A DNA stretch of 64,000 nt, from NCBI RefSeq assembly GCF_041361345.1, contig NZ_JBGKAD010000001.1:744001-808000 (forward strand), read 5' to 3'. This DNA is from Halobaculum sp. MBLA0147 (GTDB lineage: Archaea; Halobacteriota; Halobacteria; Halobacteriales; Haloferacaceae). Both the position numbers and the translations under genes were made by a program. Position 1 is the first letter of the stretch. Every line of letters starts with the position of its first letter. Below are positions 1-64,000 of this stretch, one piece after another. The notes beneath the pieces are model-generated. The model had not been told where the DNA came from. It saw only the letters and a list, made by a program, of their open reading frames with translations, and did not search any database.

Positions 1-1
1 G

Positions 2-1594
2 GAGGTCGCACTGGATCGAGTCGCGTTCCTGAGTGCCACCCCAGACGACCGACAAGAACGCCTGTTCGCCGACGCGATGGCGGCACCCTACCACCGCGTG
101 ACCGAGGGGACGACGGACGAGCGGCGAGCGTTCCTCGACGACCCGGGCGACGCGTTCCAGCCGGTCATGCCACCGGTGGAGTTGGACGTGCGGACTGCCC
201 CGACGTTCGGCACGGCCGACGTGTTGTTGGACGACGACCGCGAGGACTTGCTGTCGTTCTGTGCGGGCGACCGGACGGACCGTGACGGCCACGACAAGGT
301 GGCGGTCGTTCTCGACGGCGTCCACGAGGTCCAGCGGGTCCACGAGTTCCTCGCGGCCGAGCTGGACTGCCGTGTCGAGCGGATCGACGGGTTCCGCGGG
401 GAGGAGAAGAGCCGGAAACTCAGAGAGTTCGACGTACTCGTGAGCAACGCGGCAGTCGAGGTCGGCGTGGACTTCGAACTCGACCGCCTGCTGTTCGCGG
501 GTCACCGGAAGTCGAGTTTCCTCCAGCGACTCGGACGACTGCGGAGTCGCTCGGACGTGTGCGAGGCTCGGTGTTACGTTCCACGTCCCGTCGGGACGAC
601 ACTCTGTGAGCACGAGGCCGTCGCGGACGGAGCAGTGACACGGAGAGACTTCGACGACGTGCTCGCCGCCGCGTTCCCGGAGCCACGTCGGCCGGCGTCG
701 TTCGACTGGCGGTACTCCGGACCCGAGGCGGTCCACCACCTCGAGGACCGTGTCGGAGACGCCCGTCCGGATCGACGAGAGACGATCGCTCACCGCGGGC
801 GAGCACGGATCGACCGTCACTTCGTGGAGCCGTTCGACGACCTCGCCGACGCCGACCTTGACCGGGCGACCGACACCGTCGACTGGCGGACACTGGAACG
901 GCTCCAGTGGTACCGTGGTGACTCGATCCAGGCGCTGGTGTACGATCGGACCGGTGACGGCGACGGCGTCGTGCGAGCCTACGACGTGTTCTACCTCCTC
1001 CGGTACGGACGGGTCACCTTCCACGACCGCGAGACGTTCGAGCGGATCGTCCCCGACGACGAGCAGGCGACCGTGGATCGACTCGCACGGTACGTCGACG
1101 GGTTCTGTACCTTCGACGGCACGATCGAGACGACCGACGAGGGGTACGGACGGAGCGTCTCGTTCGCCGGGCCACGGCTCGGTACCCAGTTGCGCGAGGG
1201 TGGCGGGAAGCCGAGAGTGTTCGGCGGGCTCCAGGTTCGTGTCGACACCGAGCCGGGGCTGCCGAGCGTCGACGGCGTCGAGTGTTTCAACGACCGTCTG
1301 CGTTCGCGTCGCGACAGACTCGGGCCGGCCGCCGGCATCCTCGGCCACGCCGTCCCGAAGCGGCCGGCCGTCGTCACCCAACAGTACGGCCTCGACGACT
1401 TCTTCTTCCTCTACCCGGTCACGGCGCAAGGCGAGTCGGGGAGTCTCGCACTGGGGACCGACGCGTTGTACCTCCACTGTCACCAGTGCGAGGCCGAGGC
1501 CGACGACACCTCGGACGACGACGACCTGATCGGCGGCGTCGGCGACGGTGGTGACTGGTCGATCGGCGGCGTCGGCGACGGTGGTGACTGGTAG
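2..1594 (+). CDS. cas3: CRISPR helicase Cas3, C-terminal part (type I-D-like), truncated by window edge
   Basis: Open from the first base, so the N-terminus with the Walker motifs lies outside. The reading frame starts with helicase motif III (LSATP, bases 29-43). The second RecA lobe follows, with LDGVHEVQRV, then AVEVGVDFELDRLLFAG and motif VI QRLGRLRSR near base 540. The GVDF...SFLQRLGRLR block resembles the Cas3' helicase of type I-D more than the QAAGRCNR-type motif VI of I-B Cas3; the 37-38 nt repeats downstream agree. About 530 residues are visible after motif III, with no HD nuclease domain in view. The protein ends in an 11-residue tandem duplication. It would unwind DNA during interference. 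Stop codon lies inside cas4, so the genes are translationally coupled. I-B is the alternative; the effector genes upstream would decide. Confidence 0.85.
   Translation, partial: EVALDRVAFLSATPDDRQERLFADAMAAPYHRVTEGTTDERRAFLDDPGDAFQPVMPPVELDVRTAPTFGTADVLLDDDREDLLSFCAGDRTDRDGHDKVAVVLDGVHEVQRVHEFLAAELDCRVERIDGFRGEEKSRKLREFDVLVSNAAVEVGVDFELDRLLFAGHRKSSFLQRLGRLRSRSDVCEARCYVPRPVGTTLCEHEAVADGAVTRRDFDDVLAAAFPEPRRPASFDWRYSGPEAVHHLEDRVGDARPDRRETIAHRGRARIDRHFVEPFDDLADADLDRATDTVDWRTLERLQWYRGDSIQALVYDRTGDGDGVVRAYDVFYLLRYGRVTFHDRETFERIVPDDEQATVDRLARYVDGFCTFDGTIETTDEGYGRSVSFAGPRLGTQLREGGGKPRVFGGLQVRVDTEPGLPSVDGVECFNDRLRSRRDRLGPAAGILGHAVPKRPAVVTQQYGLDDFFFLYPVTAQGESGSLALGTDALYLHCHQCEAEADDTSDDDDLIGGVGDGGDWSIGGVGDGGDW
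1528..1593 (+). repeat. 33-bp tandem duplication at the cas3 end/cas4 start
   Basis: Two adjacent 33-bp units (1528-1560 and 1561-1593) are identical over 32 positions and differ only at the last base. In cas3 they encode the repeated peptide IGGVGDGGDW. In the cas4 frame each copy carries a GTG-GTG pair, so the candidate start codons of cas4 (1548/1551 and 1581/1584) are duplicated too. Confidence 0.95.
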
Positions 1595-2228
1595 TGACCG
1601 CGTCCAGTTTAGAGACGAACTCGTCCACGTCAGCGCGCTCAACGAGTACGTCTACTGTCCAAGGCGGTTCTACTACCAGCGGTACCACGACGAGATCGGG
1701 AGGCCGTACGAACTCGTCGACGGCCGGTCGAAACACGACGGCCAGGCCCGTCGTGGCGGCTGGGTTCGCGAGCGGTACTTCCGTTCCGAGGACCTGGGAC
1801 TGCACGGGAAACTCGACCTGATCGAGAGCGACGGCGACGTACTCACGCCGGTCGAGCGGAAGCGTGCCGAGAGCGAGACCTACTTCGCGAGCGACGAAGT
1901 CCAACTGGCCGGCTACTGTATGCTACTGGAGGCGGTGACCGGGGAGCCGGTCAACGTCGGGTACGTCTACCTCTACTCGACGGACGAACGCCACAGCGTC
2001 CGGATCACCGACCGCCACCGGGAGACGGTCCACGAGATCGTCTCCCAGATCGAGTCGATGCGTGTCGATACGATCCCACCACTCACCGACAACCCGAGCA
2101 AGTGCGAGGCCTGTTCGGCTCGCACCTACTGCATGCCCGAAGAGACGGCTCGACTGGAACCCGAGCGCGCTCGCGGCACTGGCTGGGAGAATCCCGACGC
2201 CGTCTCGCTCGGGGGTGAGGAGTCGTGA
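1584..2228 (+). CDS. cas4: CRISPR adaptation nuclease Cas4
   Basis: RecB-like nuclease that trims prespacers and helps choose PAM-flanked ends before Cas1-Cas2 integration. Four cysteines for an iron-sulfur cluster are visible (with this start: C25 in YVYCPRRFYY, then C174, C177 and C183). The nuclease core shows GKLDLIES, PVERKRAE and QLAGYCMLLE, the usual D...ExK...QxxxY pattern. About 214 residues, normal for the family. Start is uncertain: GTG codons at 1548, 1551, 1581 and 1584 are all in frame because the region is duplicated. I chose 1584 because family members begin shortly before the HVSALNEY block and because it overlaps the cas3 stop. The stop overlaps the cas1 GTG by 4 bases. Confidence 0.92.
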   Translation: MTGSDRVQFRDELVHVSALNEYVYCPRRFYYQRYHDEIGRPYELVDGRSKHDGQARRGGWVRERYFRSEDLGLHGKLDLIESDGDVLTPVERKRAESETYFASDEVQLAGYCMLLEAVTGEPVNVGYVYLYSTDERHSVRITDRHRETVHEIVSQIESMRVDTIPPLTDNPSKCEACSARTYCMPEETARLEPERARGTGWENPDAVSLGGEES

Positions 2229-3220
2229 AGTCTCCCGAGGGGATGTTCGACGAGTCGGTGGTGTTCGTCACCACGCAGGGTGCACAGATCCGGACGGACG
2301 GCGGCCGTGTCGTCGTCTGGGACGTGGACGGCGACGACGGGGAACTCGCGACGTTCCCGATCGAGAAACTGGACACGATCAACGTGTTCGGTGGGGTCAA
2401 CTTCTCGACGCCGTTCGTCGCCGAGGCGAACGACCACGGGATCGTGTTGAACTACTTCACACAGCACGGAGACTACCGCGGGAGTTTCGTCCCCGAACGG
2501 AACACGATCGCCGAGGTGCGGCGGGCACAGTACGCGTTGGGCGACGAGGGTGAACTCGCGATCGCGCGGGCGATGATCGCCGCGAAGATTCGCAACGCTC
2601 GCACGCTCCTCGCGCGGAAGGGTGTCACCGGCACGGAGTTCCTCGCGGATCTCCAAGCGCGGGCCAGAGAGGCCGGGAGTGCCGACGACCTCCGCGGGAC
2701 CGAAGGCGAGGCAGCCGAGCGGTACTTCTCCCGGCTCGACGAGACGCTGACGGACGGCTGGACGTTCGAGTCGCGGTCGAAACGCCCACCGGAGGATCAC
2801 GTCAACTCGTTGCTGTCGCTGACGTACGTGATGGTGAAAAACGAGGTGTTGGCCGCGTTGCGGCAGTACAACCTCGATCCGTTCCTCGGCGTGCTCCACG
2901 CCGACCGGCACGGTCGCCCGTCGCTCGCGTTGGACCTCCAAGAGGAGTTCCGCCCGATCTTCTGTGACGCGTTCGTCACCCGGCTGGTGAATCGCGGGAC
3001 GATCCAGCACGACCAGTTCACGGCGGACAACCACCTCGCGGACGACGCCTTCCAGACGTACCTCGGGAAGTTCGACGACTACATGCAAGAGCAGTTCACG
3101 CACCCGTACTTCGAGTACGAGGTGACGCGCCGGAAGGCGATCCGCCAGCAGGCGATCCTGTTGCGGAAGGCGATCACGGGCGAGTTGGACGAGTACCACG
3201 CGCTGGAGGTGTCGAAGTAG
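2225..3220 (+). CDS. cas1: CRISPR integrase Cas1
   Basis: Metal-dependent integrase that, with Cas2, inserts spacers at the leader-repeat junction. 331 residues: an N-terminal beta domain (about 1-75) and a C-terminal helical catalytic domain. Likely metal ligands are E207 (in MVKNEVL), H225 (in GVLHADRHG) and D237 (in ALDLQEEFRP). Starts with GTG in a GTGA overlap with the cas4 stop and ends in a one-base overlap with the cas2 GTG, so cas4-cas1-cas2 are one translational unit. Nothing suggests damage; all catalytic blocks are intact, so adaptation is probably still possible. Confidence 0.97.
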   Translation: MKSPEGMFDESVVFVTTQGAQIRTDGGRVVVWDVDGDDGELATFPIEKLDTINVFGGVNFSTPFVAEANDHGIVLNYFTQHGDYRGSFVPERNTIAEVRRAQYALGDEGELAIARAMIAAKIRNARTLLARKGVTGTEFLADLQARAREAGSADDLRGTEGEAAERYFSRLDETLTDGWTFESRSKRPPEDHVNSLLSLTYVMVKNEVLAALRQYNLDPFLGVLHADRHGRPSLALDLQEEFRPIFCDAFVTRLVNRGTIQHDQFTADNHLADDAFQTYLGKFDDYMQEQFTHPYFEYEVTRRKAIRQQAILLRKAITGELDEYHALEVSK

Positions 3221-3492
3221 TGCACCTCCTCGTGGCCTACGACGTGAGCGACGACGCGAACCGGCGGCGGGTGTACCGGACGCTCCAACGCTACGGCGCC
3301 TGGAAGCAGTACTCCGTGTTCGAACTGGAAGTGTCGAAGACCGAGCGCGTAGAGCTAGAAGACGAGTTGGCGGACGAAATCGACGCCGACGACGGCGACC
3401 GCGTGAAGCTCTACCGACTGTGTGCGAGCTGTGAGTCCGAGACGACCACCCTGGGTGCCGAGCCCGCCGACGAGCAGTCGAACGTGGTCTGA
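3220..3492 (+). CDS. cas2: CRISPR adaptation protein Cas2
   Basis: Small dimeric protein that bridges two Cas1 dimers in the integration complex. 90 residues with the ferredoxin-like fold signature: HLLVAYDVSDDANRRRVYR at the N-terminus with the conserved Asp, and RVKLYRLCASC as the later strand. GTG start overlaps the cas1 stop. Last gene of the cas operon; the leader and array follow in the same direction. Confidence 0.97.
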   Translation: MHLLVAYDVSDDANRRRVYRTLQRYGAWKQYSVFELEVSKTERVELEDELADEIDADDGDRVKLYRLCASCESETTTLGAEPADEQSNVV

Positions 3493-3610
3493 TCCGCCCG
3501 GTTACGTGGACCTTTTTGAAGGCTCTGTACGGCGGGGGTCCACGTAACCAGCCCTTCGCGTGCGGTGTGCAGAGAAAGCTATAGGTGGTGTGCGGCGTAT
3601 ATCACCCCCT
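3493..3610 (+). promoter_or_regulatory. CRISPR leader with a perfect inverted repeat
   Basis: The 118 bases between cas2 and the first repeat hold no gene. They contain GGTTACGTGGACC (3500-3512) and its exact reverse complement GGTCCACGTAACC (3537-3549), separated by 24 bases that include a T-run. AT-richer stretches that could act as the array TATA box are GCTATAGG (about 3575-3582) and GTATATCA (about 3594-3601); the first is at the better distance from the first repeat. Assigned as leader because it adjoins cas2, the array reads onward in the same direction, and the degenerate repeat is at the far end. Confidence 0.8.
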
Positions 3611-6062
3611 GTCGCAGCGGCCCAGGAAACCCATCTCGGGATTGAAACAGGACGACGACGGAGAGACGGAGGTGGCCGGATGGTCGCAGCGGCCCAGGAA
3701 ACCCATCTCGGGATTGAAACGAGACGACGAACCTCACGCAGGGGGACGCGTTCTACGTCGCAGCGGCCCAGGAAACCCATCTCGGGATTGAAACAGTCAG
3801 AGGGCTCGTCAGTCACGTCTCCGGGCACGTCGCAGCGGCCCAGGAAACCCATCTCGGGATTGAAACAAGAACGCAGAAGCGACCCCGGTCGCCACGACCC
3901 GTCGCAGCGGCCCAGGAAACCCATCTCGGGATTGAAACAACCCCGCGGCGAAGCCGACACCGACCCCGACCGCCAGGTCGCAGCGGCCCAGGAAACCCAT
4001 CTCGGGATTGAAACGGAGACACAGGTCGGGCGCGCCGCGCGCGAACAGCTGATGTCGCAGCGGCCCAGGAAACCCATCTCGGGATTGAAACAGGTGCGTG
4101 AGCGTGTTGGAGGTGAGGAGTCGTGAGGTCGCAGCGGCCCAGGAAACCCATCTCGGGATTGAAACCGTGCCGCTCGCGTCCGTCCACGCGATCGTGACCC
4201 GGTCGCAGCGGCCCAGGAAACCCATCTCGGGATTGAAACGATCTCCACGACACGGCGTCCGTACGGCGTGATCGTCGCAGCGGCCCAGGAAACCCATCTC
4301 GGGATTGAAACAGGTCGTCTCACTGACCCACACCGTCCAGAAGGAGCGTCGCAGCGGCCCAGGAAACCCATCTCGGGATTGAAACCGGGCGAGGTGATGG
4401 GGGACGACTACAAGATCGGCCTGGTCGCAGCGGCCCAGGAAACCCATCTCGGGATTGAAACGGCAAAACGTACGTCCGTGACCAGCCCGGTGGCGAGTCG
4501 CAGCGGCCCAGGAAACCCATCTCGGGATTGAAACGGCAACACGGCCGGCCCCGGCGTCGGTGACGACTCGGTCGCAGCGGCCCAGGAAACCCATCTCGGG
4601 ATTGAAACAGGTAGCCGCCGCCCGCCACGGCCGCCTTCACGGCCGTCGCGACGGGGAGGAAACCCATCTCGGGATTGAAACAGGAGTTGTGCAGACGCTA
4701 CTCGAAGATCTCGAAGGTCGCGACGGGGAGGAAACCCATCTCGGGATTGAAACTGAGCGACGACGTGAGCGTCGTCTCGGCGCTGCGTCGCGACGGGGAG
4801 GAAACCCATCTCGGGATTGAAACGCCGCGCCGTCGACGACGACGACCTCGTGACGGTCGGTCGCGACGGGGAGGAAACCCATCTCGGGATTGAAACTCCA
4901 TCTCCTGCAACATGTCTCGGATCGCGTGGAACGGTCGCGACGGGGAGGAAACCCATCTCGGGATTGAAACACGGCCAGTTGCAAGAGATCGGGAAGATCG
5001 TCGTGACGTCGCGACGGGGAGGAAACCCACCTCGGGATTGAAACACGTACGACGTGTTCCCGTTTTGCCGGATCGGTCGCGTCGCGACGGGGAGGAAACC
5101 CACCTCGGGATTGAAACAGCGTCTGCTCCACGCGTCGGCGGCTGAGCGACCGTCGCGACGGGGAGGAAACCCACCTCGGGATTGAAACCGGGGAGACGGT
5201 GATCGTCGCCGCCACGCTCGGGGTCGCGACGGGGAGGAAACCCACCTCGGGATTGAAACCGTACCTGGATCTCGTCGTCCTGCCGCACCGGCTGGTCGCG
5301 ACGGGGAGGAAACCCACCTCGGGATTGAAACAGGGTCTTCCGGAGCAGTTCGTGACTCGACCGACCGGCCGGGTCGCGACGGGGAGGAAACCCACCTCGG
5401 GATTGAAACCTGGCGGGAGTGACCTTTCCCAGAAACGTGGGGTGTCGCGACGGGGAGGAAACCCACCTCGGGATTGAAACGCCTCGGCATCGGTGCGACG
5501 CAGCTGGGCGCGGCCGTCGCGACGGGGAGGAAACCCACCTCGGGATTGAAACTCGCTCTCGTGGGGGTTGTCGTCGCGGGTCCGGGCATCGTCGCGACGG
5601 GGAGGAAACCCACCTCGGGATTGAAACCGTTCACTCTCGGCCTGTTCTTCGGCCTCGGCGAGGAGGTCGCGACGGGGAGGAAACCCACCTCGGGATTGAA
5701 ACAACGCCAGCGCGTCCGTCCCGAGTTGCGGGAGCCACGTCGCGACGGGGAGGAAACCCACCTCGGGATTGAAACCGGACCTCCGTCGTGGGTTCGTCGC
5801 GATCGCGGTCGTGTCGCGACGGGGAGGAAACCCACCTCGGGATTGAAACACGGCACGCTCGAGGGGACGGGTTTCCGGGTCAAAATGTCGCGACGGGGAG
5901 GAAACCCACCTCGGGATTGAAACTCGACGCTCGCCGATCGGTTGGAATCGGAGTTGCAGGAGTCGCGACGGGGAGGAAACCCACCTCGGGATTGAAACCG
6001 CTGGGTGAAGTCCGACAGCGTCACGCGGTCGAGTCGCGACGGGGAGGAAACCCACCTCGGGA
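3611..6062 (+). CRISPR. CRISPR array: 34 repeats, 33 spacers, three repeat versions
   Basis: Fourteen 38-nt repeats of version A (first at 3611-3648, last at 4571-4608) begin GTCGCAGCGGCCCAGG. Five 37-nt repeats of version B (4645-4681 to 4934-4970) begin GTCGCGACGGGGAGG. Fourteen full repeats of version C (5008-5044 to 5962-5998) equal B except CCCACCTC for CCCATCTC. The final copy (6033-6062) is cut after 30 bases. All full repeats end GGGATTGAAAC, giving an 8-nt ATTGAAAC crRNA handle if Cas6 cuts before it. The CCC...GGG stem sits just upstream of the handle, and the T/C change falls in its loop. Spacers are 33-41 nt, mostly 34-38, and none repeats another. Repeat length and 3' end agree with type I-D, though related I-B repeats cannot be excluded. 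Confidence 0.99.
6033..6062 (+). repeat. Truncated leader-distal CRISPR repeat
   Basis: Matches version C for its first 30 bases and then departs (ACCCGAG instead of ATTGAAAC). The Cas6 hairpin base and the handle are lost, so spacer 33 (5999-6032) would have an unprocessed 3' flank. It marks the old end of the array and confirms the orientation. Confidence 0.93.
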
Positions 6063-6319
6063 CCCGAGACGGAACCCACGGACTGACCATCACTCGAGAA
6101 CAGTCCATCCCCTCCAGATAGAGAACTCCTCCGAGCCACTGCTGTACCGCTCACCCTCGGCCACAGGTGACGGAGAACTAACACGTAACGTACCACAACG
6201 TTTTTCCCGCTCGCTACACGAGAGACGAACACGACTCTCCGGGGTCGTCACTCCACGCGCAGTAGAAGTGGCGAGGGTGTTAGGGCACCCTCACCGGGGT
6301 GTCGTAGGACCGAACACCC
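6063..6319. other. Intergenic region after the array
   Basis: No convincing gene. AACGTTTTTCCCG near 6195-6210 is promoter-like. GAGGGTG and CACCCTC form a 7-bp hairpin near 6274-6293, shortly before the start of the following gene. Confidence 0.4.
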
Positions 6320-6721
6320 ATGTGTGAATCCGACTCGCCGTCACAAGAGCGTGACGGACAGCCTGCCGCACAGGACACAGAGACGACCGCGACCGACGAC
6401 GCCCGCGGCTCCGAGCGACTGGCGACGACGTTCGACGCCCTCGCGACAGAAGTCCCGGAGCAGACGGCACTCCCCGACCGGCGACGCGACGCACTCGCCG
6501 ACCTGTGCCGTCGCGTCGCGAGCACACTCCGGCGTGACGACGCACTCGGACCCGTGGACGCGCTGGCGACGGAGGCCGTCGAGGCCGTCGGCGATCTGGG
6601 CGACGAGCGCGACACCGGCGCGGCGACCCGTCGCGACGGCGACGCCGCCGCCCGCCGCGAGGCCGCAGACGTACTGTTCCAACTCCTGACGGCCGTCGAG
6701 GAGACGCGGACGCTGCGGTAG
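6320..6721 (+). CDS. Small acidic protein of unknown function
   Basis: 133 residues, not recognised. Chosen over the opposite-strand readings because the composition is acidic and Ala-rich as expected for a haloarchaeal cytosolic protein. Residues 1-35 are disordered-looking (Ser, Asp, Gln, Thr). Residues 35-130 look like two or three amphipathic helices (for example ALADLCRRVASTLRR and REAADVLFQLLTAVEE). No signal peptide, membrane segment or Cys pair. It lies between the CRISPR array and the convergent cbf5 gene and may belong with neither; a CRISPR role would be pure speculation. Confidence 0.6.
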   Translation: MCESDSPSQERDGQPAAQDTETTATDDARGSERLATTFDALATEVPEQTALPDRRRDALADLCRRVASTLRRDDALGPVDALATEAVEAVGDLGDERDTGAATRRDGDAAARREAADVLFQLLTAVEETRTLR

Positions 6722-6840
6722 CGCCCGCCACTCGACGGCTCGCGCTCGCGACACGAGTCAGACTCTCGACACGATCCGTCGAACGGCGAGAGCACCCGCC
6801 AGAACGACTCACGCCGAACGCGACGCCACCGCCCGCAGCC

Positions 6841-7893
6841 TCACACCAGTACGCGTTCTAACGACACGACTTCCCCGGAATCGGCGCTGGGGTCGCCGAC
6901 GAGCGTCCCGAGACAGACGGCCGCCCCCTGCGGCGTGAGACAGACCACGAGATCACCCTGCGTCGGCTCCGCAGCAGCGTCGTCACCCGCACCACCGGCA
7001 CCGTCACCCGCACCACCGGCACCGTCACCCGCACCACCGGCACCGTCACCCGCACCACCGGCACCGTCACCCGCACCACCGGCACCGTCACCCGCACCAC
7101 CGGCACCGTCACCCGTGCCACCCTCGCCGACTCGTACCGGCTCCGGCGCGGGGTCGACGGCCAACACGCCGGGGGCGTACACCGGCGCGCCCTGGGCCAC
7201 CTCGCGGGCGGCGTTCTCCGGGATCGTCACCCGCGGGAGGTGTCGCAGCGCACGCTCGGCGGGTGCGACCGCCTCGGCCAGCGGGTCTGACTCACCCTCG
7301 TCGTCGAACGCCAGCGCGTCCGCGAACTCGTGGATCGTCACGAGGTCGCGGTCGTCGAACGGGTCCGTCCCGACCCGCCGCAGGTTCCCCATGTGCGCGC
7401 CGGTGCCCAGCGCCAACCCGAGATCGTGACACAGCTTCCGCACGTAGGTGCCCGACTCACAGCGAATCCGCAACAGCACCTGCCGGTCGCTGTGGTCCAA
7501 CACCTCCAGGTCGTACACCGAGCGCGTCCGCAGGCGTCGCCGGACGGCGGACTTCCGCGGGGGTTTCTGGTACAGTTCCGTCTCGAACGCGGCGAGCACC
7601 GACTCGAGATCCGCCGGCGCCGAGCGGTGGAGTTCCAACACGGCGACGTACGTCTTCGCACCCTCGAGGAACACCTGCGCGAGCCGTGTCGCGTCGCCCA
7701 AGAGAATCGGCAGACACCCCGTCACCTTGGGGTCGAGCGTCCCCGCGTGGGCGGCGCGGTCGACACCCGCGAGGTCGCGGACCCACGCCGTCACCTCGTG
7801 GGCGGAGGGGCCGGGCGGCTTGTCGAGGTTGACGACGCCGAAGGAGAGCGTCTCGCGGGGCGAGCGGTCCGACGGGGCGGGACGCAGTGGCAT
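6841..7893 (-). CDS. cbf5: H/ACA RNA-guided pseudouridine synthase Cbf5 (TruB family) with low-complexity insert
   Basis: Catalytic subunit of the archaeal H/ACA RNP; also able to make Psi55 in tRNA. The catalytic domain holds HAGTLDPKVTG with the nucleophile D54, LYQKPPRKSAVRRR and RCESGTYVRKLCHDLG. A C-terminal PUA domain (about 235-350) is interrupted by about 45 residues of GDGAGGA repeated six times (bases 6982-7107), followed by GDLVVCLTPQGAAVCLG where PUA resumes. Such an insert is not part of the family. Start ATG at 7893 is one base from the cmk stop, so cmk-cbf5 are one operon, as in many archaea. Confidence 0.95.
   Translation of the reverse strand: MPLRPAPSDRSPRETLSFGVVNLDKPPGPSAHEVTAWVRDLAGVDRAAHAGTLDPKVTGCLPILLGDATRLAQVFLEGAKTYVAVLELHRSAPADLESVLAAFETELYQKPPRKSAVRRRLRTRSVYDLEVLDHSDRQVLLRIRCESGTYVRKLCHDLGLALGTGAHMGNLRRVGTDPFDDRDLVTIHEFADALAFDDEGESDPLAEAVAPAERALRHLPRVTIPENAAREVAQGAPVYAPGVLAVDPAPEPVRVGEGGTGDGAGGAGDGAGGAGDGAGGAGDGAGGAGDGAGGAGDGAGGAGDDAAAEPTQGDLVVCLTPQGAAVCLGTLVGDPSADSGEVVSLERVLV
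6982..7107 (-). repeat. 21-bp tandem repeat, six perfect copies, inside cbf5
   Basis: Unit begins GTCACCCGCACCACC on the plus strand; copies start at 6982, 7003, 7024, 7045, 7066 and 7087, with a degenerate seventh at 7108. The period keeps the frame and encodes a seven-residue Gly/Ala/Asp unit. The perfect identity suggests recent expansion by slippage. Confidence 0.97.
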
Positions 7894-7894
7894 G

Positions 7895-8473
7895 TCAGAA
7901 GTCGTAGCGGACGCCGGTGATCGGTTCCTTCCCCTCGTCCGTCGCGGGGTCGTAGGCGTCGACCGCCCGGATCAGGAGGTCGGGGACGGTCTCCTCGCTC
8001 CACCGGCCGGTGTTGACGACGAGGTCGTAGATGGACCGGTCGCCGATGTCGATGTCGTAGTACTCCGCGTACCGTTTCGCCTCGCTCTCCTCGCGGCGGC
8101 GCGTCTCCTCGCGGGCGACGGCGAAGTCCTTCTCCTCGCGGTCGGTGATCCGCTCGACGCGCACGTCCAGTGGGGCGTCGAGCCAGATCCGCAGGTCGGC
8201 GTGCTCACCCGCCAGCCAGCCGGCGAGTCGCGACTCCAACACCAACTGTTCGCCCTCGACGGCGTGCTCGCGGAGACGCCGGTCGAGGTCGCGGTCGATC
8301 TGGTCGTCGTCCTCGGCGAGTTCGTTGAACTCGACCGGCGAGAGCCCACGCTCGGCAGCCATCTCCCGGAAGGTGTCTCCCCCGGAGACGTGGTCGAAGC
8401 CGAACTCCTCGGCGATCCGCGCCGCCGTCGTCGACTTGCCACTCCCCGGTGGCCCGGAGATCGTGACCAACAT
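7895..8473 (-). CDS. cmk: Cytidylate kinase, archaeal type
   Basis: Phosphorylates CMP/dCMP to the diphosphate. Start placed at ATG 8473 so that the protein begins [15 protein letters not shown] with the P-loop at residues 7-15, as in archaeal Cmk; an upstream in-frame ATG would add only five residues (MWSGG). Later blocks are [11 protein letters not shown] (NMP binding), [13 protein letters not shown] and the lid region [20 protein letters not shown] with [10 protein letters not shown]. 192 residues, normal. Followed by cbf5 one base away. Confidence 0.95.
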
Positions 8474-8584
8474 ACCACCACTCCACACGGTCGGTACAAG
8501 TGACTGTCCATCTACCGAGACGGCGACAGGTTCGCGAACGGCGACGGCGACAGGTTCGCGAAGAACGCCAGCCTAGCGGTGGCG

Positions 8585-11509
8585 TCAGTCGTCCGTGTGG
8601 ACGACCAGGACGACCGACTCCGTCTCGATCAGTTCGCCGGCACCGTCGTAGCTGTGCGTCTCGACGACCTCGAACTCGTCGCCGGTCAGCGTCTCGCCGC
8701 CGGCCGCCAGCGTGTCGCCGTCGAGTTCGTACGCGCCGCTCGCGATGTCGGCCTCGATGTCGCCGACGGCGTCGCCGTACTTCGGCCCGACCGTGGCGTA
8801 GTCGAGGTCGATGTCCGCGATCTCGGCGGTCGCCTGCGGCGCGGTCGCGTCCGCCGAGACGGTGAGCTCGTCGACGTGCATCACGCTCGCGACGGCGTCC
8901 TCGAAGCCGGCGATGTCGCCGTACACCTCGACCTCCGGGAGGTCGGCGTTCAACGCCAGCCCGCGGTCGCTCTTGAACGAGCGCAGCGCCGAGATGACGC
9001 GCATCGCCCGCTCGCCTGGCGCCAACGGCGCGTCGTACCCGCGCGGCTCCGGCCACCCCTGTCGGTGGAGACTCGGGGTGTCGTCTGCGTCGGCCGCGTC
9101 GGCCGCGCCCGTCTCGGGGGCGTCGGCTGCGCCCTCTCCGGTGGCGTCGGCGTCTGCCTCGGCGGTGTCGGCGTCCCCCGCGGGCGCGTACGTCGCCGTC
9201 CACACCTCCTCCGTGACGAACGGGAGGATCGGCGCGAACAGCCGCAGGACGGTCTCGTGGACCGTCCGCAGCGTGTACGCCGTCGAGGCGGCCGCCCCGT
9301 CGCGCTGTTTCGCCAGTTCGAGGTAGTTGTCACAGAACGTGTCCCAGAAGAACGTCCGCAGTTCCGTCCGGGCCTTCGCGTACTCGTGGGCGGCGAAGTG
9401 ATCCGTCGCCGTCTCGACGATGTCGTCCAACGTCGACAGTAACCACTCGTCGACCGGCTCCAGCGTCTCCGGCTCGGCCGGCAACTCCGCGTCCGTCGTC
9501 GGGTGGGTGGTCGTCGCCAACTCCGCCTCCGCGGCGGCCTCGCTCGCCAGGTCGTCGACGAGCTTCGAGGCGTTCCAGATCTTCTGGATCAGCTTCTCAC
9601 CCTGCCGGAGCTCGTTCGTCTTGTACGGGAAGTCGTCGCCGACTGAGTACCCCGACGCCCAGTAGCGGATCGCGTCGACTGGGTACTCCGCCATCACCTC
9701 CTCGGGCAAGACGACGTTCCCCCGCGAGGAGGACATCTTCTCGCGGTTCTCGTCCAACACCCAGCCGTTGATCAACACGGAGTCGAACGGCACCTCGCCG
9801 GTGTGTTCGACACACTTGACGATCGTGTGGAACAGCCAGAACGAGACGATGTCGTGGCCCTGCGGGCGCAGGTCCATCGGGTACAGCCCCGGCTCGTCGA
9901 ACGTGATCTCCCCCGCGTCGGCGTCGTAGTCCCACCCGGCGTTGATCAGCGGCGTGAGCGAGGAGGTCGCCCACGTGTCGAACACGTCCTCTTCGGCCTC
10001 GAACTCGTCGTGGCCACACTCGGGACAGGCGTCGACCGACGGCTCGTCCGCGATGGGGTCGACCGGGAGTCGCTCCGGGTCGGCGAAGATCGCCTCGTCG
10101 CAGTCCGCACAGTACCACACCGGGAACGGGATGCCGGAGTCGCGCTGGCGGGAGATACACCAGTCCCACTCCAACCCCTCGATCCAGTGTTCGTACCGGG
10201 AGAACATCTTCTCCGGGTACCAGTCCATCTCGCGGCCTGCCTCCAGGTACTCGTCGGTGTGGTCGAGCAGTTCGACGTACCACTGCTCGGTGACGAGGTA
10301 CTCGACGGCCGCGTCACACGACCGCTCGTGAACCTGGACGACGTGCTCGATCGGGTCGCGGGCGAGGAGTCGCCCCGCCGCGTCGAGGTCGTCCTTGATC
10401 GCGTCGCGGGCCGCCTCCGTCGAGAGTCCCTCGTAGTCGCCCGCGAGGTCCGTCATCGTCGCGGACTCGTCGATGGCGACCCGCAGGTCCAGGTCGTGGG
10501 CCTGGTACCACTCGATGTCCGTCTGGTCGCCGAAGGTACAGCACATGACGATGCCGGTCCCGGTCTCCGCCTCGACGCGATCGTCGGCGTAGATCGGCAC
10601 CTCGTGGCCGAACAGCGGGACGCGGGCGGTGCCGCCGACTAGGTGCTGGTTCGCGTCGTCGTCCGGGTGGACGAACATCGCGACACAGGCCGGCAGCAAC
10701 TCGGGACGGGTCGTCGAGATGACCACGTCGTCGCCCGCCTCGGTCGGCACCGGGTAGTCGCTGGCCTCGCGTTCGGGGTCGGCAGGCGGCTCCGAGCCGG
10801 GCTCGACGAGTTCGAAGGCGAGGTCGACGAACTCGGAGTCGCGTTTCTCCTCTTCCATCTCGACTTGCGAGATCGCCGTCTCGCAGTCGGGACACCAGAT
10901 CGTCGGCGCGCGCTCGCGGTACTCGCGGCCCTTCTCGTAGAGGTCGAGGAACGACAGCTGGGAGATGCGCTGGACGCGCGGCTCGATCGTCTTGTAGGTG
11001 CGCGACCAGTCGATGGAGACGCCCAACGACTGCATCTCGTTCGTGAAGCTCTCCTCGTACTCCGCACACACCTCGCGACACTTCTCTTGGAACTCGCGAC
11101 GGGTGTAGTCGGAGTGGTGGATGCCGAGTTCCTCCTCGGTGAGCAGTTCCGAGGCGATCCCGTTGTCGTCGTAGCCGAACGGGAACATCGCGTCGCCGTC
11201 GTGCATCCGGTGGAACCGCGCCGCGAAGTCCTGGAGCGTACTCCCGTAGAGGTGGCCCATGTGGAGACTACCGGAGACGGTCGGCGGCGGCGTGTCGACG
11301 GTGTAGGCGGTGTTCGGGTCGGCGTCGCCGTCGCCGAACCGGTACGTCTCGTCGTCGACCCAGAACCGCTGCCAGCGATCCTCGGTCGCTTCGGGGTCGT
11401 ACTCGCCCGACAGCGACGGGACGGGGGTCTCCGCCGCGTCACCGGTGTCGGTGTCCGTGCCGGTCGCCGCGTCCGACGCGTCGTCGGACTCTGGGTCCTG
11501 CGTGCTCAT
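8585..11509 (-). CDS. valS: Valyl-tRNA synthetase
   Basis: Class I synthetase that charges tRNA-Val and edits mischarged threonine. The HIGH motif is HMGH (about residues 83-86, in SGSLHMGHLYGS) and the KMSKS motif is KMSSS in ENREKMSSSRGN. WCPDCETAISQVE and CADCDEAIF are the usual zinc-ribbon and catalytic-insert blocks. The start chosen is ATG 11509 (MSTQDPESDD...); a longer frame upstream is Arg/Pro-rich and unlike a haloarchaeal protein. About 974 residues. The anticodon-binding region carries an Ala/Asp/Glu-rich stretch around bases 9080-9180 that looks like a low-complexity insert. Reads toward cmk, 111 bases away. Confidence 0.96.
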   Translation of the reverse strand: MSTQDPESDDASDAATGTDTDTGDAAETPVPSLSGEYDPEATEDRWQRFWVDDETYRFGDGDADPNTAYTVDTPPPTVSGSLHMGHLYGSTLQDFAARFHRMHDGDAMFPFGYDDNGIASELLTEEELGIHHSDYTRREFQEKCREVCAEYEESFTNEMQSLGVSIDWSRTYKTIEPRVQRISQLSFLDLYEKGREYRERAPTIWCPDCETAISQVEMEEEKRDSEFVDLAFELVEPGSEPPADPEREASDYPVPTEAGDDVVISTTRPELLPACVAMFVHPDDDANQHLVGGTARVPLFGHEVPIYADDRVEAETGTGIVMCCTFGDQTDIEWYQAHDLDLRVAIDESATMTDLAGDYEGLSTEAARDAIKDDLDAAGRLLARDPIEHVVQVHERSCDAAVEYLVTEQWYVELLDHTDEYLEAGREMDWYPEKMFSRYEHWIEGLEWDWCISRQRDSGIPFPVWYCADCDEAIFADPERLPVDPIADEPSVDACPECGHDEFEAEEDVFDTWATSSLTPLINAGWDYDADAGEITFDEPGLYPMDLRPQGHDIVSFWLFHTIVKCVEHTGEVPFDSVLINGWVLDENREKMSSSRGNVVLPEEVMAEYPVDAIRYWASGYSVGDDFPYKTNELRQGEKLIQKIWNASKLVDDLASEAAAEAELATTTHPTTDAELPAEPETLEPVDEWLLSTLDDIVETATDHFAAHEYAKARTELRTFFWDTFCDNYLELAKQRDGAAASTAYTLRTVHETVLRLFAPILPFVTEEVWTATYAPAGDADTAEADADATGEGAADAPETGAADAADADDTPSLHRQGWPEPRGYDAPLAPGERAMRVISALRSFKSDRGLALNADLPEVEVYGDIAGFEDAVASVMHVDELTVSADATAPQATAEIADIDLDYATVGPKYGDAVGDIEADIASGAYELDGDTLAAGGETLTGDEFEVVETHSYDGAGELIETESVVLVVHTDD

Positions 11510-12080
11510 CGATACCCCTCGGTTCGCGTCTGGCCGTGGTCTATCTGGCGGTTCGTCTGCGGGTGCGTGCCTCCGGGGTGGCTCCCGTGGCAACGCTGTC
11601 GTCGATTGGTCGGGTGATCGGTGTCTGTCGTGGGTCGCATAGGTACTCGTCTCTCGTCTCCGTCGCTCGGGACACTACCGGTGTCCGAGTCGTCCGTGGT
11701 GGGCGGTACGTGCGGTGCCGTGACGGCGGCCGCAGCCGTCTCGGTGCGGACTGTGCGGGGCGTCACGCCCCTACGAAGAGGGTGGCGTCGTCGCGCGACC
11801 GGCGGGTCGCCGACTGGGTGAGTGCCATCACTGAAAACTGACGCGGGTTCCCGTAAGAGCGTTTCGTGTGAGGGTGTCGCACACTCGTGGGCGTGGACGG
11901 CTGTCACTCACTCGTGGTCGCGGGGCGGCTGTAACACACTCGTGGTCGCGGGGCGGCTGTAACACACTCGTGGGCGTGGACGGCCGTCACCCACTCGTGG
12001 TTGCGGGGCCGTCGGTGACTCCGGGTCGTCGGGCGAGCGGCTCCGGTGGGCTTTTGCCCGGACCGCGCGCCTCCCCGAAC
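11510..12080. other. Intergenic region between divergent valS and purM
   Basis: 571 bases without a gene I can support; the open frames on both strands are Arg/His/Pro-rich and lack acidic composition. It must hold the promoters of both valS and purM, but I see no clear TATA box for valS. The part next to purM carries a 27/28-bp tandem repeat, listed separately. Confidence 0.5.
11883..12006. repeat. 27/28-bp tandem repeat upstream of purM
   Basis: The octamer ACTCGTGG occurs at 11883, 11910, 11938, 11966 and 11993, spacing 27, 28, 28, 27. Two unit versions alternate: one continues GCGTGGACGG and the other TCGCGGGGCGGCTGTAACAC, the latter twice in a row. It ends about 75 bases before the purM start. 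Confidence 0.9.
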
Positions 12081-13166
12081 ATGGACGGAGCCGACGGAGC
12101 GAGCGACGACGGGGTGAGTGGCGACGAGACGACGGATCACGAGGCGCCCGGCGCGAGTGCGAACGAGGGAGCACCCGACGAGACGACGGACGGAGAGTCG
12201 TCGGAGGGACTCACCTACGCGGCGGCGGGCGTCGACATCGCGGAGAGCGAGGCGGCGACGGCGGCGCTGGTCGACGCCGTCGGCGGACCGGGGACGGACG
12301 GCGACTACGCCGGCCTCGTGGAGGTCGGCGACCACTACCTCGGGCTCGCGACGGACGGCGTCGGGACGAAACTGCTCGTCGCTCGCGCGCTCGCCGACTA
12401 CTCGACCATCGGCATCGACTGCATCGCGATGAACGTCAACGACCTCGTGGCGGCGGGCGTCGACCCGGTCGCGTTCGTCGACTACCTCGCCGTCGAGGAG
12501 CCAGACGACGACGTGGCCGCCCAGATCGGCGCGGGACTCCGCGAGGGTGCCGACCGCGCCGGCGTCTCGCTGCTCGGCGGCGAGACCGCCGTGATGCCGG
12601 ACGTGATCACGGATCTGGACCTCGCGGGCACCTGCGCGGGGTTCACGCCGCAGGACGCCGTCTTCCCGGGCACGGCCCAGCCGGGCGACGCACTCGTCGG
12701 GTGGGCCTCGACGGGCATCCACTCGAACGGCCTCACGCTCGCCCGCGAGGCGGTCACCCGCGAGCACGCCTACGAGGACCCGTGTCCGTTCGGCGACTAC
12801 GACACGCTCGGCGAGGCGCTCTTGGAGCCGACGGCGATCTACACGGATCTCTTGGAGCCGATGCGAGCCCACGGCGTCCACGCCGCCGCCCACGTCACCG
12901 GCGGTGGGTGGACGAACCTCGAGCGACTCGGCACGTACCGGTACGAGGTCACCGACCCGTGGCCCGCACAGCCGGTCTTCGAGTTCGTACAGGAGGCGGG
13001 GAACGTCTCCGACGAGGAGATGCACCGGACGTTCAACGTCGGGACCGGGTTCGTCGCCGCACTCCCCGCCGACCGCGCCGAGTCGCTGGCCGCCGATACG
13101 GACGGACGTGTGATCGGCCGCGTGACCGAAGGCGACGCGGTCGCGATCCGCGGGCTGGAGTTGTAG
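12081..13166 (+). CDS. purM: Phosphoribosylformylglycinamidine cyclo-ligase (AIR synthetase)
   Basis: Fifth step of purine synthesis, FGAM to AIR with ATP. Conserved blocks seen: TYAAAGVDI at the start of the fold, LATDGVGTKLLVA, MNVNDLVAAGVDPVAFVDYLAV, LLGGETAVMPDVI, ASTGIHSNGLTLARE, HVTGGGWTNLERL and FNVGTGFVA. Start taken at ATG 12081; the open frame extends further up through the tandem repeat but there it is not protein-like. About 361 residues. The first 45 residues are an acidic Ser/Thr/Glu-rich extension. Single gene, divergent from valS. Confidence 0.96.
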   Translation: MDGADGASDDGVSGDETTDHEAPGASANEGAPDETTDGESSEGLTYAAAGVDIAESEAATAALVDAVGGPGTDGDYAGLVEVGDHYLGLATDGVGTKLLVARALADYSTIGIDCIAMNVNDLVAAGVDPVAFVDYLAVEEPDDDVAAQIGAGLREGADRAGVSLLGGETAVMPDVITDLDLAGTCAGFTPQDAVFPGTAQPGDALVGWASTGIHSNGLTLAREAVTREHAYEDPCPFGDYDTLGEALLEPTAIYTDLLEPMRAHGVHAAAHVTGGGWTNLERLGTYRYEVTDPWPAQPVFEFVQEAGNVSDEEMHRTFNVGTGFVAALPADRAESLAADTDGRVIGRVTEGDAVAIRGLEL

Positions 13167-13225
13167 GTCCCGGCACGACCCGGCACAGACCGACCTGGAT
13201 AGCAGGGTGGTCCGTTCCTCGCGAG

Positions 13226-13456
13226 TTACCCCATCGAGACGTAGGTCTTGGTCTCCTCGACGCCCGCGATGTCGTGGATCGCGCTCGCGACGGTCTCCAT
13301 CACCTCGTACATCTCCGCGGTCTCGACCTCCACGATCACGTCGAAGTCACCCGCGACGACGTGGGTCTCCGTCACCGCCGCCATCTCGTCGATCCGATCC
13401 GTCACCGCCTCCACCTCCCCGGTGGCTGTCTTCACCATCACGAACGCGCTGACCAT
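13226..13456 (-). CDS. Stand-alone RAM (Lrp/AsnC ligand-binding) domain protein
   Basis: 76 residues from ATG 13456. The whole protein is a single alpha-beta RAM domain: AFVMVKTATGEVEAV, the VVAGDFDVIVEVE core, and IHDIAGVEETKTYVSMG at the end. There is no helix-turn-helix, so it cannot bind DNA alone; it may sense a small molecule or join a heteromer. It is paralogous to the gene at 14310, and the two flank trkA. A longer frame exists upstream but lacks protein-like composition. The start is preceded by a TATA-like TTTTGATAG about 25 bases away, so the transcript is nearly leaderless. Confidence 0.88.
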   Translation of the reverse strand: MVSAFVMVKTATGEVEAVTDRIDEMAAVTETHVVAGDFDVIVEVETAEMYEVMETVASAIHDIAGVEETKTYVSMG

Positions 13457-13605
13457 GCGACAGAGTACCACGGGTACTATCAAAAGCGTTCCCCCCGGCT
13501 CGCGGCGACGGACTCCCGGACTGCGTGGGGGTGCTCCGACCGCCGCGGTCGGCTCTGGGGTCGCGTGGACAACCCTTTTAGTGAGACCTGTCGTACGCAC
13601 GCCGT
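13457..13605. promoter_or_regulatory. Divergent promoters with palindrome AGTACC-ACG-GGTACT
   Basis: Minus-strand promoter of the RAM gene: TATA-like CTTTTGATAG on that strand at about 13474-13483. A perfect palindrome (13464-13469 and 13473-13478) lies between this box and the start codon, overlapping its edge, which is an operator-like position. Plus-strand promoter of trkA: CTTTTAGTGA at about 13574-13583, some 27 bases before the ATG. Confidence 0.6.
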
Positions 13606-14313
13606 ATGCGATTCATCGTCATCGGGGCCGGACGGGTCGGCCTGCGGACGGCCCGCGTGTTGCGCGAGGAGGGACACGACGTGACCCTCGTGGAAGCCGA
13701 CGAGGACCGGGCGGCCCGGGCCGAGACGGACGGGTTCGAGGTGATCGTCGGTGACGGCTCCCGCGAGGACCTGTTGGTCGAGGCGGGCGTCGAGTCGGCT
13801 GACGCCGTGGGTGCGCTCACGGGTGACCTGAACACCAACTTCGCGGCCTGTCTCGTCGCCAAACACCACGGCTGTCGCACCGTGATGCGCATCGACGAGG
13901 ACTACCGCGAGGGCATCTACCAGAAGTACGCCGAGGAGGTCGACGAGATCGTCTACCCCGAGCGTCTCGGCGCCATCGGCGCGAAGAACGCCCTCCTGGG
14001 TGGGAACCTCCGTGCCATCGCTGACGTGGCCGAACACCTCCAGGTGGTCCTGTTCACCATCACCGACGACACCCCGATGAAGGGGTACAACCTCTCGGAG
14101 GTCACCCTCCCGTCGGAGGCCCGCATCCTCGCGTTCGGCAAGGCCGGCGAGTCGATGGGCATCCCACTGCCGGACGACTCTCTGGAGACGGGCGACCGCG
14201 TCGCCGTCCTGGCGGACTTCGAGGTGCTCGGTGACGTCCGCCAGCTCCTGTTGGGTGAGGGCGACGAGACGGCAGAGACCGCCGTCGCCGTCGAGGGAGG
14301 TGGTGAGGCGTGA
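13606..14313 (+). CDS. trkA: TrkA-type potassium uptake regulatory protein
   Basis: Cytosolic NAD(H)-binding regulator of a Trk/Ktr potassium channel. TrkA-N Rossmann domain: MRFIVIGAGRVGLRTARVL with the GxGxxG loop, acidic VEADED after the second strand, then GDGSREDLLVEAGV. The TrkA-C (RCK-C) domain covers about residues 140-220 (TPMKGYNLSEVTLP, ILAFGKAGE, LETGDRVAVLADFE). 235 residues. No TrkH channel gene is visible. The stop overlaps the GTG of the following RAM gene (GTGA), so the two are translationally coupled. Confidence 0.93.
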   Translation: MRFIVIGAGRVGLRTARVLREEGHDVTLVEADEDRAARAETDGFEVIVGDGSREDLLVEAGVESADAVGALTGDLNTNFAACLVAKHHGCRTVMRIDEDYREGIYQKYAEEVDEIVYPERLGAIGAKNALLGGNLRAIADVAEHLQVVLFTITDDTPMKGYNLSEVTLPSEARILAFGKAGESMGIPLPDDSLETGDRVAVLADFEVLGDVRQLLLGEGDETAETAVAVEGGGEA

Positions 14314-14543
14314 CCGTCACCGCCTACGTGATGGTGAAGTCGAACACCGGCGAGGCCGACCGCGTGAAGGAGGCGCTGGCCGACCTGGAGGACGTGACGG
14401 AGGCGCACATCGTCGCGGGCGACGTGGACTTCATCGCGAAGGTCGTCACGGAGTCGCCCGGCGACGTGAAACGCGTCGCCGCCGGCGCGATCCAGGACAT
14501 CCGCGGCGTCGAGCGGACCCAGACGTACATCGCGATGGACTAA
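14310..14543 (+). CDS. Stand-alone RAM (Lrp/AsnC ligand-binding) domain protein, coupled to trkA
   Basis: 77 residues from GTG 14310. One RAM domain, VTAYVMVKSNTGEADRV, HIVAGDVDFIAKVV, IQDIRGVERTQTYIAMD, no DNA-binding part. It aligns over its full length with the protein at 13226-13456. The 4-base overlap with trkA suggests the two products are needed together, for example the RAM protein acting as an extra ligand sensor for potassium transport; this is inference. Confidence 0.9.
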   Translation: MTVTAYVMVKSNTGEADRVKEALADLEDVTEAHIVAGDVDFIAKVVTESPGDVKRVAAGAIQDIRGVERTQTYIAMD

Positions 14544-14560
14544 CACCGACCTTTTTCACT

Positions 14561-14599
14561 CCTCGGGTGGCGCGCGGGGCGCGCCACCCGAGGAAAAAA
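14561..14599 (+). terminator. Strong hairpin after the trkA-RAM operon
   Basis: A perfect 15-bp stem, CCTCGGGTGGCGCGC (14561-14575) with its reverse complement (14579-14593), has a GGG loop and is preceded by CTTTTTC and followed by six A. Placed 17 bases after the RAM stop. T-run upstream and A-run downstream mean it could work for both strands, but archaeal termination relies mainly on T-runs, so the role is inferred. Confidence 0.6.
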
Positions 14600-14615
14600 G
14601 CTCGATCAAAAAGGG

Positions 14616-14645
14616 CCGCGAGCGCGCCGTCCGGCGCGCTCGCGG
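14616..14645. terminator. Second hairpin between convergent genes
   Basis: 13-bp perfect stem CCGCGAGCGCGCC (14616-14628) and its complement (14633-14645) with a GTCC loop. On the minus strand it is followed by CCCTTTTTGATCG, a T-run, which fits termination of the transcript coming from the lipoprotein gene. Confidence 0.55.
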
Positions 14646-14658
14646 TGGATTGCGGTGC

Positions 14659-14930
14659 CGCGACCGCACCGCAACCGCCCCGTCACTGCACCGCACCACC
14701 ACCGCCCCGCGACCGCGACCGCCCCGCTCCCGCGACCGCACCGCAACCGCCCCGTCACTGCACCGCACCACCACCGCCCCGCGACCGCGACCGCCCCGCT
14801 CCCGCGACCGCACCGCAACCGCCCCGTCACCGCACTGCACCACCACCGCCCCGCGACCGCACCGCAACCGCCCCGTCACCGCACCGCACCACCACCGCCC
14901 CGCTCCCGCGACCGCCCCGCCACCCAACGT
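14659..14930. repeat. 72-bp C-rich tandem repeat between convergent genes
   Basis: The segment CGCGACCGCACCGCAACCG starts at 14659, 14731, 14803 and 14852: two full 72-bp periods, then a copy shortened to 49 bp. The plus strand is almost free of runs of G or T and consists of CCGC/CACC words. It fills the space up to the stop of the lipoprotein gene. No gene is supported here. Confidence 0.9.
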
Positions 14931-14931
14931 G

Positions 14932-16095
14932 CTACTGCGGGCGCACGGACACCGAGAGGTCGTCGGACTCCACCTCGACGACGACCGGCCCCACCGGTGG
15001 ACAGCCGGGCCACGTGTACGACTCCGACAACTCGCCGCTCGTCATACGCGACTCGTACCCCGACGCCGGCGGCACCACACCACGACTCCGCACCCGCCCG
15101 CCCGCCGGCACCGACAGCGTCCGCCGGACCCGCTCGACGCTCCCACCACCTCCGGCGGTGTCTCCGGGCTCGTCGGTCCCTCTCGATCCCGGCTCGCCGC
15201 CGCCGATGTCGACGGCGACCCGTCTGTCTGCGTTCGTCCGGTTCGCGACCACCAGGTCGCGCCAGATCCTGTCACAGAGGAATCGCGGATCGGGGTCGAG
15301 CCTCACGTCCAACGTCCGGTCGGCCACCGCCTGCCAGGCGTACGTCTCGACGACACCCCGCGCCGCAACTCGCACCCCCACCGCCGGTCCGTCCGGATCG
15401 AGCGGGAGTCGCACTCGACTCCGCTCGGGGACGCGCAGCGTCACGGACCGCTCGTCGTCGCCGTCGGCGCCGCCGCTCCCGTCGACCGTCGCCAGTCGAA
15501 CCGTCGTCGCCTCACCGGAGTTGGCGAGCGCGAGCCGCGTCCGTCTCCGCTCGTCTGCCACGAGCGAGGCGGCACCGTCGATCAGCCGCCGTGCCGCCGG
15601 TCCCGCGTACCGCGCCACCCCGCGGAGTCCCGCGCCGAACTCGACCAGGAAGTCACCCGTGTCCGGTCCCACGCGCCACGTCGCCGTCAGCGACGACGCC
15701 GTCTCCTCGGATCGGGGTCGCTCCGTCGTCGCCCGGACCGTGTACTCGCCCGGTGCGAGGATCGGCCGCCCGACGGCACCACCGCCAGGGCCAGGAATCG
15801 CCGGTGTGCGGCGGAACACGCGCTCGCCGTCGCGCAGGAGTTCGACCCGGATCGTCCGGCGGCCGAGTCGGCGGTTGGCGACGAACAGGCGACGACGGCG
15901 CGCGAGCGCGTCCGTCGCCGTCTCCCCGTACGCGTCGGTCTCGCGCGGCGTCGGACTCCCCTGCAACGCCGGGTTCACCGTCTCCGCCTCGTCGCCGCCC
16001 GGCGCACCCGCGTCGACGGCGCCACACCCTGCCGTCGATCCGGCAGCCGCAGCCCCGAGTGCCGCGAGCAGACGCCGTCGTGACCACCGTCTCAT
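14932..16095 (-). CDS. Tat-exported lipoprotein of unknown function
   Basis: 387 residues from ATG 16095. The N-terminus MRRWSRRRLLAALGAAAAG has the twin-arginine motif and hydrophobic core, followed by the lipobox TAGC, so it is exported folded and anchored by lipid at the outer face of the membrane. The rest has beta-rich stretches (TIRVELLRDGERVFRR, APGEYTVRATTE, RSVTLRVPERSRVRLPL), resembling repeated Ig-like folds, and four Arg-rich segments. I do not recognise a family. Its 3' end abuts the 72-bp repeat. Confidence 0.8.
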   Translation of the reverse strand: MRRWSRRRLLAALGAAAAGSTAGCGAVDAGAPGGDEAETVNPALQGSPTPRETDAYGETATDALARRRRLFVANRRLGRRTIRVELLRDGERVFRRTPAIPGPGGGAVGRPILAPGEYTVRATTERPRSEETASSLTATWRVGPDTGDFLVEFGAGLRGVARYAGPAARRLIDGAASLVADERRRTRLALANSGEATTVRLATVDGSGGADGDDERSVTLRVPERSRVRLPLDPDGPAVGVRVAARGVVETYAWQAVADRTLDVRLDPDPRFLCDRIWRDLVVANRTNADRRVAVDIGGGEPGSRGTDEPGDTAGGGGSVERVRRTLSVPAGGRVRSRGVVPPASGYESRMTSGELSESYTWPGCPPVGPVVVEVESDDLSVSVRPQ

Positions 16096-16227
16096 CTGTC
16101 GATCTCTCGGGCGGCCAGCGGCTTCACTCCTCCGGGGGAGCACCCCGGTCGGATCGGGAGCGCTCCGGAGCACCCGCGAGTGGCGGGGAGATCGGACGCC
16201 GACGCCACGACTCCCGAACCCACAGTG

Positions 16228-16812
16228 TCACAGCCGTCGGAGTCCGACGAAGTACGCCGGGGAACTCCCCCACCGCCGCTGGAACCCGGTCTCGTAGGCG
16301 AACAGTCGCTCCCACGCACCTGCACGCTGGAACCGACGCGTCACCTCCTCGGGTGTGATCCCGTACGTCGGCCGCGGTGCCGACCGCCGGTCCCCGAGGA
16401 CACAGAACAGCCCGTCGCGCGGGACGAGGTCGGTGAGTGTCTCCGCCAACCGGTCCCGCTCCCAGGTGTCGAACACGTGGAACGTCGCGGAGTCCAACAC
16501 GGTCCGGAACTGGAACCCGCTCTCGACGAGCGTGCCGAGCGCGAGCGCGTCCAACCGCAGGAACGGGGTGTCGACCCCGCGACCGGCGGCACGGCGGCGC
16601 GCCTCCGCGACCGCACGTCCGGAGATGTCGATCCCGAGCACCTCGTACCCCAGGCGTGCGAGGTAAATCGACAGCTCGCCGGTGCCACACCCCAGGTCGA
16701 GGACGGGCGAGCGGACCAGCCCCCGTTCGGTCAGCCACCGGAACGGCGCCTGTGGGTAGCCCACGTCCCAGTTGGGCACCGTCAGGTACGCCTCGTCGTA
16801 GACGGCCCGCAT
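16228..16812 (-). CDS. Class I SAM-dependent methyltransferase
   Basis: Small-molecule-type methyltransferase. SAM motif I is VLDLGCGTGELSIYLA, followed by acidic LGIDISGRAV and FRTVLDSATFHVF as motif IV. With the start at ATG 16812 (MRAVYDEAYLTVPNWDVG) it has about 194 residues, the usual size of this family; an in-frame start at 16953 would add 47 residues that are not conserved-looking. Resembles the thiopurine/TehB-like group by its short N-terminus and WDVGYPQ. Substrate unknown. Downstream of the Lhr-type gene on the same strand, with a 160-base gap. Confidence 0.85.
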   Translation of the reverse strand: MRAVYDEAYLTVPNWDVGYPQAPFRWLTERGLVRSPVLDLGCGTGELSIYLARLGYEVLGIDISGRAVAEARRRAAGRGVDTPFLRLDALALGTLVESGFQFRTVLDSATFHVFDTWERDRLAETLTDLVPRDGLFCVLGDRRSAPRPTYGITPEEVTRRFQRAGAWERLFAYETGFQRRWGSSPAYFVGLRRL

Positions 16813-16972
16813 CGGCTCCGACCGCGGGACGGGCTCACCGTCGTCCCACGACCCGACACTCCGTGTCACTCTCGTCGTCTCGGGGCGCCGGGGCTTCAAA
16901 CTGGTGTCGTCGGGGACATCGTCGGTGTGACACGCGTCACTCGACCACGACACGGTGGGAGGCCGCGGCCAG

Positions 16973-19810
16973 TCACCAGAACTGCTGGGTACGGGCGTAC
17001 TGCCGTTCTTGCTCCAGCAGGTCGCGGTAGAACTCGTCTTCGTCCTCGCGGAGCTTCCCGATCACGCGGGCGGCGTTCGTCGGGCCGACGCCGCGAGCGG
17101 CGAGCGCGATCACCGCCTGCTGGCCGTGCGCCTGCACGAGGTTCGCCGCGCGGTGAGCACGCTGGGTGCGCCGGTGTTGCTCGTCGTCTTTCTCGTCGGC
17201 CCGCACGGCGGCGACGGTCTCGTCGTCCCAGGGGTTCAACGCCGCGATCCGCGTGGACCCACACGCCGGACAGGTCGGCTCGTCGCTCACGCTCCCGACC
17301 GTCCGCTCGCTGCGCCACTCCGTACAGTGGACACACAAGAGGATCACCCGATCCGACAACACCCTGTCTTTCAGCGTCTCGATCACCGAGGCGTCCGCGT
17401 TCTCCGGCACGAGCAACTCCCGCCCAGAGGAGCGTCCGCCGGTGCCGATCGGTGTGTGGTCTCTGGCCGCGGCCACGTCCACGTCCCCGGACTGGATCCG
17501 TTCGAGCAACGCGGCCGTCTCCGCGGTCGCCAACTCCGTGTGGAACACCTCCCGGACCGCCTCGTCGAACACCGGCGTGTCCTCCAGCGCCGCCAGCAGT
17601 CGGTCGCCGCCGAAGCGTCTGTCCGCGTCGTAGCGCTTGAGCGCGCCGAACTTCGCGGCGACGTGTGCGAGGGTGAACTTCAGCGTGTCCGAGTTCTTCA
17701 GCGCCAACTCCAACAACCCCTCGACGTGGTTCGGGTCCGTCTCTTCGAGAATCTCGATCACCGTCCCCGGGTCCGTCCGGGAGGGCACCTCCAACTCCAC
17801 GCGGTACGGGTCCGCCTCCATCCCCACGGAAGAGCCGGTGCGCTGCCCGATCAGTGCCGAGAGCAGTCGGCCGAGTGTGCGGTTCACCTCGTGGCCGTAC
17901 GGACTGTTCACCACGATTTCGCGACCACGCCCCTCGACGACGAGTCTGTTCGCCGTCGGCACCGGAGCACCCGCCGCGGCGTGGCGCTGGATCTGTTCGA
18001 GGCCGACCGCGGCGGTGTGTTCGTCCGTCGGGTACCGCGCGGTGAACTCCCGTGCGACCGTCTCCGTCGCGGCCCCGCGCTCGAACTGCGGGGCCGCGAC
18101 CGAGCGCATCTCCCCCACCTCGTTGGCGACGCCGGCAGGCACCGGGATCTCCTGGCCGGTCCACGACGGGACCTCGCCGGCCGGGTCCTCGATGGGCGCG
18201 ACGTTGACCCGCGCCTCCTCGTCGTCCACGTCGTTGATCCGCCACATCTCCCCGCGCTGGATGAACGCCTCGCCCGGCTCCGCGAAGTTGACGACGAACC
18301 GCTCGTCGAGGGTGCCGACCTGCCGCCGCGCGGAGATGTCGTACACCTCGTACGTCTCCTCGTCGGGGATCATCGAGAGGTTGCGGTAGAAGTACTGCCA
18401 CGTCCCGCCGCTCGTCTCGATCCGGTCGCGCTCCTCGTCGAGCCACACCACCCGGTTGCCGTCGAGTTCCCGCACCACCTCGCGGAACTGCGCGGGCGCG
18501 AGCTCGCGGAACGGGTACGCGTCCGTCACCAACTCGTAGGCCGCCCGCGCGTCGACGCCGTCCTCGCGGTCCATCACGATCCCGACGACCTGGTTGGCGA
18601 CCACGTCGAGACTCCCGTGGTGGATCCCGGCCGTCTCCACCTCGCCCGCGACCGCCCGGCGCGCGATCGCCAGCGCCTCCAGCGTGTCGTCCGGGTGGTC
18701 CGTGACGATCGTCCCGGTGGACACCTCGTCACGGCGGTGGCCCGCACGCCCGACGCGCTGGAGCAGTCGCGTCACCTCCCGCGGGGAGTTGTACTGGACG
18801 ACGTGGTCGACCCGTCCCACGTCGATCCCGAGTTCCATCGAGGAGGTACACACCAGCCCGTCGATCTCGCCGTCCTTGAACCGGTCTTCCACGTCGATCC
18901 GCGCCTCCTTCGACAGCGAGCCGTGGTGGACCTCGATCGGCTCGTCGAGGGCCTTGAACCGCGATCCCAGCGCCTCCGCCGTCTGGCGCGTGTTGACGAA
19001 GATCAGCGTCGACTCGTGGTCCGCGACCAAGTCACGGATCAGTCGGACGTGGCTGGCGATCTCCGCGTCCGTCGCCAACTCCCCCGCCAGCGCCTCGTCG
19101 GCCTCGGTCACCTCGGGTGACACCACGTCGAACGCCACGTCGCTGCCGGCGTCGATCTCGACGATCGTACAACCACGTGCGCCGGTGAGGAACCGCCCCA
19201 CCTCCGCGGGGTCGCCGACGGTCGCGGAGAGGCCGATCCGCTGGTAGTCGTCGGCCAGCGCTCGGAGTCGCTCCATCGCCACCGTGAGTTGTGCGCCGCG
19301 CTTCGAGGCGGCGAGTTCGTGGACCTCGTCGATCACGAGGTGGCGTACGTCCGCCAGCGCGGTCCGGAGCTTCGACCCCGTGAGCATCGCCTGCAGCGTC
19401 TCCGGCGTCGTGACGAGCACGTCCGGCGGGTCCTCCGCCTGCCGTTGCCGCTGGTAGTCGGAGGTGTCGCCGTGTCGCACCTGTACGTCCAGCTCTAAGG
19501 TCTCGCCCCACCACTCCAGTCGCTCGCGCATGTCGCGGTTCAACGCCCGCAGCGGGGTGACGTACAGCGCCCCCATCCCGTCGGGCGGGTCGGCGGCGAG
19601 TGCGTCGAACACCGGGAGCATCGCCGTCTCCGTCTTCCCGGTTCCCGTCGGGGCGACGACGAGCCCGTGGTCCCCGTCGACGAGCGGTGGGATGGCGCGC
19701 CGCTGTGGCTCCGTCGGCGTCGTGAACCCCCGGTCCGACAGCGCCGACCGGACCGGCTCCCCCAGCGCGGCGAAGGCGTCCATCCCCTCGGCGACACCCG
19801 CGTCTGTCAT
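16973..19810 (-). CDS. lhr: Lhr-type ATP-dependent DNA helicase
   Basis: Superfamily 2 helicase, 945 residues from ATG 19810. Q-motif-like TEPQRRAIPPL, motif I APTGTGKTET, motif Ia YVTPLRALNRDM, motif II DEVHE, motif III LSATV, motif IV LIFVNTRQTAE, motif V VCTSSMELGIDVG, motif VI QRVGRAGHR. The long C-terminal region has the winged-helix and Lhr-core blocks (YFYRNLSMIPDEETYEV, WRINDVDDEEARVNVAPIED, HPEGLL-like LLELALKNSDTLKF) and a zinc-ribbon-like CVHCTEW...CPACGS near the end. Lhr proteins act in repair and replication-coupled recombination. Not recognised as a fusion. Confidence 0.93.
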   Translation of the reverse strand: MTDAGVAEGMDAFAALGEPVRSALSDRGFTTPTEPQRRAIPPLVDGDHGLVVAPTGTGKTETAMLPVFDALAADPPDGMGALYVTPLRALNRDMRERLEWWGETLELDVQVRHGDTSDYQRQRQAEDPPDVLVTTPETLQAMLTGSKLRTALADVRHLVIDEVHELAASKRGAQLTVAMERLRALADDYQRIGLSATVGDPAEVGRFLTGARGCTIVEIDAGSDVAFDVVSPEVTEADEALAGELATDAEIASHVRLIRDLVADHESTLIFVNTRQTAEALGSRFKALDEPIEVHHGSLSKEARIDVEDRFKDGEIDGLVCTSSMELGIDVGRVDHVVQYNSPREVTRLLQRVGRAGHRRDEVSTGTIVTDHPDDTLEALAIARRAVAGEVETAGIHHGSLDVVANQVVGIVMDREDGVDARAAYELVTDAYPFRELAPAQFREVVRELDGNRVVWLDEERDRIETSGGTWQYFYRNLSMIPDEETYEVYDISARRQVGTLDERFVVNFAEPGEAFIQRGEMWRINDVDDEEARVNVAPIEDPAGEVPSWTGQEIPVPAGVANEVGEMRSVAAPQFERGAATETVAREFTARYPTDEHTAAVGLEQIQRHAAAGAPVPTANRLVVEGRGREIVVNSPYGHEVNRTLGRLLSALIGQRTGSSVGMEADPYRVELEVPSRTDPGTVIEILEETDPNHVEGLLELALKNSDTLKFTLAHVAAKFGALKRYDADRRFGGDRLLAALEDTPVFDEAVREVFHTELATAETAALLERIQSGDVDVAAARDHTPIGTGGRSSGRELLVPENADASVIETLKDRVLSDRVILLCVHCTEWRSERTVGSVSDEPTCPACGSTRIAALNPWDDETVAAVRADEKDDEQHRRTQRAHRAANLVQAHGQQAVIALAARGVGPTNAARVIGKLREDEDEFYRDLLEQERQYARTQQFW

Positions 19811-19960
19811 CGACAGTGGTTGCGGCGGGAGGCGGTTAACGGTTTCTCGACGGGAGTCGTCGGGTCGCGAACGCCGCCGACGACCCGCCGACAGATCGAC
19901 TCGCGACCGTCGGCGACGAACTGGCGACCGACCGACTCCCGATCGGAACCGCGACGCGAC

Positions 19961-20347
19961 TCAGTCCAGGAACTCGCGCGCCGCGCTCTCGTCCTCGAAG
20001 ATCCGCGTCTCGACACCGTCGAGTTTGCTCTGGAACGCCATCCCCTTGACGCGCTCCTCGACGACGACGGCCCACCGCGAGACACCCTCGTCGACGGCCA
20101 CGTCGCCGGCGTGTTGGACGGCCTCGAACACGCCCGAGCCGATCGGGTTCTCCACGCGCAGCAGCGTCAGGATTCCGTCCACGTCCTCGCGCTCTAGCGT
20201 CGAAACGAACGCCTCGTTGATCGCCGCACCCGTCTCCGCGTCCAACTCCAGCGTCGCCGGCAGTTCCACCGTCACCACGCCGTCTTCGAACGTCAGAGTC
20301 CAGTCTCCCTCGGTCGCCGTCGTCCGCGTCGCACGAGTCGTGCTCAT
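19961..20347 (-). CDS. STAS/SpoIIAA-like protein of unknown function (paralogue 1)
   Basis: 128 residues from ATG 20347. Alternating strands and helices (WTLTFEDGVVTVELPATLEL, GILTLLRVENPIG, SRWAVVVEERVKGMAFQSKL, VETRIFEDESAAREFL) suggest a STAS/SpoIIAA-like fold. It aligns along its length with the product of 53836-54246 (shared KGMAFQSKLDGVETR versus [15 protein letters not shown]). No export signal. Divergent from the epimerase-like gene with 257 bases between them. Confidence 0.75.
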   Translation of the reverse strand: MSTTRATRTTATEGDWTLTFEDGVVTVELPATLELDAETGAAINEAFVSTLEREDVDGILTLLRVENPIGSGVFEAVQHAGDVAVDEGVSRWAVVVEERVKGMAFQSKLDGVETRIFEDESAAREFLD

Positions 20348-20468
20348 GTACGGTTCACACGAGGGACCGATCCCACCCAAACCGTGTGTCCAACTACAGA
20401 GACGCCAGGTTCCGGAGTGTCTAACTACAGAGAACCGGTCGGTTCCGGGTCGGTTCTCGGCTGTGAGA

Positions 20469-20532
20469 GACGTACACACGGCCGGAGTGGCGGGTGACGA
20501 GACGTACACACGGCCGGAGTGGCGGGTGACGA
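20469..20532. repeat. 32-bp perfect tandem duplication
   Basis: The unit starting GACGTACACACGGCCGGAGT occupies 20469-20500 and 20501-20532 without a mismatch. Nearby, AACTACAGAGA occurs twice (about 20391 and 20424). All lie in the 257-base divergent region 20348-20604, so either copy could hold promoter elements. No gene is seen here. Confidence 0.95.
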
Positions 20533-20604
20533 GACGGGGGACATGACCGTCTCTCGGGACGTGTCACCGACGGACTTAGGTCGGGAGCCGACGACGCCGG
20601 ACCG

Positions 20605-21429
20605 ATGAGCGAACGCGACGCGATCCTCGACGGGACCGAGACCGCCAACCGGGCAGACGACGGGCTCGCACTCGGGACGACCATCGGCGGGTTCTACGAG
20701 CGAATCGACGACGTGGCGGCGTGGTCGCCCGAGACGGGTGGGTTCGACTTCCTCGAGGTGACCGTCGGCGGCGACTCGACGCGGTTGGACGCCGTCCCGG
20801 TCGAGCGGCTCGCGCGGGAACTCGACGCGGCGGGGTACGACCGCACGGTCCACCTCCCGACCACCTACCCGTTCGCAGTGCCGGTCCCGGAGGCGCGTCG
20901 CGCCGCGCTGGCGTACCTCGACCGCGGACTCGAGGTCGCGGCTGGGTTCGGCGCCGAGAAGGCGGTCGCGCACGCCAGCACCGAGCCACACGATCCCGGT
21001 GACGCGCCGCTGTTACGCGAGACCGTCACAGACCTGGCCGCACGCGGCGAGGACGCCGGCGTGGAACTCTGTGTGGAGAACGTCGGGCACCTCGACCGGG
21101 GCTTCGGCCTGGAGACCGTCGGCGAGGCTGTCGCGGACGCGGGGGCGTCGCTGTGTCTCGACGTGGGGCACGCCTACCTGGAGGTCGGCAACGACGGCTT
21201 GCGGGAGTTCCTCGCCTCGTACGCGGACCTCGTCTCGCACGTCCACGTCCACGACGCCCGGGAACGGGGCGACTCACACGTCCCACTGGGGGCCGGCGAA
21301 CTCGACCCGACGGCCGCCGCGGCCGTGGCCGACGCCGCCCCGACCGTCGCCGTGGAGGTGTTCACCGACGACTGGCCGCTGTTGGCCGACACCGCCCGCC
21401 GGTTCGAGCGCGCCGTGACCGGGGAGTGA
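20605..21429 (+). CDS. Sugar phosphate isomerase/epimerase-like TIM-barrel protein
   Basis: 274 residues from ATG 20605. AP endonuclease 2/xylose isomerase-like barrel: GFDFLEVTVGG at the second strand, RTVHLPTTYPF, EKAVAHASTEPH, VELCVENVGH with the metal-binding Glu, SLCLDVGHAYLE with Asp-x-Gly-His, VSHVHVHDARERGDSHVPLGAGEL with His-x-His-Asp, and VAVEVF with the last Glu. These form the usual trinuclear metal site. Substrate cannot be read; endonuclease IV is less likely because the DNA-binding loops are short. Confidence 0.85.
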   Translation: MSERDAILDGTETANRADDGLALGTTIGGFYERIDDVAAWSPETGGFDFLEVTVGGDSTRLDAVPVERLARELDAAGYDRTVHLPTTYPFAVPVPEARRAALAYLDRGLEVAAGFGAEKAVAHASTEPHDPGDAPLLRETVTDLAARGEDAGVELCVENVGHLDRGFGLETVGEAVADAGASLCLDVGHAYLEVGNDGLREFLASYADLVSHVHVHDARERGDSHVPLGAGELDPTAAAAVADAAPTVAVEVFTDDWPLLADTARRFERAVTGE

Positions 21430-21512
21430 GCGGGGATGCGGTGACGAGCGAGCGGGGAGGCGGTGACGAGCGAGCGTGGCACGTCTCGGCGCGTAGGACA
21501 GCACGCCGCTTG

Positions 21513-21716
21513 TCACTTCACAGCGTCGCGGGCGACGAACACCGTCTCCCCGCGCCGGCCACACGCCGGACAGTCGAACCGCTGCCACCGCGTCGTGTCG
21601 AGGTCGCCGAACGGTGCCGGCCGGACACCTCGCTCGCGCCCGAACCGCTCCCCGCAGTGGTCACACCGGAACTCCGCCGCGTCGAGGTCGGCCGACGGCG
21701 TATCGTCGCGAGTCAC
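21513..21716 (-). CDS. Small two-CxxC zinc-ribbon protein downstream of larC
   Basis: 67 residues if it starts at GTG 21716, 13 bases after the larC stop; a longer in-frame start inside larC is unlikely because that part is Arg-rich. Two knuckles, FRCDHCGERFG and FDCPACGRRGETVF, make one zinc ribbon; the ends are short and acidic. Small zinc-finger proteins of this kind are abundant in haloarchaea. The tight spacing suggests it is in the larC operon and could assist metal handling, which is inference. Confidence 0.72.
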   Translation of the reverse strand: MTRDDTPSADLDAAEFRCDHCGERFGRERGVRPAPFGDLDTTRWQRFDCPACGRRGETVFVARDAVK

Positions 21717-21729
21717 GAGTCCCCTCCGG

Positions 21730-23421
21730 TCACGAGTCGTGGCCCGCCCGCGAGTCGTCGCCCGGCGTCTCGCCCGCGAGCCGGTCGCGAGCGAGCGTCT
21801 CGGCACGCCGGCGGAGATCGCGGACGGCGACACCGCTCTCGCGCGCCGCGGCCAGCACGTCGTCGTACTCCGCGCTCACGTCGTAGACGGTGCCGTCGGC
21901 GGTGAGTGCGAGCTTGACCGCCACCTCGTGTGTCGTCGGCTCCGACTCGGACGTGTCGCCTCCCGCCGCCGTCTCGTCGGCCGGAATCCCCTCTCCGTCT
22001 CGGGCGTCCTCGTCGTCCACGGAGAGCGTGACAGTCTCGACGCGTCGGTCAGCGATCCAGCGGTGGCGCGCGGCCGTCTCCCGGACGCCGAGCGTCCCCG
22101 TCTCGACGGCGAGCCGTCGCGCGAGTCGCGTCGCGTCGCCCGGTTCACAGATCACCTGCACGTGGTGACCCGGGCGCGACTTCTTGCCCGTCGTCGGGAG
22201 CACGGTCACGTCGTGGGCGCCCGCCTCGAGGAGTGTCGTCTGGAGACTCCCGAGCACCTCCGGCGTCGTGTCGTCGAGCGTCGTCTCGAGAACCGTCACC
22301 TCGTCGTGGTGGAGGCCGTCGGCCGTCGACGGGTGCGGATCGTCCCCGGCGGAGTGGTGCCCGTGATCGGTCGTCGCCTCGTAGTGGTCGTCGCCCGTCG
22401 ATCCGTGGTCGTCGTGACCCGTCTCTCCGTGTTCGTCTGCAGACTCCTCGTCGTGTCCGCCGTGAGCGTGACTCGCGTCGTCCTCGCCGGCGTCGCCGTC
22501 TGGCGTCGACTCGCCGACGGTCGCGCGGAGGACGTTCGGCCGCGGCGCGAGGTCGTAGCCGCCGGCGCCGTAGCCGCTCGTCTCGACGGCCAGCGGCGGG
22601 AGCGTGTCGACACCCTCGGCCAGCGCCGCGAGGATCGCCGCGCCGGTCGGCGTCGTCAACTCTCGCTCGACCGGCCCACCCTCCAGTCGCCAGTCGGCGC
22701 GAGCGGCGATCTCGGTCACCGCCGGCACCGGGACGGGGTAGGTGCCGTGGCTGAACGTCGCCTCGCCGCCGCCGGCGGCCACCGGCGTCGTCACGATCCG
22801 CTCGGGTCCGAGGTCGTCGGCGAGGAGACACGCGCCGACTACGTCCGCGATCGCGTCGTCTGCCCCCACCTCGTGGAACGGCGTCACCCCCAACGCCGTG
22901 TCGTGGACGGCCGCCTCCGCCTCGCCCAACAGCCGGAACGCCTCGCGCGCGTTCGTGGCGACGGTGTCGGGGAGTGCCATCTCGTCGACCAACGCCACCA
23001 CCTCGTCGTAGGTGCGCTCCGGGCCGCGCCCCTCGGCGTGCTCGTGGGAGTGGCCGTGCTCGTCGTGACTGTGGTCGTGATCGTGCGAGTGGCCGTGATC
23101 GTGCGAGTGGCTGTGGTCGTGATCGTGCGAGTGGCCGTTTGCGTCGTCGTGGTCGTGACTGTGCTCGCGGTCGTGTGAGTGGTCGTGATCGTGCGAGTGC
23201 TCGTGATCAGTCGTCGTCTCGTCGTCCGCCGCGTCGGTGGAGACGACGCGCGCCCGCGTCGCGGCGACACCCTGTTCGTCGACCGCCGCGAACTCGTAGG
23301 CGACCGGGAGCACGTCCGTGACGGGCGCGAGCACGTCCGGATCCGCGCCGGCCGCGACCAGCGCACCCAACACCACGTCTCCGGCCACGCCCGTCTGCCC
23401 GTCGAAGGCCAGTGTTCGCAT
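21730..23421 (-). CDS. larC: LarC, nickel-pincer cofactor biosynthesis protein with His-rich region
   Basis: CTP-dependent cyclometallase that inserts nickel into the pincer nucleotide of lactate racemase-type enzymes. Start ATG 23421 gives MRTLAFDGQTGVAGDVVLG; an ATG nine codons upstream is less likely. Family blocks: TPFHEVGADDAIADVVGA, VPAVTEIAARADWRL, TPTGAAILAAL, ETSGYGAGGYDL, and EVTVLETTLDDTTPEVLG. Between about residues 75 and 135 lies a His-Asp-rich stretch made of HSHDHDHSHD-like words, probably a nickel store; a second His-rich patch lies near bases 22300-22460. 563 residues. No larA, larB or larE is visible in the window. Confidence 0.93.
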   Translation of the reverse strand: MRTLAFDGQTGVAGDVVLGALVAAGADPDVLAPVTDVLPVAYEFAAVDEQGVAATRARVVSTDAADDETTTDHEHSHDHDHSHDREHSHDHDDANGHSHDHDHSHSHDHGHSHDHDHSHDEHGHSHEHAEGRGPERTYDEVVALVDEMALPDTVATNAREAFRLLGEAEAAVHDTALGVTPFHEVGADDAIADVVGACLLADDLGPERIVTTPVAAGGGEATFSHGTYPVPVPAVTEIAARADWRLEGGPVERELTTPTGAAILAALAEGVDTLPPLAVETSGYGAGGYDLAPRPNVLRATVGESTPDGDAGEDDASHAHGGHDEESADEHGETGHDDHGSTGDDHYEATTDHGHHSAGDDPHPSTADGLHHDEVTVLETTLDDTTPEVLGSLQTTLLEAGAHDVTVLPTTGKKSRPGHHVQVICEPGDATRLARRLAVETGTLGVRETAARHRWIADRRVETVTLSVDDEDARDGEGIPADETAAGGDTSESEPTTHEVAVKLALTADGTVYDVSAEYDDVLAAARESGVAVRDLRRRAETLARDRLAGETPGDDSRAGHDS

Positions 23422-23520
23422 GCTCCCACCGAGACGGTCGAGGTACAAGTGTCGCGCGACTGTGCGGCCACGACAGAGTGGCCTGCCGATCCGCGGCCGT
23501 CGCAGCCTGCGATGCTGGCG

Positions 23521-23847
23521 GTGTTCAGATAGGGCTAGATCGTCGGGTGGGACTAGTACTCAGGAAGCCCCGAGGGGATCGCGGTCGCTCGGCGACATAT
23601 CGCGCCTCTTGTGCGCGGCTTCGCCGCTTACATCGAGGCGCGGCGCAGCCGCGCCTCGCAGGCACCGTTCGGCGCGATAGGGGCCGCCGAGACGACTGAA
23701 GTGAACGCGATCCCCTCGCCCCTTCCAGTCCCGCCCGAATCCGCCCCGCACAGCACCTCTCCCTCCCCAGCCTCGTCGCTCGCTCCGCTCGCTCCTCCCT
23801 CGCGCGTTTCTCGCGCGCCACCCGCAACAGTCGTCTTATCTGAACAC
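23521..23847. other. Structured non-coding element with nested inverted repeats (candidate ncRNA or MITE)
   Basis: Bounded by GTGTTCAGATA (23521-23531) and its exact reverse complement (23837-23847). Inside are nested perfect helices: 23571-23583 with 23706-23718 (13 bp), 23588-23594 with 23685-23691 (7 bp), 23598-23606 with 23671-23679 (9 bp), and two hairpins, 23615-23627 (5-bp stem, TTC loop) and 23634-23658 (10-bp stem, CGCAG loop). Together they fold as a branched structure with a four-helix core. 23719-23836 is C/T-rich without helices of note. No reading frame is credible, although a 63-codon frame exists on the minus strand. No target-site duplication is obvious. Confidence 0.6.
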
Positions 23848-23863
23848 TACCGTAAGCTGGCCC

Positions 23864-23903
23864 GTAGATATTTGTACTCGGCCGAGCCATTCGCCGGTGA
23901 GGT
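23864..23903 (+). promoter_or_regulatory. Promoter and leader of the cold-shock gene
   Basis: TATA-like AGATATTTGTA at about 23867-23877 is 35-45 bases before the ATG; GGTGAGGT at about 23896-23903 can serve as ribosome binding site. The right arm of the structured element ends only about 20 bases upstream of the TATA box. Confidence 0.6.
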
Positions 23904-23911
23904 AACAGCGA

Positions 23912-24106
23912 ATGGCGCAAGGGACGGTCGCGTTCTTCAACGACACGGGTGGTTACGGATTCATCGAGACAGACGACGCCGACGAGGACGTGTTCTTCCA
24001 CATGGAAGACGTCGGCGGCCCCGACCTCGAGGAGGGGCAGGAGGTCGAGTTCGAGATCGAACAGGCCGAGAAGGGCCCACGAGCCAAGAACCTCACGCGA
24101 CTGTGA
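23912..24106 (+). CDS. cspA: Cold-shock domain protein
   Basis: 64-residue single-domain nucleic-acid chaperone. The OB-fold carries RNP1 (GGYGFIET) and RNP2 (DVFFHMED), followed by VEFEIEQAEKGPRAKNLTRL. Length and motifs match bacterial CspA, which is common in haloarchaea, probably by ancient transfer. Single gene with its own promoter. Confidence 0.96.
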   Translation: MAQGTVAFFNDTGGYGFIETDDADEDVFFHMEDVGGPDLEEGQEVEFEIEQAEKGPRAKNLTRL

Positions 24107-24129
24107 GGTGACCGGGTCGCGGCCAGGGC

Positions 24130-24534
24130 TCACCCGAGGGTGAGCACCCGGACGCGGACCGACTCGCCGTCGGTCTCCAACACGACTTCTTCGCGGACGC
24201 TGTCTGCGACCAGCGACCGCCACGACTCCGGCCCCGACCCCGGGAACGGCGGCACGTCGTCGGCGAGCAGCGCCCGCGGCTGGACGTGGATCGGTTCGGG
24301 GTCGTCGTACTCCGCCTCCGTCCCCGCGACGTGGATGCGGGCACGCATCCGGCCGGTGAACGGCGGCGTGATCCGCAACACGGCGTCGCGACGGTTCCGG
24401 TTGCGCGACTCGACCGCCGCCACGAGGTCCGCCGTCGTCACGACGACACTGTCGATGGCCGTCGGGTCGCCGCCCGACGACACCCCTGGCTCGTCGCTCA
24501 CGGACACCCATCGGACGCCGACCGACGAAACCAT
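24130..24534 (-). CDS. Acidic protein of unknown function
   Basis: 134 residues from ATG 24534, or 123 from GTG 24501 (MSDEPGVSS...). I do not recognise it. Content: TTADLVAAVESRNRNRRDAVLRITPPFTGRMRARIHV, which looks like a helix followed by strands, then PEPIHVQPRALL and a C-terminal strand-rich EEVVLETDGESVRVRVLTLG. No Cys, no signal, no membrane segment. Convergent with the cold-shock gene, 23 bases apart. Confidence 0.7.
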   Translation of the reverse strand: MVSSVGVRWVSVSDEPGVSSGGDPTAIDSVVVTTADLVAAVESRNRNRRDAVLRITPPFTGRMRARIHVAGTEAEYDDPEPIHVQPRALLADDVPPFPGSGPESWRSLVADSVREEVVLETDGESVRVRVLTLG

Positions 24535-24642
24535 TCCGCTCTCGAACCTGCCGGTGTGGTGTGGCAGTTCACCGGACGGACACCGGCGACAGAGCAGTCG
24601 CTCCGTGGCACGGGTCTCGCGAGAACACGACCGCTCGCAGCC

Positions 24643-24786
24643 TCACGACTGGTAGGCGAGGTCCGCTCGTACCGTCTCGAGCGACTCCTGGTCGAGAGAA
24701 CCGCCACAGTCTGGACACGCCGCGCGGAACGACGCCGCGCTCACTCTCCGTCCACACTCGCGACAGACGAACGGACGCTCCGACAT
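24643..24786 (-). CDS. 47-residue zinc-ribbon (rubrerythrin-like) protein
   Basis: Short gene read from ATG 24786 to TGA 24643. It begins MSERPFVCRECGRRVSA and continues FRAACPDCGGSLDQE, giving two CxxC pairs of a zinc ribbon, then a short acidic helix. Upstream on the same strand TTTAACAT lies about 25-30 bases before the ATG, so the mRNA is probably leaderless. Such mini zinc ribbons are frequent in haloarchaea; function unknown. Confidence 0.8.
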   Translation of the reverse strand: MSERPFVCRECGRRVSAASFRAACPDCGGSLDQESLETVRADLAYQS

Positions 24787-24980
24787 CGTCTACACTATAG
24801 GAGATTGGGATGTTAAATGTTGGCACGGGGTGCACGCCGTGACACACGGAGTGGCACGGGTCGGACCGAGAGTGGGCCGGTGGGTCGCCGTGCGCTCGGA
24901 CGGGCACCGACCTGCCGGGACGGAGGCGGACGGGGACCGACAGCGTTTCGGGGCGACCACCGCTGGCACCACGTACTCGA

Positions 24981-26150
24981 ATGACGGCGATCAAAGACTC
25001 CGTCCACGACTACGTCACCCTCTGTCCGGTGGCGGCGGACCTGCTGGACACCGACGCCGTCCAGCGACTCCGCCACATAAAACAGCTCTCGACGGTCCGG
25101 CTGGTGTACCCCTCCGCGTCACACACGCGGTTCGAGCACTCGCTGGGCGTGTACCACCTCGCCTCGCGGGCGCTGTCGTTCCTCGGGGTCGAGGGCGACC
25201 GCGCGCGCCACGTCCGCGCCGCGGCGCTCGTCCACGACGTGGGCCACGGCCCGTACGGCCACCAGACGGAGGAGGTGATCCGCCGCCGGACGGGCCGTGA
25301 CCACGACGAACTCGGCGACCTCTTGGAGCAGACGGAGATCGGCGCGGTGTTGCGCGGCCACGACCTCTCGCCGAGTCGCGTCGCCGAACTGGTCCGCGGC
25401 GAGGGTGAGCTCGGCCAACTGGTCTCCGGCGAGTTGGACGTCGACCGGATGGACTACCTCGTGCGCGACGCCCACCACACCGGCGTGCCGTACGGCACCA
25501 TCGACCACGAACGGCTGGTACGGGAACTGCAGTACAGGGACGGCGAGTTGGTGCTCGCGGAGGGGAACGTCGCCACCGCGGAGTCGTTGCTGTTGGCGCG
25601 TGCGCTGATGGACTCGACGGTGTACCGCCACCACGTCTCGCGGATCGCCGGTGCGATGCTCGAACGCGCCTCCGAACGACTCCTCGAACGGACGGAGACG
25701 GACGTGGCGACGTTCCGCCGGATGGCCGACCACGACCTCCTCGTCCGCCTCCGCGAGGACGTCCCGGAACTCGGCCGCCGGATCGAGCACCGCGACCTCT
25801 ACAAGCGGGCGATCTGGGGCGGGTTGGACGAGGTGCCGGCGAGTGTCGTCGAGATGCGCCACGAGGACGAACGGACGGCGGAACGCGAGATCGCGGACCG
25901 CGCCGGCGTCGACGAGGCGGCCGTGGTCGTCGACGCGCCACCACGCCCGGGGTTCAAGGAGGCCGACACGCGGGTCGTCGTCGACGGTGTCGTCCAGCGG
26001 CTCGAAGACGCCTCGAGTCTCGTCTCCGGCTTGCGCGACGCCCGCCGCGGCGGCTGGCGGATGGGCGTGTACGCGCCGGAGGAGCTCGTCCCCGAGGTCG
26101 CCGCCGCCGCCGTCGATGTATTGGGGCTGCCGGAGAGCACCGTCGCCTGA
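24981..26150 (+). CDS. HD-domain phosphohydrolase (dNTPase-like)
   Basis: 389 residues from ATG 24981. HD metal site: SHTRFEHSLGVYHLA supplies the first His, AALVHDVGHGPYGHQTEE the His-Asp pair, and GELDVDRMDYLVRDA the last Asp. The order and spacing match the YdhJ/SAMHD1-like group that hydrolyses dNTPs to nucleosides and triphosphate; the C-terminal 150 residues are the accessory region of this group. Start chosen because MTAIKDSVHDYVTL is the family's opening block (KDxxHxxI-like). Single gene; role probably in nucleotide pool control. Confidence 0.88.
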   Translation: MTAIKDSVHDYVTLCPVAADLLDTDAVQRLRHIKQLSTVRLVYPSASHTRFEHSLGVYHLASRALSFLGVEGDRARHVRAAALVHDVGHGPYGHQTEEVIRRRTGRDHDELGDLLEQTEIGAVLRGHDLSPSRVAELVRGEGELGQLVSGELDVDRMDYLVRDAHHTGVPYGTIDHERLVRELQYRDGELVLAEGNVATAESLLLARALMDSTVYRHHVSRIAGAMLERASERLLERTETDVATFRRMADHDLLVRLREDVPELGRRIEHRDLYKRAIWGGLDEVPASVVEMRHEDERTAEREIADRAGVDEAAVVVDAPPRPGFKEADTRVVVDGVVQRLEDASSLVSGLRDARRGGWRMGVYAPEELVPEVAAAAVDVLGLPESTVA

Positions 26151-26228
26151 CCTCCCAGGGACCATCCTCGCCCGACACGGTCGCGTTCTCGGCGGTCGAA
26201 ACTCACCGTGCCGGGCTCGGCTGCCGCC

Positions 26229-27053
26229 TCACAACAGGTTCAACACGAACAGCACGTACACCGCGGCGGCGACGCTGGGGACGGCGACGCCCGCCCAGAC
26301 GACCGTACTCCACTCGCGGATCGTCGCCCCGTCCAGCGGGCCGAACGGGATCATGTTGAACGCCGCGAGCAACAGGTTCACCGCGAGTCCCCACTGGCCG
26401 ACTTGACGGACGAGTGTCACGTCGAGCAGTCCACCGCCGAGCCAACACGCGAGGAACCCGACCGCGAGCACGATGTTCACGACCGGTCCGGCGAGCGCGA
26501 TCAGCCCGTGTTCGCGGCGGGTGATCCGCCCGGAGTGGTACACCGCACCCGGCGCGGCGAAGAGGAATCCCGCCAGTGCCGAGACGACCGCGAGGAACAA
26601 CATCCCGTAGTCGGCGCGGAACTCCGCCCGCTGCCCGAACCGCACGGCGACGACCTTGTGGCCCAGTTCGTGCAGCAGGAACCCGACCCCGGCGGTGGCG
26701 CCGGACAACAGCGTGATCTCCACCAGCGGCCCGAACACGCCCGCAGTGACTGTCTCTGCGACCAGTGGACCACCACCGAAGAAGAACACGCCGAACGCGG
26801 CGCTCAACGCCAGCCACGCGGCCGCGAGGTCGCGGAGTTCCCGGTCCGAGAACGACAGCGGCGAGCGAGTCCGTCCGCTCGGACCGCCCGATCCACCCGC
26901 AGAACGGCCGAGCCTGCGACCGCCGTCCGTGCGCGGGTGGTCGTCCGACTGGCTGCCACCCGTCCGCGGTTCCGCGTCGGCACCCACCCGCGGTTCCGCG
27001 TCGGCACCCGCCCGCGGTTCCGCCTCGCGTCGTGACGGATCGGCGTCGGTCAC
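26229..27053 (-). CDS. Site-2-protease-type M50 membrane metalloprotease
   Basis: Intramembrane zinc protease, 274 residues from GTG 27053. HELGH in GFLLHELGHKVVAVRFGQ provides the zinc ligands and catalytic Glu; NMIPFGPLDGATI supplies the third ligand Asp. About six hydrophobic segments are visible. The first 60 residues are disordered and contain a 24-bp repeat (AGADAEPR units, bases about 26965-27010). Starts in a GTGA overlap with the TraB-family gene stop, so the two are coupled. Substrate unknown; no PDZ domain. Confidence 0.88.
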   Translation of the reverse strand: MTDADPSRREAEPRAGADAEPRVGADAEPRTGGSQSDDHPRTDGGRRLGRSAGGSGGPSGRTRSPLSFSDRELRDLAAAWLALSAAFGVFFFGGGPLVAETVTAGVFGPLVEITLLSGATAGVGFLLHELGHKVVAVRFGQRAEFRADYGMLFLAVVSALAGFLFAAPGAVYHSGRITRREHGLIALAGPVVNIVLAVGFLACWLGGGLLDVTLVRQVGQWGLAVNLLLAAFNMIPFGPLDGATIREWSTVVWAGVAVPSVAAAVYVLFVLNLL

Positions 27054-28780
27054 GCCACCGCCTCCCAGAGCAGTTCGGCGCTGCGGCGCGCGCCACGCAC
27101 CATCAGTTCGGTCACGCCGGCGTCGAGCGAGGCCGAGAACGCCGGGAGCACGTACGCCGCGAACAGCACGCTCGCGATCACGCTCCCGACGTTCGTCATC
27201 GCGACGACGACGATCAGCCGGAACAGCGGCACGTCGAGCATGTCCGAGACGATGTCGGTGATCGGGCGCGTCTCGTCGGAGAGCAGTTCGTTCAACGTCC
27301 CGATGTCGGAGACGTTCACCTTGAGGTGCCGCAGTTCCATGTACCCCGTGAACCAGCCGGGCGCCAACAGCGGATTCACCGAGGTCATCCAGGCGACGAG
27401 TCCGCCGACACCCGCCGACCGCCACCGCGCCCCCGCGACCTTCGCCAACCCCGCCGCGAACACGCCGTTGATGAGGAACCACGCCGCGAACAGCCGGAGC
27501 AGTTCCACGTTCCGCACGCCGGCCATCGCGAGTAAGACGAAGAAGCCGACGAACGCCGCGGTGATCCCGAACCCGAGCAGCTTCCCCCACGGGACGCGTC
27601 CGCCAGAGGCCTCCCCCACCAGCGACTCCATCGGCGGCAGCGTCCGCGGGTCACGCAGGTACGCCTCCACCCCGGCGCGGTGCCCCGCGCCGAGCACGGC
27701 GACCACGTCGTACCCCGCCTCGCGGAGGCCGACGAGCTGGTGGCCGATGTAGGCGTCCCGCTCGTCGATCAGCGCCTCCGCGCCGCCGGGCGAGAACGCG
27801 CGAAACTCCTCCATCATCGCCGAGACCACGTCCCCGTCCGTCAACTCGTCGGGGTCGAACTCCGCCAGGTCGTCCTCGGGTGACTCCTCCGCGAGGCCGA
27901 TCCCGAGCGCGTCCACGAGGACACCCGCGACGAGCCCGACGCCGAGCCCGGCCGCCAGCCCGAGGCCGAGCGACCCCGCCGCGGAGACGACGAACGTCGA
28001 CAGCGTCGACGTGAGGAAGTCGACGCCGATCCCGGTCACGCCGACGGTCGCGGCGACGCCGAGACCCGCGGCGGCCGCCGGGGTCGGGCCACTGCTCCCA
28101 CCGGTGACGGCTCGCGCGCCCTCGAAAGTGAGGTAGCCCGCTGCGGCGCCCGCGAGGAGACTCGTCCCGACGGCGGTGAGCAGTGCGGTGCCGATTCCGA
28201 CACTACCGCCGAAGACGGCGATCAGCGGCCCGAGTAAGAGCCCGACGACGACGCCGAAGGTGACACCCGCCACGCGGGGATCGGTGACGCCGAAGGCGAG
28301 CGCGCCGAGCATCCGGAACTTCTCGACGAGCGTCAGCCGCGCCCAGAAGCGCTGGATCGTCGTGTTGATCTCGCGGTCCACCAGGGCGACGCCCAGGCCG
28401 AGCGACTCGGCGGTCTCGACGGCCGCCAACTGCTCGGCGCCGGGTTCCACGTCGAACTTCTCGCCCATCCGCGTCTGGACGTACGACAGCATCCAGTACG
28501 CGAGGAACTGGAAGACGGTGTTGCCGCCGAGCAGGTCGCCGGGGTCGAGGTCGTCCGGGGTGCCGCCGCGCATCTGGCGGTAGCGACCCTCGTCGAGTTC
28601 GACCGCGACGATGTCCGGACGCTCCGCCTCCACCGTCTCCTCGACCTCGCGGACGGAGGCCTCCGAGACGTGTGCGGTGCCGACGACCGTGACGCTCCCC
28701 TCGCCCTCCGGGTTCGACGGGGTGGGCGTCCCGGGGGCGTCCTCGGGCGTCGGCGGGTCGTCGTGTGACCCGTGGCTCAT
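27050..28780 (-). CDS. TraB/PrgY-family membrane protein
   Basis: 576 residues from ATG 28780 (MSHGSHDDPPTP); the frame extends upstream without protein-like sequence. TraB domain: VTVVGTAHVSEASVREVEE, DIVAVELDEGRYRQM, FQFLAYWMLSYVQTRMGEKF, and later YDVVAVLGAGHRAGVEAYL. Members have Glu/His residues reminiscent of metalloproteases but their activity is unproven. Residues about 190-300 contain a Gly/Ala-rich hydrophobic insert (several membrane-like stretches), and the C-terminal half has four or more membrane segments. Transcribed ahead of, and overlapping, the M50 protease gene. Confidence 0.88.
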   Translation of the reverse strand: MSHGSHDDPPTPEDAPGTPTPSNPEGEGSVTVVGTAHVSEASVREVEETVEAERPDIVAVELDEGRYRQMRGGTPDDLDPGDLLGGNTVFQFLAYWMLSYVQTRMGEKFDVEPGAEQLAAVETAESLGLGVALVDREINTTIQRFWARLTLVEKFRMLGALAFGVTDPRVAGVTFGVVVGLLLGPLIAVFGGSVGIGTALLTAVGTSLLAGAAAGYLTFEGARAVTGGSSGPTPAAAAGLGVAATVGVTGIGVDFLTSTLSTFVVSAAGSLGLGLAAGLGVGLVAGVLVDALGIGLAEESPEDDLAEFDPDELTDGDVVSAMMEEFRAFSPGGAEALIDERDAYIGHQLVGLREAGYDVVAVLGAGHRAGVEAYLRDPRTLPPMESLVGEASGGRVPWGKLLGFGITAAFVGFFVLLAMAGVRNVELLRLFAAWFLINGVFAAGLAKVAGARWRSAGVGGLVAWMTSVNPLLAPGWFTGYMELRHLKVNVSDIGTLNELLSDETRPITDIVSDMLDVPLFRLIVVVAMTNVGSVIASVLFAAYVLPAFSASLDAGVTELMVRGARRSAELLWEAVA

Positions 28781-28927
28781 TGCGAGTCCGTACCTCGGCT
28801 CCGGGTTTACGTGTGTCGGAGTCTGGAACGAGTAGGGCCCACGTCGGGGGTCCCGACGGGGGTGTTGCGGGCGACATCGAGCCCACCGACGGAGGTGTTT
28901 TTGTCTCCCGGGTGCCACCGACGAGAC

Positions 28928-30877
28928 ATGACCGACTCCGGGGACTCCGATCTGGAGAGTTTCGACGCCTTCGCCGACGCCGACTCGGCCACGGACACCG
29001 ACGGCGACTCCGCAACGGACGCGGACACCGACGACCCGGCGAGAGCCGCAGACACGACCACCGGCAGCGAGGCGGCAGACACCGCTGCTCCCGACACGGA
29101 CACCACGGCGACGGCCGACACGACGGCGGACAGCGGCGCCACGGACGGCGGCGACACGGCGGACGCGTTCGTCTCGTACGTCGACGACGCGGACGCGGCG
29201 GGCGTCGAGGGAATCGGCTCCGTCGTCGTCTCGCAGGGGCTCCGCGTCTCCGAGGACGGCGAGGAGACGAGCGTCCAGGCGTTCGTCGAGGCGGGCAACC
29301 GCGAGGACGTGCGGCTCGGAACCTACCTGATCGTCCCGTACCCCGACGGGGAGTCACTGTTCGCACGCGTCGAGGCGCTGGAGTACGCCCAGGAGTTCCA
29401 GACGGACGACGCCACGCAGTTGACCACGCGCCGCCGCCTGTCGACGGGGGACGGCTTCGACGAGCGCGACTACAAGTTCCTCGCGGATCTCGACCCCGGC
29501 GCGGTGTTGTTCTCGGAGGACGGCGAACTCCAGCGGCGGATGGTCGACAGAGTCCCGAAGCCTGGCGCGACCGTCCGGCAGGCGACCGACGCCGAACAGA
29601 TCAAGACCGGCCTCGACATCCCGACGGAGGGGGTGTTCCTCGGACACCTCTCCGTCGGCGGGGAGAAGGTCCGCACCGCGACGGAGCCGCCCACGGTGGA
29701 CTACCGACTGAACGACGCCGACGAGGACGGCGACCCGCTCGTGTTCCGGCACACGCTCGTCGCCGGGGGCACGGGGTCGGGGAAGACCCACGCCGCGAAG
29801 AACGTCCTGCGGCAGTACGTCGGTCGCCGCTACGAGATGGACGACGGCCGCGAGACGCAGACGGCGACGGTGATCTTCGACCCGCAAGACGAGTACGCCC
29901 AACTCCACGACGACAACCCCGCGCTGGACGACGAGTGGGAGCGGCGCCTGGAGCGCGAGGGGATCGCACACGGCGGCCACGACGACACCGTCGCCCTGGT
30001 GCCACAGGAGGCCGGTGTCTCGTACCCCGGGCAGGGCCACCGCGCCGAACAGGTGCCGTTCACGATCCCGTTCTCCATCGTCGACGAGTACGACATGCCG
30101 TGGCTCGTCGCCGGGGCGTCGCTCAACGACAACCAGTACGGTGCGCTCACGCACCTGCTGGACCGCTTCTTCCGCAACTACGACGACGCGACCGCCACCT
30201 ACGACCGGTTCTGCTCGTTCCTCGACGACCCGGCGCTGAAGGAGGAACTCCACGAGAGCGGGCGCGTCCACGAGGCGACGTTCGACGCCGTCAAGCGGCG
30301 GGTGCGCTCGATCCCCGGTGGCGTCTTCGACCAGGACGCCCGGCCGATCACGGAGTTGGACACGGAGCTCGTCCGCCCCGGTGGGATCTCGGTGATTCCG
30401 ACGTACCACCTCTCGACCTCGCGAGCGAAGGAGACGTTCGTGCTCGCGGTGGCGGCGATGCTCGTCGACGACAAGCTGTCGAACGCGCCGTCGTCGACGC
30501 GGATCGCAGAGACCCCGCTGGTGCTCGGGATGGACGAGGCACACAACTTCCTCTCGGAGGCTGACAACGTGCAGGCGCGGAAGGTCGTCTCGAAGTTCAC
30601 CGAGGCGGCCAAACAGGGACGCAAAGAGCGGCTGGGACTGTTCCTCATCACGCAGGACCCACAGGACGTGGCCGATCCCGTCTTCAAGCAGGTGAACACC
30701 CGCCTCGTGTTGAACCTCGGCGACGACGACGCCATTGACTCCGTCAACATCCCGTCGTCGCTCGCCGCGAAGGTGCCGTACATGGAGACCGGTCAGATGG
30801 TCGTCTACTCACCGGACAACTCCGAACCCGTCGAGGTGACCGGGCTCCCCGTGTGTGTGACGCGACACGGGGACTGA
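28928..30877 (+). CDS. HerA/FtsK-like ATPase (DUF87 family)
   Basis: 649 residues from ATG 28928; upstream GGTGTTTTTGTC is a plausible TATA region. The first 80 residues are acidic and disordered. RFRHTL-like VFRHTLVAGGTGSGKTHAAK is Walker A, TATVIFDPQDEYAQL follows, and LVLGMDEAHNFL is Walker B; LFLITQDPQDVADPV holds sensor residues. The HAS-barrel-like part precedes the P-loop. HerA proteins are hexameric DNA pumps working with NurA nuclease; no nurA, mre11 or rad50 is next to it, so this may be a separate DUF87 paralogue. Confidence 0.85.
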   Translation: MTDSGDSDLESFDAFADADSATDTDGDSATDADTDDPARAADTTTGSEAADTAAPDTDTTATADTTADSGATDGGDTADAFVSYVDDADAAGVEGIGSVVVSQGLRVSEDGEETSVQAFVEAGNREDVRLGTYLIVPYPDGESLFARVEALEYAQEFQTDDATQLTTRRRLSTGDGFDERDYKFLADLDPGAVLFSEDGELQRRMVDRVPKPGATVRQATDAEQIKTGLDIPTEGVFLGHLSVGGEKVRTATEPPTVDYRLNDADEDGDPLVFRHTLVAGGTGSGKTHAAKNVLRQYVGRRYEMDDGRETQTATVIFDPQDEYAQLHDDNPALDDEWERRLEREGIAHGGHDDTVALVPQEAGVSYPGQGHRAEQVPFTIPFSIVDEYDMPWLVAGASLNDNQYGALTHLLDRFFRNYDDATATYDRFCSFLDDPALKEELHESGRVHEATFDAVKRRVRSIPGGVFDQDARPITELDTELVRPGGISVIPTYHLSTSRAKETFVLAVAAMLVDDKLSNAPSSTRIAETPLVLGMDEAHNFLSEADNVQARKVVSKFTEAAKQGRKERLGLFLITQDPQDVADPVFKQVNTRLVLNLGDDDAIDSVNIPSSLAAKVPYMETGQMVVYSPDNSEPVEVTGLPVCVTRHGD

Positions 30878-30992
30878 CCCAGTGTCGGCGGTGCGGTCCC
30901 GTGGAGCCGGCCCGGCGGTCGACTCCCGTCCGGTCGGTCTCCGGCGACGTGACCCCGTCGTCGTTTTGACCCCCGGCGACGTAGCGCCACTC

Positions 30993-31421
30993 ATGGCGGA
31001 CTCGGTACTGGTGGGGTACGACGGCACCGAGCAGTCGCGCGCGGCGTTGACGTACGCCGCCGACGAGTGGCCGGACGCGCGCCTCACGCTGTTGTACGTC
31101 GTCGATCCGACCAGCGACGGCTACAGAGCGAGTTCCTCCGTGCCGACCGCGGCCGAGGAGTGGTACGAGCGCCGACGGGCGGACGCCGAGGAGACCCTGG
31201 CCGACGGTGTCGACGAGATTCGCGACCGCGTCGCGCGTGTCGACACGGACACCGCCGTCGGCGAGCCGGCGACGACCGTCGTCGAGTACGCCCGCGACCA
31301 CGAGGTCGACCACGTCGTCGTCGGGAGTCACGGCCGGACCGGCGTCTCGCGGCTCCTGCTCGGGAGCGACGCGGAGACGATCGTCCGGAACTCCCCCGTC
31401 CCGGTGACGGTCGTCCGGTGA
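30993..31421 (+). CDS. Universal stress protein, UspA family
   Basis: 142 residues from ATG 30993; a longer in-frame reading is not acidic. ADSVLVGYDGTEQSRAALTYAA opens the fold, and VVVGSHGRTGVSRLLLGSDAETIVRNSPVPVTVV contains the ATP-binding G-x2-G-x9-G-S/T signature. Likely ATP-binding dimer. Preceded by GTCGTTTTGACC as possible promoter. Precise role unknown. Confidence 0.92.
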   Translation: MADSVLVGYDGTEQSRAALTYAADEWPDARLTLLYVVDPTSDGYRASSSVPTAAEEWYERRRADAEETLADGVDEIRDRVARVDTDTAVGEPATTVVEYARDHEVDHVVVGSHGRTGVSRLLLGSDAETIVRNSPVPVTVVR

Positions 31422-31538
31422 CCCGACCGAGCGTCGGCACGGCCGCCGGGTCGTAGGGCGCCAGTGTCGCGACCGACCACTCTCAGTCGCGAGAGTCGGA
31501 GGGGGACGTTTTTCAGTGCCCGTCGTCGTCGGGTGAGT

Positions 31539-32144
31539 ATGCGACACGGCAGGGTACTGGTCGCGGCGCTCGTCTGTCTCGCACTGGTCGGCACGGTCGT
31601 CCCTGGGGCGACTGGACAGGAGTCGACTGCGACGGAGACGGCCGTCGGAGCCGGTCCGTGTGAGTCGACCGACGCCGGACACCTCTGTCTCGCGGCCGCG
31701 AGCGTCGGGTCGAACGTCGTCGAACTCGGCGAGTCGACGGAGATCTCGTACACCGTCGAGAACCGCGGCGACGACGTGACGGCCGCCAGGGTCCAGTTGA
31801 CGATCGCCGGGCCGAACAACGAGACGCGTTCGTTGATCCTCGAAGAGGGCACGACGTTGACACCCGGCGAGTCCACGTCTGGGGCGCTCTCGCTGACCGG
31901 CGACACGGTCGGACTCCACGCGCTCCAGTTCCGCGTGGTCACGCCCGACGGTACGTACCGGTTCGACGAGTCCGAGCCACTCACCGTCGACGTGGTCGAA
32001 GACCGCACCCGGCTCGGCGGCGACCTCGACGCACCCGACTTCGCGCTGCTCGCGCTGGTAGCGACACTGACGATCGCCGGCGTGCTCGGGCTCCGGATCT
32101 ACCGCCAGCGACGGCGGCGCGGCGACCGCCCGGACTCGGAGTGA
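31539..32144 (+). CDS. Secreted, C-terminally anchored Ig-fold protein
   Basis: 201 residues from ATG 31539. Sec-type signal: MRHGRVLVAALVCLALVG with a likely cleavage near ATGQE. The middle part (about 60-160) is a CARDB/NEW3-like beta sandwich (STEISYTVENRGDDV, VQLTIAGPNNE, LHALQFRVVTPDGTY). The C-terminus has one membrane helix, FALLALVATLTIAGVLGL, followed by Arg-rich cytoplasmic residues. GGACGTTTTTCAG upstream (about 31505-31517) is promoter-like. Function unknown; cell surface location is well supported. Confidence 0.8.
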   Translation: MRHGRVLVAALVCLALVGTVVPGATGQESTATETAVGAGPCESTDAGHLCLAAASVGSNVVELGESTEISYTVENRGDDVTAARVQLTIAGPNNETRSLILEEGTTLTPGESTSGALSLTGDTVGLHALQFRVVTPDGTYRFDESEPLTVDVVEDRTRLGGDLDAPDFALLALVATLTIAGVLGLRIYRQRRRRGDRPDSE

Positions 32145-32160
32145 ACACACGCGCTCGAAC

Positions 32161-33798
32161 TCAGAAGATGTTCGCCTGGCGGTAGACGGAGAGCCCGTCG
32201 TCGGTGATGTCGTACGGCTTCGTCTCGCGGGAGTGGTTCGCGTCGCGGATCTTCTGGATCTCGACGGCGAGTCGCGTCTCCTGGAAGTCGTTCGGGCGGA
32301 CGTACTGCAGGACGAACACCGCGTCGACGAGGTACTCGACGAGTCCGTGCCGGGACTGGTAGGAGTTGTCGGCGCTCGCCTCCGAGGTGAGCATCGTCGT
32401 CACGCCGGCCCGCTTCAGCGAGCGGGCGAAGTCGAACACCTCCGAGCGACGCTTCGCCGGGTGGTCGTACATCATCTCTAGCAGCGACACGGAGTCCAAC
32501 ACGAGTCTGTCCGCGCCGAAGTCGTTGACGAGCCGCGAGATGTCCCCGCGGATCGAGTCGAGACTGTTCGCCATCTCGATCGGGTCCATCGCCACGACCA
32601 CCAACTGGTCGTTCTCGACGTACTCCTCGAACGACCAGCCCTTCTCCTCGGCCGTCGAGACGATCGCCTCCTCCGTCTCCTCGAGCGTGATGTAGACGCC
32701 GCTGCCGCCGTTCGACATCGCCTGCTCGAGGAACTGGAGTCCGAAGGTGGTCTTTCCGGTCCCGGCGCTCCCGATCACCGTCATCAGCGACCGGACCGGC
32801 ACGCCGCCGAGGATCATGTCGTCCAACCCCTCGATCCCGACGTCGAGGCGCTCGATCTCCGACTCGAAGTTCTCCTCGTCGAACTCCGAGCCGCTGCCGC
32901 CGCCGCCACCACCCATCCCGCCGCCCATGCCGCCACCCATCGCGTCCGCGAAGTCCTCGCCGAACGGGTCGTCGCCCGGACCTCCACCACCACCCTGTGC
33001 GCCGCCGAACGGGTCGTCCGTCTCGCTGCCGCCACCACCGCCGAAGGGATCGTCTGCCTCTGCAGCGCCACCACCACCGCCGAAGGGGTCGTCTTCCGTG
33101 CCGTCGTCGCCGAAGGGATCGTCCGTCTCCGCGGCGCCACCACCGCCGCCGAAGGGGTCGTCTTCCGTGCCGTCGTCGCCGAAGGGATCGTCCGTCTCCG
33201 CGGCGCCGTCACCGCCGCCGAAGGGGTCGTCCGAGTCGGTCTCGGCGTTCGTGCCCTCTCCGGCCGAGGCGGAGCCGTCGGCGGATGTCCCCGAGTCGGC
33301 GGCATCCGACTCCGCGCCGACACCGCTACCGTCGAACGGGTCGCCGCCGCCGTCCTCTCCGCCGCCGAACGGGTCCTCGGTCTCGCCGTCTCCGCCGCCG
33401 AACGGATCCTCGTCACCGCTCTCCTCGCCGCCGAACGGGTCGTCGTTCCCCGTCGGCCCGTCCGAGTCGTCTCCGACCGCGGCGTCGCCCGCAGTTCCAG
33501 CCCCTCCCGCACCGGCGTCGACCCCGTCGACGGTGTCGGCCACGCTGTCGGCACCGAACGGATCACTGTCGGGGGCTGTCCCGTCGAACGGCTTCGAGTC
33601 CGTCGCGTCGCTCCCCCCCGAGGTGTCTCCCTCCGCACTCTCGGCAGACGCTCCGGCGTCGTCCGACGCTCCGGACGACGCCGTCGACTCCGTCGAGTCT
33701 CGGTCGACGGCCGCCTCACTCTCGTCGTTCGCGTCGCTCTCGTCGTCATCCCTGAGCGCCTTCTCGAACCAGTCCTCCTCCTCGGTCTCGCCGCTCAC
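32161..33798 (-). CDS. KaiC-like RecA-superfamily ATPase with N-terminal DPF-repeat domain
   Basis: 545 residues. The C-terminal 250 residues are one KaiC-type domain: VGIEGLDDMILGGVPVRS, Walker A GSAGTGKTTF, catalytic Glu region YITLEETEEAI, Walker B ADRLVLDSVSLLEMM, then LTSEASAD. The N-terminal 290 residues are acidic, Gly-rich and disordered, with 13 Asp-Pro-Phe motifs, mostly DDPFGG; two copies of a 69-bp unit (33091 and 33160) show expansion by duplication. A Met-Gly run precedes the ATPase. Single-domain KaiC homologues in haloarchaea include regulators with light/dark-dependent expression and archaellum ATPases; the role here is open. Divergent from the sensor kinase at 34093. Confidence 0.88.
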   Translation of the reverse strand: MSGETEEEDWFEKALRDDDESDANDESEAAVDRDSTESTASSGASDDAGASAESAEGDTSGGSDATDSKPFDGTAPDSDPFGADSVADTVDGVDAGAGGAGTAGDAAVGDDSDGPTGNDDPFGGEESGDEDPFGGGDGETEDPFGGGEDGGGDPFDGSGVGAESDAADSGTSADGSASAGEGTNAETDSDDPFGGGDGAAETDDPFGDDGTEDDPFGGGGGAAETDDPFGDDGTEDDPFGGGGGAAEADDPFGGGGGSETDDPFGGAQGGGGGPGDDPFGEDFADAMGGGMGGGMGGGGGGSGSEFDEENFESEIERLDVGIEGLDDMILGGVPVRSLMTVIGSAGTGKTTFGLQFLEQAMSNGGSGVYITLEETEEAIVSTAEEKGWSFEEYVENDQLVVVAMDPIEMANSLDSIRGDISRLVNDFGADRLVLDSVSLLEMMYDHPAKRRSEVFDFARSLKRAGVTTMLTSEASADNSYQSRHGLVEYLVDAVFVLQYVRPNDFQETRLAVEIQKIRDANHSRETKPYDITDDGLSVYRQANIF

Positions 33799-34092
33799 GG
33801 GTCGTCCACCTCGCTCGAATCGGCCGACACGTCGACGAGTTGGCCGCTCATCGTTCTACGGGAAGGTGTGGCGCGTGTATCAATCTTCGGTCGGGGGTCA
33901 CTCGGCAGCCACCCACTGGCTGCCGACGGGGATCACCGTACGCGGCGTCGATCGTGTCACTCCGCCCGCGAGAGCGGCGTTACCCGCCACAGACCATTTC
34001 AGTGTGGAGTTTCCAGTGTGATTCGAACGTCGGATCCTCGCGGGGCGCCCTCCGGCTCTCCACGTCCCCGCCGATCACACCCACACTCACAC

Positions 34093-36273
34093 ATGTCCGA
34101 CACTGGTGACGACGATCACGGGACGGCCGAGGCGAGCCGTGACGCGACAGGTGACGCGGTCCCCGAACGAGACGGGGGTGACGAGTCGAGCGAGTTCCCC
34201 CGGAGTGACCGGTCCGACGCCACAGTCGACGACCCGTCGGCCGACCGCGGCGTCGACGACCCGTCGGCCGACCGCGGCGTCGACGACCCGCCGGGCGAGA
34301 ATCTCTCTCACGAACGGGCCCGCGAGGCAGTGTACGACGCACTCGCCGCCGACGACCTGTCGTTCGCGGCCACTCGCGCCCGAGTGCTCGACGTGGGTCG
34401 GCGACTACTGGGTGTCGAGAACGGCCACGTCGAACGCGTCGACGGGGAGACCCACGAGATCGTCGCCAGCGTCGGCGGGCCGCCCGAACTACTGCCCGAG
34501 GGGGAACGACTCCCCGCCGGGAAGACGTACTGCCGGCGAACGCTCGCCAGAGACGACCCGCTGGCGGTCTCGGAGGCCTCCGCGGAGGGGTGGCTCGACG
34601 ACCCAGCGTACCGCCACCACGAGTTCGAGTGTTACCTCGGCGCGACGATCACGGTCGACGGCGAGCAGTACGGGACGGTGTGTTTCCTCTCGCGGTCGGC
34701 CCGCGAGACGGCGTTCTCGACCGCCGACGAGTCGTTCGTCGAACTCGTCGCGACCTGTCTCGGACGGGCACTGGAGACGGAACGACACGAGGCGGTCGTC
34801 GACGACGAGGTCGCGACCAGAGAGCGTGCCCAGCGGCTCCGTGACGGGCTGTTCGAGGCCGCGCCGGAGGCGATCCTCGTCGTCGACGACACGGACACCG
34901 TCGTGGAGGCGAACGCGGCGGCGACCGAGTTGACCGGCTACGACGAGGCGACACTCGTCGGGCAGAACGTGATCGACCTCTGTCCGGCGGCGCCGGCGGA
35001 CCACCGGACGGCACTCGACGCCGCACTCGACGCCGACGGCCAACGCACCAGCGTCGGCGACACGCGCCTCCACGTGGTCCGCGCCGACGGGAGCGAGGTG
35101 CCCGTCGCCGTGAGTGCGAGTGCGGTCACGGTCGAGGGGACGCGGTACAGACAGTTCTACCTCCACGACGTGAGCGACCGGCTGGAGCGCCGCGAGGAAC
35201 TCGCCCTGAAGGATCAGGTGTTCGACGAGGTCGACGTGGGTGTCACCGTCGCGGACGCCGAACACGAGGACGCCCCGCTGGAGTACGTCAACGACGCCTT
35301 CGAGGAGATCACCGGCTACGACGCCGACGACGCCGTCGGGCTGAACTGTCGGTTCCTCCAAGGGGAGGAGACGGACGAGGACGCCGTCGCGGCGATCCGG
35401 GCGGCGCTGGCCGACGACGAGCCGATCCGGACGGAACTGCGCAACTACCGTCGCGACGGGACACCGTTCTGGAACGACCTGTCGATCACACCGATCACGG
35501 ACGACGACGGGACGGTGACACACTACGCCGGGATCCAACGAGACGTGACCCGCCGCGTCCGGCGCGAGCGACTGTTCCGCGTGTTGAACCGCGTGTTGCG
35601 TCACAACCTCCGCAACGACCTGAACGTGATCCGTGGGTACGCCGAGACGATCCGAGCGGACGTGGACGACCCGCTGGAGCCGGCCGTCGACAGGGTCGTC
35701 GAGACGGCGACGGCGTTGATCGAACTCGGGGAGACCGCGCGCCGACTGGAGTCACTGGCGGGCGATCGAACGGAGCCGCGACCGGTGGCGGTCGTCGACG
35801 TGGTCGACGCGGTCGCCGAGCGACTCGACGCCGCTCACCCGGACGCGACGGTCGAGACGAGGACACGAGTCGACGCGGACGCGGAGGTGCTCGCGACCGA
35901 CCGCCTCGCGGACGTGATCGCGGAGTTGGGCGAGAACGCGATCACTCACACGGCGGCCGCACCGGTCGCGTTCGAAGTCGTACCGAGCGAGGACGAGGCC
36001 GGCGTCACCGTCCGCGTCCACGACGAGGGCGACGGCATCCCCGCACAGGACCGGCGGGTGTTGACCGGTCGCCGCGAGACGAAGCTGGACCACGCGAGCA
36101 GTCTCGGCGTCTGGCTCGTGTCGTGGCTCGTCGAGGAGTTCGGCGGCGAGGTGACCGTCACCGAGTCCGCGGACGGGACGACGGTCGCCGTCCACCTCCG
36201 CGGCCCGACGGAGCGAGACTCGCCCCCCGACCGACACCGTGACATCGACCACCTCGCGGTCGACGACGAGTGA
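34093..36273 (+). CDS. GAF-PAS-LOV sensor histidine kinase
   Basis: 726 residues from ATG 34093; further upstream the frame is not protein-like. Order: acidic N-terminus with a 27-bp repeat (GVDDPSADR twice, bases 34225-34278), GAF domain (about 85-240), PAS (about 250-375), LOV-type PAS (about 378-500), phosphoacceptor helix with H504 in VLRHNLRNDLNV, and HATPase (GENAITH, HDEGDGIP, SSLGVWLVSWLV). The LOV part has GLNCRFLQ with photoactive-type C419, NYRRDGTPFWNDL and GIQRDVT, i.e. the flavin contacts Cys, Arg, Gln, two Asn and Gln are all present. So it is probably a blue-light sensor. No response regulator is adjacent. Confidence 0.9.
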   Translation: MSDTGDDDHGTAEASRDATGDAVPERDGGDESSEFPRSDRSDATVDDPSADRGVDDPSADRGVDDPPGENLSHERAREAVYDALAADDLSFAATRARVLDVGRRLLGVENGHVERVDGETHEIVASVGGPPELLPEGERLPAGKTYCRRTLARDDPLAVSEASAEGWLDDPAYRHHEFECYLGATITVDGEQYGTVCFLSRSARETAFSTADESFVELVATCLGRALETERHEAVVDDEVATRERAQRLRDGLFEAAPEAILVVDDTDTVVEANAAATELTGYDEATLVGQNVIDLCPAAPADHRTALDAALDADGQRTSVGDTRLHVVRADGSEVPVAVSASAVTVEGTRYRQFYLHDVSDRLERREELALKDQVFDEVDVGVTVADAEHEDAPLEYVNDAFEEITGYDADDAVGLNCRFLQGEETDEDAVAAIRAALADDEPIRTELRNYRRDGTPFWNDLSITPITDDDGTVTHYAGIQRDVTRRVRRERLFRVLNRVLRHNLRNDLNVIRGYAETIRADVDDPLEPAVDRVVETATALIELGETARRLESLAGDRTEPRPVAVVDVVDAVAERLDAAHPDATVETRTRVDADAEVLATDRLADVIAELGENAITHTAAAPVAFEVVPSEDEAGVTVRVHDEGDGIPAQDRRVLTGRRETKLDHASSLGVWLVSWLVEEFGGEVTVTESADGTTVAVHLRGPTERDSPPDRHRDIDHLAVDDE

Positions 36274-36308
36274 CGGCACTCACCGGGGTACCGACTCACT
36301 GCAGCTAC

Positions 36309-36989
36309 TCACCCCGCGTCGGTGTCGTCGAGTCCGAGCGACAGTCCCGTCTCGGCCAACAGCTCGCGGAGCGTCTCCTCGGTCGGCCTCTCGGCGTCGA
36401 CGCGACCGGCGTACCACCTGAGGACGGTCTCCAGCGCCGCCGCGCGGTCGTTCGTCGCAGTCTGGATCGACCCGGTCGTCTCCCCGTCGCGGACGACGAC
36501 CGCGAATCCGCGCCGCGCGGACAGCGCTCGCAGGTCCCGTTCCAACGCAGTCAGTGGATCGTCGGTGGGATCGGCCGTGTCGCCGCGTCCACCTCGTCCG
36601 CTGTGGGTCGGCGCGTCGTCGGGACGTTCTCCGTCACCGCTTGCGGACGACGCGTCGGTCTCGGCGCCGGTCTCGCCGACGACGCGGACGGGTGGCACGT
36701 CCGGGTCGATGGCGTCGCCGTCGGTGGAGATGACGAACTGCCCCTCGTCGGTCGTCTTGACACCGTCTCGGTCGGAGATGTCGAGGTCCGACGGGTCGAG
36801 CGCGTCCTCGTCGTCGCCGACGCTCCCGGGTTCCGCCCACGCCTGCGCCTCCGAGACGGGCGTCTCGTCGGCCGTCGCCTCGCTCTCGTGAGTCTCGGTC
36901 TCGTCCCCGACGGTGTCGGCGTCGTGACTGGCGTCGACCGGGCTCTCTTCGTCCGGAGCGTCCTCGTCACCCGGAGCGTCGTCCGTCAC
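36309..36989 (-). CDS. Acidic haloarchaeal protein of unknown function
   Basis: 226 residues from GTG 36989. The first 60 residues and the middle are Asp/Glu/Thr-rich and disordered. Two ordered patches are visible: DLDISDRDGVKTTDEGQFVISTDGDAIDPD and a C-terminal helical part LTALERDLRALSARRGFAVVVRDGE...AALETVLRWYAGRVD. I do not recognise a characterised family. It is convergent with the LOV-kinase gene, 35 bases apart. Confidence 0.72.
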   Translation of the reverse strand: MTDDAPGDEDAPDEESPVDASHDADTVGDETETHESEATADETPVSEAQAWAEPGSVGDDEDALDPSDLDISDRDGVKTTDEGQFVISTDGDAIDPDVPPVRVVGETGAETDASSASGDGERPDDAPTHSGRGGRGDTADPTDDPLTALERDLRALSARRGFAVVVRDGETTGSIQTATNDRAAALETVLRWYAGRVDAERPTEETLRELLAETGLSLGLDDTDAG

Positions 36990-37132
36990 GAGCCGAGCGT
37001 AGAGTGGGGACGGAGTTAGTTCCACCGGGGCACGACACCGGTCGGACGGTCCGGTCGGCCGAGCCCGGTGCCGGTCGCTCGCCGGGGACGCTAGAGTGCG
37101 GAACGGCGAGACAGAGGGAGAAGGCGTCGTCG

Positions 37133-37567
37133 TCAGTCGTCTTCCAGCGCTTGCGCGATCCGCTGGAGCTGTCGGGTCGCGTCGCGGACCTCGTCGCGGA
37201 GCTGTCGCACCTCGCGGACGAGTTCCTCGTTACCGGGACCCTCCTCTTCTCCGCCGCCTTGGGCACCGGGCGGGCCGCCGCCCATGCCGCCCATGCCGCC
37301 GCCGCCACCCATCATGCCGCCCATCATCTGGGCGAACGGGTTGCCGCCGCCACCACCCATACCGCCACCGCCGGGACCGCCGCCCATCATCTCGCCGGGG
37401 CCGGGCGGGCCCTCACCCTCCTCGCGTTCCTGTTCGCGTCGCTCGCGGATCTCCTCGACGCGCTCGCGGAACGACTTCTCCTCGCCCTCGCTCTCGTCGG
37501 CTCCGTCGGCCCCCTCGTCGGCGGCCTGCTCGCTGGCGGTCTCAGTGTCCTCCGAGTCGTCTGCCAT
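37133..37567 (-). CDS. Gly/Met-rich protein with coiled-coil ends, unknown function
   Basis: 144 residues from ATG 37567. An acidic start is followed by a charged helix (SFRERVEEIRERREQER), then about 45 residues of Met and Gly ([16 protein letters not shown]-like), and an amphipathic C-terminal helix, ELVREVRQLRDEVRDATRQL. The Met/Gly run recalls the tail of SRP54 (54243-55637) and may be a hydrophobic-binding, flexible linker. Same strand as the ligase gene but separated by 95 bases. No family recognised. Confidence 0.75.
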   Translation of the reverse strand: MADDSEDTETASEQAADEGADGADESEGEEKSFRERVEEIRERREQEREEGEGPPGPGEMMGGGPGGGGMGGGGGNPFAQMMGGMMGGGGGMGGMGGGPPGAQGGGEEEGPGNEELVREVRQLRDEVRDATRQLQRIAQALEDD

Positions 37568-37662
37568 GTCTCCGCGTTCGCCGCGCGGTCCGAAAAGGGT
37601 TGTCTCTCGCCCGACACGTCCGTCCTCGTGCCCCGGCGGCCGCCGAGGGTCGTCGGCGGTGG

Positions 37663-39885
37663 TCACTGCCGGCGTGCGAGCCGGTCGAGTCGAGTCCACG
37701 TGTCGGCACCGGACGGGTCGAGGTCCTCTCTGACGCCGAGAAACCGCGGGAACCGCAACGCGTAGCCGGCGTCGTAGGCCGGCGAGATCTGGATCTCCTC
37801 GTAGCCCACCTCGAAGACGACCCGCGGCTCGACCGTCACGTCGACGCCGTCCTCGCGGACGACGTGGTCCCGGAGTCGGTCCGTCAGCGCCGCCAGTCGC
37901 TCGTCGGTGATCCCCGTCGCCACCTTCCCGACGGGTGCGTACTCGCCGTCCGGCGGAGCGGGGGCGTTCTCGTCGCCCGGCGGATTGGGGGTGTCCTCGT
38001 CGCCCGGCGGAGCGGGAGCGCCCCCGTCGCCCGGCCGGGCGGAGGGGTCCGCGTCGTCGTCGTCCTCGGCAGGCGCGTCGCCCACCCGAACGGCGACCTC
38101 GAAGGTGCCGAACTGTTCCGCGCGTCGCCCCTCGCCCCACTCGGCGCCGGTGACCACCAGGTCGAGCGTCTCCACGTCGGGTTTCCGTTTGCGCCACGCC
38201 TGCCCGCGCGATCCGGCGTCGTACGTCGAGTCGGGCCGTTTCAACATCACGCCCTCGTGCCCGGCGGCGAGCGCGTCCGCCTCGATCGCCTCGATCGCCG
38301 TGGGGTCGTCGGTCACGACGAGGTCCGCGACGCCGTGCGGGAGGACACCCCGCGCCCACCGGTGACGCTCGACGAGCGGGGCGTCGAGGAGGTCGACGGG
38401 CGGGTCGCGTCGCGTCCAGGGCGGCGCCTCGTCTGCGGTCACGCCGGGCTCCTCGTCTGCGGTCACGTCGGTCTCCTCGTCTGCGGTCGTACCGTCACCC
38501 TCGTCGAGTGCCAGCGTCGCGTCGGCGAACGGGTCGCCGACGTGGAGACAGTCGAAGACACGCAGTTCCACCGCGACCTCTTCCCGGACTCTGTCCACGT
38601 CGTGTTTCCGGCGGAAGCGACGCAACACCTGCTGGAACGGGAGCGGATCGCCGTCGTCGTCGACCGCGACCACCTCGCCGTCGAGGATCGCGGGCGCACG
38701 GAGGTGCTCGCGGACGTGGTCGACCACCTCCGGCAGCGCCGCCGTCACGTCCTCCGTGTTACGCGAGTAGACGGTCACCTCCTCGACCCCCTCGCCGTCC
38801 ACACCACCCGTCGCGTGGATCTGGACGCGTGCACCGTCGAACTTCGTCTCCACCGTGACGCGCTCCCAGTCGTCGACGGCGCCCGTTACGGTCCCCGACT
38901 GTGCCAACATCGACTGCACCGGCCGGCCGACGACGAGTCCCAACTCCGAGAGTCCCGCAGGCCCCTCCTCGCGGGCCACCCGCGCGACGTGCCCGCAGTC
39001 GTTCGTCACCTGTAGGGCGTCCGCGACGAGTTCCAGCGCCGCCGCTCTGTCGAGTGGCTCCGCCGGGTCGTCGCTCGCGGCTCCCGGATCGTCGTCGCTC
39101 GCGGCTCCCGGATCGTCGTCGCTCGCGGCTCCTGGAGCGTCGTCGCTCGATCCACCCGACTCCGGATCGTCGGCGAAGGCGTCGAGCGACGCGACGCCCG
39201 GCTCCCCGGAGTCCGTGTCGCCCGCGTCGGCTGCCGTCGCGTCCGCGCTACTCTCGCCACCATCGCCACTACCACCATCACCGTCACCACCGTTTCCGTC
39301 GACCCCACCGGACACGTCCACACCCAGGAAGGCCTCGGCGACGGCGTCACGGACGGTCCCCTCGCCGACGCCGACGCGCATCTCACCCATCACCAGTCGG
39401 GCGAGGTACTTCGCCTCGGCCGGCGAGGCGCGGTTGAACAGCCCGAACAGCGTGTCGCGGCGCGTGTCGGCGCTGCCGTCACCCTCGGCTTCGGCGACCG
39501 TCTCGAACGCCGTCGCCACCTCGGCGACCGTCAGCGGGTCCGTGCCGCCACCGCCGCCGAACGCCGCCAGTCCGGTCTGTGCACCGAACTCGTAGTCGGC
39601 CGCGACCGCGCCGATCTCGCCCACCTCGGCGAGACGCGCCTCCACGTCGGCGGCAGTCACGTCGCCTGCGGCCGCACGGGCCAGCGTCTCGTGTAACAGC
39701 GCCGAGCCGACCGAGAGTGTCCGGCCGTCGTGGGCGGGGAAGACGCGCCCTTGGACGAACCGGGCCACCGTCGGGAGCGCCTCGTCGGCGTCGGCCAACA
39801 GCTCGGCGACCAGTGCCACGGTCCCCAGATCCGACGGCTCGGCCGCGATCTCGTCGACCCGTTCCGCGAACGCCGCGAACTCCAT
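37663..39885 (-). CDS. ligA: ATP-dependent DNA ligase with repeat-bearing inserts
   Basis: Replicative archaeal ligase, about 740 residues from ATG 39885. N-terminal DNA-binding domain (FAERVDEIAAEPS to MGEMRVGVGEGTVRDAV), nucleotidyl-transfer domain with KFDGARVQIH supplying the adenylated Lys, YSRNTEDVT, ILDGEVVAV, EGVMLKRPDSTYD, and the C-terminal OB-fold ending with TRLDRLARRQ. Three low-complexity inserts have their own tandem repeats: a 24-bp repeat (AASDDDPG, bases 39071-39140), another 24-bp repeat (TADEE, 38428-38500), and a 30-bp-like Pro/Gly/Asp repeat (about 37940-38040). They lie between structural blocks, so activity is likely kept. Confidence 0.95.
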   Translation of the reverse strand: MEFAAFAERVDEIAAEPSDLGTVALVAELLADADEALPTVARFVQGRVFPAHDGRTLSVGSALLHETLARAAAGDVTAADVEARLAEVGEIGAVAADYEFGAQTGLAAFGGGGGTDPLTVAEVATAFETVAEAEGDGSADTRRDTLFGLFNRASPAEAKYLARLVMGEMRVGVGEGTVRDAVAEAFLGVDVSGGVDGNGGDGDGGSGDGGESSADATAADAGDTDSGEPGVASLDAFADDPESGGSSDDAPGAASDDDPGAASDDDPGAASDDPAEPLDRAAALELVADALQVTNDCGHVARVAREEGPAGLSELGLVVGRPVQSMLAQSGTVTGAVDDWERVTVETKFDGARVQIHATGGVDGEGVEEVTVYSRNTEDVTAALPEVVDHVREHLRAPAILDGEVVAVDDDGDPLPFQQVLRRFRRKHDVDRVREEVAVELRVFDCLHVGDPFADATLALDEGDGTTADEETDVTADEEPGVTADEAPPWTRRDPPVDLLDAPLVERHRWARGVLPHGVADLVVTDDPTAIEAIEADALAAGHEGVMLKRPDSTYDAGSRGQAWRKRKPDVETLDLVVTGAEWGEGRRAEQFGTFEVAVRVGDAPAEDDDDADPSARPGDGGAPAPPGDEDTPNPPGDENAPAPPDGEYAPVGKVATGITDERLAALTDRLRDHVVREDGVDVTVEPRVVFEVGYEEIQISPAYDAGYALRFPRFLGVREDLDPSGADTWTRLDRLARRQ

Positions 39886-39984
39886 GCCTCCCGTTTCGGC
39901 ACCGACAGCAAAAGCACGCGGATCCCGCTCGGGTCGGGCTCCGTGGCGTGTCGTCGGCGTCGACATCCGGACGACGCTGCGGCG

Positions 39985-40485
39985 CTACCCGCGGTAGGTC
40001 AACTGCGCCTGGCCGTCTGCGTTCGCGGTCTCGCGAATGTGCAGTTGCTCGGAGAGCCACTTGGACTGACGCTCGCGGTCACCCAACCCCGCGAGCGGCT
40101 CCAGCAGTTTGGCTCCCGCGGCGGCGAGGCGACTCTCCATGTTCGCGCGGCGCTTCATCACACCGCGCATCTCCACGTCGGCGTACACGACCACCGGATC
40201 GTGGTCGTTTCGACGCGTGATCCCGACGACCGCCTCGACCACGTCCATCGCCCACCGCGCCTGTTCCCCCGGCTCCCAGTCCGAGAACGTCGACGTATCC
40301 GGCGGCACCACGTCGTCGGGCTCGACCAACCCGTGGCGCGGCGTGACGACGTACACCACGTCGTTGTCGTGGCGCGCCAGCCGGAGTTTCATCTCGAAGT
40401 AGTCGCTCTGGTACTGCTCCTCGACCGGCTTCTCACCCCCGGTGGCCGCCAGCGCCTCCGCCTGGACGACCGCCAGTCTCCCCAT
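39985..40485 (-). CDS. DUF6884-like protein of unknown function
   Basis: 166 residues from ATG 40485. The central part DNDVVYVVTPRHGLVEPDDVVPP matches the ...SAKHGLL-P...PY type of motif of the DUF6884/YaaA-like group; the C-terminal part is helical and charged (MKRRANMESRLAAAGAKLLEPLAGLG). The match is from memory of the motif and needs a profile search. No membrane segment. Separated by about 100 bases from both neighbours on the same strand. Confidence 0.7.
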   Translation of the reverse strand: MGRLAVVQAEALAATGGEKPVEEQYQSDYFEMKLRLARHDNDVVYVVTPRHGLVEPDDVVPPDTSTFSDWEPGEQARWAMDVVEAVVGITRRNDHDPVVVYADVEMRGVMKRRANMESRLAAAGAKLLEPLAGLGDRERQSKWLSEQLHIRETANADGQAQLTYRG

Positions 40486-40586
40486 AGGTCACCACTGAGT
40501 ATCGGGTTTGATAAGTTCGGGGAATCGGTGAACCGCCGTCACTCGCGTGCCGTCGGAGTGAAGTCGCACGAACGGTGCGCGCAGCC

Positions 40587-41228
40587 TCACTCGCGGCCGA
40601 CGCCGAGGACGGTGACGAGCGAGTAGACGGGGACACCGTCGACCTCGTCGAGTCCCTGTTTGTCGACGATGACGACGCAGGCGACCGGGTTGCCGCCGGC
40701 CTCGCGGATCGCCTCGATCGTCTCCTCGACGGTGGTGCCGGAGGTGATCGTGTCGTCGACGACGTAACAGTCCCTGCCGCGGATCGTCGCGAAGTTACGG
40801 GAGAACCCCCCGCCGCGCTCGTCGATGTCACCCTCGTCCCACTGGTGTTTCGCCGGGGCGTAGGCGGCCATGTCCGTCTGGAGGTCGCGGGCGATCGTCG
40901 TCGCCAGCGGCGTCCCCGCCTTCTCGATACCGACGGTGAGGTCGACCGCCTCACCCTGTTTCGCGAGGAGGTCCGCCATCGCGCGACCGACCTGCGTCAG
41001 CCGGTCGCTGTCGCGGCCGATGGCCGACCAGTCGACGTGGATGTCCTGCGGGCCCTCGGCGGCTGTGGTGTCGGTCTCGGCGGCGTCTCCGGGGGCAGCG
41101 TTCGACCGCTCGACCAGCCAGGAGGCCGTGTCGCGGGAGACGTTCAACTCGTCGGCGATCTCGCCCTTCGAGAGCCCGCGGTCGGCGAGCGTCTCCGCCT
41201 CGCCGATCAGGTCGTCGACGTTCTTCAT
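40587..41228 (-). CDS. gfcR: Transcription regulator GfcR (HTH + phosphoribosyltransferase-like)
   Basis: 213 residues from ATG 41228. Residues 1-45 are a helix-turn-helix (AETLADRGLSKGEIADEL, VSRDTASWLVE). The rest is a type I phosphoribosyltransferase fold with the PRPP loop CYVVDDTITSGTT and VGIEKAGTPLA. Haloarchaeal GfcR activates genes of sugar catabolism (Entner-Doudoroff and lower glycolysis) and is thought to sense a metabolite through this domain. The start lies in an ATGA overlap with the stop of glucose dehydrogenase, so enzyme and regulator are co-expressed. Confidence 0.9.
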   Translation of the reverse strand: MKNVDDLIGEAETLADRGLSKGEIADELNVSRDTASWLVERSNAAPGDAAETDTTAAEGPQDIHVDWSAIGRDSDRLTQVGRAMADLLAKQGEAVDLTVGIEKAGTPLATTIARDLQTDMAAYAPAKHQWDEGDIDERGGGFSRNFATIRGRDCYVVDDTITSGTTVEETIEAIREAGGNPVACVVIVDKQGLDEVDGVPVYSLVTVLGVGRE

Positions 41229-42286
41229 ACGGTCGACAGTTCGACGGCCGTCTTGATAGTGCTGTCGTCGTCCGCGAACGCCCGCTCGTAGTCGTCGAGT
41301 CCGTACACGCCCGTGACCAGATCGTCGAGCACCCACTCCGGCAGCGACGCCAGCGCGTCCACCGCGCGTCGGAAGTGGCCCGCGTTGGCGTTGACGGACC
41401 CCACCAGCGCCCGGTTGCCCAACACCAACTGCTCGTGGAACGCGCCGCCGTCCACCTCGAAGCTCCAGGATCGTGGGACACCCAGCAGCGCCGCGACGCC
41501 GTTGTGTGCCAGCGCGTGGACACACTCGATGCCGTGGCGCGCGTACCCCGTCGCCTCGTACACTAGGTCGACCGGCTCGTGCGTCTCCGCCACCGCCGAC
41601 ACCGACGTCTCGCGGGAGTCGACGTACGTCGCGTCCAGTGCCTCGATCAGTCGGATCGTCGGGTCCGGACGGTCCCGGCGACCCAGACAGTAGACGCGGT
41701 CGAGTCGGTCGCGCAACACCGCCAGCGTCAGGAGGCCGAGACTCCCGTTGCCGAGGACGAGCGCCGACTCCGGCGTCCAGTCGAACGACGACCGGGACGT
41801 GCGGGCGATCTCCAGCGCCTTCTCCGTCACCGAGAGCGGTTCGACGAGGAAGCCCAGTTCGGCCAACTCGCGTGGCACCTCCACAAGGAACGACGCCGGA
41901 CTGGTGAAGTACTCTGCCGCGAACCCGTGTGCGCCGTCGATCCCGCGCTCGTGGTACAGCTCCGGTGGTGCCGTGTCCTCCTCACCGCGCTCGAAGTACT
42001 CGTTGCCGCCGTTCGGCGGTCGCCGCACCGTCGGCGCGACGACGGTCCCCAGCTCGAGGGCGGGATCGTTCGACGCCTCGACGACGCCGACCGCCTCGTG
42101 GCCGAGCACGAGGTGGTCCTCGCCGTCCGGGAACCCGCCGTGTTCCCCCGCGAGGATCTCCCGGTCCGTCCCGTCGATCCCGACGCGGAGCGTCCGGACG
42201 AGCGCCTCGCCCGGCCCCGGCTCCGGCCGCGGCTTCTCCACGATCGAGGCCCGGCTCTCCCCCCGCCGGAGTGCGAGCGTCTGCAT
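41225..42286 (-). CDS. gdh: Glucose 1-dehydrogenase, haloarchaeal zinc-dependent type
   Basis: First enzyme of the semi-phosphorylative Entner-Doudoroff pathway: glucose to gluconolactone with NADP+. 353 residues. The catalytic metal site matches halophilic GDH: D38 (in VGIDGTD, where other MDR enzymes have Cys), H63 and E64 (in LGHEAVG), and E149 in FLVEP. The Rossmann loop is VLGNGSLGLLTL. SVNANAGHFRRAVDAL is a conserved late block. Start ATG 42286 with a TATA box about 35 bases upstream. Overlaps gfcR by four bases; gluconate dehydratase for the next step lies 8 kb away at 50414. Confidence 0.95.
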   Translation of the reverse strand: MQTLALRRGESRASIVEKPRPEPGPGEALVRTLRVGIDGTDREILAGEHGGFPDGEDHLVLGHEAVGVVEASNDPALELGTVVAPTVRRPPNGGNEYFERGEEDTAPPELYHERGIDGAHGFAAEYFTSPASFLVEVPRELAELGFLVEPLSVTEKALEIARTSRSSFDWTPESALVLGNGSLGLLTLAVLRDRLDRVYCLGRRDRPDPTIRLIEALDATYVDSRETSVSAVAETHEPVDLVYEATGYARHGIECVHALAHNGVAALLGVPRSWSFEVDGGAFHEQLVLGNRALVGSVNANAGHFRRAVDALASLPEWVLDDLVTGVYGLDDYERAFADDDSTIKTAVELSTV

Positions 42287-42690
42287 ACCCCTGCGGTCGA
42301 CGACCGAGGTTCAAAAGGTTTATTCTCTCACGAGTTAATGTCGAGGCGCCGGTGGCACGGTCCGGTCACGCGCGCCGTGTGTGGCACCGACTCGTCGGAC
42401 ACGACTCGCCGCCCACACGGGGCACGCCAGTCCACCACACCGGGTCGCCACCGTACACCCGTACCCACCCACCTTCCTGTGGTCGTCGACACACAGCGAC
42501 GCGGCCGTCGGTCGAGGTTCCTCGGACGGACGCCCGGTAGAGACGGTCTCGGCAGTCGTGGCTCCGGAGTGCACTCCGAGCCGAACCACGGACTTCGACC
42601 GCGGAGCGGCCGTCGCGGCGAGAAGAGAGATCGTCTGCGCCGCCCGTCACTCGGTCACTTCGCCGCTCGTGGTGAATCCGTCGGCTGCGA
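42287..42690 (-). promoter_or_regulatory. gdh promoter and psmA-gdh intergenic region
   Basis: On the minus strand GAGAATAAACC (about 42318-42328) is a clear TATA box; the start site would lie some 10 bases before the gdh ATG. Further up there is a perfect 14-bp palindrome CGGAGTGCACTCCG (42565-42578) inside a longer imperfect hairpin (GGCTC...GAGCC), suited to ending the psmA transcript or binding a regulator. No gene supported here. Confidence 0.6.
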
Positions 42691-43467
42691 TCACTCGGTC
42701 GACTCGTCGTCGGCGTCGGCCTCGTCGGTCTCCGCCGCGAGGTAGCCGAACTCCTCGAGGTAGTCGCCGACGGTCTCGGCGTCGTGGGTGGTGTACACCG
42801 GGTCCTCGCTCGGGATCGTCGCCAGCCCGACGCCGTCGGGCGTGAGCCCCTCGTCGCCGTTCGTCTCCGCGAGCGCACCGAACGCCAACTCGATCCCCTC
42901 CTCCAGCGTCAACTCCTCGGCGAACCCCTCCTCGAGGTACTCGCGGATGTCCTTCCGGTTCTCGCCGACGGACAGCGCCTTCCACTCGTAGGGCGTCCCG
43001 GAGGGGTCCGTCTCGAACAGGCGCGGCTCGCCGTCCTCGACGCCCGCGACGATCAGGGCGACGCCGAACGGGCGGGCGCCGCCGACCTGCGTGTACTGTT
43101 GGATGTTGTCCGTGATGCGCTTCGTCAGCGTCTCGACGCCGATGGGCTCGCCGTAGCGGAGCCGCTCGACCTGCGCCTGCTGGCGCGCGAAGTCGATCAG
43201 TTTCCGCGCGTCGGCAACGTGGCCGGCGCTCGCGATGCCGACGTGGTCGTCGGCCTTGTGGAGCTTCTCCACCGACGACGGCTCCATCAGTTCGGAGCGC
43301 GAGCGCTTGTCGGCCGCGAGGACGACCCCCTCGTCCGTCCGCACGCCGACGCTGGCCGTGCCGCGCTTGACCGCCTCGCGCGCGTACTCGACCTGGTAGA
43401 GTCGGCCGTCCGGTGAGAAGATGGTGATACCGCGGTCGTACGCCTGCTGTTGTTGTTGACCTTGCAT
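42691..43467 (-). CDS. psmA: Proteasome alpha subunit
   Basis: Forms the outer rings of the 20S proteasome. 258 residues; YDRGITIFSPDGRLYQVEYA is the alpha-type N-terminal gate and helix H0, followed by GVVLAADKRS, ASAGHVADARKLIDFAR and YTQVGGARPFGVALIVAG. The C-terminal 20 residues are acidic (ETDEADADDESTE), as usual in haloarchaea; no active-site Thr, as expected for alpha. Six bases after the rnp2 stop, so cotranscribed. The N-terminus MQGQQQQQA has a Gln run. Confidence 0.97.
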   Translation of the reverse strand: MQGQQQQQAYDRGITIFSPDGRLYQVEYAREAVKRGTASVGVRTDEGVVLAADKRSRSELMEPSSVEKLHKADDHVGIASAGHVADARKLIDFARQQAQVERLRYGEPIGVETLTKRITDNIQQYTQVGGARPFGVALIVAGVEDGEPRLFETDPSGTPYEWKALSVGENRKDIREYLEEGFAEELTLEEGIELAFGALAETNGDEGLTPDGVGLATIPSEDPVYTTHDAETVGDYLEEFGYLAAETDEADADDESTE

Positions 43468-43473
43468 GGGTTG

Positions 43474-43980
43474 TCAGGTGTCGGTCGACTCGGAGCGTTC
43501 GACAGACAGGTCCGTCTCGGCCGCCCCGACGAACCCCGTCGCGGTCGCCACGTCCGCGGTCCGCCCGCGGTCGGACACTCGCACGGAGTCGCCACGGAAG
43601 ACGGCGTCTCGTTCGTCTCCCACTCCGCCGTCTGCGTGTAAATAGCTTTCCTCACAGGCCCGGATCGTCCCCGAGACACCCCGGACACGCACGCCGACCG
43701 GGTCGCCGTCGACGGCGTCGACACACGCGAGTGCCGCCCGACCCGTCTCGACCTCGTCGCGCCGGACGCGGACGATCGCCTCCGCGGCCCCCTCGACCCG
43801 TCGGAACCGCACTAGAGAGCAGTCGGCGTCCGCACTCCCGGGGTCGCCCAGCAGGTTCTGGGCGGCGTACCACAGCGCCCGCTGGAACGACTCTCTGTCG
43901 AGCCTCGCGTCCGGCCACGTCTCGATCCCCACCGCGAGGTAGCGCCACCGGGGCCGGGCGTGTTTCGGGAGGTGTTTCAC
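43474..43980 (-). CDS. rnp2: RNase P protein component 2 (Pop5)
   Basis: Partner of Rpp30 in archaeal RNase P, which matures tRNA 5' ends. 168 residues: MKHLPKHARPRWRYLAVGIE is the family start, FQRALWYAAQNLLGD and EAIVRVRRDEVETGRAAL the core. The last 50 residues (GRTADVATATGFVG and beyond) are a haloarchaeal extension. Upstream of psmA on the same strand; the other subunit rnp3 is two genes upstream. Confidence 0.9.
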   Translation of the reverse strand: MKHLPKHARPRWRYLAVGIETWPDARLDRESFQRALWYAAQNLLGDPGSADADCSLVRFRRVEGAAEAIVRVRRDEVETGRAALACVDAVDGDPVGVRVRGVSGTIRACEESYLHADGGVGDERDAVFRGDSVRVSDRGRTADVATATGFVGAAETDLSVERSESTDT

Positions 43981-44074
43981 GCGTCGCCCTCCCGAGGCGG
44001 TACGAATCGGGACTGCACGCCGGTCGGACTCCCGAGACGCCGGGTCACGTTCTGGGAGTCCGCGAGACGCCCAG

Positions 44075-44734
44075 TCACGTCTCCCGACCGCCGGAGACGA
44101 CGCGCTCGGCGGTGATCACACCCACCTGGTCGTGGACGCGGTCAACCCGTGTCACGGCGTAACCGGTGTCGGTGAACGCGTCGACGAGCGTCCCGACCGT
44201 CGACGGGTCGTCGACTTCGGGGTCGTAGAACGGCTCCGCGGGGTTCGGCTCGTCGAAGAACATCACGTCGCCGAGCACGATCCGGCGCGGCCCGACGGAG
44301 TCGGACCGCGAGGGTGTCCCGCCGCCGTCCAGCGCCGCGAACGTCTCGATGGCCTCCCGCTTCTCCGCGTCGCTCAGGTGGTGGAGCGCGAAGTTCGTCG
44401 TCACGATCTGGGCGGGGCCGTCGTACTCCGGCGCCCGAAACTCTCCGTAGTCGAACGTCACGTTCTCGATCCCGCGCTCGTCGGCCTTCCGGCGCGCCTC
44501 CGCGAGCATCCCGTCGCTCACGTCGCGTCCCACCACCCGGTCGGCGTCCTCGGCGAGCGCCAGCGCGATGGCACCGGTGCCGGTCCCGAGGTCCAACACG
44601 GTGTCCGTGTGGTTCGGCGCGGCGCGGTCGATCACGAGACTGGCACACGCCTCGTACTCCTCGCTCTTCGAGTCGTCGTACTCCGGGGCCGCCTCCGAGA
44701 ACCGGTCCGCGTGTTCACCGATCGTCTTCTTCAT
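44075..44734 (-). CDS. Class I SAM-dependent methyltransferase between the RNase P genes
   Basis: 219 residues from ATG 44734 (MKKTIGEHADRFSEAAP). Motif I TVLDLGTGTGAIALALA, acidic VGRDVSDGMLAEARRKA, motif IV IVTTNFALHHLSD, and VLGDVMFFDEPNP. Resembles the UbiE/ubiquinone-type group. Its start overlaps the end of rnp3 by 20 bases, so it belongs to the RNase P-proteasome operon. Whether it modifies tRNA, protein or a small molecule cannot be read. Confidence 0.9.
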   Translation of the reverse strand: MKKTIGEHADRFSEAAPEYDDSKSEEYEACASLVIDRAAPNHTDTVLDLGTGTGAIALALAEDADRVVGRDVSDGMLAEARRKADERGIENVTFDYGEFRAPEYDGPAQIVTTNFALHHLSDAEKREAIETFAALDGGGTPSRSDSVGPRRIVLGDVMFFDEPNPAEPFYDPEVDDPSTVGTLVDAFTDTGYAVTRVDRVHDQVGVITAERVVSGGRET

Positions 44735-45566
44735 ACCTCCCACGTGTGACGCCCGGAGTGATGAACGACTCGGAGCGACGCCGCCGACTCTCCCGGACGA
44801 CCGCCCCCCACGCCGCGAGTCCCCGCCGGACGGCGTCCGGCTCGAACCCGACCTGCTGCCCGACGGCGACCAGCTCCCGGGGCGCGCGTAGTTGGAGGTG
44901 GCTCTCTGCGCGTGCCGAGACGACGAACGGCGCGTCGTAGTACGTCAGCAACTCGCGGAGTTTCCGCAACGCCTGGAGGTGCTGGACGCGGTCGCCGCCC
45001 GCACGCCGGAGCACCGGCCCGAGGTTCACTTCCACGTGCGTACGGTTGTCCCTGGCCGCCTTCGCGAGGACGTGGTTGAAGTCGCCGTCACCACGCATCG
45101 GCGTCGCCAACACGTCGACGCGGTCCTGTTCGACGGCGAACCGGTTCAGTTCCGGTGTCCCGCCGCGGACGATCACCACGTCGTGATCCGGCCGGAAGTT
45201 CCCCACCGCCCCGCTGGCCGACGCCGGGTCGTCCGCGTCGATCTCGACACCCGTCGCCACGTCGATCTCCGCGGTCGCTCGCAGGTCCTCGGCGCCGCTC
45301 GCCGCCGCGCGCGTCCGGACGACCACCCCGTCGAAGCCGTACTCGGCGGCGGTCGCGACGTACCGCGCGGCCGTCGTCTCTCCCTCCGGATAGGCAGTCA
45401 CCGCCTCGTACGGGCCCGCCGTGGCCGTCTCGGACTCTCTCGTCTCGGACCTCGTCTCTCCCGACTCCGTCTCCTCGGGCTCCCCCGTCTCGGACTCCCC
45501 TGCCTCGGAGTCTCTCGCCTCGGACTCCCCTGCCTCGGACTCCGTCTCTCCGGACACGTCACTCAC
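44715..45566 (-). CDS. rnp3: RNase P protein component 3 (Rpp30) with acidic extension
   Basis: 283 residues from GTG 45566. TIM-barrel-like subunit: YEAVTAYPEG, YGFDGVVVRTR, VATGVEIDADD, DHDVVIVRGGTPELNRFAVE, VDVLATPMRGDGDFNHVLAKAA, HVEVNLGPVLR, APFVVSARAESHLQLRAPREL. The first 45 residues are a Ser/Glu/Thr repeat region (SEAGESE-type), probably an added disordered tail. Start GTG 45557 is the alternative. The GTG lies just ahead of the folC-folP stop, so the three genes are one operon. Confidence 0.9.
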   Translation of the reverse strand: MSDVSGETESEAGESEARDSEAGESETGEPEETESGETRSETRESETATAGPYEAVTAYPEGETTAARYVATAAEYGFDGVVVRTRAAASGAEDLRATAEIDVATGVEIDADDPASASGAVGNFRPDHDVVIVRGGTPELNRFAVEQDRVDVLATPMRGDGDFNHVLAKAARDNRTHVEVNLGPVLRRAGGDRVQHLQALRKLRELLTYYDAPFVVSARAESHLQLRAPRELVAVGQQVGFEPDAVRRGLAAWGAVVRESRRRRSESFITPGVTRGRYEEDDR

Positions 45567-48258
45567 CGCCGTGGAACCGTTCTGCGAACCCGTCCGGGTC
45601 GGCCGCCGCGGCGGCGACACGCACCGCCTGGACGTTCTCGCGGGCGTCGTGGACCCGAACCAGGTCGGCGCCGTTGGCCGCCGCGACGGCCGTCCCGGCG
45701 ACCGTCTCCGGGAGTGCGTCACCCGTCTCGCCGTCGACGAACTCGAACATCGACTTGTGAGAGTGGCCGATCAACACCGGACAGCCGAGCGCGTGGAACT
45801 CGTCGACGCGACCCAACAGTTCGAAGCTCTCGGCGGCCGTCTTCCCGAATCCGAGGCCGGGGTCGACGATCACGTTCTCCCGTGGGACGCCCGCCTCCTC
45901 CGCGAGCAGGACCCGCTCGCGCAACTCGGCGATCACGTCCCGCACCACGTCGTCGTACTCCACCTCCTTGTCCGGCACCACCGGCGCGTCGATGCTGTGC
46001 ATCACGATCACCGGCACGTCCCGCTCGGCGGCGAGAAAGCGCATCTCCGGGTCCGCGAGCCCGGTCACGTCGTTGAGCACGTCCGCCCCGGCGTCGAGTG
46101 CCGCCTCGGCGACCGCCGGCTTGCGCGTGTCGGCCGAGACGAGCACGTCCGGCTCGGCGTCCGTGACGGCCTCGATCACGGGGACGATCCGCTCGATCTC
46201 CTCGTCGACCGGGACCGGGTCCGCGCCGGGACGGGTGCTCTCGCCGCCCACGTCGACCACGTCGACGCCCGCCGCGACCAACTCCCGTGCTCCGGCGACC
46301 GCGTCCTCGATGTCGTAGTACTCGCCGCCGTCGTGGAAGGAGTCCGGCGTGACGTTCAACACGCCCATCACCGCCGTGCCGGTCTCCCACGGGTACGACT
46401 CGGCCGCGTCGTCCGCATCGTCGCGGTCTCTCTCCGTTCGCCCAGTGCGGCCGTCGCGGTCCCCCTCCCCGAACACTGCGTCTCCGAGGTCGTCGGCCAC
46501 GCCGTGGAACGCCAGCCCGCGGTCCCGGAGGGCACCACACAGTCGCCGGAACCCCGCGTGGGTGCCGGCGAGGACGACCCGCACTGTCCGACCGGGGTCG
46601 TCGAACCCGCTCGCGGCGACCGTCACGTCGGCGTCGTTCGCGGCGTCCCGGAGCGTCCGGGCGCGCTCCCCGTCCAGGCGCGTCTCGACGACCTCGTGGA
46701 CCGTCTCCGCCGCCCGCCTGGTGACGGTCTCGGGTGTGGCGTGGACGCCGTCCAACACCTCGCGGGCGTCCGCGCCGTCGTCGACCTGGCGGCGTGTCAC
46801 CGTCCGCGTCCACTCGGCGCGGGCGGCGGCGACACAGTACAGCGAACCGGTGAGGAGGACCAGATCCTCGGGAGCCGCGTCCGCCCTGGCCGCCGCCAGC
46901 GCCGCCACCACGGAGTCGTCGACACCCTCGCCACCGATACCGCCGTCGCCGCCAGTAGCTGCGGTGTCGTCACTCTCGTCGCCCACACCCTCGTCGGCGG
47001 CAGTTCCGTGTCCGTCTCCGCGTCCGTCGACACCCCCGTCGCCACGGTACACCGTCGCGTCCGTCTCTCGTTCGAAGACGCGAGCCAAGGCGGCGGGGTC
47101 GGCCGCTCGGGACGAGCCGGGTGTACAGGTGCGGACCGTCGCCGCCGACGGGAGCGCCGCGGCCATCTCCCCGTGATCCTTGTCGTGCATCGCTCCGAAC
47201 ACGACGTGACAGTCGCCGTGGTCGAACTCCGCGACGGTGTCGGCCAACGCCGCACACGCGGCCGGGTTGTGCGCGCCGTCCAACACGACTGTCGGCTCCG
47301 TCTCCACCACCTCGAACCGGCCCGGCCACGTCGCGTTCCGCAACCCACGCTGGATCGTTCCCGTGTCCGTCACGCCTAGTTGGCGGAGCAGCGCCGTCGC
47401 GACGCCCGCGTTCGTCGCCTGGTAGGCCCCCAACAGCGGCAGTCGCGCCGACAACTCCCAGTCGGCTGCGTCCAGTCCGATCCGCGACTCCTGGTGGCTC
47501 TCCCGGCCCTCGTAGCTCGTACGGATCGTGGGTCCCGCCGGCTCTGGGGTCGTGTCGGCCGAGTCGTCGCCGTCCGCGTTCCGAGTCACGTCGCTCTCGA
47601 CACCAGGCCCGGCGACGGTGACCAGTTCGTCGACCGCCTCACGGAGCGTCGCCAACCCCTCGCCGCTCGCGGCGGTGACCAGCGGCGCGTCGGCGGGTGT
47701 GACCGGAGCGAAGCTACGGGCGATCTCCGGGACCGTCTCCCCGAGCACGGACGTGTGTTCGAGTGCGACGTTCGTCACGGCGGCCGCGTCCGGTTCGACG
47801 ACGCTCGTCGCGTCGAGTTCTCCCCCCATCCCGGCCTCCAAGACGGCCACGTCCACGTCCGCGCGGTCGAATCGCCACAGCGCCATCGCGGTGACGACCT
47901 CGAAGAAGGTCAACGGCTCCCCGTCCGCGGCCCGCTCGACCAGCCACGGGCGGACCTCTTCGACGAACTCCGTCACGGCCGCCTCCGGGATGGGCCGCCC
48001 GTCGACGCGGATTCGCTCGCGGAGGTCCTCGAAGTGCGGCGACGTGTACAGCCCGACGCGCCGGTCCGTCTCCCGCAGGACGGACGCGACCATCCGCGCG
48101 ACGCTCCCCTTCCCGTTCGACCCCGCGACCTGGACGACCGTCGGCGTCTCGTGGGGGTCGCCCAGCTCCGCCAGCAACGCCCGGACGGACGCCGTCCCCG
48201 GGTCGACCTGGAAGCGACGGAGGTCGAAGAGGAAGTTCGTCGCCTCGTCGTAGTGCAT
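45559..48258 (-). CDS. folCP: Bifunctional folylpolyglutamate synthase / dihydropteroate synthase fusion
   Basis: 899 residues from ATG 48258 (MHYDEATNFLF). FolC part (about 1-480): VAGSNGKGSVARMVASVL P-loop, TSPHFEDLRERIRV, LEAGMGGELDAT, NVALEHTSVLGET, VVLDGAHNPAAC. A linker region (about 480-620) contains Gly/Asp-rich sequence and a block VVLAGTHAGFRRLCGAL of unknown role. FolP part (about 620-899): GVLNVTPDSFHDGG, DVGGESTRPGADPV, LVSADTRKPAVAEAALDAGADVLND, VDPGLGFGKT, PVLIGHSHKS. Known fusion in haloarchaea; it joins two non-consecutive steps of folate/pterin synthesis. A CTTTTTACGG upstream is promoter-like. Confidence 0.95.
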   Translation of the reverse strand: MHYDEATNFLFDLRRFQVDPGTASVRALLAELGDPHETPTVVQVAGSNGKGSVARMVASVLRETDRRVGLYTSPHFEDLRERIRVDGRPIPEAAVTEFVEEVRPWLVERAADGEPLTFFEVVTAMALWRFDRADVDVAVLEAGMGGELDATSVVEPDAAAVTNVALEHTSVLGETVPEIARSFAPVTPADAPLVTAASGEGLATLREAVDELVTVAGPGVESDVTRNADGDDSADTTPEPAGPTIRTSYEGRESHQESRIGLDAADWELSARLPLLGAYQATNAGVATALLRQLGVTDTGTIQRGLRNATWPGRFEVVETEPTVVLDGAHNPAACAALADTVAEFDHGDCHVVFGAMHDKDHGEMAAALPSAATVRTCTPGSSRAADPAALARVFERETDATVYRGDGGVDGRGDGHGTAADEGVGDESDDTAATGGDGGIGGEGVDDSVVAALAAARADAAPEDLVLLTGSLYCVAAARAEWTRTVTRRQVDDGADAREVLDGVHATPETVTRRAAETVHEVVETRLDGERARTLRDAANDADVTVAASGFDDPGRTVRVVLAGTHAGFRRLCGALRDRGLAFHGVADDLGDAVFGEGDRDGRTGRTERDRDDADDAAESYPWETGTAVMGVLNVTPDSFHDGGEYYDIEDAVAGARELVAAGVDVVDVGGESTRPGADPVPVDEEIERIVPVIEAVTDAEPDVLVSADTRKPAVAEAALDAGADVLNDVTGLADPEMRFLAAERDVPVIVMHSIDAPVVPDKEVEYDDVVRDVIAELRERVLLAEEAGVPRENVIVDPGLGFGKTAAESFELLGRVDEFHALGCPVLIGHSHKSMFEFVDGETGDALPETVAGTAVAAANGADLVRVHDARENVQAVRVAAAAADPDGFAERFHGGE

Positions 48259-48529
48259 ACCGACTCGTTGGCCGGCGGTCCGTAAAAAGTGACTCGTGAC
48301 GGCAGGTGGATCGCGCGGCGGCCAGCCGCGCGCTGGTAGTGGATCGCGCGGCGAACGGCCACGCGCTGCCGGTGGGCCGCGAGGCACCTATCCCCGCGGC
48401 GCTCGAGCGGTCGCGAGGTGCCCACCCTCGCGTCCGCTCGTGGGGCACGAGGCGTCCTGCCTCGCGACGGTCACCGCCCCGGCACGGCGCGGCGCGGCGA
48501 CCGACTCGCCGCGTGTCGACTCGTGGTCG
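48259..48529. other. Intergenic region with imperfect 33-bp duplication and hairpins
   Basis: GTGGATCGCGCGGCG occurs at 48306 and 48339, a degenerate 33-bp tandem pair. CGAGGC-GTCCT-GCCTCG forms a 6-bp hairpin near 48449-48465, and GGTGGGC with GCCCACC an inverted repeat around 48371-48426. The region lies downstream of the propeller gene and upstream of folCP, so it may hold a terminator. No gene supported. Confidence 0.5.
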
Positions 48530-49972
48530 TTACGAGTTGACGTTCGTGACCTCGAAGAAGAACGTCTCGTCGGTCCCGTCGGCGTAGGTGAGCGTCGCGC
48601 TGATGTAGTCGCCGCTCGGGCGCTCCTGAACTGGGTTCACGGTCAGAGCGACGTTGCCGTTGTCGTACTTTCCGAAGTCGAACGTCCCGGTCTCGCCGGC
48701 CGCCAGCGTCGGCGGGTTGGCGAAGCTCCGGAGCGTCGAGTCGACCGGGAAGCCCTGCTTGTCTCCGTGAACCGCGTTGCCGTCCACGGTGACCTCGGGG
48801 CCGGAGCGCTTGATCGTCTCGACCTGGACGTTCGTCTCCAGCGCCCACTGGTCGAGCGTGACGCTCTGCTCGCCGACGTTCTCCAGCGTGAAGGTGAGCG
48901 TCTTCGACCCGCTCGTCTGGGTGCTGGTGCGGCCGATCCGACCGGCATCACCCTCTTGGGAGCCACCGGACGACGGGGAGTCGGCCTCTGCGTCCGGGTT
49001 CGTCTCGACGATCGTCCCGGAGGCACCGACGGCGATGTCGTTGCCGTCCTGGTCGACGATGGCACGCAGGGTCTGGCCGTTCGGCGTCTCGTCCTCGGAC
49101 CACGAGCCGTTCTCGCGGTCGTAGATGGCGCCGCTGGCGCCGGCCGCGTAGCCGTCGCCCGCGTCGACCTCCACGTCGCGGAAGGTGCGCTTCGAGATCT
49201 TGTTGCGGAACCACTTCGGCGTCCCCTCGGCGTCCGGCTCGTAGTGGTAGATCACGCCGGAGCCGGCGGCGACCCACACGTCGTCTTTCGCGTTGGAGTC
49301 GACGCCGTACAGCGACACGTCCGCGTCCGCGATGCCCGTGCGGTTCCAGGTCGTGCCGTCGCCCGTGTAGAACACCTTCGCGTTGCCGTTGACGAGGTGT
49401 CCCTTCCGGCCGTCGAAGAAGTCGATCGACTGGATCGCCGCTCCCTGTCCGACGGAGACGGAGTTCCAGGTGCCCGTCGCACCGTTCTCGAAGGAGTAGT
49501 AGACGGAGCCGGAGTCACCGGCGACGTAGACGTTCGCCTCGTCGGCGTTCCCGGTGACGGCCACGTCGTTGAAGTTGTTCGTCACGTCGTTCGGAGCGGA
49601 GTAGCTCTCCAGGTTCCCCGTCTGGACGTCGTACTCGCCGATGGCGCCGGAGGAACCGACGAACCAGAGGCGCTTGCCGTCGTCGGTCACGTCCGCGCCG
49701 TAGAGGCTGTTGCCGTTGCCCGTGGGGCCGCCGTCGACGACCTTGACCCAGCCCTGGTCCGTCCGCTCGATCACGACGCCGCCGCCACCGACGGCGAAGG
49801 CGTTCCGCGTCGTCGACTCCACGTCGTACAGCGTCGCGTCGACCGGGGACGTCGACAACTCCCACGTCGCCGACTCCGCGGTCGCGCTCCCGACGCCCAG
49901 CGCGGTCCCGCCGACTGCGGCCGCGCCCAGTTTGAGTACGCTCCGTCGCGATGTCGAGGTTCGTTCCGACAT
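48530..49972 (-). CDS. Tat-exported beta-propeller protein
   Basis: 480 residues. SRRSVLKLGAAAVGGTALG is a twin-arginine signal with predicted cleavage near GSATAES; no lipobox. The body repeats a blade pattern (LYDVESTTRNAFAVGGGGVVIERT, LYGADVTDDGKRLWFVGSSGAIGEYD, VYVAGDSGSVYYSFEN, VWVAAGSGVIYHYE, GYAAGASGAIYDREN), about 6-7 blades, similar to YCF48/Ycf48-like propellers. The C-terminal 150 residues are an Ig-like domain (LTFTLENVGEQSVTLDQW). Function unknown; surface-exposed. Confidence 0.88.
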   Translation of the reverse strand: MSERTSTSRRSVLKLGAAAVGGTALGVGSATAESATWELSTSPVDATLYDVESTTRNAFAVGGGGVVIERTDQGWVKVVDGGPTGNGNSLYGADVTDDGKRLWFVGSSGAIGEYDVQTGNLESYSAPNDVTNNFNDVAVTGNADEANVYVAGDSGSVYYSFENGATGTWNSVSVGQGAAIQSIDFFDGRKGHLVNGNAKVFYTGDGTTWNRTGIADADVSLYGVDSNAKDDVWVAAGSGVIYHYEPDAEGTPKWFRNKISKRTFRDVEVDAGDGYAAGASGAIYDRENGSWSEDETPNGQTLRAIVDQDGNDIAVGASGTIVETNPDAEADSPSSGGSQEGDAGRIGRTSTQTSGSKTLTFTLENVGEQSVTLDQWALETNVQVETIKRSGPEVTVDGNAVHGDKQGFPVDSTLRSFANPPTLAAGETGTFDFGKYDNGNVALTVNPVQERPSGDYISATLTYADGTDETFFFEVTNVNS

Positions 49973-50413
49973 GTACCCGCAGGGTGGATGTACACAGGGG
50001 TAAGCTGTGAACCTAATTTGTTAGTCGGTGAGAGATTGCCGAGAGTCTAACAGTACAGACGGAGAGACGTGTATCGAACGGGCACGTAGGTATCGCCGGT
50101 TTCCGTCCGAGAACGACCCGAGATCGCGGCCGGGTGTGGACACGTCCCGTAGTCACACGATCTGCTGCCCGCCGCGCCGTTCCAGGTACACACGAGTGTA
50201 TCGAGCGCGTGCCGTGGTGAAAGTCTCGGCAGTACGGCACGTGACACGGTGGCTCTGCTGGCGCGACACGCGCCGGCGGTGCGACACGGGGTCGTCCCGA
50301 CGGGGCGACACTGGTGGTGTGGGCGAGTGGGGCTGGCCGGGCGAGGCGAGACCCGCGACCCGGGTGGCGACGGCCGACGCAAGGTTTACCCCCAGCCGAG
50401 TGAAGGTCGAGGC
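49973..50413. promoter_or_regulatory. Divergent intergenic region, propeller gene / gluconate dehydratase
   Basis: No gene seen. On the plus strand AAGGTTTACCC (about 50381-50391) lies at TATA distance from the dehydratase ATG 50414. On the minus strand AAATTAGG near 50015-50025 may serve the propeller gene. CGTGCCGT (50208-50215) and ACGGCACG (50234-50241) form an inverted repeat with an 18-base spacer, a possible operator, for instance for a sugar-responsive regulator; this is inference. Confidence 0.5.
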
Positions 50414-51652
50414 ATGGCGAGAGACTACGAGTCGCTCCACGATCCGAACGCGGAGTACACGATGCGGGAACTCTCCGCGGAGACGATGGGTGCGACCGCG
50501 AAGCGCGGGGGCGGCCGCGACGTGGAGATCACGGACGTACAGTGTACGATGGTCGACGGGAACTTCCCGTGGACGCTCGTCCGGATCTACACGGACGCCG
50601 GGATCGTCGGGACCGGCGAGGCGTACTGGGGTGCGGGCGTGCCGGAGTTGATCGAGCGGATGACGCCGTTCCTCCGCGGGGAGAACCCGCTGGACATCGA
50701 CCGGCTGTACGAGCACCTGATCCAGAAGATGTCCGGCGAGGGAACCGTCGAGGGGGTCACCGTCACCGCGATCGCCGGGATCGAGATCGCACTCCACGAC
50801 CTCGCGGGGAAGATCCTCGAGGTGCCCGCCTACCAGCTGCTCGGCGGGAAGTACCGCGACGAGGTGCGCGTGTACAACGACTGTCACACCGAGGCGGAGG
50901 CGGACCCCGAGGCGTGTGCCGACGAGGCCGAGCGCGTCGTCGAGGAGTTGGGGTACGACGCCCTGAAGTTCGACCTGGACGTACCCTCGGGCCACGAGAA
51001 GGACCGCGCGAACCGCCACCTGCGACCGGGCGAGATTCGGCACAAGGCGGAGATCGTCGAGAAAGTGACCGAGCGCGTGAAGGACCGCGCGGACGTGGCG
51101 TTCGACTGTCACTGGACGTTCTCGGGCGGGAGCGCGAAGCGGCTCGCGGACGCCATCGAGGAGTACGACGTGTGGTGGCTCGAAGACCCCGTGCCGCCGG
51201 AGAACCTCGAGGTCCAAGAGGAGGTCACGAAGTCCACGACGACGCCCATCGCCGTCGGGGAGAACCGCTACCGAGTGACGGAGGAGCGACGCCTGATCGA
51301 GACCCAGGCGGTCGACATCGTCGCGCCGGACCTGCCGAAGGTCGGTGGGATGCGCGAGACGCGGAAGATAGCGGACGTGGCGAACCAGTACTACGTGCCG
51401 GTGGCGATGCACAACGTCTCTTCGCCGGTGGCGACGATGGCCTCCGCACAGGTCGGCGCGGCGATCCCCAACTCGCTGGCCGTGGAGTTCCACTCCTACG
51501 AACTCGACTGGTGGGGTGACCTCGTAGAGGAGGACGTGATCGTCGACGGCTCCGTCGAGATTCCAGAAGAACCCGGGTTGGGCGTGACGCTGGACATGGA
51601 CGTGGTGGAAGCGCACATGGTCGAGGGTGAGACGTTGTTCGACCCGGCGTAG
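50414..51652 (+). CDS. gad: D-gluconate dehydratase (enolase superfamily)
   Basis: 412 residues from ATG 50414. Dehydrates gluconate to 2-keto-3-deoxygluconate in the semi-phosphorylative Entner-Doudoroff pathway. Mandelate-racemase-like fold: N-terminal cap with EAYWGAGVPELIERM, barrel with KFDLDVPSGHEKDR, metal ligands in AFDCHWTFSGG (Asp), WWLEDPVPPEN (Glu) and PIAVGENRYR (Glu), and VAMHNVSSPVAT (His). D-galactonate dehydratase is the alternative; glucose dehydrogenase and gfcR in the same window favour gluconate. Start chosen because MARDYESLHDPNAEYTMREL opens the family. Confidence 0.9.
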   Translation: MARDYESLHDPNAEYTMRELSAETMGATAKRGGGRDVEITDVQCTMVDGNFPWTLVRIYTDAGIVGTGEAYWGAGVPELIERMTPFLRGENPLDIDRLYEHLIQKMSGEGTVEGVTVTAIAGIEIALHDLAGKILEVPAYQLLGGKYRDEVRVYNDCHTEAEADPEACADEAERVVEELGYDALKFDLDVPSGHEKDRANRHLRPGEIRHKAEIVEKVTERVKDRADVAFDCHWTFSGGSAKRLADAIEEYDVWWLEDPVPPENLEVQEEVTKSTTTPIAVGENRYRVTEERRLIETQAVDIVAPDLPKVGGMRETRKIADVANQYYVPVAMHNVSSPVATMASAQVGAAIPNSLAVEFHSYELDWWGDLVEEDVIVDGSVEIPEEPGLGVTLDMDVVEAHMVEGETLFDPA

Positions 51653-51659
51653 ACCACGA

Positions 51660-52547
51660 TCACGACGCGTCGTCTGCCCACGCCGTCCCCAGTTCGACCG
51701 TATTACCGTCCCGTGAGACGACGTTCTTGTCGGTCAACGAATCGAGTGCGCGGTCGACGTGTTCTGGAACTGTCGGGTTCGCTTCCACGACGTGTTCGCG
51801 GAGTCGTTCTGGCGTCGTCGACTCGACACGGAGAAGTCGCTGCACGATGTAACCCTCTGCTTCGACAGTGTCTGCAATTCGACGAACTGTCTGTTCCAAC
51901 TCACTCGGCACACCGTCGAGACGTCGAAGCGTCAGTTCGAACTGAACGATCGGGTGTGGTTTGTCTTCCATCAGCCACTCGTACTCACGAGTCCCGGCGT
52001 TGAGCGGGAGTTGCGACTTGAACTCCTCGTGGATCGTCTCCCAGTCGAACGAGTTCGGATTCGCCGTGATGATGTCTCGAACGTCGCGCGTGTCGTCCGG
52101 GCGTGGTGTCATCATCTTGAACAGTGCGATGTCGACGGGGGCACACACCGACACGGTGAGTTCGTCGACGCTCAGCAGTTCGGTCGCCCGGGACTGCATC
52201 CGTTCGGAGAACTCGAGTTTCAGTGCGACTTGTCTGTCGAACAGGTCGACGTGTCCTCCGTCCTCCCGTTTCAGGACGGTCGTCGCACCGAGAGACTCGT
52301 ACTCCTCTGCAACCTCCCCGTCGACACTGTACTCTGCGTCGAGCAGTGCCGCCTCGATCCGACGAAACGAATCTTCGTCGGCAGTCACGAGATCGACATC
52401 TTTGGTCGACGGCTTCGTCCCACGGAGCGTCATCGCACCACCCCCGATCAGGTACGCCTCCGCTGGGTGTTCCAGTGTCGATCCGAGTTCCTCGAACGTC
52501 TGGCGCAACTGAGATTCAGTACTGTAGTTCTCCGGTGGCTCTGTCAT
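51660..52547 (-). CDS. AbiEii-like/DUF6036 nucleotidyltransferase, probable toxin
   Basis: 295 residues. Nucleotidyltransferase core: AYLIGGGAMTLRG and TKDVDLVTADEDSFRR give the GG...DxD metal site; VDLFDRQVALKLEFSER continues the fold. The C-terminal 100 residues form a winged helix-like part (VEAEGYIVQRLLRVEST, RALDSLTDKNVVSRDG). It lies 13 bases after the regulator at 52561 in the order regulator-toxin, as in AbiE systems. Base composition is visibly less GC-rich than its neighbours, suggesting transfer. The toxic activity is inferred. Confidence 0.78.
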   Translation of the reverse strand: MTEPPENYSTESQLRQTFEELGSTLEHPAEAYLIGGGAMTLRGTKPSTKDVDLVTADEDSFRRIEAALLDAEYSVDGEVAEEYESLGATTVLKREDGGHVDLFDRQVALKLEFSERMQSRATELLSVDELTVSVCAPVDIALFKMMTPRPDDTRDVRDIITANPNSFDWETIHEEFKSQLPLNAGTREYEWLMEDKPHPIVQFELTLRRLDGVPSELEQTVRRIADTVEAEGYIVQRLLRVESTTPERLREHVVEANPTVPEHVDRALDSLTDKNVVSRDGNTVELGTAWADDAS

Positions 52548-52560
52548 CTAACCCTCGATT

Positions 52561-53649
52561 TTACTCTTCGAATAAAGAACCATCGCCGAGGTCCCCCAAT
52601 TTCTCACTGGCCGTCGAGATATCGACACCGTACTGCACCGCTGTGTCTCGAACGCGGCCCGGCGACGGGAGCAGGCTGCGAGTGAACGCAGATAGATCCA
52701 CTTGACCTCTGTCTGTCGTGCCCGCGGTCTCTATCGAGGTACGTCGTCGATCGACCTCCCCCGGTTCGGTACTCGCGACGACGAGCGACGGGAGACACTC
52801 TACGATCTCGCTGACGCCGTAGTGGGTTCCGAGCTTGCGAAACCGATCCTGTGAGAACGGCTCTTCCGTGACGGCCTCCGCGAGTAACACGGCACTGTAC
52901 TCTACTCGTCTGTTGTCCGCCCGACGGCAGAGCGTGTGCGCGATGACATCCATCGCGGTCAGTGTCGTCTCCTCGGAGTGTGTCGAACGGTAGTAGAGTG
53001 GTGTGGACGAACTTCGGAATTCGAGGCCCCACTGCGTGAACTGGTCTAATCCTGTCTGGGTGACTGTCCCGTCGAGAGAGTCGGCTCCGTCGAACGACGG
53101 AGCGGTGAACAACGTTTCGTGTGGTGCCGTCCAGACGACCGTCGATTCCGGCCACTCTCTCTGTATTTCGGCTGCGTGGAACACGTCAAACACACTCTGG
53201 GCGAGTGACTGTAGTGGCTCGTACTTCGGCCGGAGACGCACCCCTGTCTCTGTCTCGGTCGCAATCTGCCGTCGCCGTAGCTCTGTCAGAACCTGTCTCA
53301 CACGAGCCTCTCCGACATCGGTGAACTGCGCGATCTCCGACGCTGTTCGAGGTGCTGTGAGAAACCAGAGCACCCGGAGTCGAGCCATCGTCAGAAACTC
53401 CTGAAGCCCGAGTTGTGGCACCGACTCACGCACAGCGGCAATTCTGTCGACGATGCTCGTCGGCCCCGGACGGACGGTCACTGTTCGTCCGTCCTGACTC
53501 TGCTCGACGATTCCGTGGTCCGACAGACGGGTCACGCTTCGGGAGACTGTCGACCGTGCGAGCCCGGTTCGATCTGTCAGACCCTGATACTGACGCGCTC
53601 CCGCCTCGAGACCGACGAGCACCTGTAGGTCCGACGTGACGAAGCGCAC
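52561..53649 (-). CDS. Winged-helix regulator, probable AbiEi-like antitoxin
   Basis: 362 residues from GTG 53649. Two winged helices: residues about 1-65 (YQGLTDRTGLARSTVSRSV, RLSDHGIVEQSQDGR) and about 85-145 (RVLWFLTAPRTASEIAQFT, RVRQVLTELRRRQIATE). The remaining 200 residues have no recognised fold and could bind the toxin. First gene of the two-gene operon. The promoter has a perfect 15-bp inverted repeat around the TATA box, fitting autorepression. Codon use is lower in GC than most of the window. A plain MarR-like regulator is the alternative. Confidence 0.78.
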   Translation of the reverse strand: MRFVTSDLQVLVGLEAGARQYQGLTDRTGLARSTVSRSVTRLSDHGIVEQSQDGRTVTVRPGPTSIVDRIAAVRESVPQLGLQEFLTMARLRVLWFLTAPRTASEIAQFTDVGEARVRQVLTELRRRQIATETETGVRLRPKYEPLQSLAQSVFDVFHAAEIQREWPESTVVWTAPHETLFTAPSFDGADSLDGTVTQTGLDQFTQWGLEFRSSSTPLYYRSTHSEETTLTAMDVIAHTLCRRADNRRVEYSAVLLAEAVTEEPFSQDRFRKLGTHYGVSEIVECLPSLVVASTEPGEVDRRRTSIETAGTTDRGQVDLSAFTRSLLPSPGRVRDTAVQYGVDISTASEKLGDLGDGSLFEE

Positions 53650-53650
53650 G

Positions 53651-53696
53651 CAAAACTCTACGAAATCCTATTATAACAGTGTTTCGTAGAGTTTTG
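53651..53696 (-). promoter_or_regulatory. Operator-promoter of the AbiE-like pair
   Basis: CAAAACTCTACGAAA (53651-53665) is repeated exactly in reverse complement at 53682-53696. The 16 bases between are AT-rich (CCTATTATAACAG) and contain the TATA box at about 53668-53675. The GTG start of the regulator is at 53649, only two bases from the arm, so the mRNA must be leaderless or nearly so and a protein bound to the arms would block TBP. Confidence 0.85.
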
Positions 53697-53835
53697 CTGT
53701 CCCACAATCCAAATACGATAGTAGTGTCGAACAGACTGTAATAGTCGTACAAGAAATAGAGCAGTAATCTCAAACGGATCTGACATATCCACCAGCACTC
53801 ACCCGACACGCTCGCAGGCGAGTCACACGCGGATC

Positions 53836-54246
53836 GTGTCGACCGCCGTATTGATACCGCCAGAGGGAGTGACCCGAACCGTGTCCGACTGGGAACTCTA
53901 CACGGAAGGGAACGCACTGGTTGCCGACTTCGGTGCCGACGTCGAGGTGGCGGACGAGACGTTCGCGGCCGTCAACGAGCAGTTCGAGGAACTCGCGTCA
54001 CAGTCGGCCGTCGAGACACACGTCTCGGTGTTGCGGATGGAGTCACCGCTGAGCAGCGACGTGTTCGACCGTGCGCGGGAGGCCGCCCGTGTCGGCACGG
54101 AGTTCGGAATCGACGAGCGGATCGTCGTCTCGGAGGGGATCAAGAAGATGGCGCTGCGGAGCAAGGTGGACGACATCGACGGCGTCACCGCGGACACGGC
54201 CGATTCCGTGGAAGAGGCGTTGGCTGCAGCCAGCGACTCCCGTTAG
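53836..54246 (+). CDS. STAS/SpoIIAA-like protein of unknown function (paralogue 2)
   Basis: 136 residues from GTG 53836, or 121 from GTG 53881 ([11 protein letters not shown]), which gives a better match to the paralogue at 19961-20347. Shared features: [54 protein letters not shown]. It is convergent with srp54, overlapping by 4 bases. Role unknown; the family looks haloarchaeal. The region upstream (53697-53835) is AT-rich. Confidence 0.78.
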
Positions 54247-55637
54247 TCGCCGAACGGTCCCATCCCGCCCATCCCGCCGCCGCCACCGCCGCCGCCCTGC
54301 TGCATCTTCTGCATCATCCGTTGCATGTCGCCGTCGCCCATCCCCTGGAACTGCTCCAAGGTGCGCTTCATCATCTGGTACTGGTCGAGCAGTTCGTCGA
54401 CGCGCTCGACGTCGACACCCGCACCGCGGGCGATGCGCTCACGGCGGTCCTGCCCGATCCGGTTTGGGTCTTCGAGTTCTCGATCCGTCATCGAGTCCAT
54501 GATGACCTCGAAGTTCCGCATCCGGTCTTTGGTCACGTCCATCGCGTCGTCGGGCAACTGGTCCATCAGCCCGCCGCCGCCCAACCCAGGGATCATGTCG
54601 AACACCTGGTCGAGGGGTCCCATGCGGTCCATCGCCTTCATCTGGTTGCGCATGTCGACGAGGGTGAAGTCACCCTCCATCATGTCCTCGGGGTCCCAGT
54701 CGTCCTCCTCTTGGGTCTCTTCCATCGCGCGCTCGACGCGTTCGGAGAGCTGCTTGAGGTCCCCCATCCCGAGCAGCCGGGAGATGAACCCGTTCGGCTC
54801 GAACCGCTCGATGTCCTGGACGGTCTCGCCAGAGCCGAGGAAGGCGATCGACGACCCCGTCTCGTTGACGGCCGTCAGGGCACCGCCACCCTTCGCCGTC
54901 CCGTCGAGTTTGGTGACGACGACGCCGTCGATCCCGATGGCGCGCTCGAACTCCTGGGCCTGATCTTTCGCTCCCTGTCCGATGGCGGCGTCCAACACGA
55001 GCAACGAGCGGTCCGGGTCGACGACGCGTTCGATCTCCTCGATCTCCGCGATCAGGTCCTCCTCCAGCGCGTGTCGCCCCGCGGTGTCGACGATGTGGAC
55101 GTCCGCCTCCTCGGTCGCCTCGAGTCCGTCGCGGGCGATCTGGACGGGGTCCTCGGCGTCGGGGTCGCCGTAGAAGGACACCTCCGCGCGTTCGGCCATC
55201 TGCTTGGCCTGGTCGTAGGCACCGGGGCGGAACGTGTCCGTCTGGATCACGGCCGGGCGGAGCCCCTTCTTCGAGAACCACCACGCCATCTTCGCGGCGG
55301 AGGTGGTCTTCCCCGACCCCTGGAGTCCCGCGAGGAGGATCGTCTGGTTCTCCAAGGGCACCTCCGTCGACTCGCCGACCAGGTCGACCAGTTCCTCGTA
55401 GACGATCCGGAGGACGTGGTCGCGTGCGGTCGTCCCACCCGGCGGCTCCTCTTCGAGAGCGCGCTGTTCGATGTCGCCGGACAACTGCATCACCAAGTCC
55501 GTCTCCACGTCCGCCGACAGCAGGGACCGCTGGATCTCGCGGACGACGTTCTCGACGTCCTCCTCGTCGATGCGCGACTTCCCGCGGAGGTCGTCGAGAC
55601 TGTCCCGCAGAGAACTCCCGAGGTTGTCGAGTACCAT
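54243..55637 (-). CDS. srp54: Signal recognition particle GTPase SRP54
   Basis: Recognises signal sequences and docks with FtsY. 464 residues. N domain ([14 protein letters not shown]), G domain with [50 protein letters not shown], and a Met-rich M domain ([43 protein letters not shown]) ending with a poly-Gly tail [17 protein letters not shown]. Complete and intact. Confidence 0.97.
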
Positions 55638-55859
55638 TTGCCCGAGGTAGGTGCGCGCTGGGGTAAAGGCTTGTTCGTCCGTGCGACACCGCCTGTCCGG
55701 TCACGGTCCACGGTCGTGGCCGACTCGGACTCCGTCTGATCCGTCGACACCGTCGACCGACGAACCCGATTCAGAACCACCAGGCTACTCGTCGGTGTCG
55801 TCGACGCCGAAGAGAACGTCTCGTGGGGTCGGCGACGTGGTCCACGAAGCCCCGTCTCG
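55638..55859. other. Intergenic region upstream of srp54
   Basis: 222 bases without a supported gene; longer readings here are shadows. It contains the srp54 promoter. No TATA box stands out strongly. Confidence 0.35.
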
Positions 55860-56072
55860 TCAGTTGCTGCTCGAACTGCTGCTACTTCCGCTGCTACTAC
55901 TGTCACTACTACTGCTACTCCCACTGCTGGAGTTCTTCTTGTCGTCCCCCTTCGCCTTGTCCACGGCGTCTTTGGTCTTGCTGCGGGCTTTCTTCTTGGC
56001 ACTCCGCTCTATCGACCGCTGTTCCTTGCTCAGTGCGCGCTTGATCCCGTCGATGATCGAGTCGATTACCAT
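55860..56072 (-). CDS. Small basic protein with poly-Ser tail
   Basis: 70 residues from ATG 56072. The first 25 residues, MVIDSIIDGIKRALSKEQRS, make a short amphipathic helix; then a Lys/Arg-rich stretch (SAKKKARSKTKDAVDKAKG) and a tail of about 22 residues that are Ser except for a few Gly, Asp and Asn. Basic proteins are unusual in haloarchaea. A TATA-type CTATATAACATT lies about 60-70 bases upstream on the minus strand. Function unknown. Confidence 0.6.
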   Translation of the reverse strand: MVIDSIIDGIKRALSKEQRSIERSAKKKARSKTKDAVDKAKGDDKKNSSSGSSSSSDSSSSGSSSSSSSN

Positions 56073-56323
56073 GGTTCGTACCTAGTGACGCTCACTACGA
56101 GCGTTGATCTACTGTTGCCGGTTCAAATGTTATATAGTATTCGATTTTAGCAATTAACGAGTGAGAAGTACAATCGACACTGTAGACTAGTTCGAGAACT
56201 GCACACACGAGAGTGAGTCCGTGGAAGTCCGTTTCGAGCGAGTCACGGAGAGGCGACACCACGGGTAGTCGGTTCACGTGACCCAGGCCGGACGAGAGAG
56301 TGTCGAGTCGCGCGACGCCGGTG
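56073..56323. promoter_or_regulatory. AT-rich intergenic region with minus-strand TATA box
   Basis: The most AT-rich stretch of the area. TATAACATTTGAACC on the minus strand (about 56128-56142) suits the poly-Ser gene. The nucleoside-recognition gene ends at 56324. No gene supported. Confidence 0.5.
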
Positions 56324-57439
56324 TCACACCAGGAACGCGACCACGGCCGCCGAAATGAACACGACCTTCAGCACGGTGTTGACGACGATCACCTTCGAGC
56401 CGAACGAGGCGCCCCAGATACCGTACTGGAACGGGATCGAGCGCTTGAACGTCGAGACGGCGAAGGTGACGATCCCACCCAACAGCATCGTCACGACCGC
56501 CTGGTCGACGGTGAGTGTGTCACCGATCAGCGGCGCGACGGTGGCCGCGCCCGCGGTCGTGTCGAACGCGAACACGACGATCACCGGCACCGCCGCCGCC
56601 GGGAGTCCCGTCACCTCCGCCAGCGGCCCCGCGGCGGCCGACAGCGACCGGAACAGCTCCGCGGCCGCCAACACCGTCACGAGCAGGTAGACGGCCGCCA
56701 GCCGCGGGACGATCCGACGGAGTTTGCTCGCCGTCGACGCCCACGCGGCGGCGACTGCCCCCGGCTCCGTCTCCTCGTCGCCCTCACCGGTCTCGTCCGT
56801 CCCGTCGCTCCCCTCCGTCCCACCGTCGGGTGCCGTCTCGGGGTCGGTCTCCGGATCGGAGTCCGACTCCGTCTCGACGGTGACCGACTCGTCCACGTCG
56901 CCGTCGGACAACAGCACCGCACCGGCGAGCACTCCCACGAGGGAGATCCCGAGTGCGATTCCGCCACGCGTGCCGACGTACAACACGCCCACGTCGGGGC
57001 CGAGAATCGGGATCAGCACTGGGACGTAGAAGGTGAAGACGTGCTGCGTGAACCCGAAGAACGTGTTGATCGTCACGGCGACGAGCGTCGCTCGGTCGGA
57101 GAGACGCCCCGACTCACGGAAGTCGGCGAGCATCCCGTACCCCGCCGTCGTCGAGGCGGCGGTGGTCAGGATCGCCGTCCCGACCTCGTCCGGGAGGTTC
57201 GCGGGGCCGGTGAGGTACCGCGAGACGCCCGCGATCTTCTCGACGGCACCGTACTCGACTGCGAGGTTCGCGAGGAACACTCCGAGTCCGATCAACACGG
57301 CGATCCGCGCGACCCGCCGCGCCGCGGTCGGCACAACCGTCGCGTAGTCGACACCCGCGAGTGCACGCGCGACGCCGAGCCCCCACTGGGCGAGTGGCTC
57401 GAGTGCGGGCGACAGTTGCACGACGGTGATCCCCGTCAC
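56324..57439 (-). CDS. Nucleoside-recognition (Gate) domain membrane protein
   Basis: 371 residues from GTG 57439. Polytopic: segments such as IAVLIGLGVFLANLAVEYG, GIALGISLVGVLAGAVLL, LAAVYLLVTVLAAAELF and AAAVPVIVVFAFDTTAGAA. Two Gate-type halves, the first with LTTAASTTAGYGMLADF and the second with FDTTAGAATVAPLIG, are separated by an acidic cytoplasmic loop of about 50 residues (SDSDPETDPETAPDGG). Transport substrate unknown. Confidence 0.85.
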   Translation of the reverse strand: MTGITVVQLSPALEPLAQWGLGVARALAGVDYATVVPTAARRVARIAVLIGLGVFLANLAVEYGAVEKIAGVSRYLTGPANLPDEVGTAILTTAASTTAGYGMLADFRESGRLSDRATLVAVTINTFFGFTQHVFTFYVPVLIPILGPDVGVLYVGTRGGIALGISLVGVLAGAVLLSDGDVDESVTVETESDSDPETDPETAPDGGTEGSDGTDETGEGDEETEPGAVAAAWASTASKLRRIVPRLAAVYLLVTVLAAAELFRSLSAAAGPLAEVTGLPAAAVPVIVVFAFDTTAGAATVAPLIGDTLTVDQAVVTMLLGGIVTFAVSTFKRSIPFQYGIWGASFGSKVIVVNTVLKVVFISAAVVAFLV

Positions 57440-57510
57440 ACCACCGTCTCGGACCCCGGTGCCCGTGTCGGTTTCGGACCACGACGCTCGGTGGGAACGT
57501 GCGGCGAGGC

Positions 57511-58617
57511 TCAGTCGTCGCTCTCACCGAGCAGTTCGTCGACGAGCGCCTCGGGGTCGAACCGCGTCAGGTGGTCGTACCCCTGGCCGGTACCGAGGAA
57601 GAGGATCGGCTTCCCGGTGACGTACGCGATCGAGATCGCCGCACCGCCCGAGGAGTCTGCGTCCGCCTTCGTCAAGATCGCGCCGTCGATGGCCGCCGCG
57701 TCGTCGAACTCGCGGGCACGTTCGACGGCGTCCTGGCCCGCGACCGCCTCGTCGACGAACAGCGTCATGTCCGGGTCGACGACGCGGTCGATCTTCGCCA
57801 ACTGCTCCATCAGGTCGTTCGAGGTGTGGAGCCGTCCGGCCGTGTCACCCAACACCACGTCCACGTCGTTCGCCTCGGCGTACTCGACGGCGTCGTAGAT
57901 CACCGCCGCCGGATCACCACCCTGGTCGTGGCGGATCAGCTTCCGGTCCAAGGCGTCGGCGTGTTCCTGGATCTGCTCGTTCGCGCCCGCACGGTACGTG
58001 TCGCCGTTCGCCATCACCGAGGAGTAGCCGCGGGCCTCGAGGTACCGCGACAGCTTGGCGATGGTCGTCGTCTTCCCCACGCCGTTGACGCCGGTGAACA
58101 CGATCGTCACGGGCTTGTCCGCCCGTGCGATCCGCTCCTCGAAGTCGAACTGCCCGACGGCGATCACGTCCAACAGGGCGTCGTGGAGCGCCTCCGTCAC
58201 CAACTCCTCCGTCGTCGAGACCTGTGCGCGGGTCTCGCCGATCATGTTCTCGCGGATCGTGTCGAGGATCTCCTCGGCGACGCTCATCTCCACGTCGGAG
58301 TCCAACAGGGCCATCTCGAGGTCCCAGAGTGGGTCCTCCAGGTCGCCCTCCTCGACGATCACCTGGCCGGTCGCGAACGCCTTCGCGCGCTTGAGTCGGC
58401 CGGGCCCGTCGTCCGACTCCTCGCTCGGCTCCGCCTCGGCAGCCGCGTCGTCGGTCGTCTCGGCCGCGGTGTCGCCGCCCGCGGCGTCGTCACTCCCGGA
58501 ACTCGCGGCCGGAGAGTCGGCGTCGGCCTCCGCTTCGGCCTCGGCGGCCTTCTCGTCGACCTCCTCGGCCGCGTCGTCGCGGAACGAGGAGAGCTTGTCC
58601 TTCAGGCCGTCGAACAT
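57511..58617 (-). CDS. ftsY: Signal recognition particle receptor FtsY
   Basis: 368 residues. Acidic A domain (about 1-75), then NG domain: VFTGVNGVGKTTTIAKL, ANGDTYRAGANEQIQ, VVLGDTAGRLHTSNDLME, TKADADSSGGAAISIAY and FLGTGQGYDHLTRF. Binds SRP54 at the membrane for cotranslational targeting. Three bases after the pfdA stop, so in the rpl18a-pfdA-ftsY operon. Confidence 0.97.
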   Translation of the reverse strand: MFDGLKDKLSSFRDDAAEEVDEKAAEAEAEADADSPAASSGSDDAAGGDTAAETTDDAAAEAEPSEESDDGPGRLKRAKAFATGQVIVEEGDLEDPLWDLEMALLDSDVEMSVAEEILDTIRENMIGETRAQVSTTEELVTEALHDALLDVIAVGQFDFEERIARADKPVTIVFTGVNGVGKTTTIAKLSRYLEARGYSSVMANGDTYRAGANEQIQEHADALDRKLIRHDQGGDPAAVIYDAVEYAEANDVDVVLGDTAGRLHTSNDLMEQLAKIDRVVDPDMTLFVDEAVAGQDAVERAREFDDAAAIDGAILTKADADSSGGAAISIAYVTGKPILFLGTGQGYDHLTRFDPEALVDELLGESDD

Positions 58618-58620
58618 CGC

Positions 58621-59088
58621 TTACTCGTCGTCGTCCTGCATCTGCTGCATCTGCTGCATCTGCTGTTGTTGGAGCTGCTGTTGCATCTGCTGGGCGCGCT
58701 CCTCGAGTTCGTCGGACTCGGCCTCCAGCTCACCCTTCTCCGAGCGGAGGTCGTCGATCCGGTCGTCGAGCGAGTCGCGTTTCCGTTCCAGCGCGTCGAC
58801 GGCGTCGTCCTGTTCCTGCTCGGCCGCGTAGCCGCCACCCAGCGAGACGACGACCTCGTCGATGTCCTGGATCTCGGCGCGGAGGTACGCGCCGCCGCCC
58901 AGCGGCACCTGCACCGTCGAGCCGGACTCGAGCGTCTGGATCGCCTCGATCGCCTCGTCGATCTCCGACTGTTCCTGGCGCACGTCGGCGATCTCGTCGT
59001 CGAGTTCGTCGATCTCCGCTTCGATGGCCTCGAGTTCCTGCCCGATCTGCTGGAGCTGCTGTTGCCCACCGCCACCACCGAGACTCAT
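58621..59088 (-). CDS. pfdA: Prefoldin alpha subunit
   Basis: 155 residues from ATG 59088. Two coiled-coil arms (QQLQQIGQELEAIEAEIDEL and DAVDALERKRDSLDDRI) around a beta hairpin region with STVQVPLGGGAYLRAEI and VVSLGGGYAAEQ. The C-terminal end is a Gln/Met run (QQMQQMQQMQ). Holds unfolded proteins for the thermosome. Start overlaps the rpl18a stop in ATGA. Confidence 0.93.
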   Translation of the reverse strand: MSLGGGGGQQQLQQIGQELEAIEAEIDELDDEIADVRQEQSEIDEAIEAIQTLESGSTVQVPLGGGAYLRAEIQDIDEVVVSLGGGYAAEQEQDDAVDALERKRDSLDDRIDDLRSEKGELEAESDELEERAQQMQQQLQQQQMQQMQQMQDDDE

Positions 59089-59261
59089 GCGGCCGACACC
59101 TCCTCGATCTCGACGCTGTCGCGGTCGAGGTTGTGTTCCGCGCCGAACTGCGAGAGCACGTGCTCGCGTGCGACGTTCTCGTTGGGGGCGTCGACGCTCC
59201 GTTCGAACGGCTGTGAGCCCTCTCGGGTCTCGAACCGACCGCTGATCGTGTAGTCCGTCAT
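59085..59261 (-). CDS. rpl18a: Ribosomal protein L18Ae/LX
   Basis: 58 residues from ATG 59261: MTDYTISGRFETREG, FERSVDAPNENVAREHV, LSQFGAEHNLDRDSVEIEEV. Matches the short archaeal LX protein, which has one ferredoxin-like half of eukaryotic L18a. An in-frame ATG seven codons upstream is less likely. First of the rpl18a-pfdA-ftsY operon. Confidence 0.93.
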   Translation of the reverse strand: MTDYTISGRFETREGSQPFERSVDAPNENVAREHVLSQFGAEHNLDRDSVEIEEVSAA

Positions 59262-59306
59262 GTCTCCGAGTGGCGGGGGCACGGGGAAGTACCTTCCGAC
59301 TCTCGG

Positions 59307-59398
59307 AGGTTCTCGTCCCCGACTCCCGGAGATTCTGGTCGCCGATCACCGCAGGTTCTCGTCTCCGAGTCCCGGAGAGTCTGGTCGTCAGCCCCGAC
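59307..59398. repeat. 46-bp imperfect tandem duplication upstream of rpl18a
   Basis: AGGTTCTCGTC begins at 59307 and again at 59353; the following GACTCCCGGAGATTCTGGTC and GAGTCCCGGAGAGTCTGGTC are near copies. Located between rpl18a and the gene at 59420, upstream of the rpl18a start on its strand. Confidence 0.75.
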
Positions 59399-59419
59399 GG
59401 ATTCCCGCCGTCGGTCTCC

Positions 59420-60220
59420 TCACTCGGTGAACGTCTCGATCCCGGCCGCGGGGTAGCCGACGACGAGGTCCGCACCGGCCTCTTTGAGTGTCGACACGCG
59501 CTCGCCGACGGTCTCGTGGTCACCGACCAGCGCGTAGTCGCGGACCGCCTGGGTCAACACCTCTCTGGCGCGCCCCGAGGCACTCGCGTCGGTCGCGGCG
59601 TCGTCCGGCAGCGCCCGCCGGACGGGGCCGCGCCGTGCCGCGTACGCCCCGACGGCGTCGAGGATCGCGTCCTCGTCGTCCGTCGGCACCGTCGGCGCGT
59701 ACACCGCCACGTCGCCCTCGAAGCCGGCGGCACGCAGCCCACGCAGGGCGGACTCGGTCCGCCGCGAGAGGAGTTCGTACTGTACCCCGCCGGCGGCCAG
59801 CGCCAGTCGTTCGACACTCTCGGTGCCGACCCACGGATCCGCCGCCGTCTCGACGGCGGCACCGAGTCGCGGCGCGACGGCTCGCTCCTGCTCGGCATCG
59901 TCGAGGTACGCGCCGTGGCCCGCGACGAGGACCCGTCGCGCGTCCGCCGGGAGTCTGTCGAGCAGCCCGTCGTCGCCGAGCGGGTCGAACCCGTCGGCAC
60001 GCACCGGCGTCGTCACGCGGAGTGTGGTCCGGTCCGCGAGCGCCGCCAGCGTCTCCGCGTCCGGGAGCGCCTCGCGCCCCTCGTAGTCGACACACACCAG
60101 ATCGAACGGCGTGTCGGTCGCCGCCAGCGGCGCCGTCTCCGTCGGTTTCACCACCACGCCGTCGATCCCCGTCCGTTCGATCGCCGTACGTCCCGTCGTC
60201 GTCGCCGTTGTCACGTTCAT
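59420..60220 (-). CDS. Luciferase-like-related protein of unknown function
   Basis: 266 residues from ATG 60220. Alpha/beta repeated pattern (GIDGVVVKPTETA, FDLVCVDYEGREAL, TTLRVTTPVRADGF, VLVAGHGAYLDD) and a C-terminal block ALVGDHETVGERVSTLKEAGADLVVGYP that resembles the end of F420-dependent luciferase-like proteins. No flavin-family start motif is certain, so the assignment is weak. Confidence 0.72.
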   Translation of the reverse strand: MNVTTATTTGRTAIERTGIDGVVVKPTETAPLAATDTPFDLVCVDYEGREALPDAETLAALADRTTLRVTTPVRADGFDPLGDDGLLDRLPADARRVLVAGHGAYLDDAEQERAVAPRLGAAVETAADPWVGTESVERLALAAGGVQYELLSRRTESALRGLRAAGFEGDVAVYAPTVPTDDEDAILDAVGAYAARRGPVRRALPDDAATDASASGRAREVLTQAVRDYALVGDHETVGERVSTLKEAGADLVVGYPAAGIETFTE

Positions 60221-60795
60221 ACTGATCCGTCTCCAGCGTCGTCACTCGTCCGTCCCTCACGGTACCACTCCCGTCCACGTCTCCGGCGGCAGTAGTGGGT
60301 TCGATGTGTGTCGTGCCGAGAGAGCAGTCGCTTCCGTCCGTCTCGCCGTCGGTACGTCGCTCGTGTCGCTCCCGCAAGAGAACTACCGTGGTCGCGGAAC
60401 GCGATCCATCGCCTGTGCGGCCATGACCATATCGTCACACGGTGACGAGTATAAATCTGCCGTCGGTGGCGACACTGGCGCCACCGGCGACAGCGACGAG
60501 TCGGAGAGTGACCGACGGCCGACGTGGCGTCTCCACCACCGACGAGACGGCGAGTTGTCGACGACCGACGTGACGTCTCCGCCGGAGTACCGGTCGGCCG
60601 TTCGACGAAGGCGTGTCGCGTGTTCGGGTCTCGACAACCGAAAGGGGTATCTGACACCCAGACGACTGTCCCCACGATGGACTCAGTGGTCGGGAGCCGG
60701 GGACGGACGCGGCCGACGGCCGGAGCGTCGGCCGAAGGGTACTTTGACGTAGCCCCGGACGTGATTGACGCAGTGACAAACGGAGTTGTCGGAAC
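60221..60795. other. Intergenic region upstream of the response regulator
   Basis: 575 bases. Open frames exist on both strands but none has haloarchaeal composition. GTATAAAT at about 60450-60457 is a strong plus-strand TATA box, followed by a hairpin GGTGGCG-ACACTGG-CGCCACC (about 60464-60484). GGGTACTTTGACG (about 60737-60749) is the likely TATA region of the response regulator. A 40-codon frame from ATG 60677 ends in an ATGA overlap with that gene; it may be a leader peptide or chance. Confidence 0.45.
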
Positions 60796-61416
60796 ATGAG
60801 TGAGGATCTCCCGTCAGTGCTGGTCGTCGAGGACGAGGCCGATCTCGCGGATCTGTACGCGGCCTGGCTCGGCGGCGAGTACGACGTCCGGACGGCGTAC
60901 GGCGGTCACGAGGCGATCGACCAGTTGAGTGAGGAGATCGACGTGATCCTCCTCGACCGTCGGATGCCGGGCCTGTCGGGCGACGAGGTGCTGGTGTCCG
61001 TCCGCGATCGCGGCGTCGACGCCCGCGTCGCGATGGTCACGGCCGTCGAGCCCGACTTCGACATCGTCGAGATGGGGTTCGACGACTACCTGGTGAAGCC
61101 GGTCACCCGCGAGAAGCTGATGGAGACCGTCGAGTCGCTGCTGCGGCGCAGCGAGTACGACAGTGGTGTCCAAGAGCTGTACGCCGTCGCCTCGAAGAAG
61201 GCGGTCCTCGAGTCGGAGAAGGGGCAGGCCGCGCTCGAAGAGTCGGAAGAGTACGCGGATCTCGAGGCGCGGTACGACGAACTCCAAGCCGAACTCGACA
61301 CGCAGATCGAGGAGTTCTCCGACCACGGCGAGTTCGAGCAGGCGTTCAAGCAGTTCGACAAGGGCGACCCCAGCGAGGACGACGACGGCGACGACGACCT
61401 CGACTTCGGGATCTGA
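60796..61416 (+). CDS. Response regulator with HalX domain
   Basis: 206 residues from ATG 60796. Receiver domain with acidic pocket VLVVEDEADLADLY, phosphoacceptor D54 in ILLDRRMPGLSG, Thr in AMVTAVEP and K101 in YLVKPV. The HalX domain (about 105-190) is helical (KLMETVESLLRRSEY, LEARYDELQAELDTQIEEF). HalX regulators are specific to haloarchaea; output is probably transcriptional or protein contact. The tail is Asp-rich. Partner kinase not adjacent. Confidence 0.93.
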   Translation: MSEDLPSVLVVEDEADLADLYAAWLGGEYDVRTAYGGHEAIDQLSEEIDVILLDRRMPGLSGDEVLVSVRDRGVDARVAMVTAVEPDFDIVEMGFDDYLVKPVTREKLMETVESLLRRSEYDSGVQELYAVASKKAVLESEKGQAALEESEEYADLEARYDELQAELDTQIEEFSDHGEFEQAFKQFDKGDPSEDDDGDDDLDFGI

Positions 61417-61586
61417 CGACCGCGACCGCTCGACCGTCCGCGGCCACCTCCTGCGACACGCCGTTGTCTCTACGACGCTCCACCTCCGCTACGACGCTCC
61501 GTTCTCACCGAGGTCTCGGACACGGTCGGCGTACCCACTACCGACCGGCAGTGGGGAAGACGAAGTGAGCCGCCGAGCGACGGGTG

Positions 61587-62633
61587 TCAGTAGTTCCGCG
61601 AGATGAGGTACTCGGCGAGGTCGTCCAGCAGCGCACGCGCCTCGTTGTCGGGCAACGCCGACAGTCGGTCGCGACCCTCGTCCGCGAGTTCCTGGGCGCG
61701 GTCGCGGGCGAAGTCGATACTCCCCGCCTCCTCGAGGACGGCGACGGCCTCCTCGACGGCGTCCTCGGTCACGTCTTCGGGGGTCTCGGCGTCGACCAGA
61801 CCGTCCACGTCGACACCCTGCTGGCGGGCGTGGAGTGTGACCATCGTCTCCTTCCCCTCGACGAGGTCCGACCCACGCTGTTTGCCCAGCTTCTCCGAGG
61901 GAGTCGTCAGGTCCAACAGGTCGTCTTGGATCTGGAACGCCCGGCCGACCTCCGTGCCGTACCGGTACAGTTCCTGGACGACCTCGTCGTCGGCCCCCAT
62001 CAGACTCGCCGGGATGGCGGCGCTGGCGCCGAACAACACGGCGGTCTTCAGCTCCACCATCTCCAGGTACTCGTCGGGGGTCACGTCCGTCCGGTTCTCG
62101 TAGGCCACGTCCAACGACTGCCCCTCACAGATCCGCGTACACGTGGAGGCGAGCCGGTGCATCGCCGCGACCTCGTTCTCCGGGCGCGCGCCGGTGTCCG
62201 AGATCATCTCGAACGCCTTCGCGTACAGCGTGTCACCCGCCAGGATCGCCGTCTCGGTGTCGTACTCCACGTGGACCGCCGGGACGCCCCGCCGCAGGTC
62301 GTCCTCGTCCATGATGTCGTCGTGGATCAGGGTGAACGACTGGATCACCTCGACACTCAACGCGGCCCGCAGGAGGTCGAACTCCCACCCGTCCAGCGCC
62401 GGGAACGACCGGAAGTCCGCCGTCATCGGGGCCACGTCACCCAACGACTCCCCGACCAACAGCGACACCGTCGGCCGGAGGCGCTTCCCGCCGGCCTCGA
62501 TGATGTACCGGGTCGCCTCGTAGAGCCGCTCCGGCTCCGCCATGGGGAGGTCCTCGTCGACGGCCTCGTTGACCAACTCCCGCCGCTCACGGACCGCGTC
62601 GAGCACCCGCTTCTCCATCGCGTCCTGGGTCAT
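61587..62633 (-). CDS. idsA: Polyprenyl (geranylgeranyl) diphosphate synthase
   Basis: 348 residues. First Asp-rich motif LIHDDIMDEDDLRRG, second QIQDDLLDLT, plus GGKRLRPTVSLLV at the isopentenyl-binding start. Makes the C20 (or longer) prenyl chain for archaeal lipids. The fifth residue before the first motif, which controls chain length, is not bulky, consistent with C20. Start ATG 62633; M6 is the alternative. 10 bases after the RNase J stop, so in one operon. Confidence 0.93.
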   Translation of the reverse strand: MTQDAMEKRVLDAVRERRELVNEAVDEDLPMAEPERLYEATRYIIEAGGKRLRPTVSLLVGESLGDVAPMTADFRSFPALDGWEFDLLRAALSVEVIQSFTLIHDDIMDEDDLRRGVPAVHVEYDTETAILAGDTLYAKAFEMISDTGARPENEVAAMHRLASTCTRICEGQSLDVAYENRTDVTPDEYLEMVELKTAVLFGASAAIPASLMGADDEVVQELYRYGTEVGRAFQIQDDLLDLTTPSEKLGKQRGSDLVEGKETMVTLHARQQGVDVDGLVDAETPEDVTEDAVEEAVAVLEEAGSIDFARDRAQELADEGRDRLSALPDNEARALLDDLAEYLISRNY

Positions 62634-62643
62634 CGTTCGGTGG

Positions 62644-63993
62644 TCACTCGACCAGCGTGATGACGTTACCGTTCTGTGTCACGTGCAGGTCACGCCCCAG
62701 CGAGTACCCCTCGTCGCGACACAGGTCCACGTACGGCGCGAACCCCTCCATGCTCTGGTGGGCCGGGATCACGTTGCGCGGCTGGAGTGCGTCCAGCATC
62801 TCGTAGTGACCCTCCTCGCGGAGGTGTCCCGACACGTGGATGTCGTCGTAGATCCGCGCGCCCTGCATCTTCAGGAGCCGCTCGGACTGGTAGCGCTGCC
62901 CCTCGTTCGTCGGCTCCGGGATCACCCGTGCCGAGAAGATCACCTTGTCGCCGTCGTCGAACTCGTACGGCGTCTCGCCACGCCCCATCCGGGTGAGCAT
63001 CGCACGCGGCTCCCCCTGGTGGCCCGTGACGATCGGGAGGTAGTCCTCCTTCCCCTCCTTCATGATCCGCTTGAACGTCCGGTCGACGGACTTCCGGTGG
63101 CCGTACATCCCCAGGTCGTCCGGGAAGTCGACGAAGTCGAGTCGCTCGGCCGTCCCGGAGTACTTCTCCATCGAGCGTCCCAACAGCACCGGCTGGCGGC
63201 CGATCTCGTCGGCGTACTCCACGAGACTCCGCACACGGGCGATGTGGCTGGAGAACGTCGTCGCCACGATCCCGCCGTCGTAGTCCTCGACGGAGTGCAT
63301 CACGTCCTGGAGGTGGCGCTTCGCGACGGACTCACTCGGGGTGCGGCCCTTGCGGCCCGCGTTGGTACAGTCCTCGATGTACGCGAGGACACCCTCGCCC
63401 TCGCGGCCGATCTCGCGGAACCGCTCCATGTCGATCGGGTCGCCGATGACCGGGTCGTGGTCCATCCGCTTGTCGAGGCCGTAGACGACCGACCCCTCCG
63501 GCGTGTGCAACACCGGGTTGATCGCGTCGATGATCGAGTGGGTGACGTTGACGAACTCCAACTCGACGCCGCTGTCGCCGATGGACATCGTCCCGCCGGC
63601 ACCCATCTTCACGAGGTCGTTGTCGACGTTGAACTTGTTCTCGGACTGGATCCGCTGTTTGACGAGCTCGATCGTGTACGGCGTCGCCACGATGGGCGCG
63701 TCGTACCGGTGGGCGAGCTTCGAGATGGCCCCGATGTGGTCGAGGTGGCCGTGCGTCGGCACGATCGCCTGCACGTCGCCCTCGAGGTCGGACATCACGC
63801 GGTCGTCCGGGATGGCCCCCATGTCGATGAGGTCCAGACTGTGCATCTTCTCGGTCTCGACGTTGTCGTGGATGAGGACCTGCGAGAGGTTGAGCCCCAT
63901 GTCGAACACGACCACGTCGCTACCGGCCTTCACCGCCGTCATCTGTCGACCGACGGCCTCGTAGCCGCCGATCGTCGCGATTTCGATCTGCAT
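62644..63993 (-). CDS. RNase J, metallo-beta-lactamase exonuclease
   Basis: 449 residues from ATG 63993. Metal motif [11 protein letters not shown] (HxHxDH), further ligand blocks NVTHSIIDA and [12 protein letters not shown], and beta-CASP parts [16 protein letters not shown] and [18 protein letters not shown]. Archaeal RNase J is a 5'-3' exoribonuclease in RNA turnover. Complete within the window, with only seven bases left at the edge. Confidence 0.93.
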
Positions 63994-64000
63994 TTGTTGT

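What the first reader, a model, noticed from the sequence alone, without database searches (positions are those of the whole stretch)
3611..6062. CRISPR array records an ordered, three-stage change of the repeat
Repeat versions are not mixed: 14 leader-proximal repeats are all version A, the following five all B, the remaining 15 all C. New repeats are copied from the leader-proximal one, so C is oldest, B arose by one T/C change in the loop of the putative Cas6 stem, and A arose from B (it keeps the CATCTC of B) by a clustered change of 7 bases (GACGGGG) into 8 (AGCGGCCC). The 3' half with stem and handle is untouched; only the 5' part near the integration site changed. A clustered change in one step suggests recombination or an aberrant repeat duplication rather than point mutation, and shows that adaptation tolerates 37 and 38 nt.
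Basis: partly seen in the sequence, partly recalled or inferred. Interest (0 to 1): 0.8.

Follow-up and report, generated by a model that had tools for sequence, protein, structure and literature searches.

The report
CRISPR repeat patched from neighbouring array
A salt-loving archaeon's CRISPR memory array shows, in order, that its repeat first changed by one letter and then had its front part replaced by the matching part of the repeat of a second array on the other side of the same cas genes, so the array records DNA exchange between immune memory banks.

Summary
In detail: 14 A, 5 B and 14 full C repeats plus one truncated C, with no mixing. The same genome has a second array 10.9 kb away, across the type I-D cas operon and facing the opposite way, with 35 copies of repeat D (38 nt). 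Repeat A is a chimera: its first 23 nt equal D and its last 25 nt equal B, with 10 nt in common. In 392 genomes the swapped-in block (CAGCGGCCCAG) occurs only in this one. Among 92 surveyed arrays the loop that A shares with B occurs only in this array. A congener's arrays all carry the old GACGGGG block, so C to B to A is the right direction. Leaders of the two arrays differ beyond 9 nt from the repeat, so at most 32 bp moved. No array holds the reciprocal chimera. Best explanation: a non-reciprocal, short-tract transfer into the leader-proximal repeat, later copied by spacer acquisition. Elsewhere in haloarchaea, paired arrays share one repeat half in 16 of 30 pairs and both halves in none, and several show swapped tails. 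Whether RadA recombination or gap filling during integration did it is unresolved.

The parts
77..1594 (+). C-terminal part of cas3' helicase (type I-D); gene begins before the window
   Evidence: TIGR03158 cas3_cyano 100.5 bits, cut-off 69.1
1548..2228 (+). cas4 (start codon uncertain)
   Evidence: TIGR00372 106.6 bits, cut-off 65; PF01930
2225..3220 (+). cas1, type I-D like
   Evidence: TIGR00287 cas1 232.7 bits, cut-off 71.7; best model TIGR04093 Cas1d 375.6 bits, just under its cut-off of 385
3220..3492 (+). cas2
   Evidence: TIGR01573 57.1 bits, cut-off 24.5
3493..3610 (+). leader of array 1; inverted repeat TTACGTGGACC...GGTCCACGTAA far from the array, conserved CACCCCCT at the repeat junction
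   Evidence: alignment with leaders of arrays 2, 3 and 4
3602..3633 (+). largest possible transferred tract (32 bp: 9 leader + 23 repeat); the smallest is the 8-nt block 3616-3623
   Evidence: shared identity of array 1 and array 2 around the block
3611..4608 (+). 14 repeats of version A (38 nt), newest
   Evidence: exact matches
4609..4644 (+). spacer at the A/B junction, 36 nt, ordinary
   Evidence: no leader similarity
4645..4970 (+). 5 repeats of version B (37 nt)
   Evidence: exact matches
5008..5998 (+). 14 full repeats of version C (37 nt), oldest
   Evidence: exact matches
6033..6062 (+). terminal repeat, version C truncated after 30 nt
6320..6721 (+). small gene beyond the trailer, no known family; the same order trailer-element-gene occurs at a GACGGGG array of the congener

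Best explanation
This is the cas2-side array of a haloarchaeal type I-D CRISPR system. Its repeat changed in two different ways. First, a point mutation in the hairpin loop of the leader-proximal repeat turned C into B. Second, 14 acquisitions ago, the 5' part of the leader-proximal B repeat was overwritten by the 5' part of the repeat (D) of the partner array on the other side of the cas operon. That gave the chimera A and lengthened the repeat from 37 to 38 nt. The transfer was non-reciprocal and short: at least 8 and at most 32 bp, bounded by TCACCCCCTGTCGC and AGGAAACCCA, which both arrays share. Every later spacer acquisition copied A. Shown: the block order, the chimera and its tract limits, the matching donor sequence in the genome, the direction, and the absence of a reciprocal product. 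Inferred: that array 2 itself was the donor, that it happened as one event, and that it was gene conversion or a template switch, possibly while the gap left by spacer integration was filled from the leader's 3' end.
For: Array 2 (C1:734144-736693, minus strand) has 35 repeats, all D except two with one point change; leaders 1 and 2 face each other across the cas operon. A equals D over 23 nt and B over 25 nt, overlapping by 10. The block CAGCGGCCCAG is in 1 of 392 genomes, this one, and only in arrays 1 and 2; the A/D 5' half is absent from viral contigs. Loop ATCTC is found as an established version only in A and B among 92 arrays from 47 genomes, so A's 3' half comes from B. In the congener G001 (Cas1 88%) all arrays found carry GACGGGG, with a conserved trailer-element-gene order. 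Leaders 1 and 2 agree at only 41 of the 63 positions next to the array, with full identity only over the last 9 nt, which limits the tract. Elsewhere, in-array changes of 3 or more bases usually involve a version or half found in the partner array (G268, G169, G202, G338), while one-base changes mostly do not.
Against: Only one genome of this species was available, so no strain was seen that stops at B. A shared tract of 9-14 nt on one side and 10 nt on the other is short for classical homologous recombination. Array 3 carries a near relative of the block (AGCGGCC), so another donor, or an unseen array, is possible. Cell-level mechanism was not tested.
Confidence: 0.8

Rival explanations
1. 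Crossover between the two inward-facing arrays inverted the cas cassette and made the chimeric first repeat.
For: The arrays are inverted copies flanking the cassette. Reciprocal tail swaps that fit cassette inversion are seen in G268, G169 and G202.
Against: The reciprocal chimera (GACGGGG block with ACACC loop) is absent from array 2, whose 35 repeats are D from leader to trailer. The old tail still lies on the cas2 side, with the same downstream element and gene order as in the congener.
Confidence: 0.08
2. The leader end with A repeats came from another strain or array and was joined to a B/C array.
For: A leader-proximal block with one version throughout is what a fusion would leave.
Against: A shares B's rare ATCTC loop. 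There is no internal leader remnant at the junction. The A block occurs in no other of 392 genomes and not in viral contigs.
Confidence: 0.07
3. Independent clustered mutation or slippage created AGCGGCCC.
For: One-base switches do occur in these arrays (array 3, G395, G453).
Against: The new 8 nt equal the partner array's block exactly; for a random 8-mer and three other arrays of the genome this is about 5e-5 by simple arithmetic.
Confidence: 0.02

Closest known systems
Polarized spacer addition with copying of the leader-proximal repeat
   Same: Explains why versions lie in ordered blocks and why a single changed first repeat is inherited by all later repeats (background in PMC8047081).
   Different: By itself it explains inheritance of a change, not the origin of an 8-nt block identical to another array's repeat.
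Homologous recombination or misalignment between CRISPR repeats (deletions and duplications of spacer-repeat units, reviewed in PMC8047081)
   Same: Repeats act as sites of exchange.
   Different: There whole spacer-repeat units are lost or doubled within one array; here part of one repeat moved between two arrays and no spacer moved.
Gene conversion in polyploid haloarchaea (Lange et al. 2011 and Soppa 2011, cited in PMC10085750)
   Same: Non-reciprocal overwriting of one copy by another in the same kind of host.
   Different: Described for equalizing genome copies; here between two arrays, with a tract of 32 bp or less.
Ruler mechanism of repeat duplication in Haloarcula hispanica type I-B (Wang et al. 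2016, cited in PMC6895254; paper itself not held)
   Same: Explains how repeats of 37 and 38 nt can both be duplicated if cut sites are measured from motifs inside the repeat.
   Different: Different subtype; motifs and ruler were not tested for this I-D system.
Surveys of repeat mutations and multiple arrays (Mitrofanov et al. 2026, known here only through the editorial PMC13383573; Fehrenbach et al. 2026, PMC12814883)
   Same: Treat repeat change and multi-array genomes as evolutionary signals.
   Different: In the parts I could read, chimeric repeats between two arrays of one locus and tail swaps are not described. PMC12814883 reports multiple arrays with identical consensus repeats at 19.3% of Cas loci; none of the 30 pairs here are identical.

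Membership tests
Type I-D CRISPR-Cas | Cas10d/Csc3 | tested here: met
   TIGR03174 427.3 bits, cut-off 60; a C-terminal piece in the next frame 99.4 bits
Type I-D CRISPR-Cas | Csc2 (Cas7) and Csc1 (Cas5) | tested here: met
   TIGR03157 292.1 bits, cut-off 38; TIGR03159 169.4 bits, cut-off 41.4
Type I-D CRISPR-Cas | Separate Cas3' helicase of the I-D kind | tested here: met
   TIGR03158 100.5 bits, cut-off 69.1
Type I-D CRISPR-Cas | Cas1d | tested here: inconclusive
   Best model is TIGR04093 but 375.6 bits is under its cut-off of 385
Type I-D CRISPR-Cas | Working interference and adaptation | not testable with these tools
   Spacers had no credible match in phage or plasmid records; activity needs an experiment
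Gene conversion between paralogous arrays | Recipient carries donor sequence flanked by its own | tested here: met
   A = D over 23 nt + B over 25 nt
Gene conversion between paralogous arrays | Donor unchanged, no reciprocal product | tested here: met
   Array 2 is D throughout apart from two one-base variants; no GACGGGG/ACACC repeat
Gene conversion between paralogous arrays | Dependence on the recombination machinery (RadA) | not testable with these tools
   Needs an experiment
Cassette inversion by crossover between inverted arrays | Reciprocal exchange of array tails | tested here: not met
   Not met in the window genome; met in G268 and, on few copies, in G169 and G202

The most novel reading that the evidence does not exclude
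Spacer acquisition itself makes chimeric repeats. After Cas1-Cas2 joins a new spacer, the gap opposite the single-stranded first repeat is filled from the leader's 3' end. Because the leader end and the first bases of the repeat are identical in the arrays of the genome, the growing strand can copy the 5' block of another array and switch back at the conserved AGGAAACCCA. Repeats of the arrays in one cell would then evolve together, half by half.
Probability: 0.25. Interest if true: 0.8.

Novelty: new variant of a known kind. Interest (0 to 1): 0.58.

Why it matters
CRISPR arrays are read as one-way time lines, and repeats are treated as a fixed frame. Here the frame itself carries a relatively dated event with an identified likely source. 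The repeat was rebuilt from the neighbouring array, changed length, and went on being duplicated for 14 more acquisitions. Paired arrays in other haloarchaea share one repeat half far more often than arrays of different genomes do, and several have exchanged tails. Array order and repeat identity can therefore mislead spacer dating and repeat-based calls of array orientation or type. The pattern also offers a natural assay for recombination at CRISPR loci.

Tried and rejected
Dating by protospacers: the 33 spacers joined with N runs gave no match in phage records and one 31-nt, E=0.04 chance-level hit in a Prescottella plasmid. Import from viruses: repeat stretches of A/D and of B/C are absent from viral contigs. 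A leader-junction pattern scan of genome contigs returned unrelated bacteria only. Shared spacers among the four arrays, which would show larger exchanges: only two weak 14-nt overlaps between other arrays. Cassette inversion was considered and rejected for this locus, though it fits others. A single RNA fold was not informative.

Full report
Check of the observation. The window holds 33 full repeats between 3611 and 5998 in the order A14, B5, C14, followed by a C repeat cut after 30 nt at 6033-6062. There is no mixing; three contiguous blocks would arise by chance with p about 3e-13. A is 38 nt, B and C 37 nt. C to B is one C/T change. B to A replaces GACGGGG by AGCGGCCC and leaves the last 25 nt alone. 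Spacer length does not shift with repeat length.

Context. The array lies directly behind cas2 of a type I-D locus (csa3, cas6, cas10d, csc2, csc1, cas3', cas4, cas1, cas2). The genome holds four arrays of this repeat family. Array 2 (C1:734144-736693, minus strand) sits on the other side of the cas operon, next to csa3, with its leader facing leader 1. It has 35 repeats of D = GTCGCAGCGGCCCAGGAAACCCACACCGGGATTGAAAC, two of them with a single point change. Array 3 (C1:2019880 onward) has GTCGCAGCGGCCAGG... (37 nt) with an ordered one-base loop switch of its own: 9 newer CACTCC, then CACTAC. Array 4 (contig C6) has GTCGCAACACAGAGG.... Contig C6 holds a further array with a more distant repeat.

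Source of the change. A equals D over its first 23 nt and B over its last 25 nt; the overlap AGGAAACCCA is common to all three. In 392 genomes of the order the block with its surroundings (CAGCGGCCCAGRAAACCC) occurs only here, 14 + 34 times. In a survey of 92 arrays with 2587 repeats from 47 genomes, the loop ATCTC in its CATCTCGG context occurs only in A and B; one degenerate repeat of G409 holds CATCTCGC. A therefore combines a block known only from array 2 and a loop known as an established version only from array 1. The leaders limit the transferred stretch: next to the array, leaders 1 and 2 agree over 9 nt and then diverge (41 of 63 positions in all), so the tract is 8 to 32 bp. Array 2 has no reciprocal chimera. 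Non-reciprocal transfer, that is gene conversion or a template switch, is the simplest account.

Direction. Besides leader polarity and the truncated terminal C, the congener G001 (Cas1 88% identical) gives independent support. All its arrays that I found carry the GACGGGG block, with loops ACTGC or ACAAC; its assembly is a 74%-complete draft. The trailer of its array near cas2 is followed by the same element and a related small gene as in the window, although that unit is inverted relative to cas2. GACGGGG is thus the older block at this kind of site, and AGCGGCC(C) is found in the window genome in arrays 1 (new part), 2 and 3. The window array looks like concerted evolution of the repeat's 5' block caught part-way. 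That last sentence is inference.

Is it general? Thirty pairs of inward-facing arrays 7-14 kb apart were found in 29 genomes. Their leader-proximal repeats share only the 5' part in 7 pairs, only the 3' part in 9, neither in 14 and both in none. Between genomes the rates of sharing are 0.8% and 5.4%; common ancestry accounts for part of this excess. Of 56 arrays whose partner differs by 2 or more bases, 11 have older repeats closer to the partner's version than to their own; one of these is a mosaic array (G409) and one rests on a degenerate terminal repeat (G388). Unrelated versions give this result in 4.3% of cases. The clearest case is G268: left 30 X then 5 Y (plus a degenerate Y), right 41 Y then 8 X, which fits one inversion of the cas cassette by crossover between the arrays. 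G169 and G202 show the same on few copies. In G338 two old repeats equal the partner's version and differ from the newer ones only in the 5' part. One-base switches (C to B, array 3, G395, G453) fit plain mutation of the first repeat. These genomes were chosen by similarity of leader or Cas1 to the window, so the rates are not those of all I-D systems.

Mechanism. Shown: order, chimera, tract limits, candidate donor, direction, no reciprocal product. Inferred: identity of the donor array and one-step origin. Open: whether RadA-type conversion, known to be active in polyploid haloarchaea (cited in PMC10085750), or a template switch during gap filling after spacer integration did it. The second fits the position of the tract, which starts at the leader-repeat junction where fill-in would begin, and the shortness of the flanking identity; but 3'-part exchanges in other genomes show that not all exchange has this form. 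The tolerance of 38 nt agrees with ruler-type definition of the repeat end, reported for type I-B of Haloarcula hispanica (Wang et al. 2016, as cited in PMC6895254); I did not test it for I-D.

Stem. The CCC/GGG stem is supported by compensatory change across arrays (CCC/GGG 76, GCC/GGC 10, TCC/GGA 2). The C/T change of C to B lies in its 5-nt loop; the 3' eight bases ATTGAAAC are unchanged in all versions of this array.

Literature. Recombination between repeats, degenerate terminal repeats and array duplication are known (PMC8047081; PMC12814883), and repeat mutations have been surveyed (Mitrofanov et al. 2026, seen only through PMC13383573). In the held literature I found no description of a chimeric repeat made from two arrays of one locus and then amplified, nor of tail swaps between paired arrays; that is absence in a limited library.

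Verdict. New variant of a known kind; interest 0.58.

Noticed in passing
L137 and L138 (G268), L064/L065 (G169), L123/L124 (G202): Paired arrays with reciprocally swapped older repeats, as expected if the whole cas cassette was inverted by crossover between the two arrays.
   Followed up: partly
30 pairs of inward-facing arrays in 29 haloarchaeal genomes: No pair has identical repeats in both arrays, although 16 share exactly one half; unpaired arrays of one genome can be identical (5 of 33 comparisons, some of them duplicated regions). Possibly selection keeps the inverted pair different.
   Followed up: partly
L118 and L119 (G409): Two arrays whose repeats are a fine mixture of several 5' blocks and loops in many combinations, unlike the block order elsewhere.
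   Followed up: no
L010:7881-10200: Third array of the window genome shows its own ordered one-base loop switch: 9 newer CACTCC repeats, then CACTAC.
   Followed up: yes
window 3501-3548 and leaders of the other arrays: Leader inverted repeat TTACGTGGACC...GGTCCACGTAA around a TATA-like TTTTTGAA; the arms change between genomes. Identical over about 48 bp in arrays 1 and 2, while the array-near half of leader 1 is closer to array 3, so the leader may be a mosaic too.
   Followed up: partly
window 6263-6721; L061, L194, L195: A small gene of no known family with an upstream GTGGCGAGGGTGT(T/A)AGGGCACCCTCACC element lies beyond the trailer of the GACGGGG array; three array trailers in the congener have related genes nearby.
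   Followed up: partly
L061:9800-10649: In the congener the array and its trailing small gene are inverted relative to cas2 compared with the window.
   Followed up: partly
L011:3540-4274 and 6942-7417: Contig C6 (82 kb) carries two further arrays with repeats related to but distinct from the chromosomal ones.
   Followed up: no
window 6988-7112: Tandem 21-bp repeats in the C-terminal part of the 6841-7893 (minus strand) gene, coding GAGGAGD-type units.
   Followed up: no
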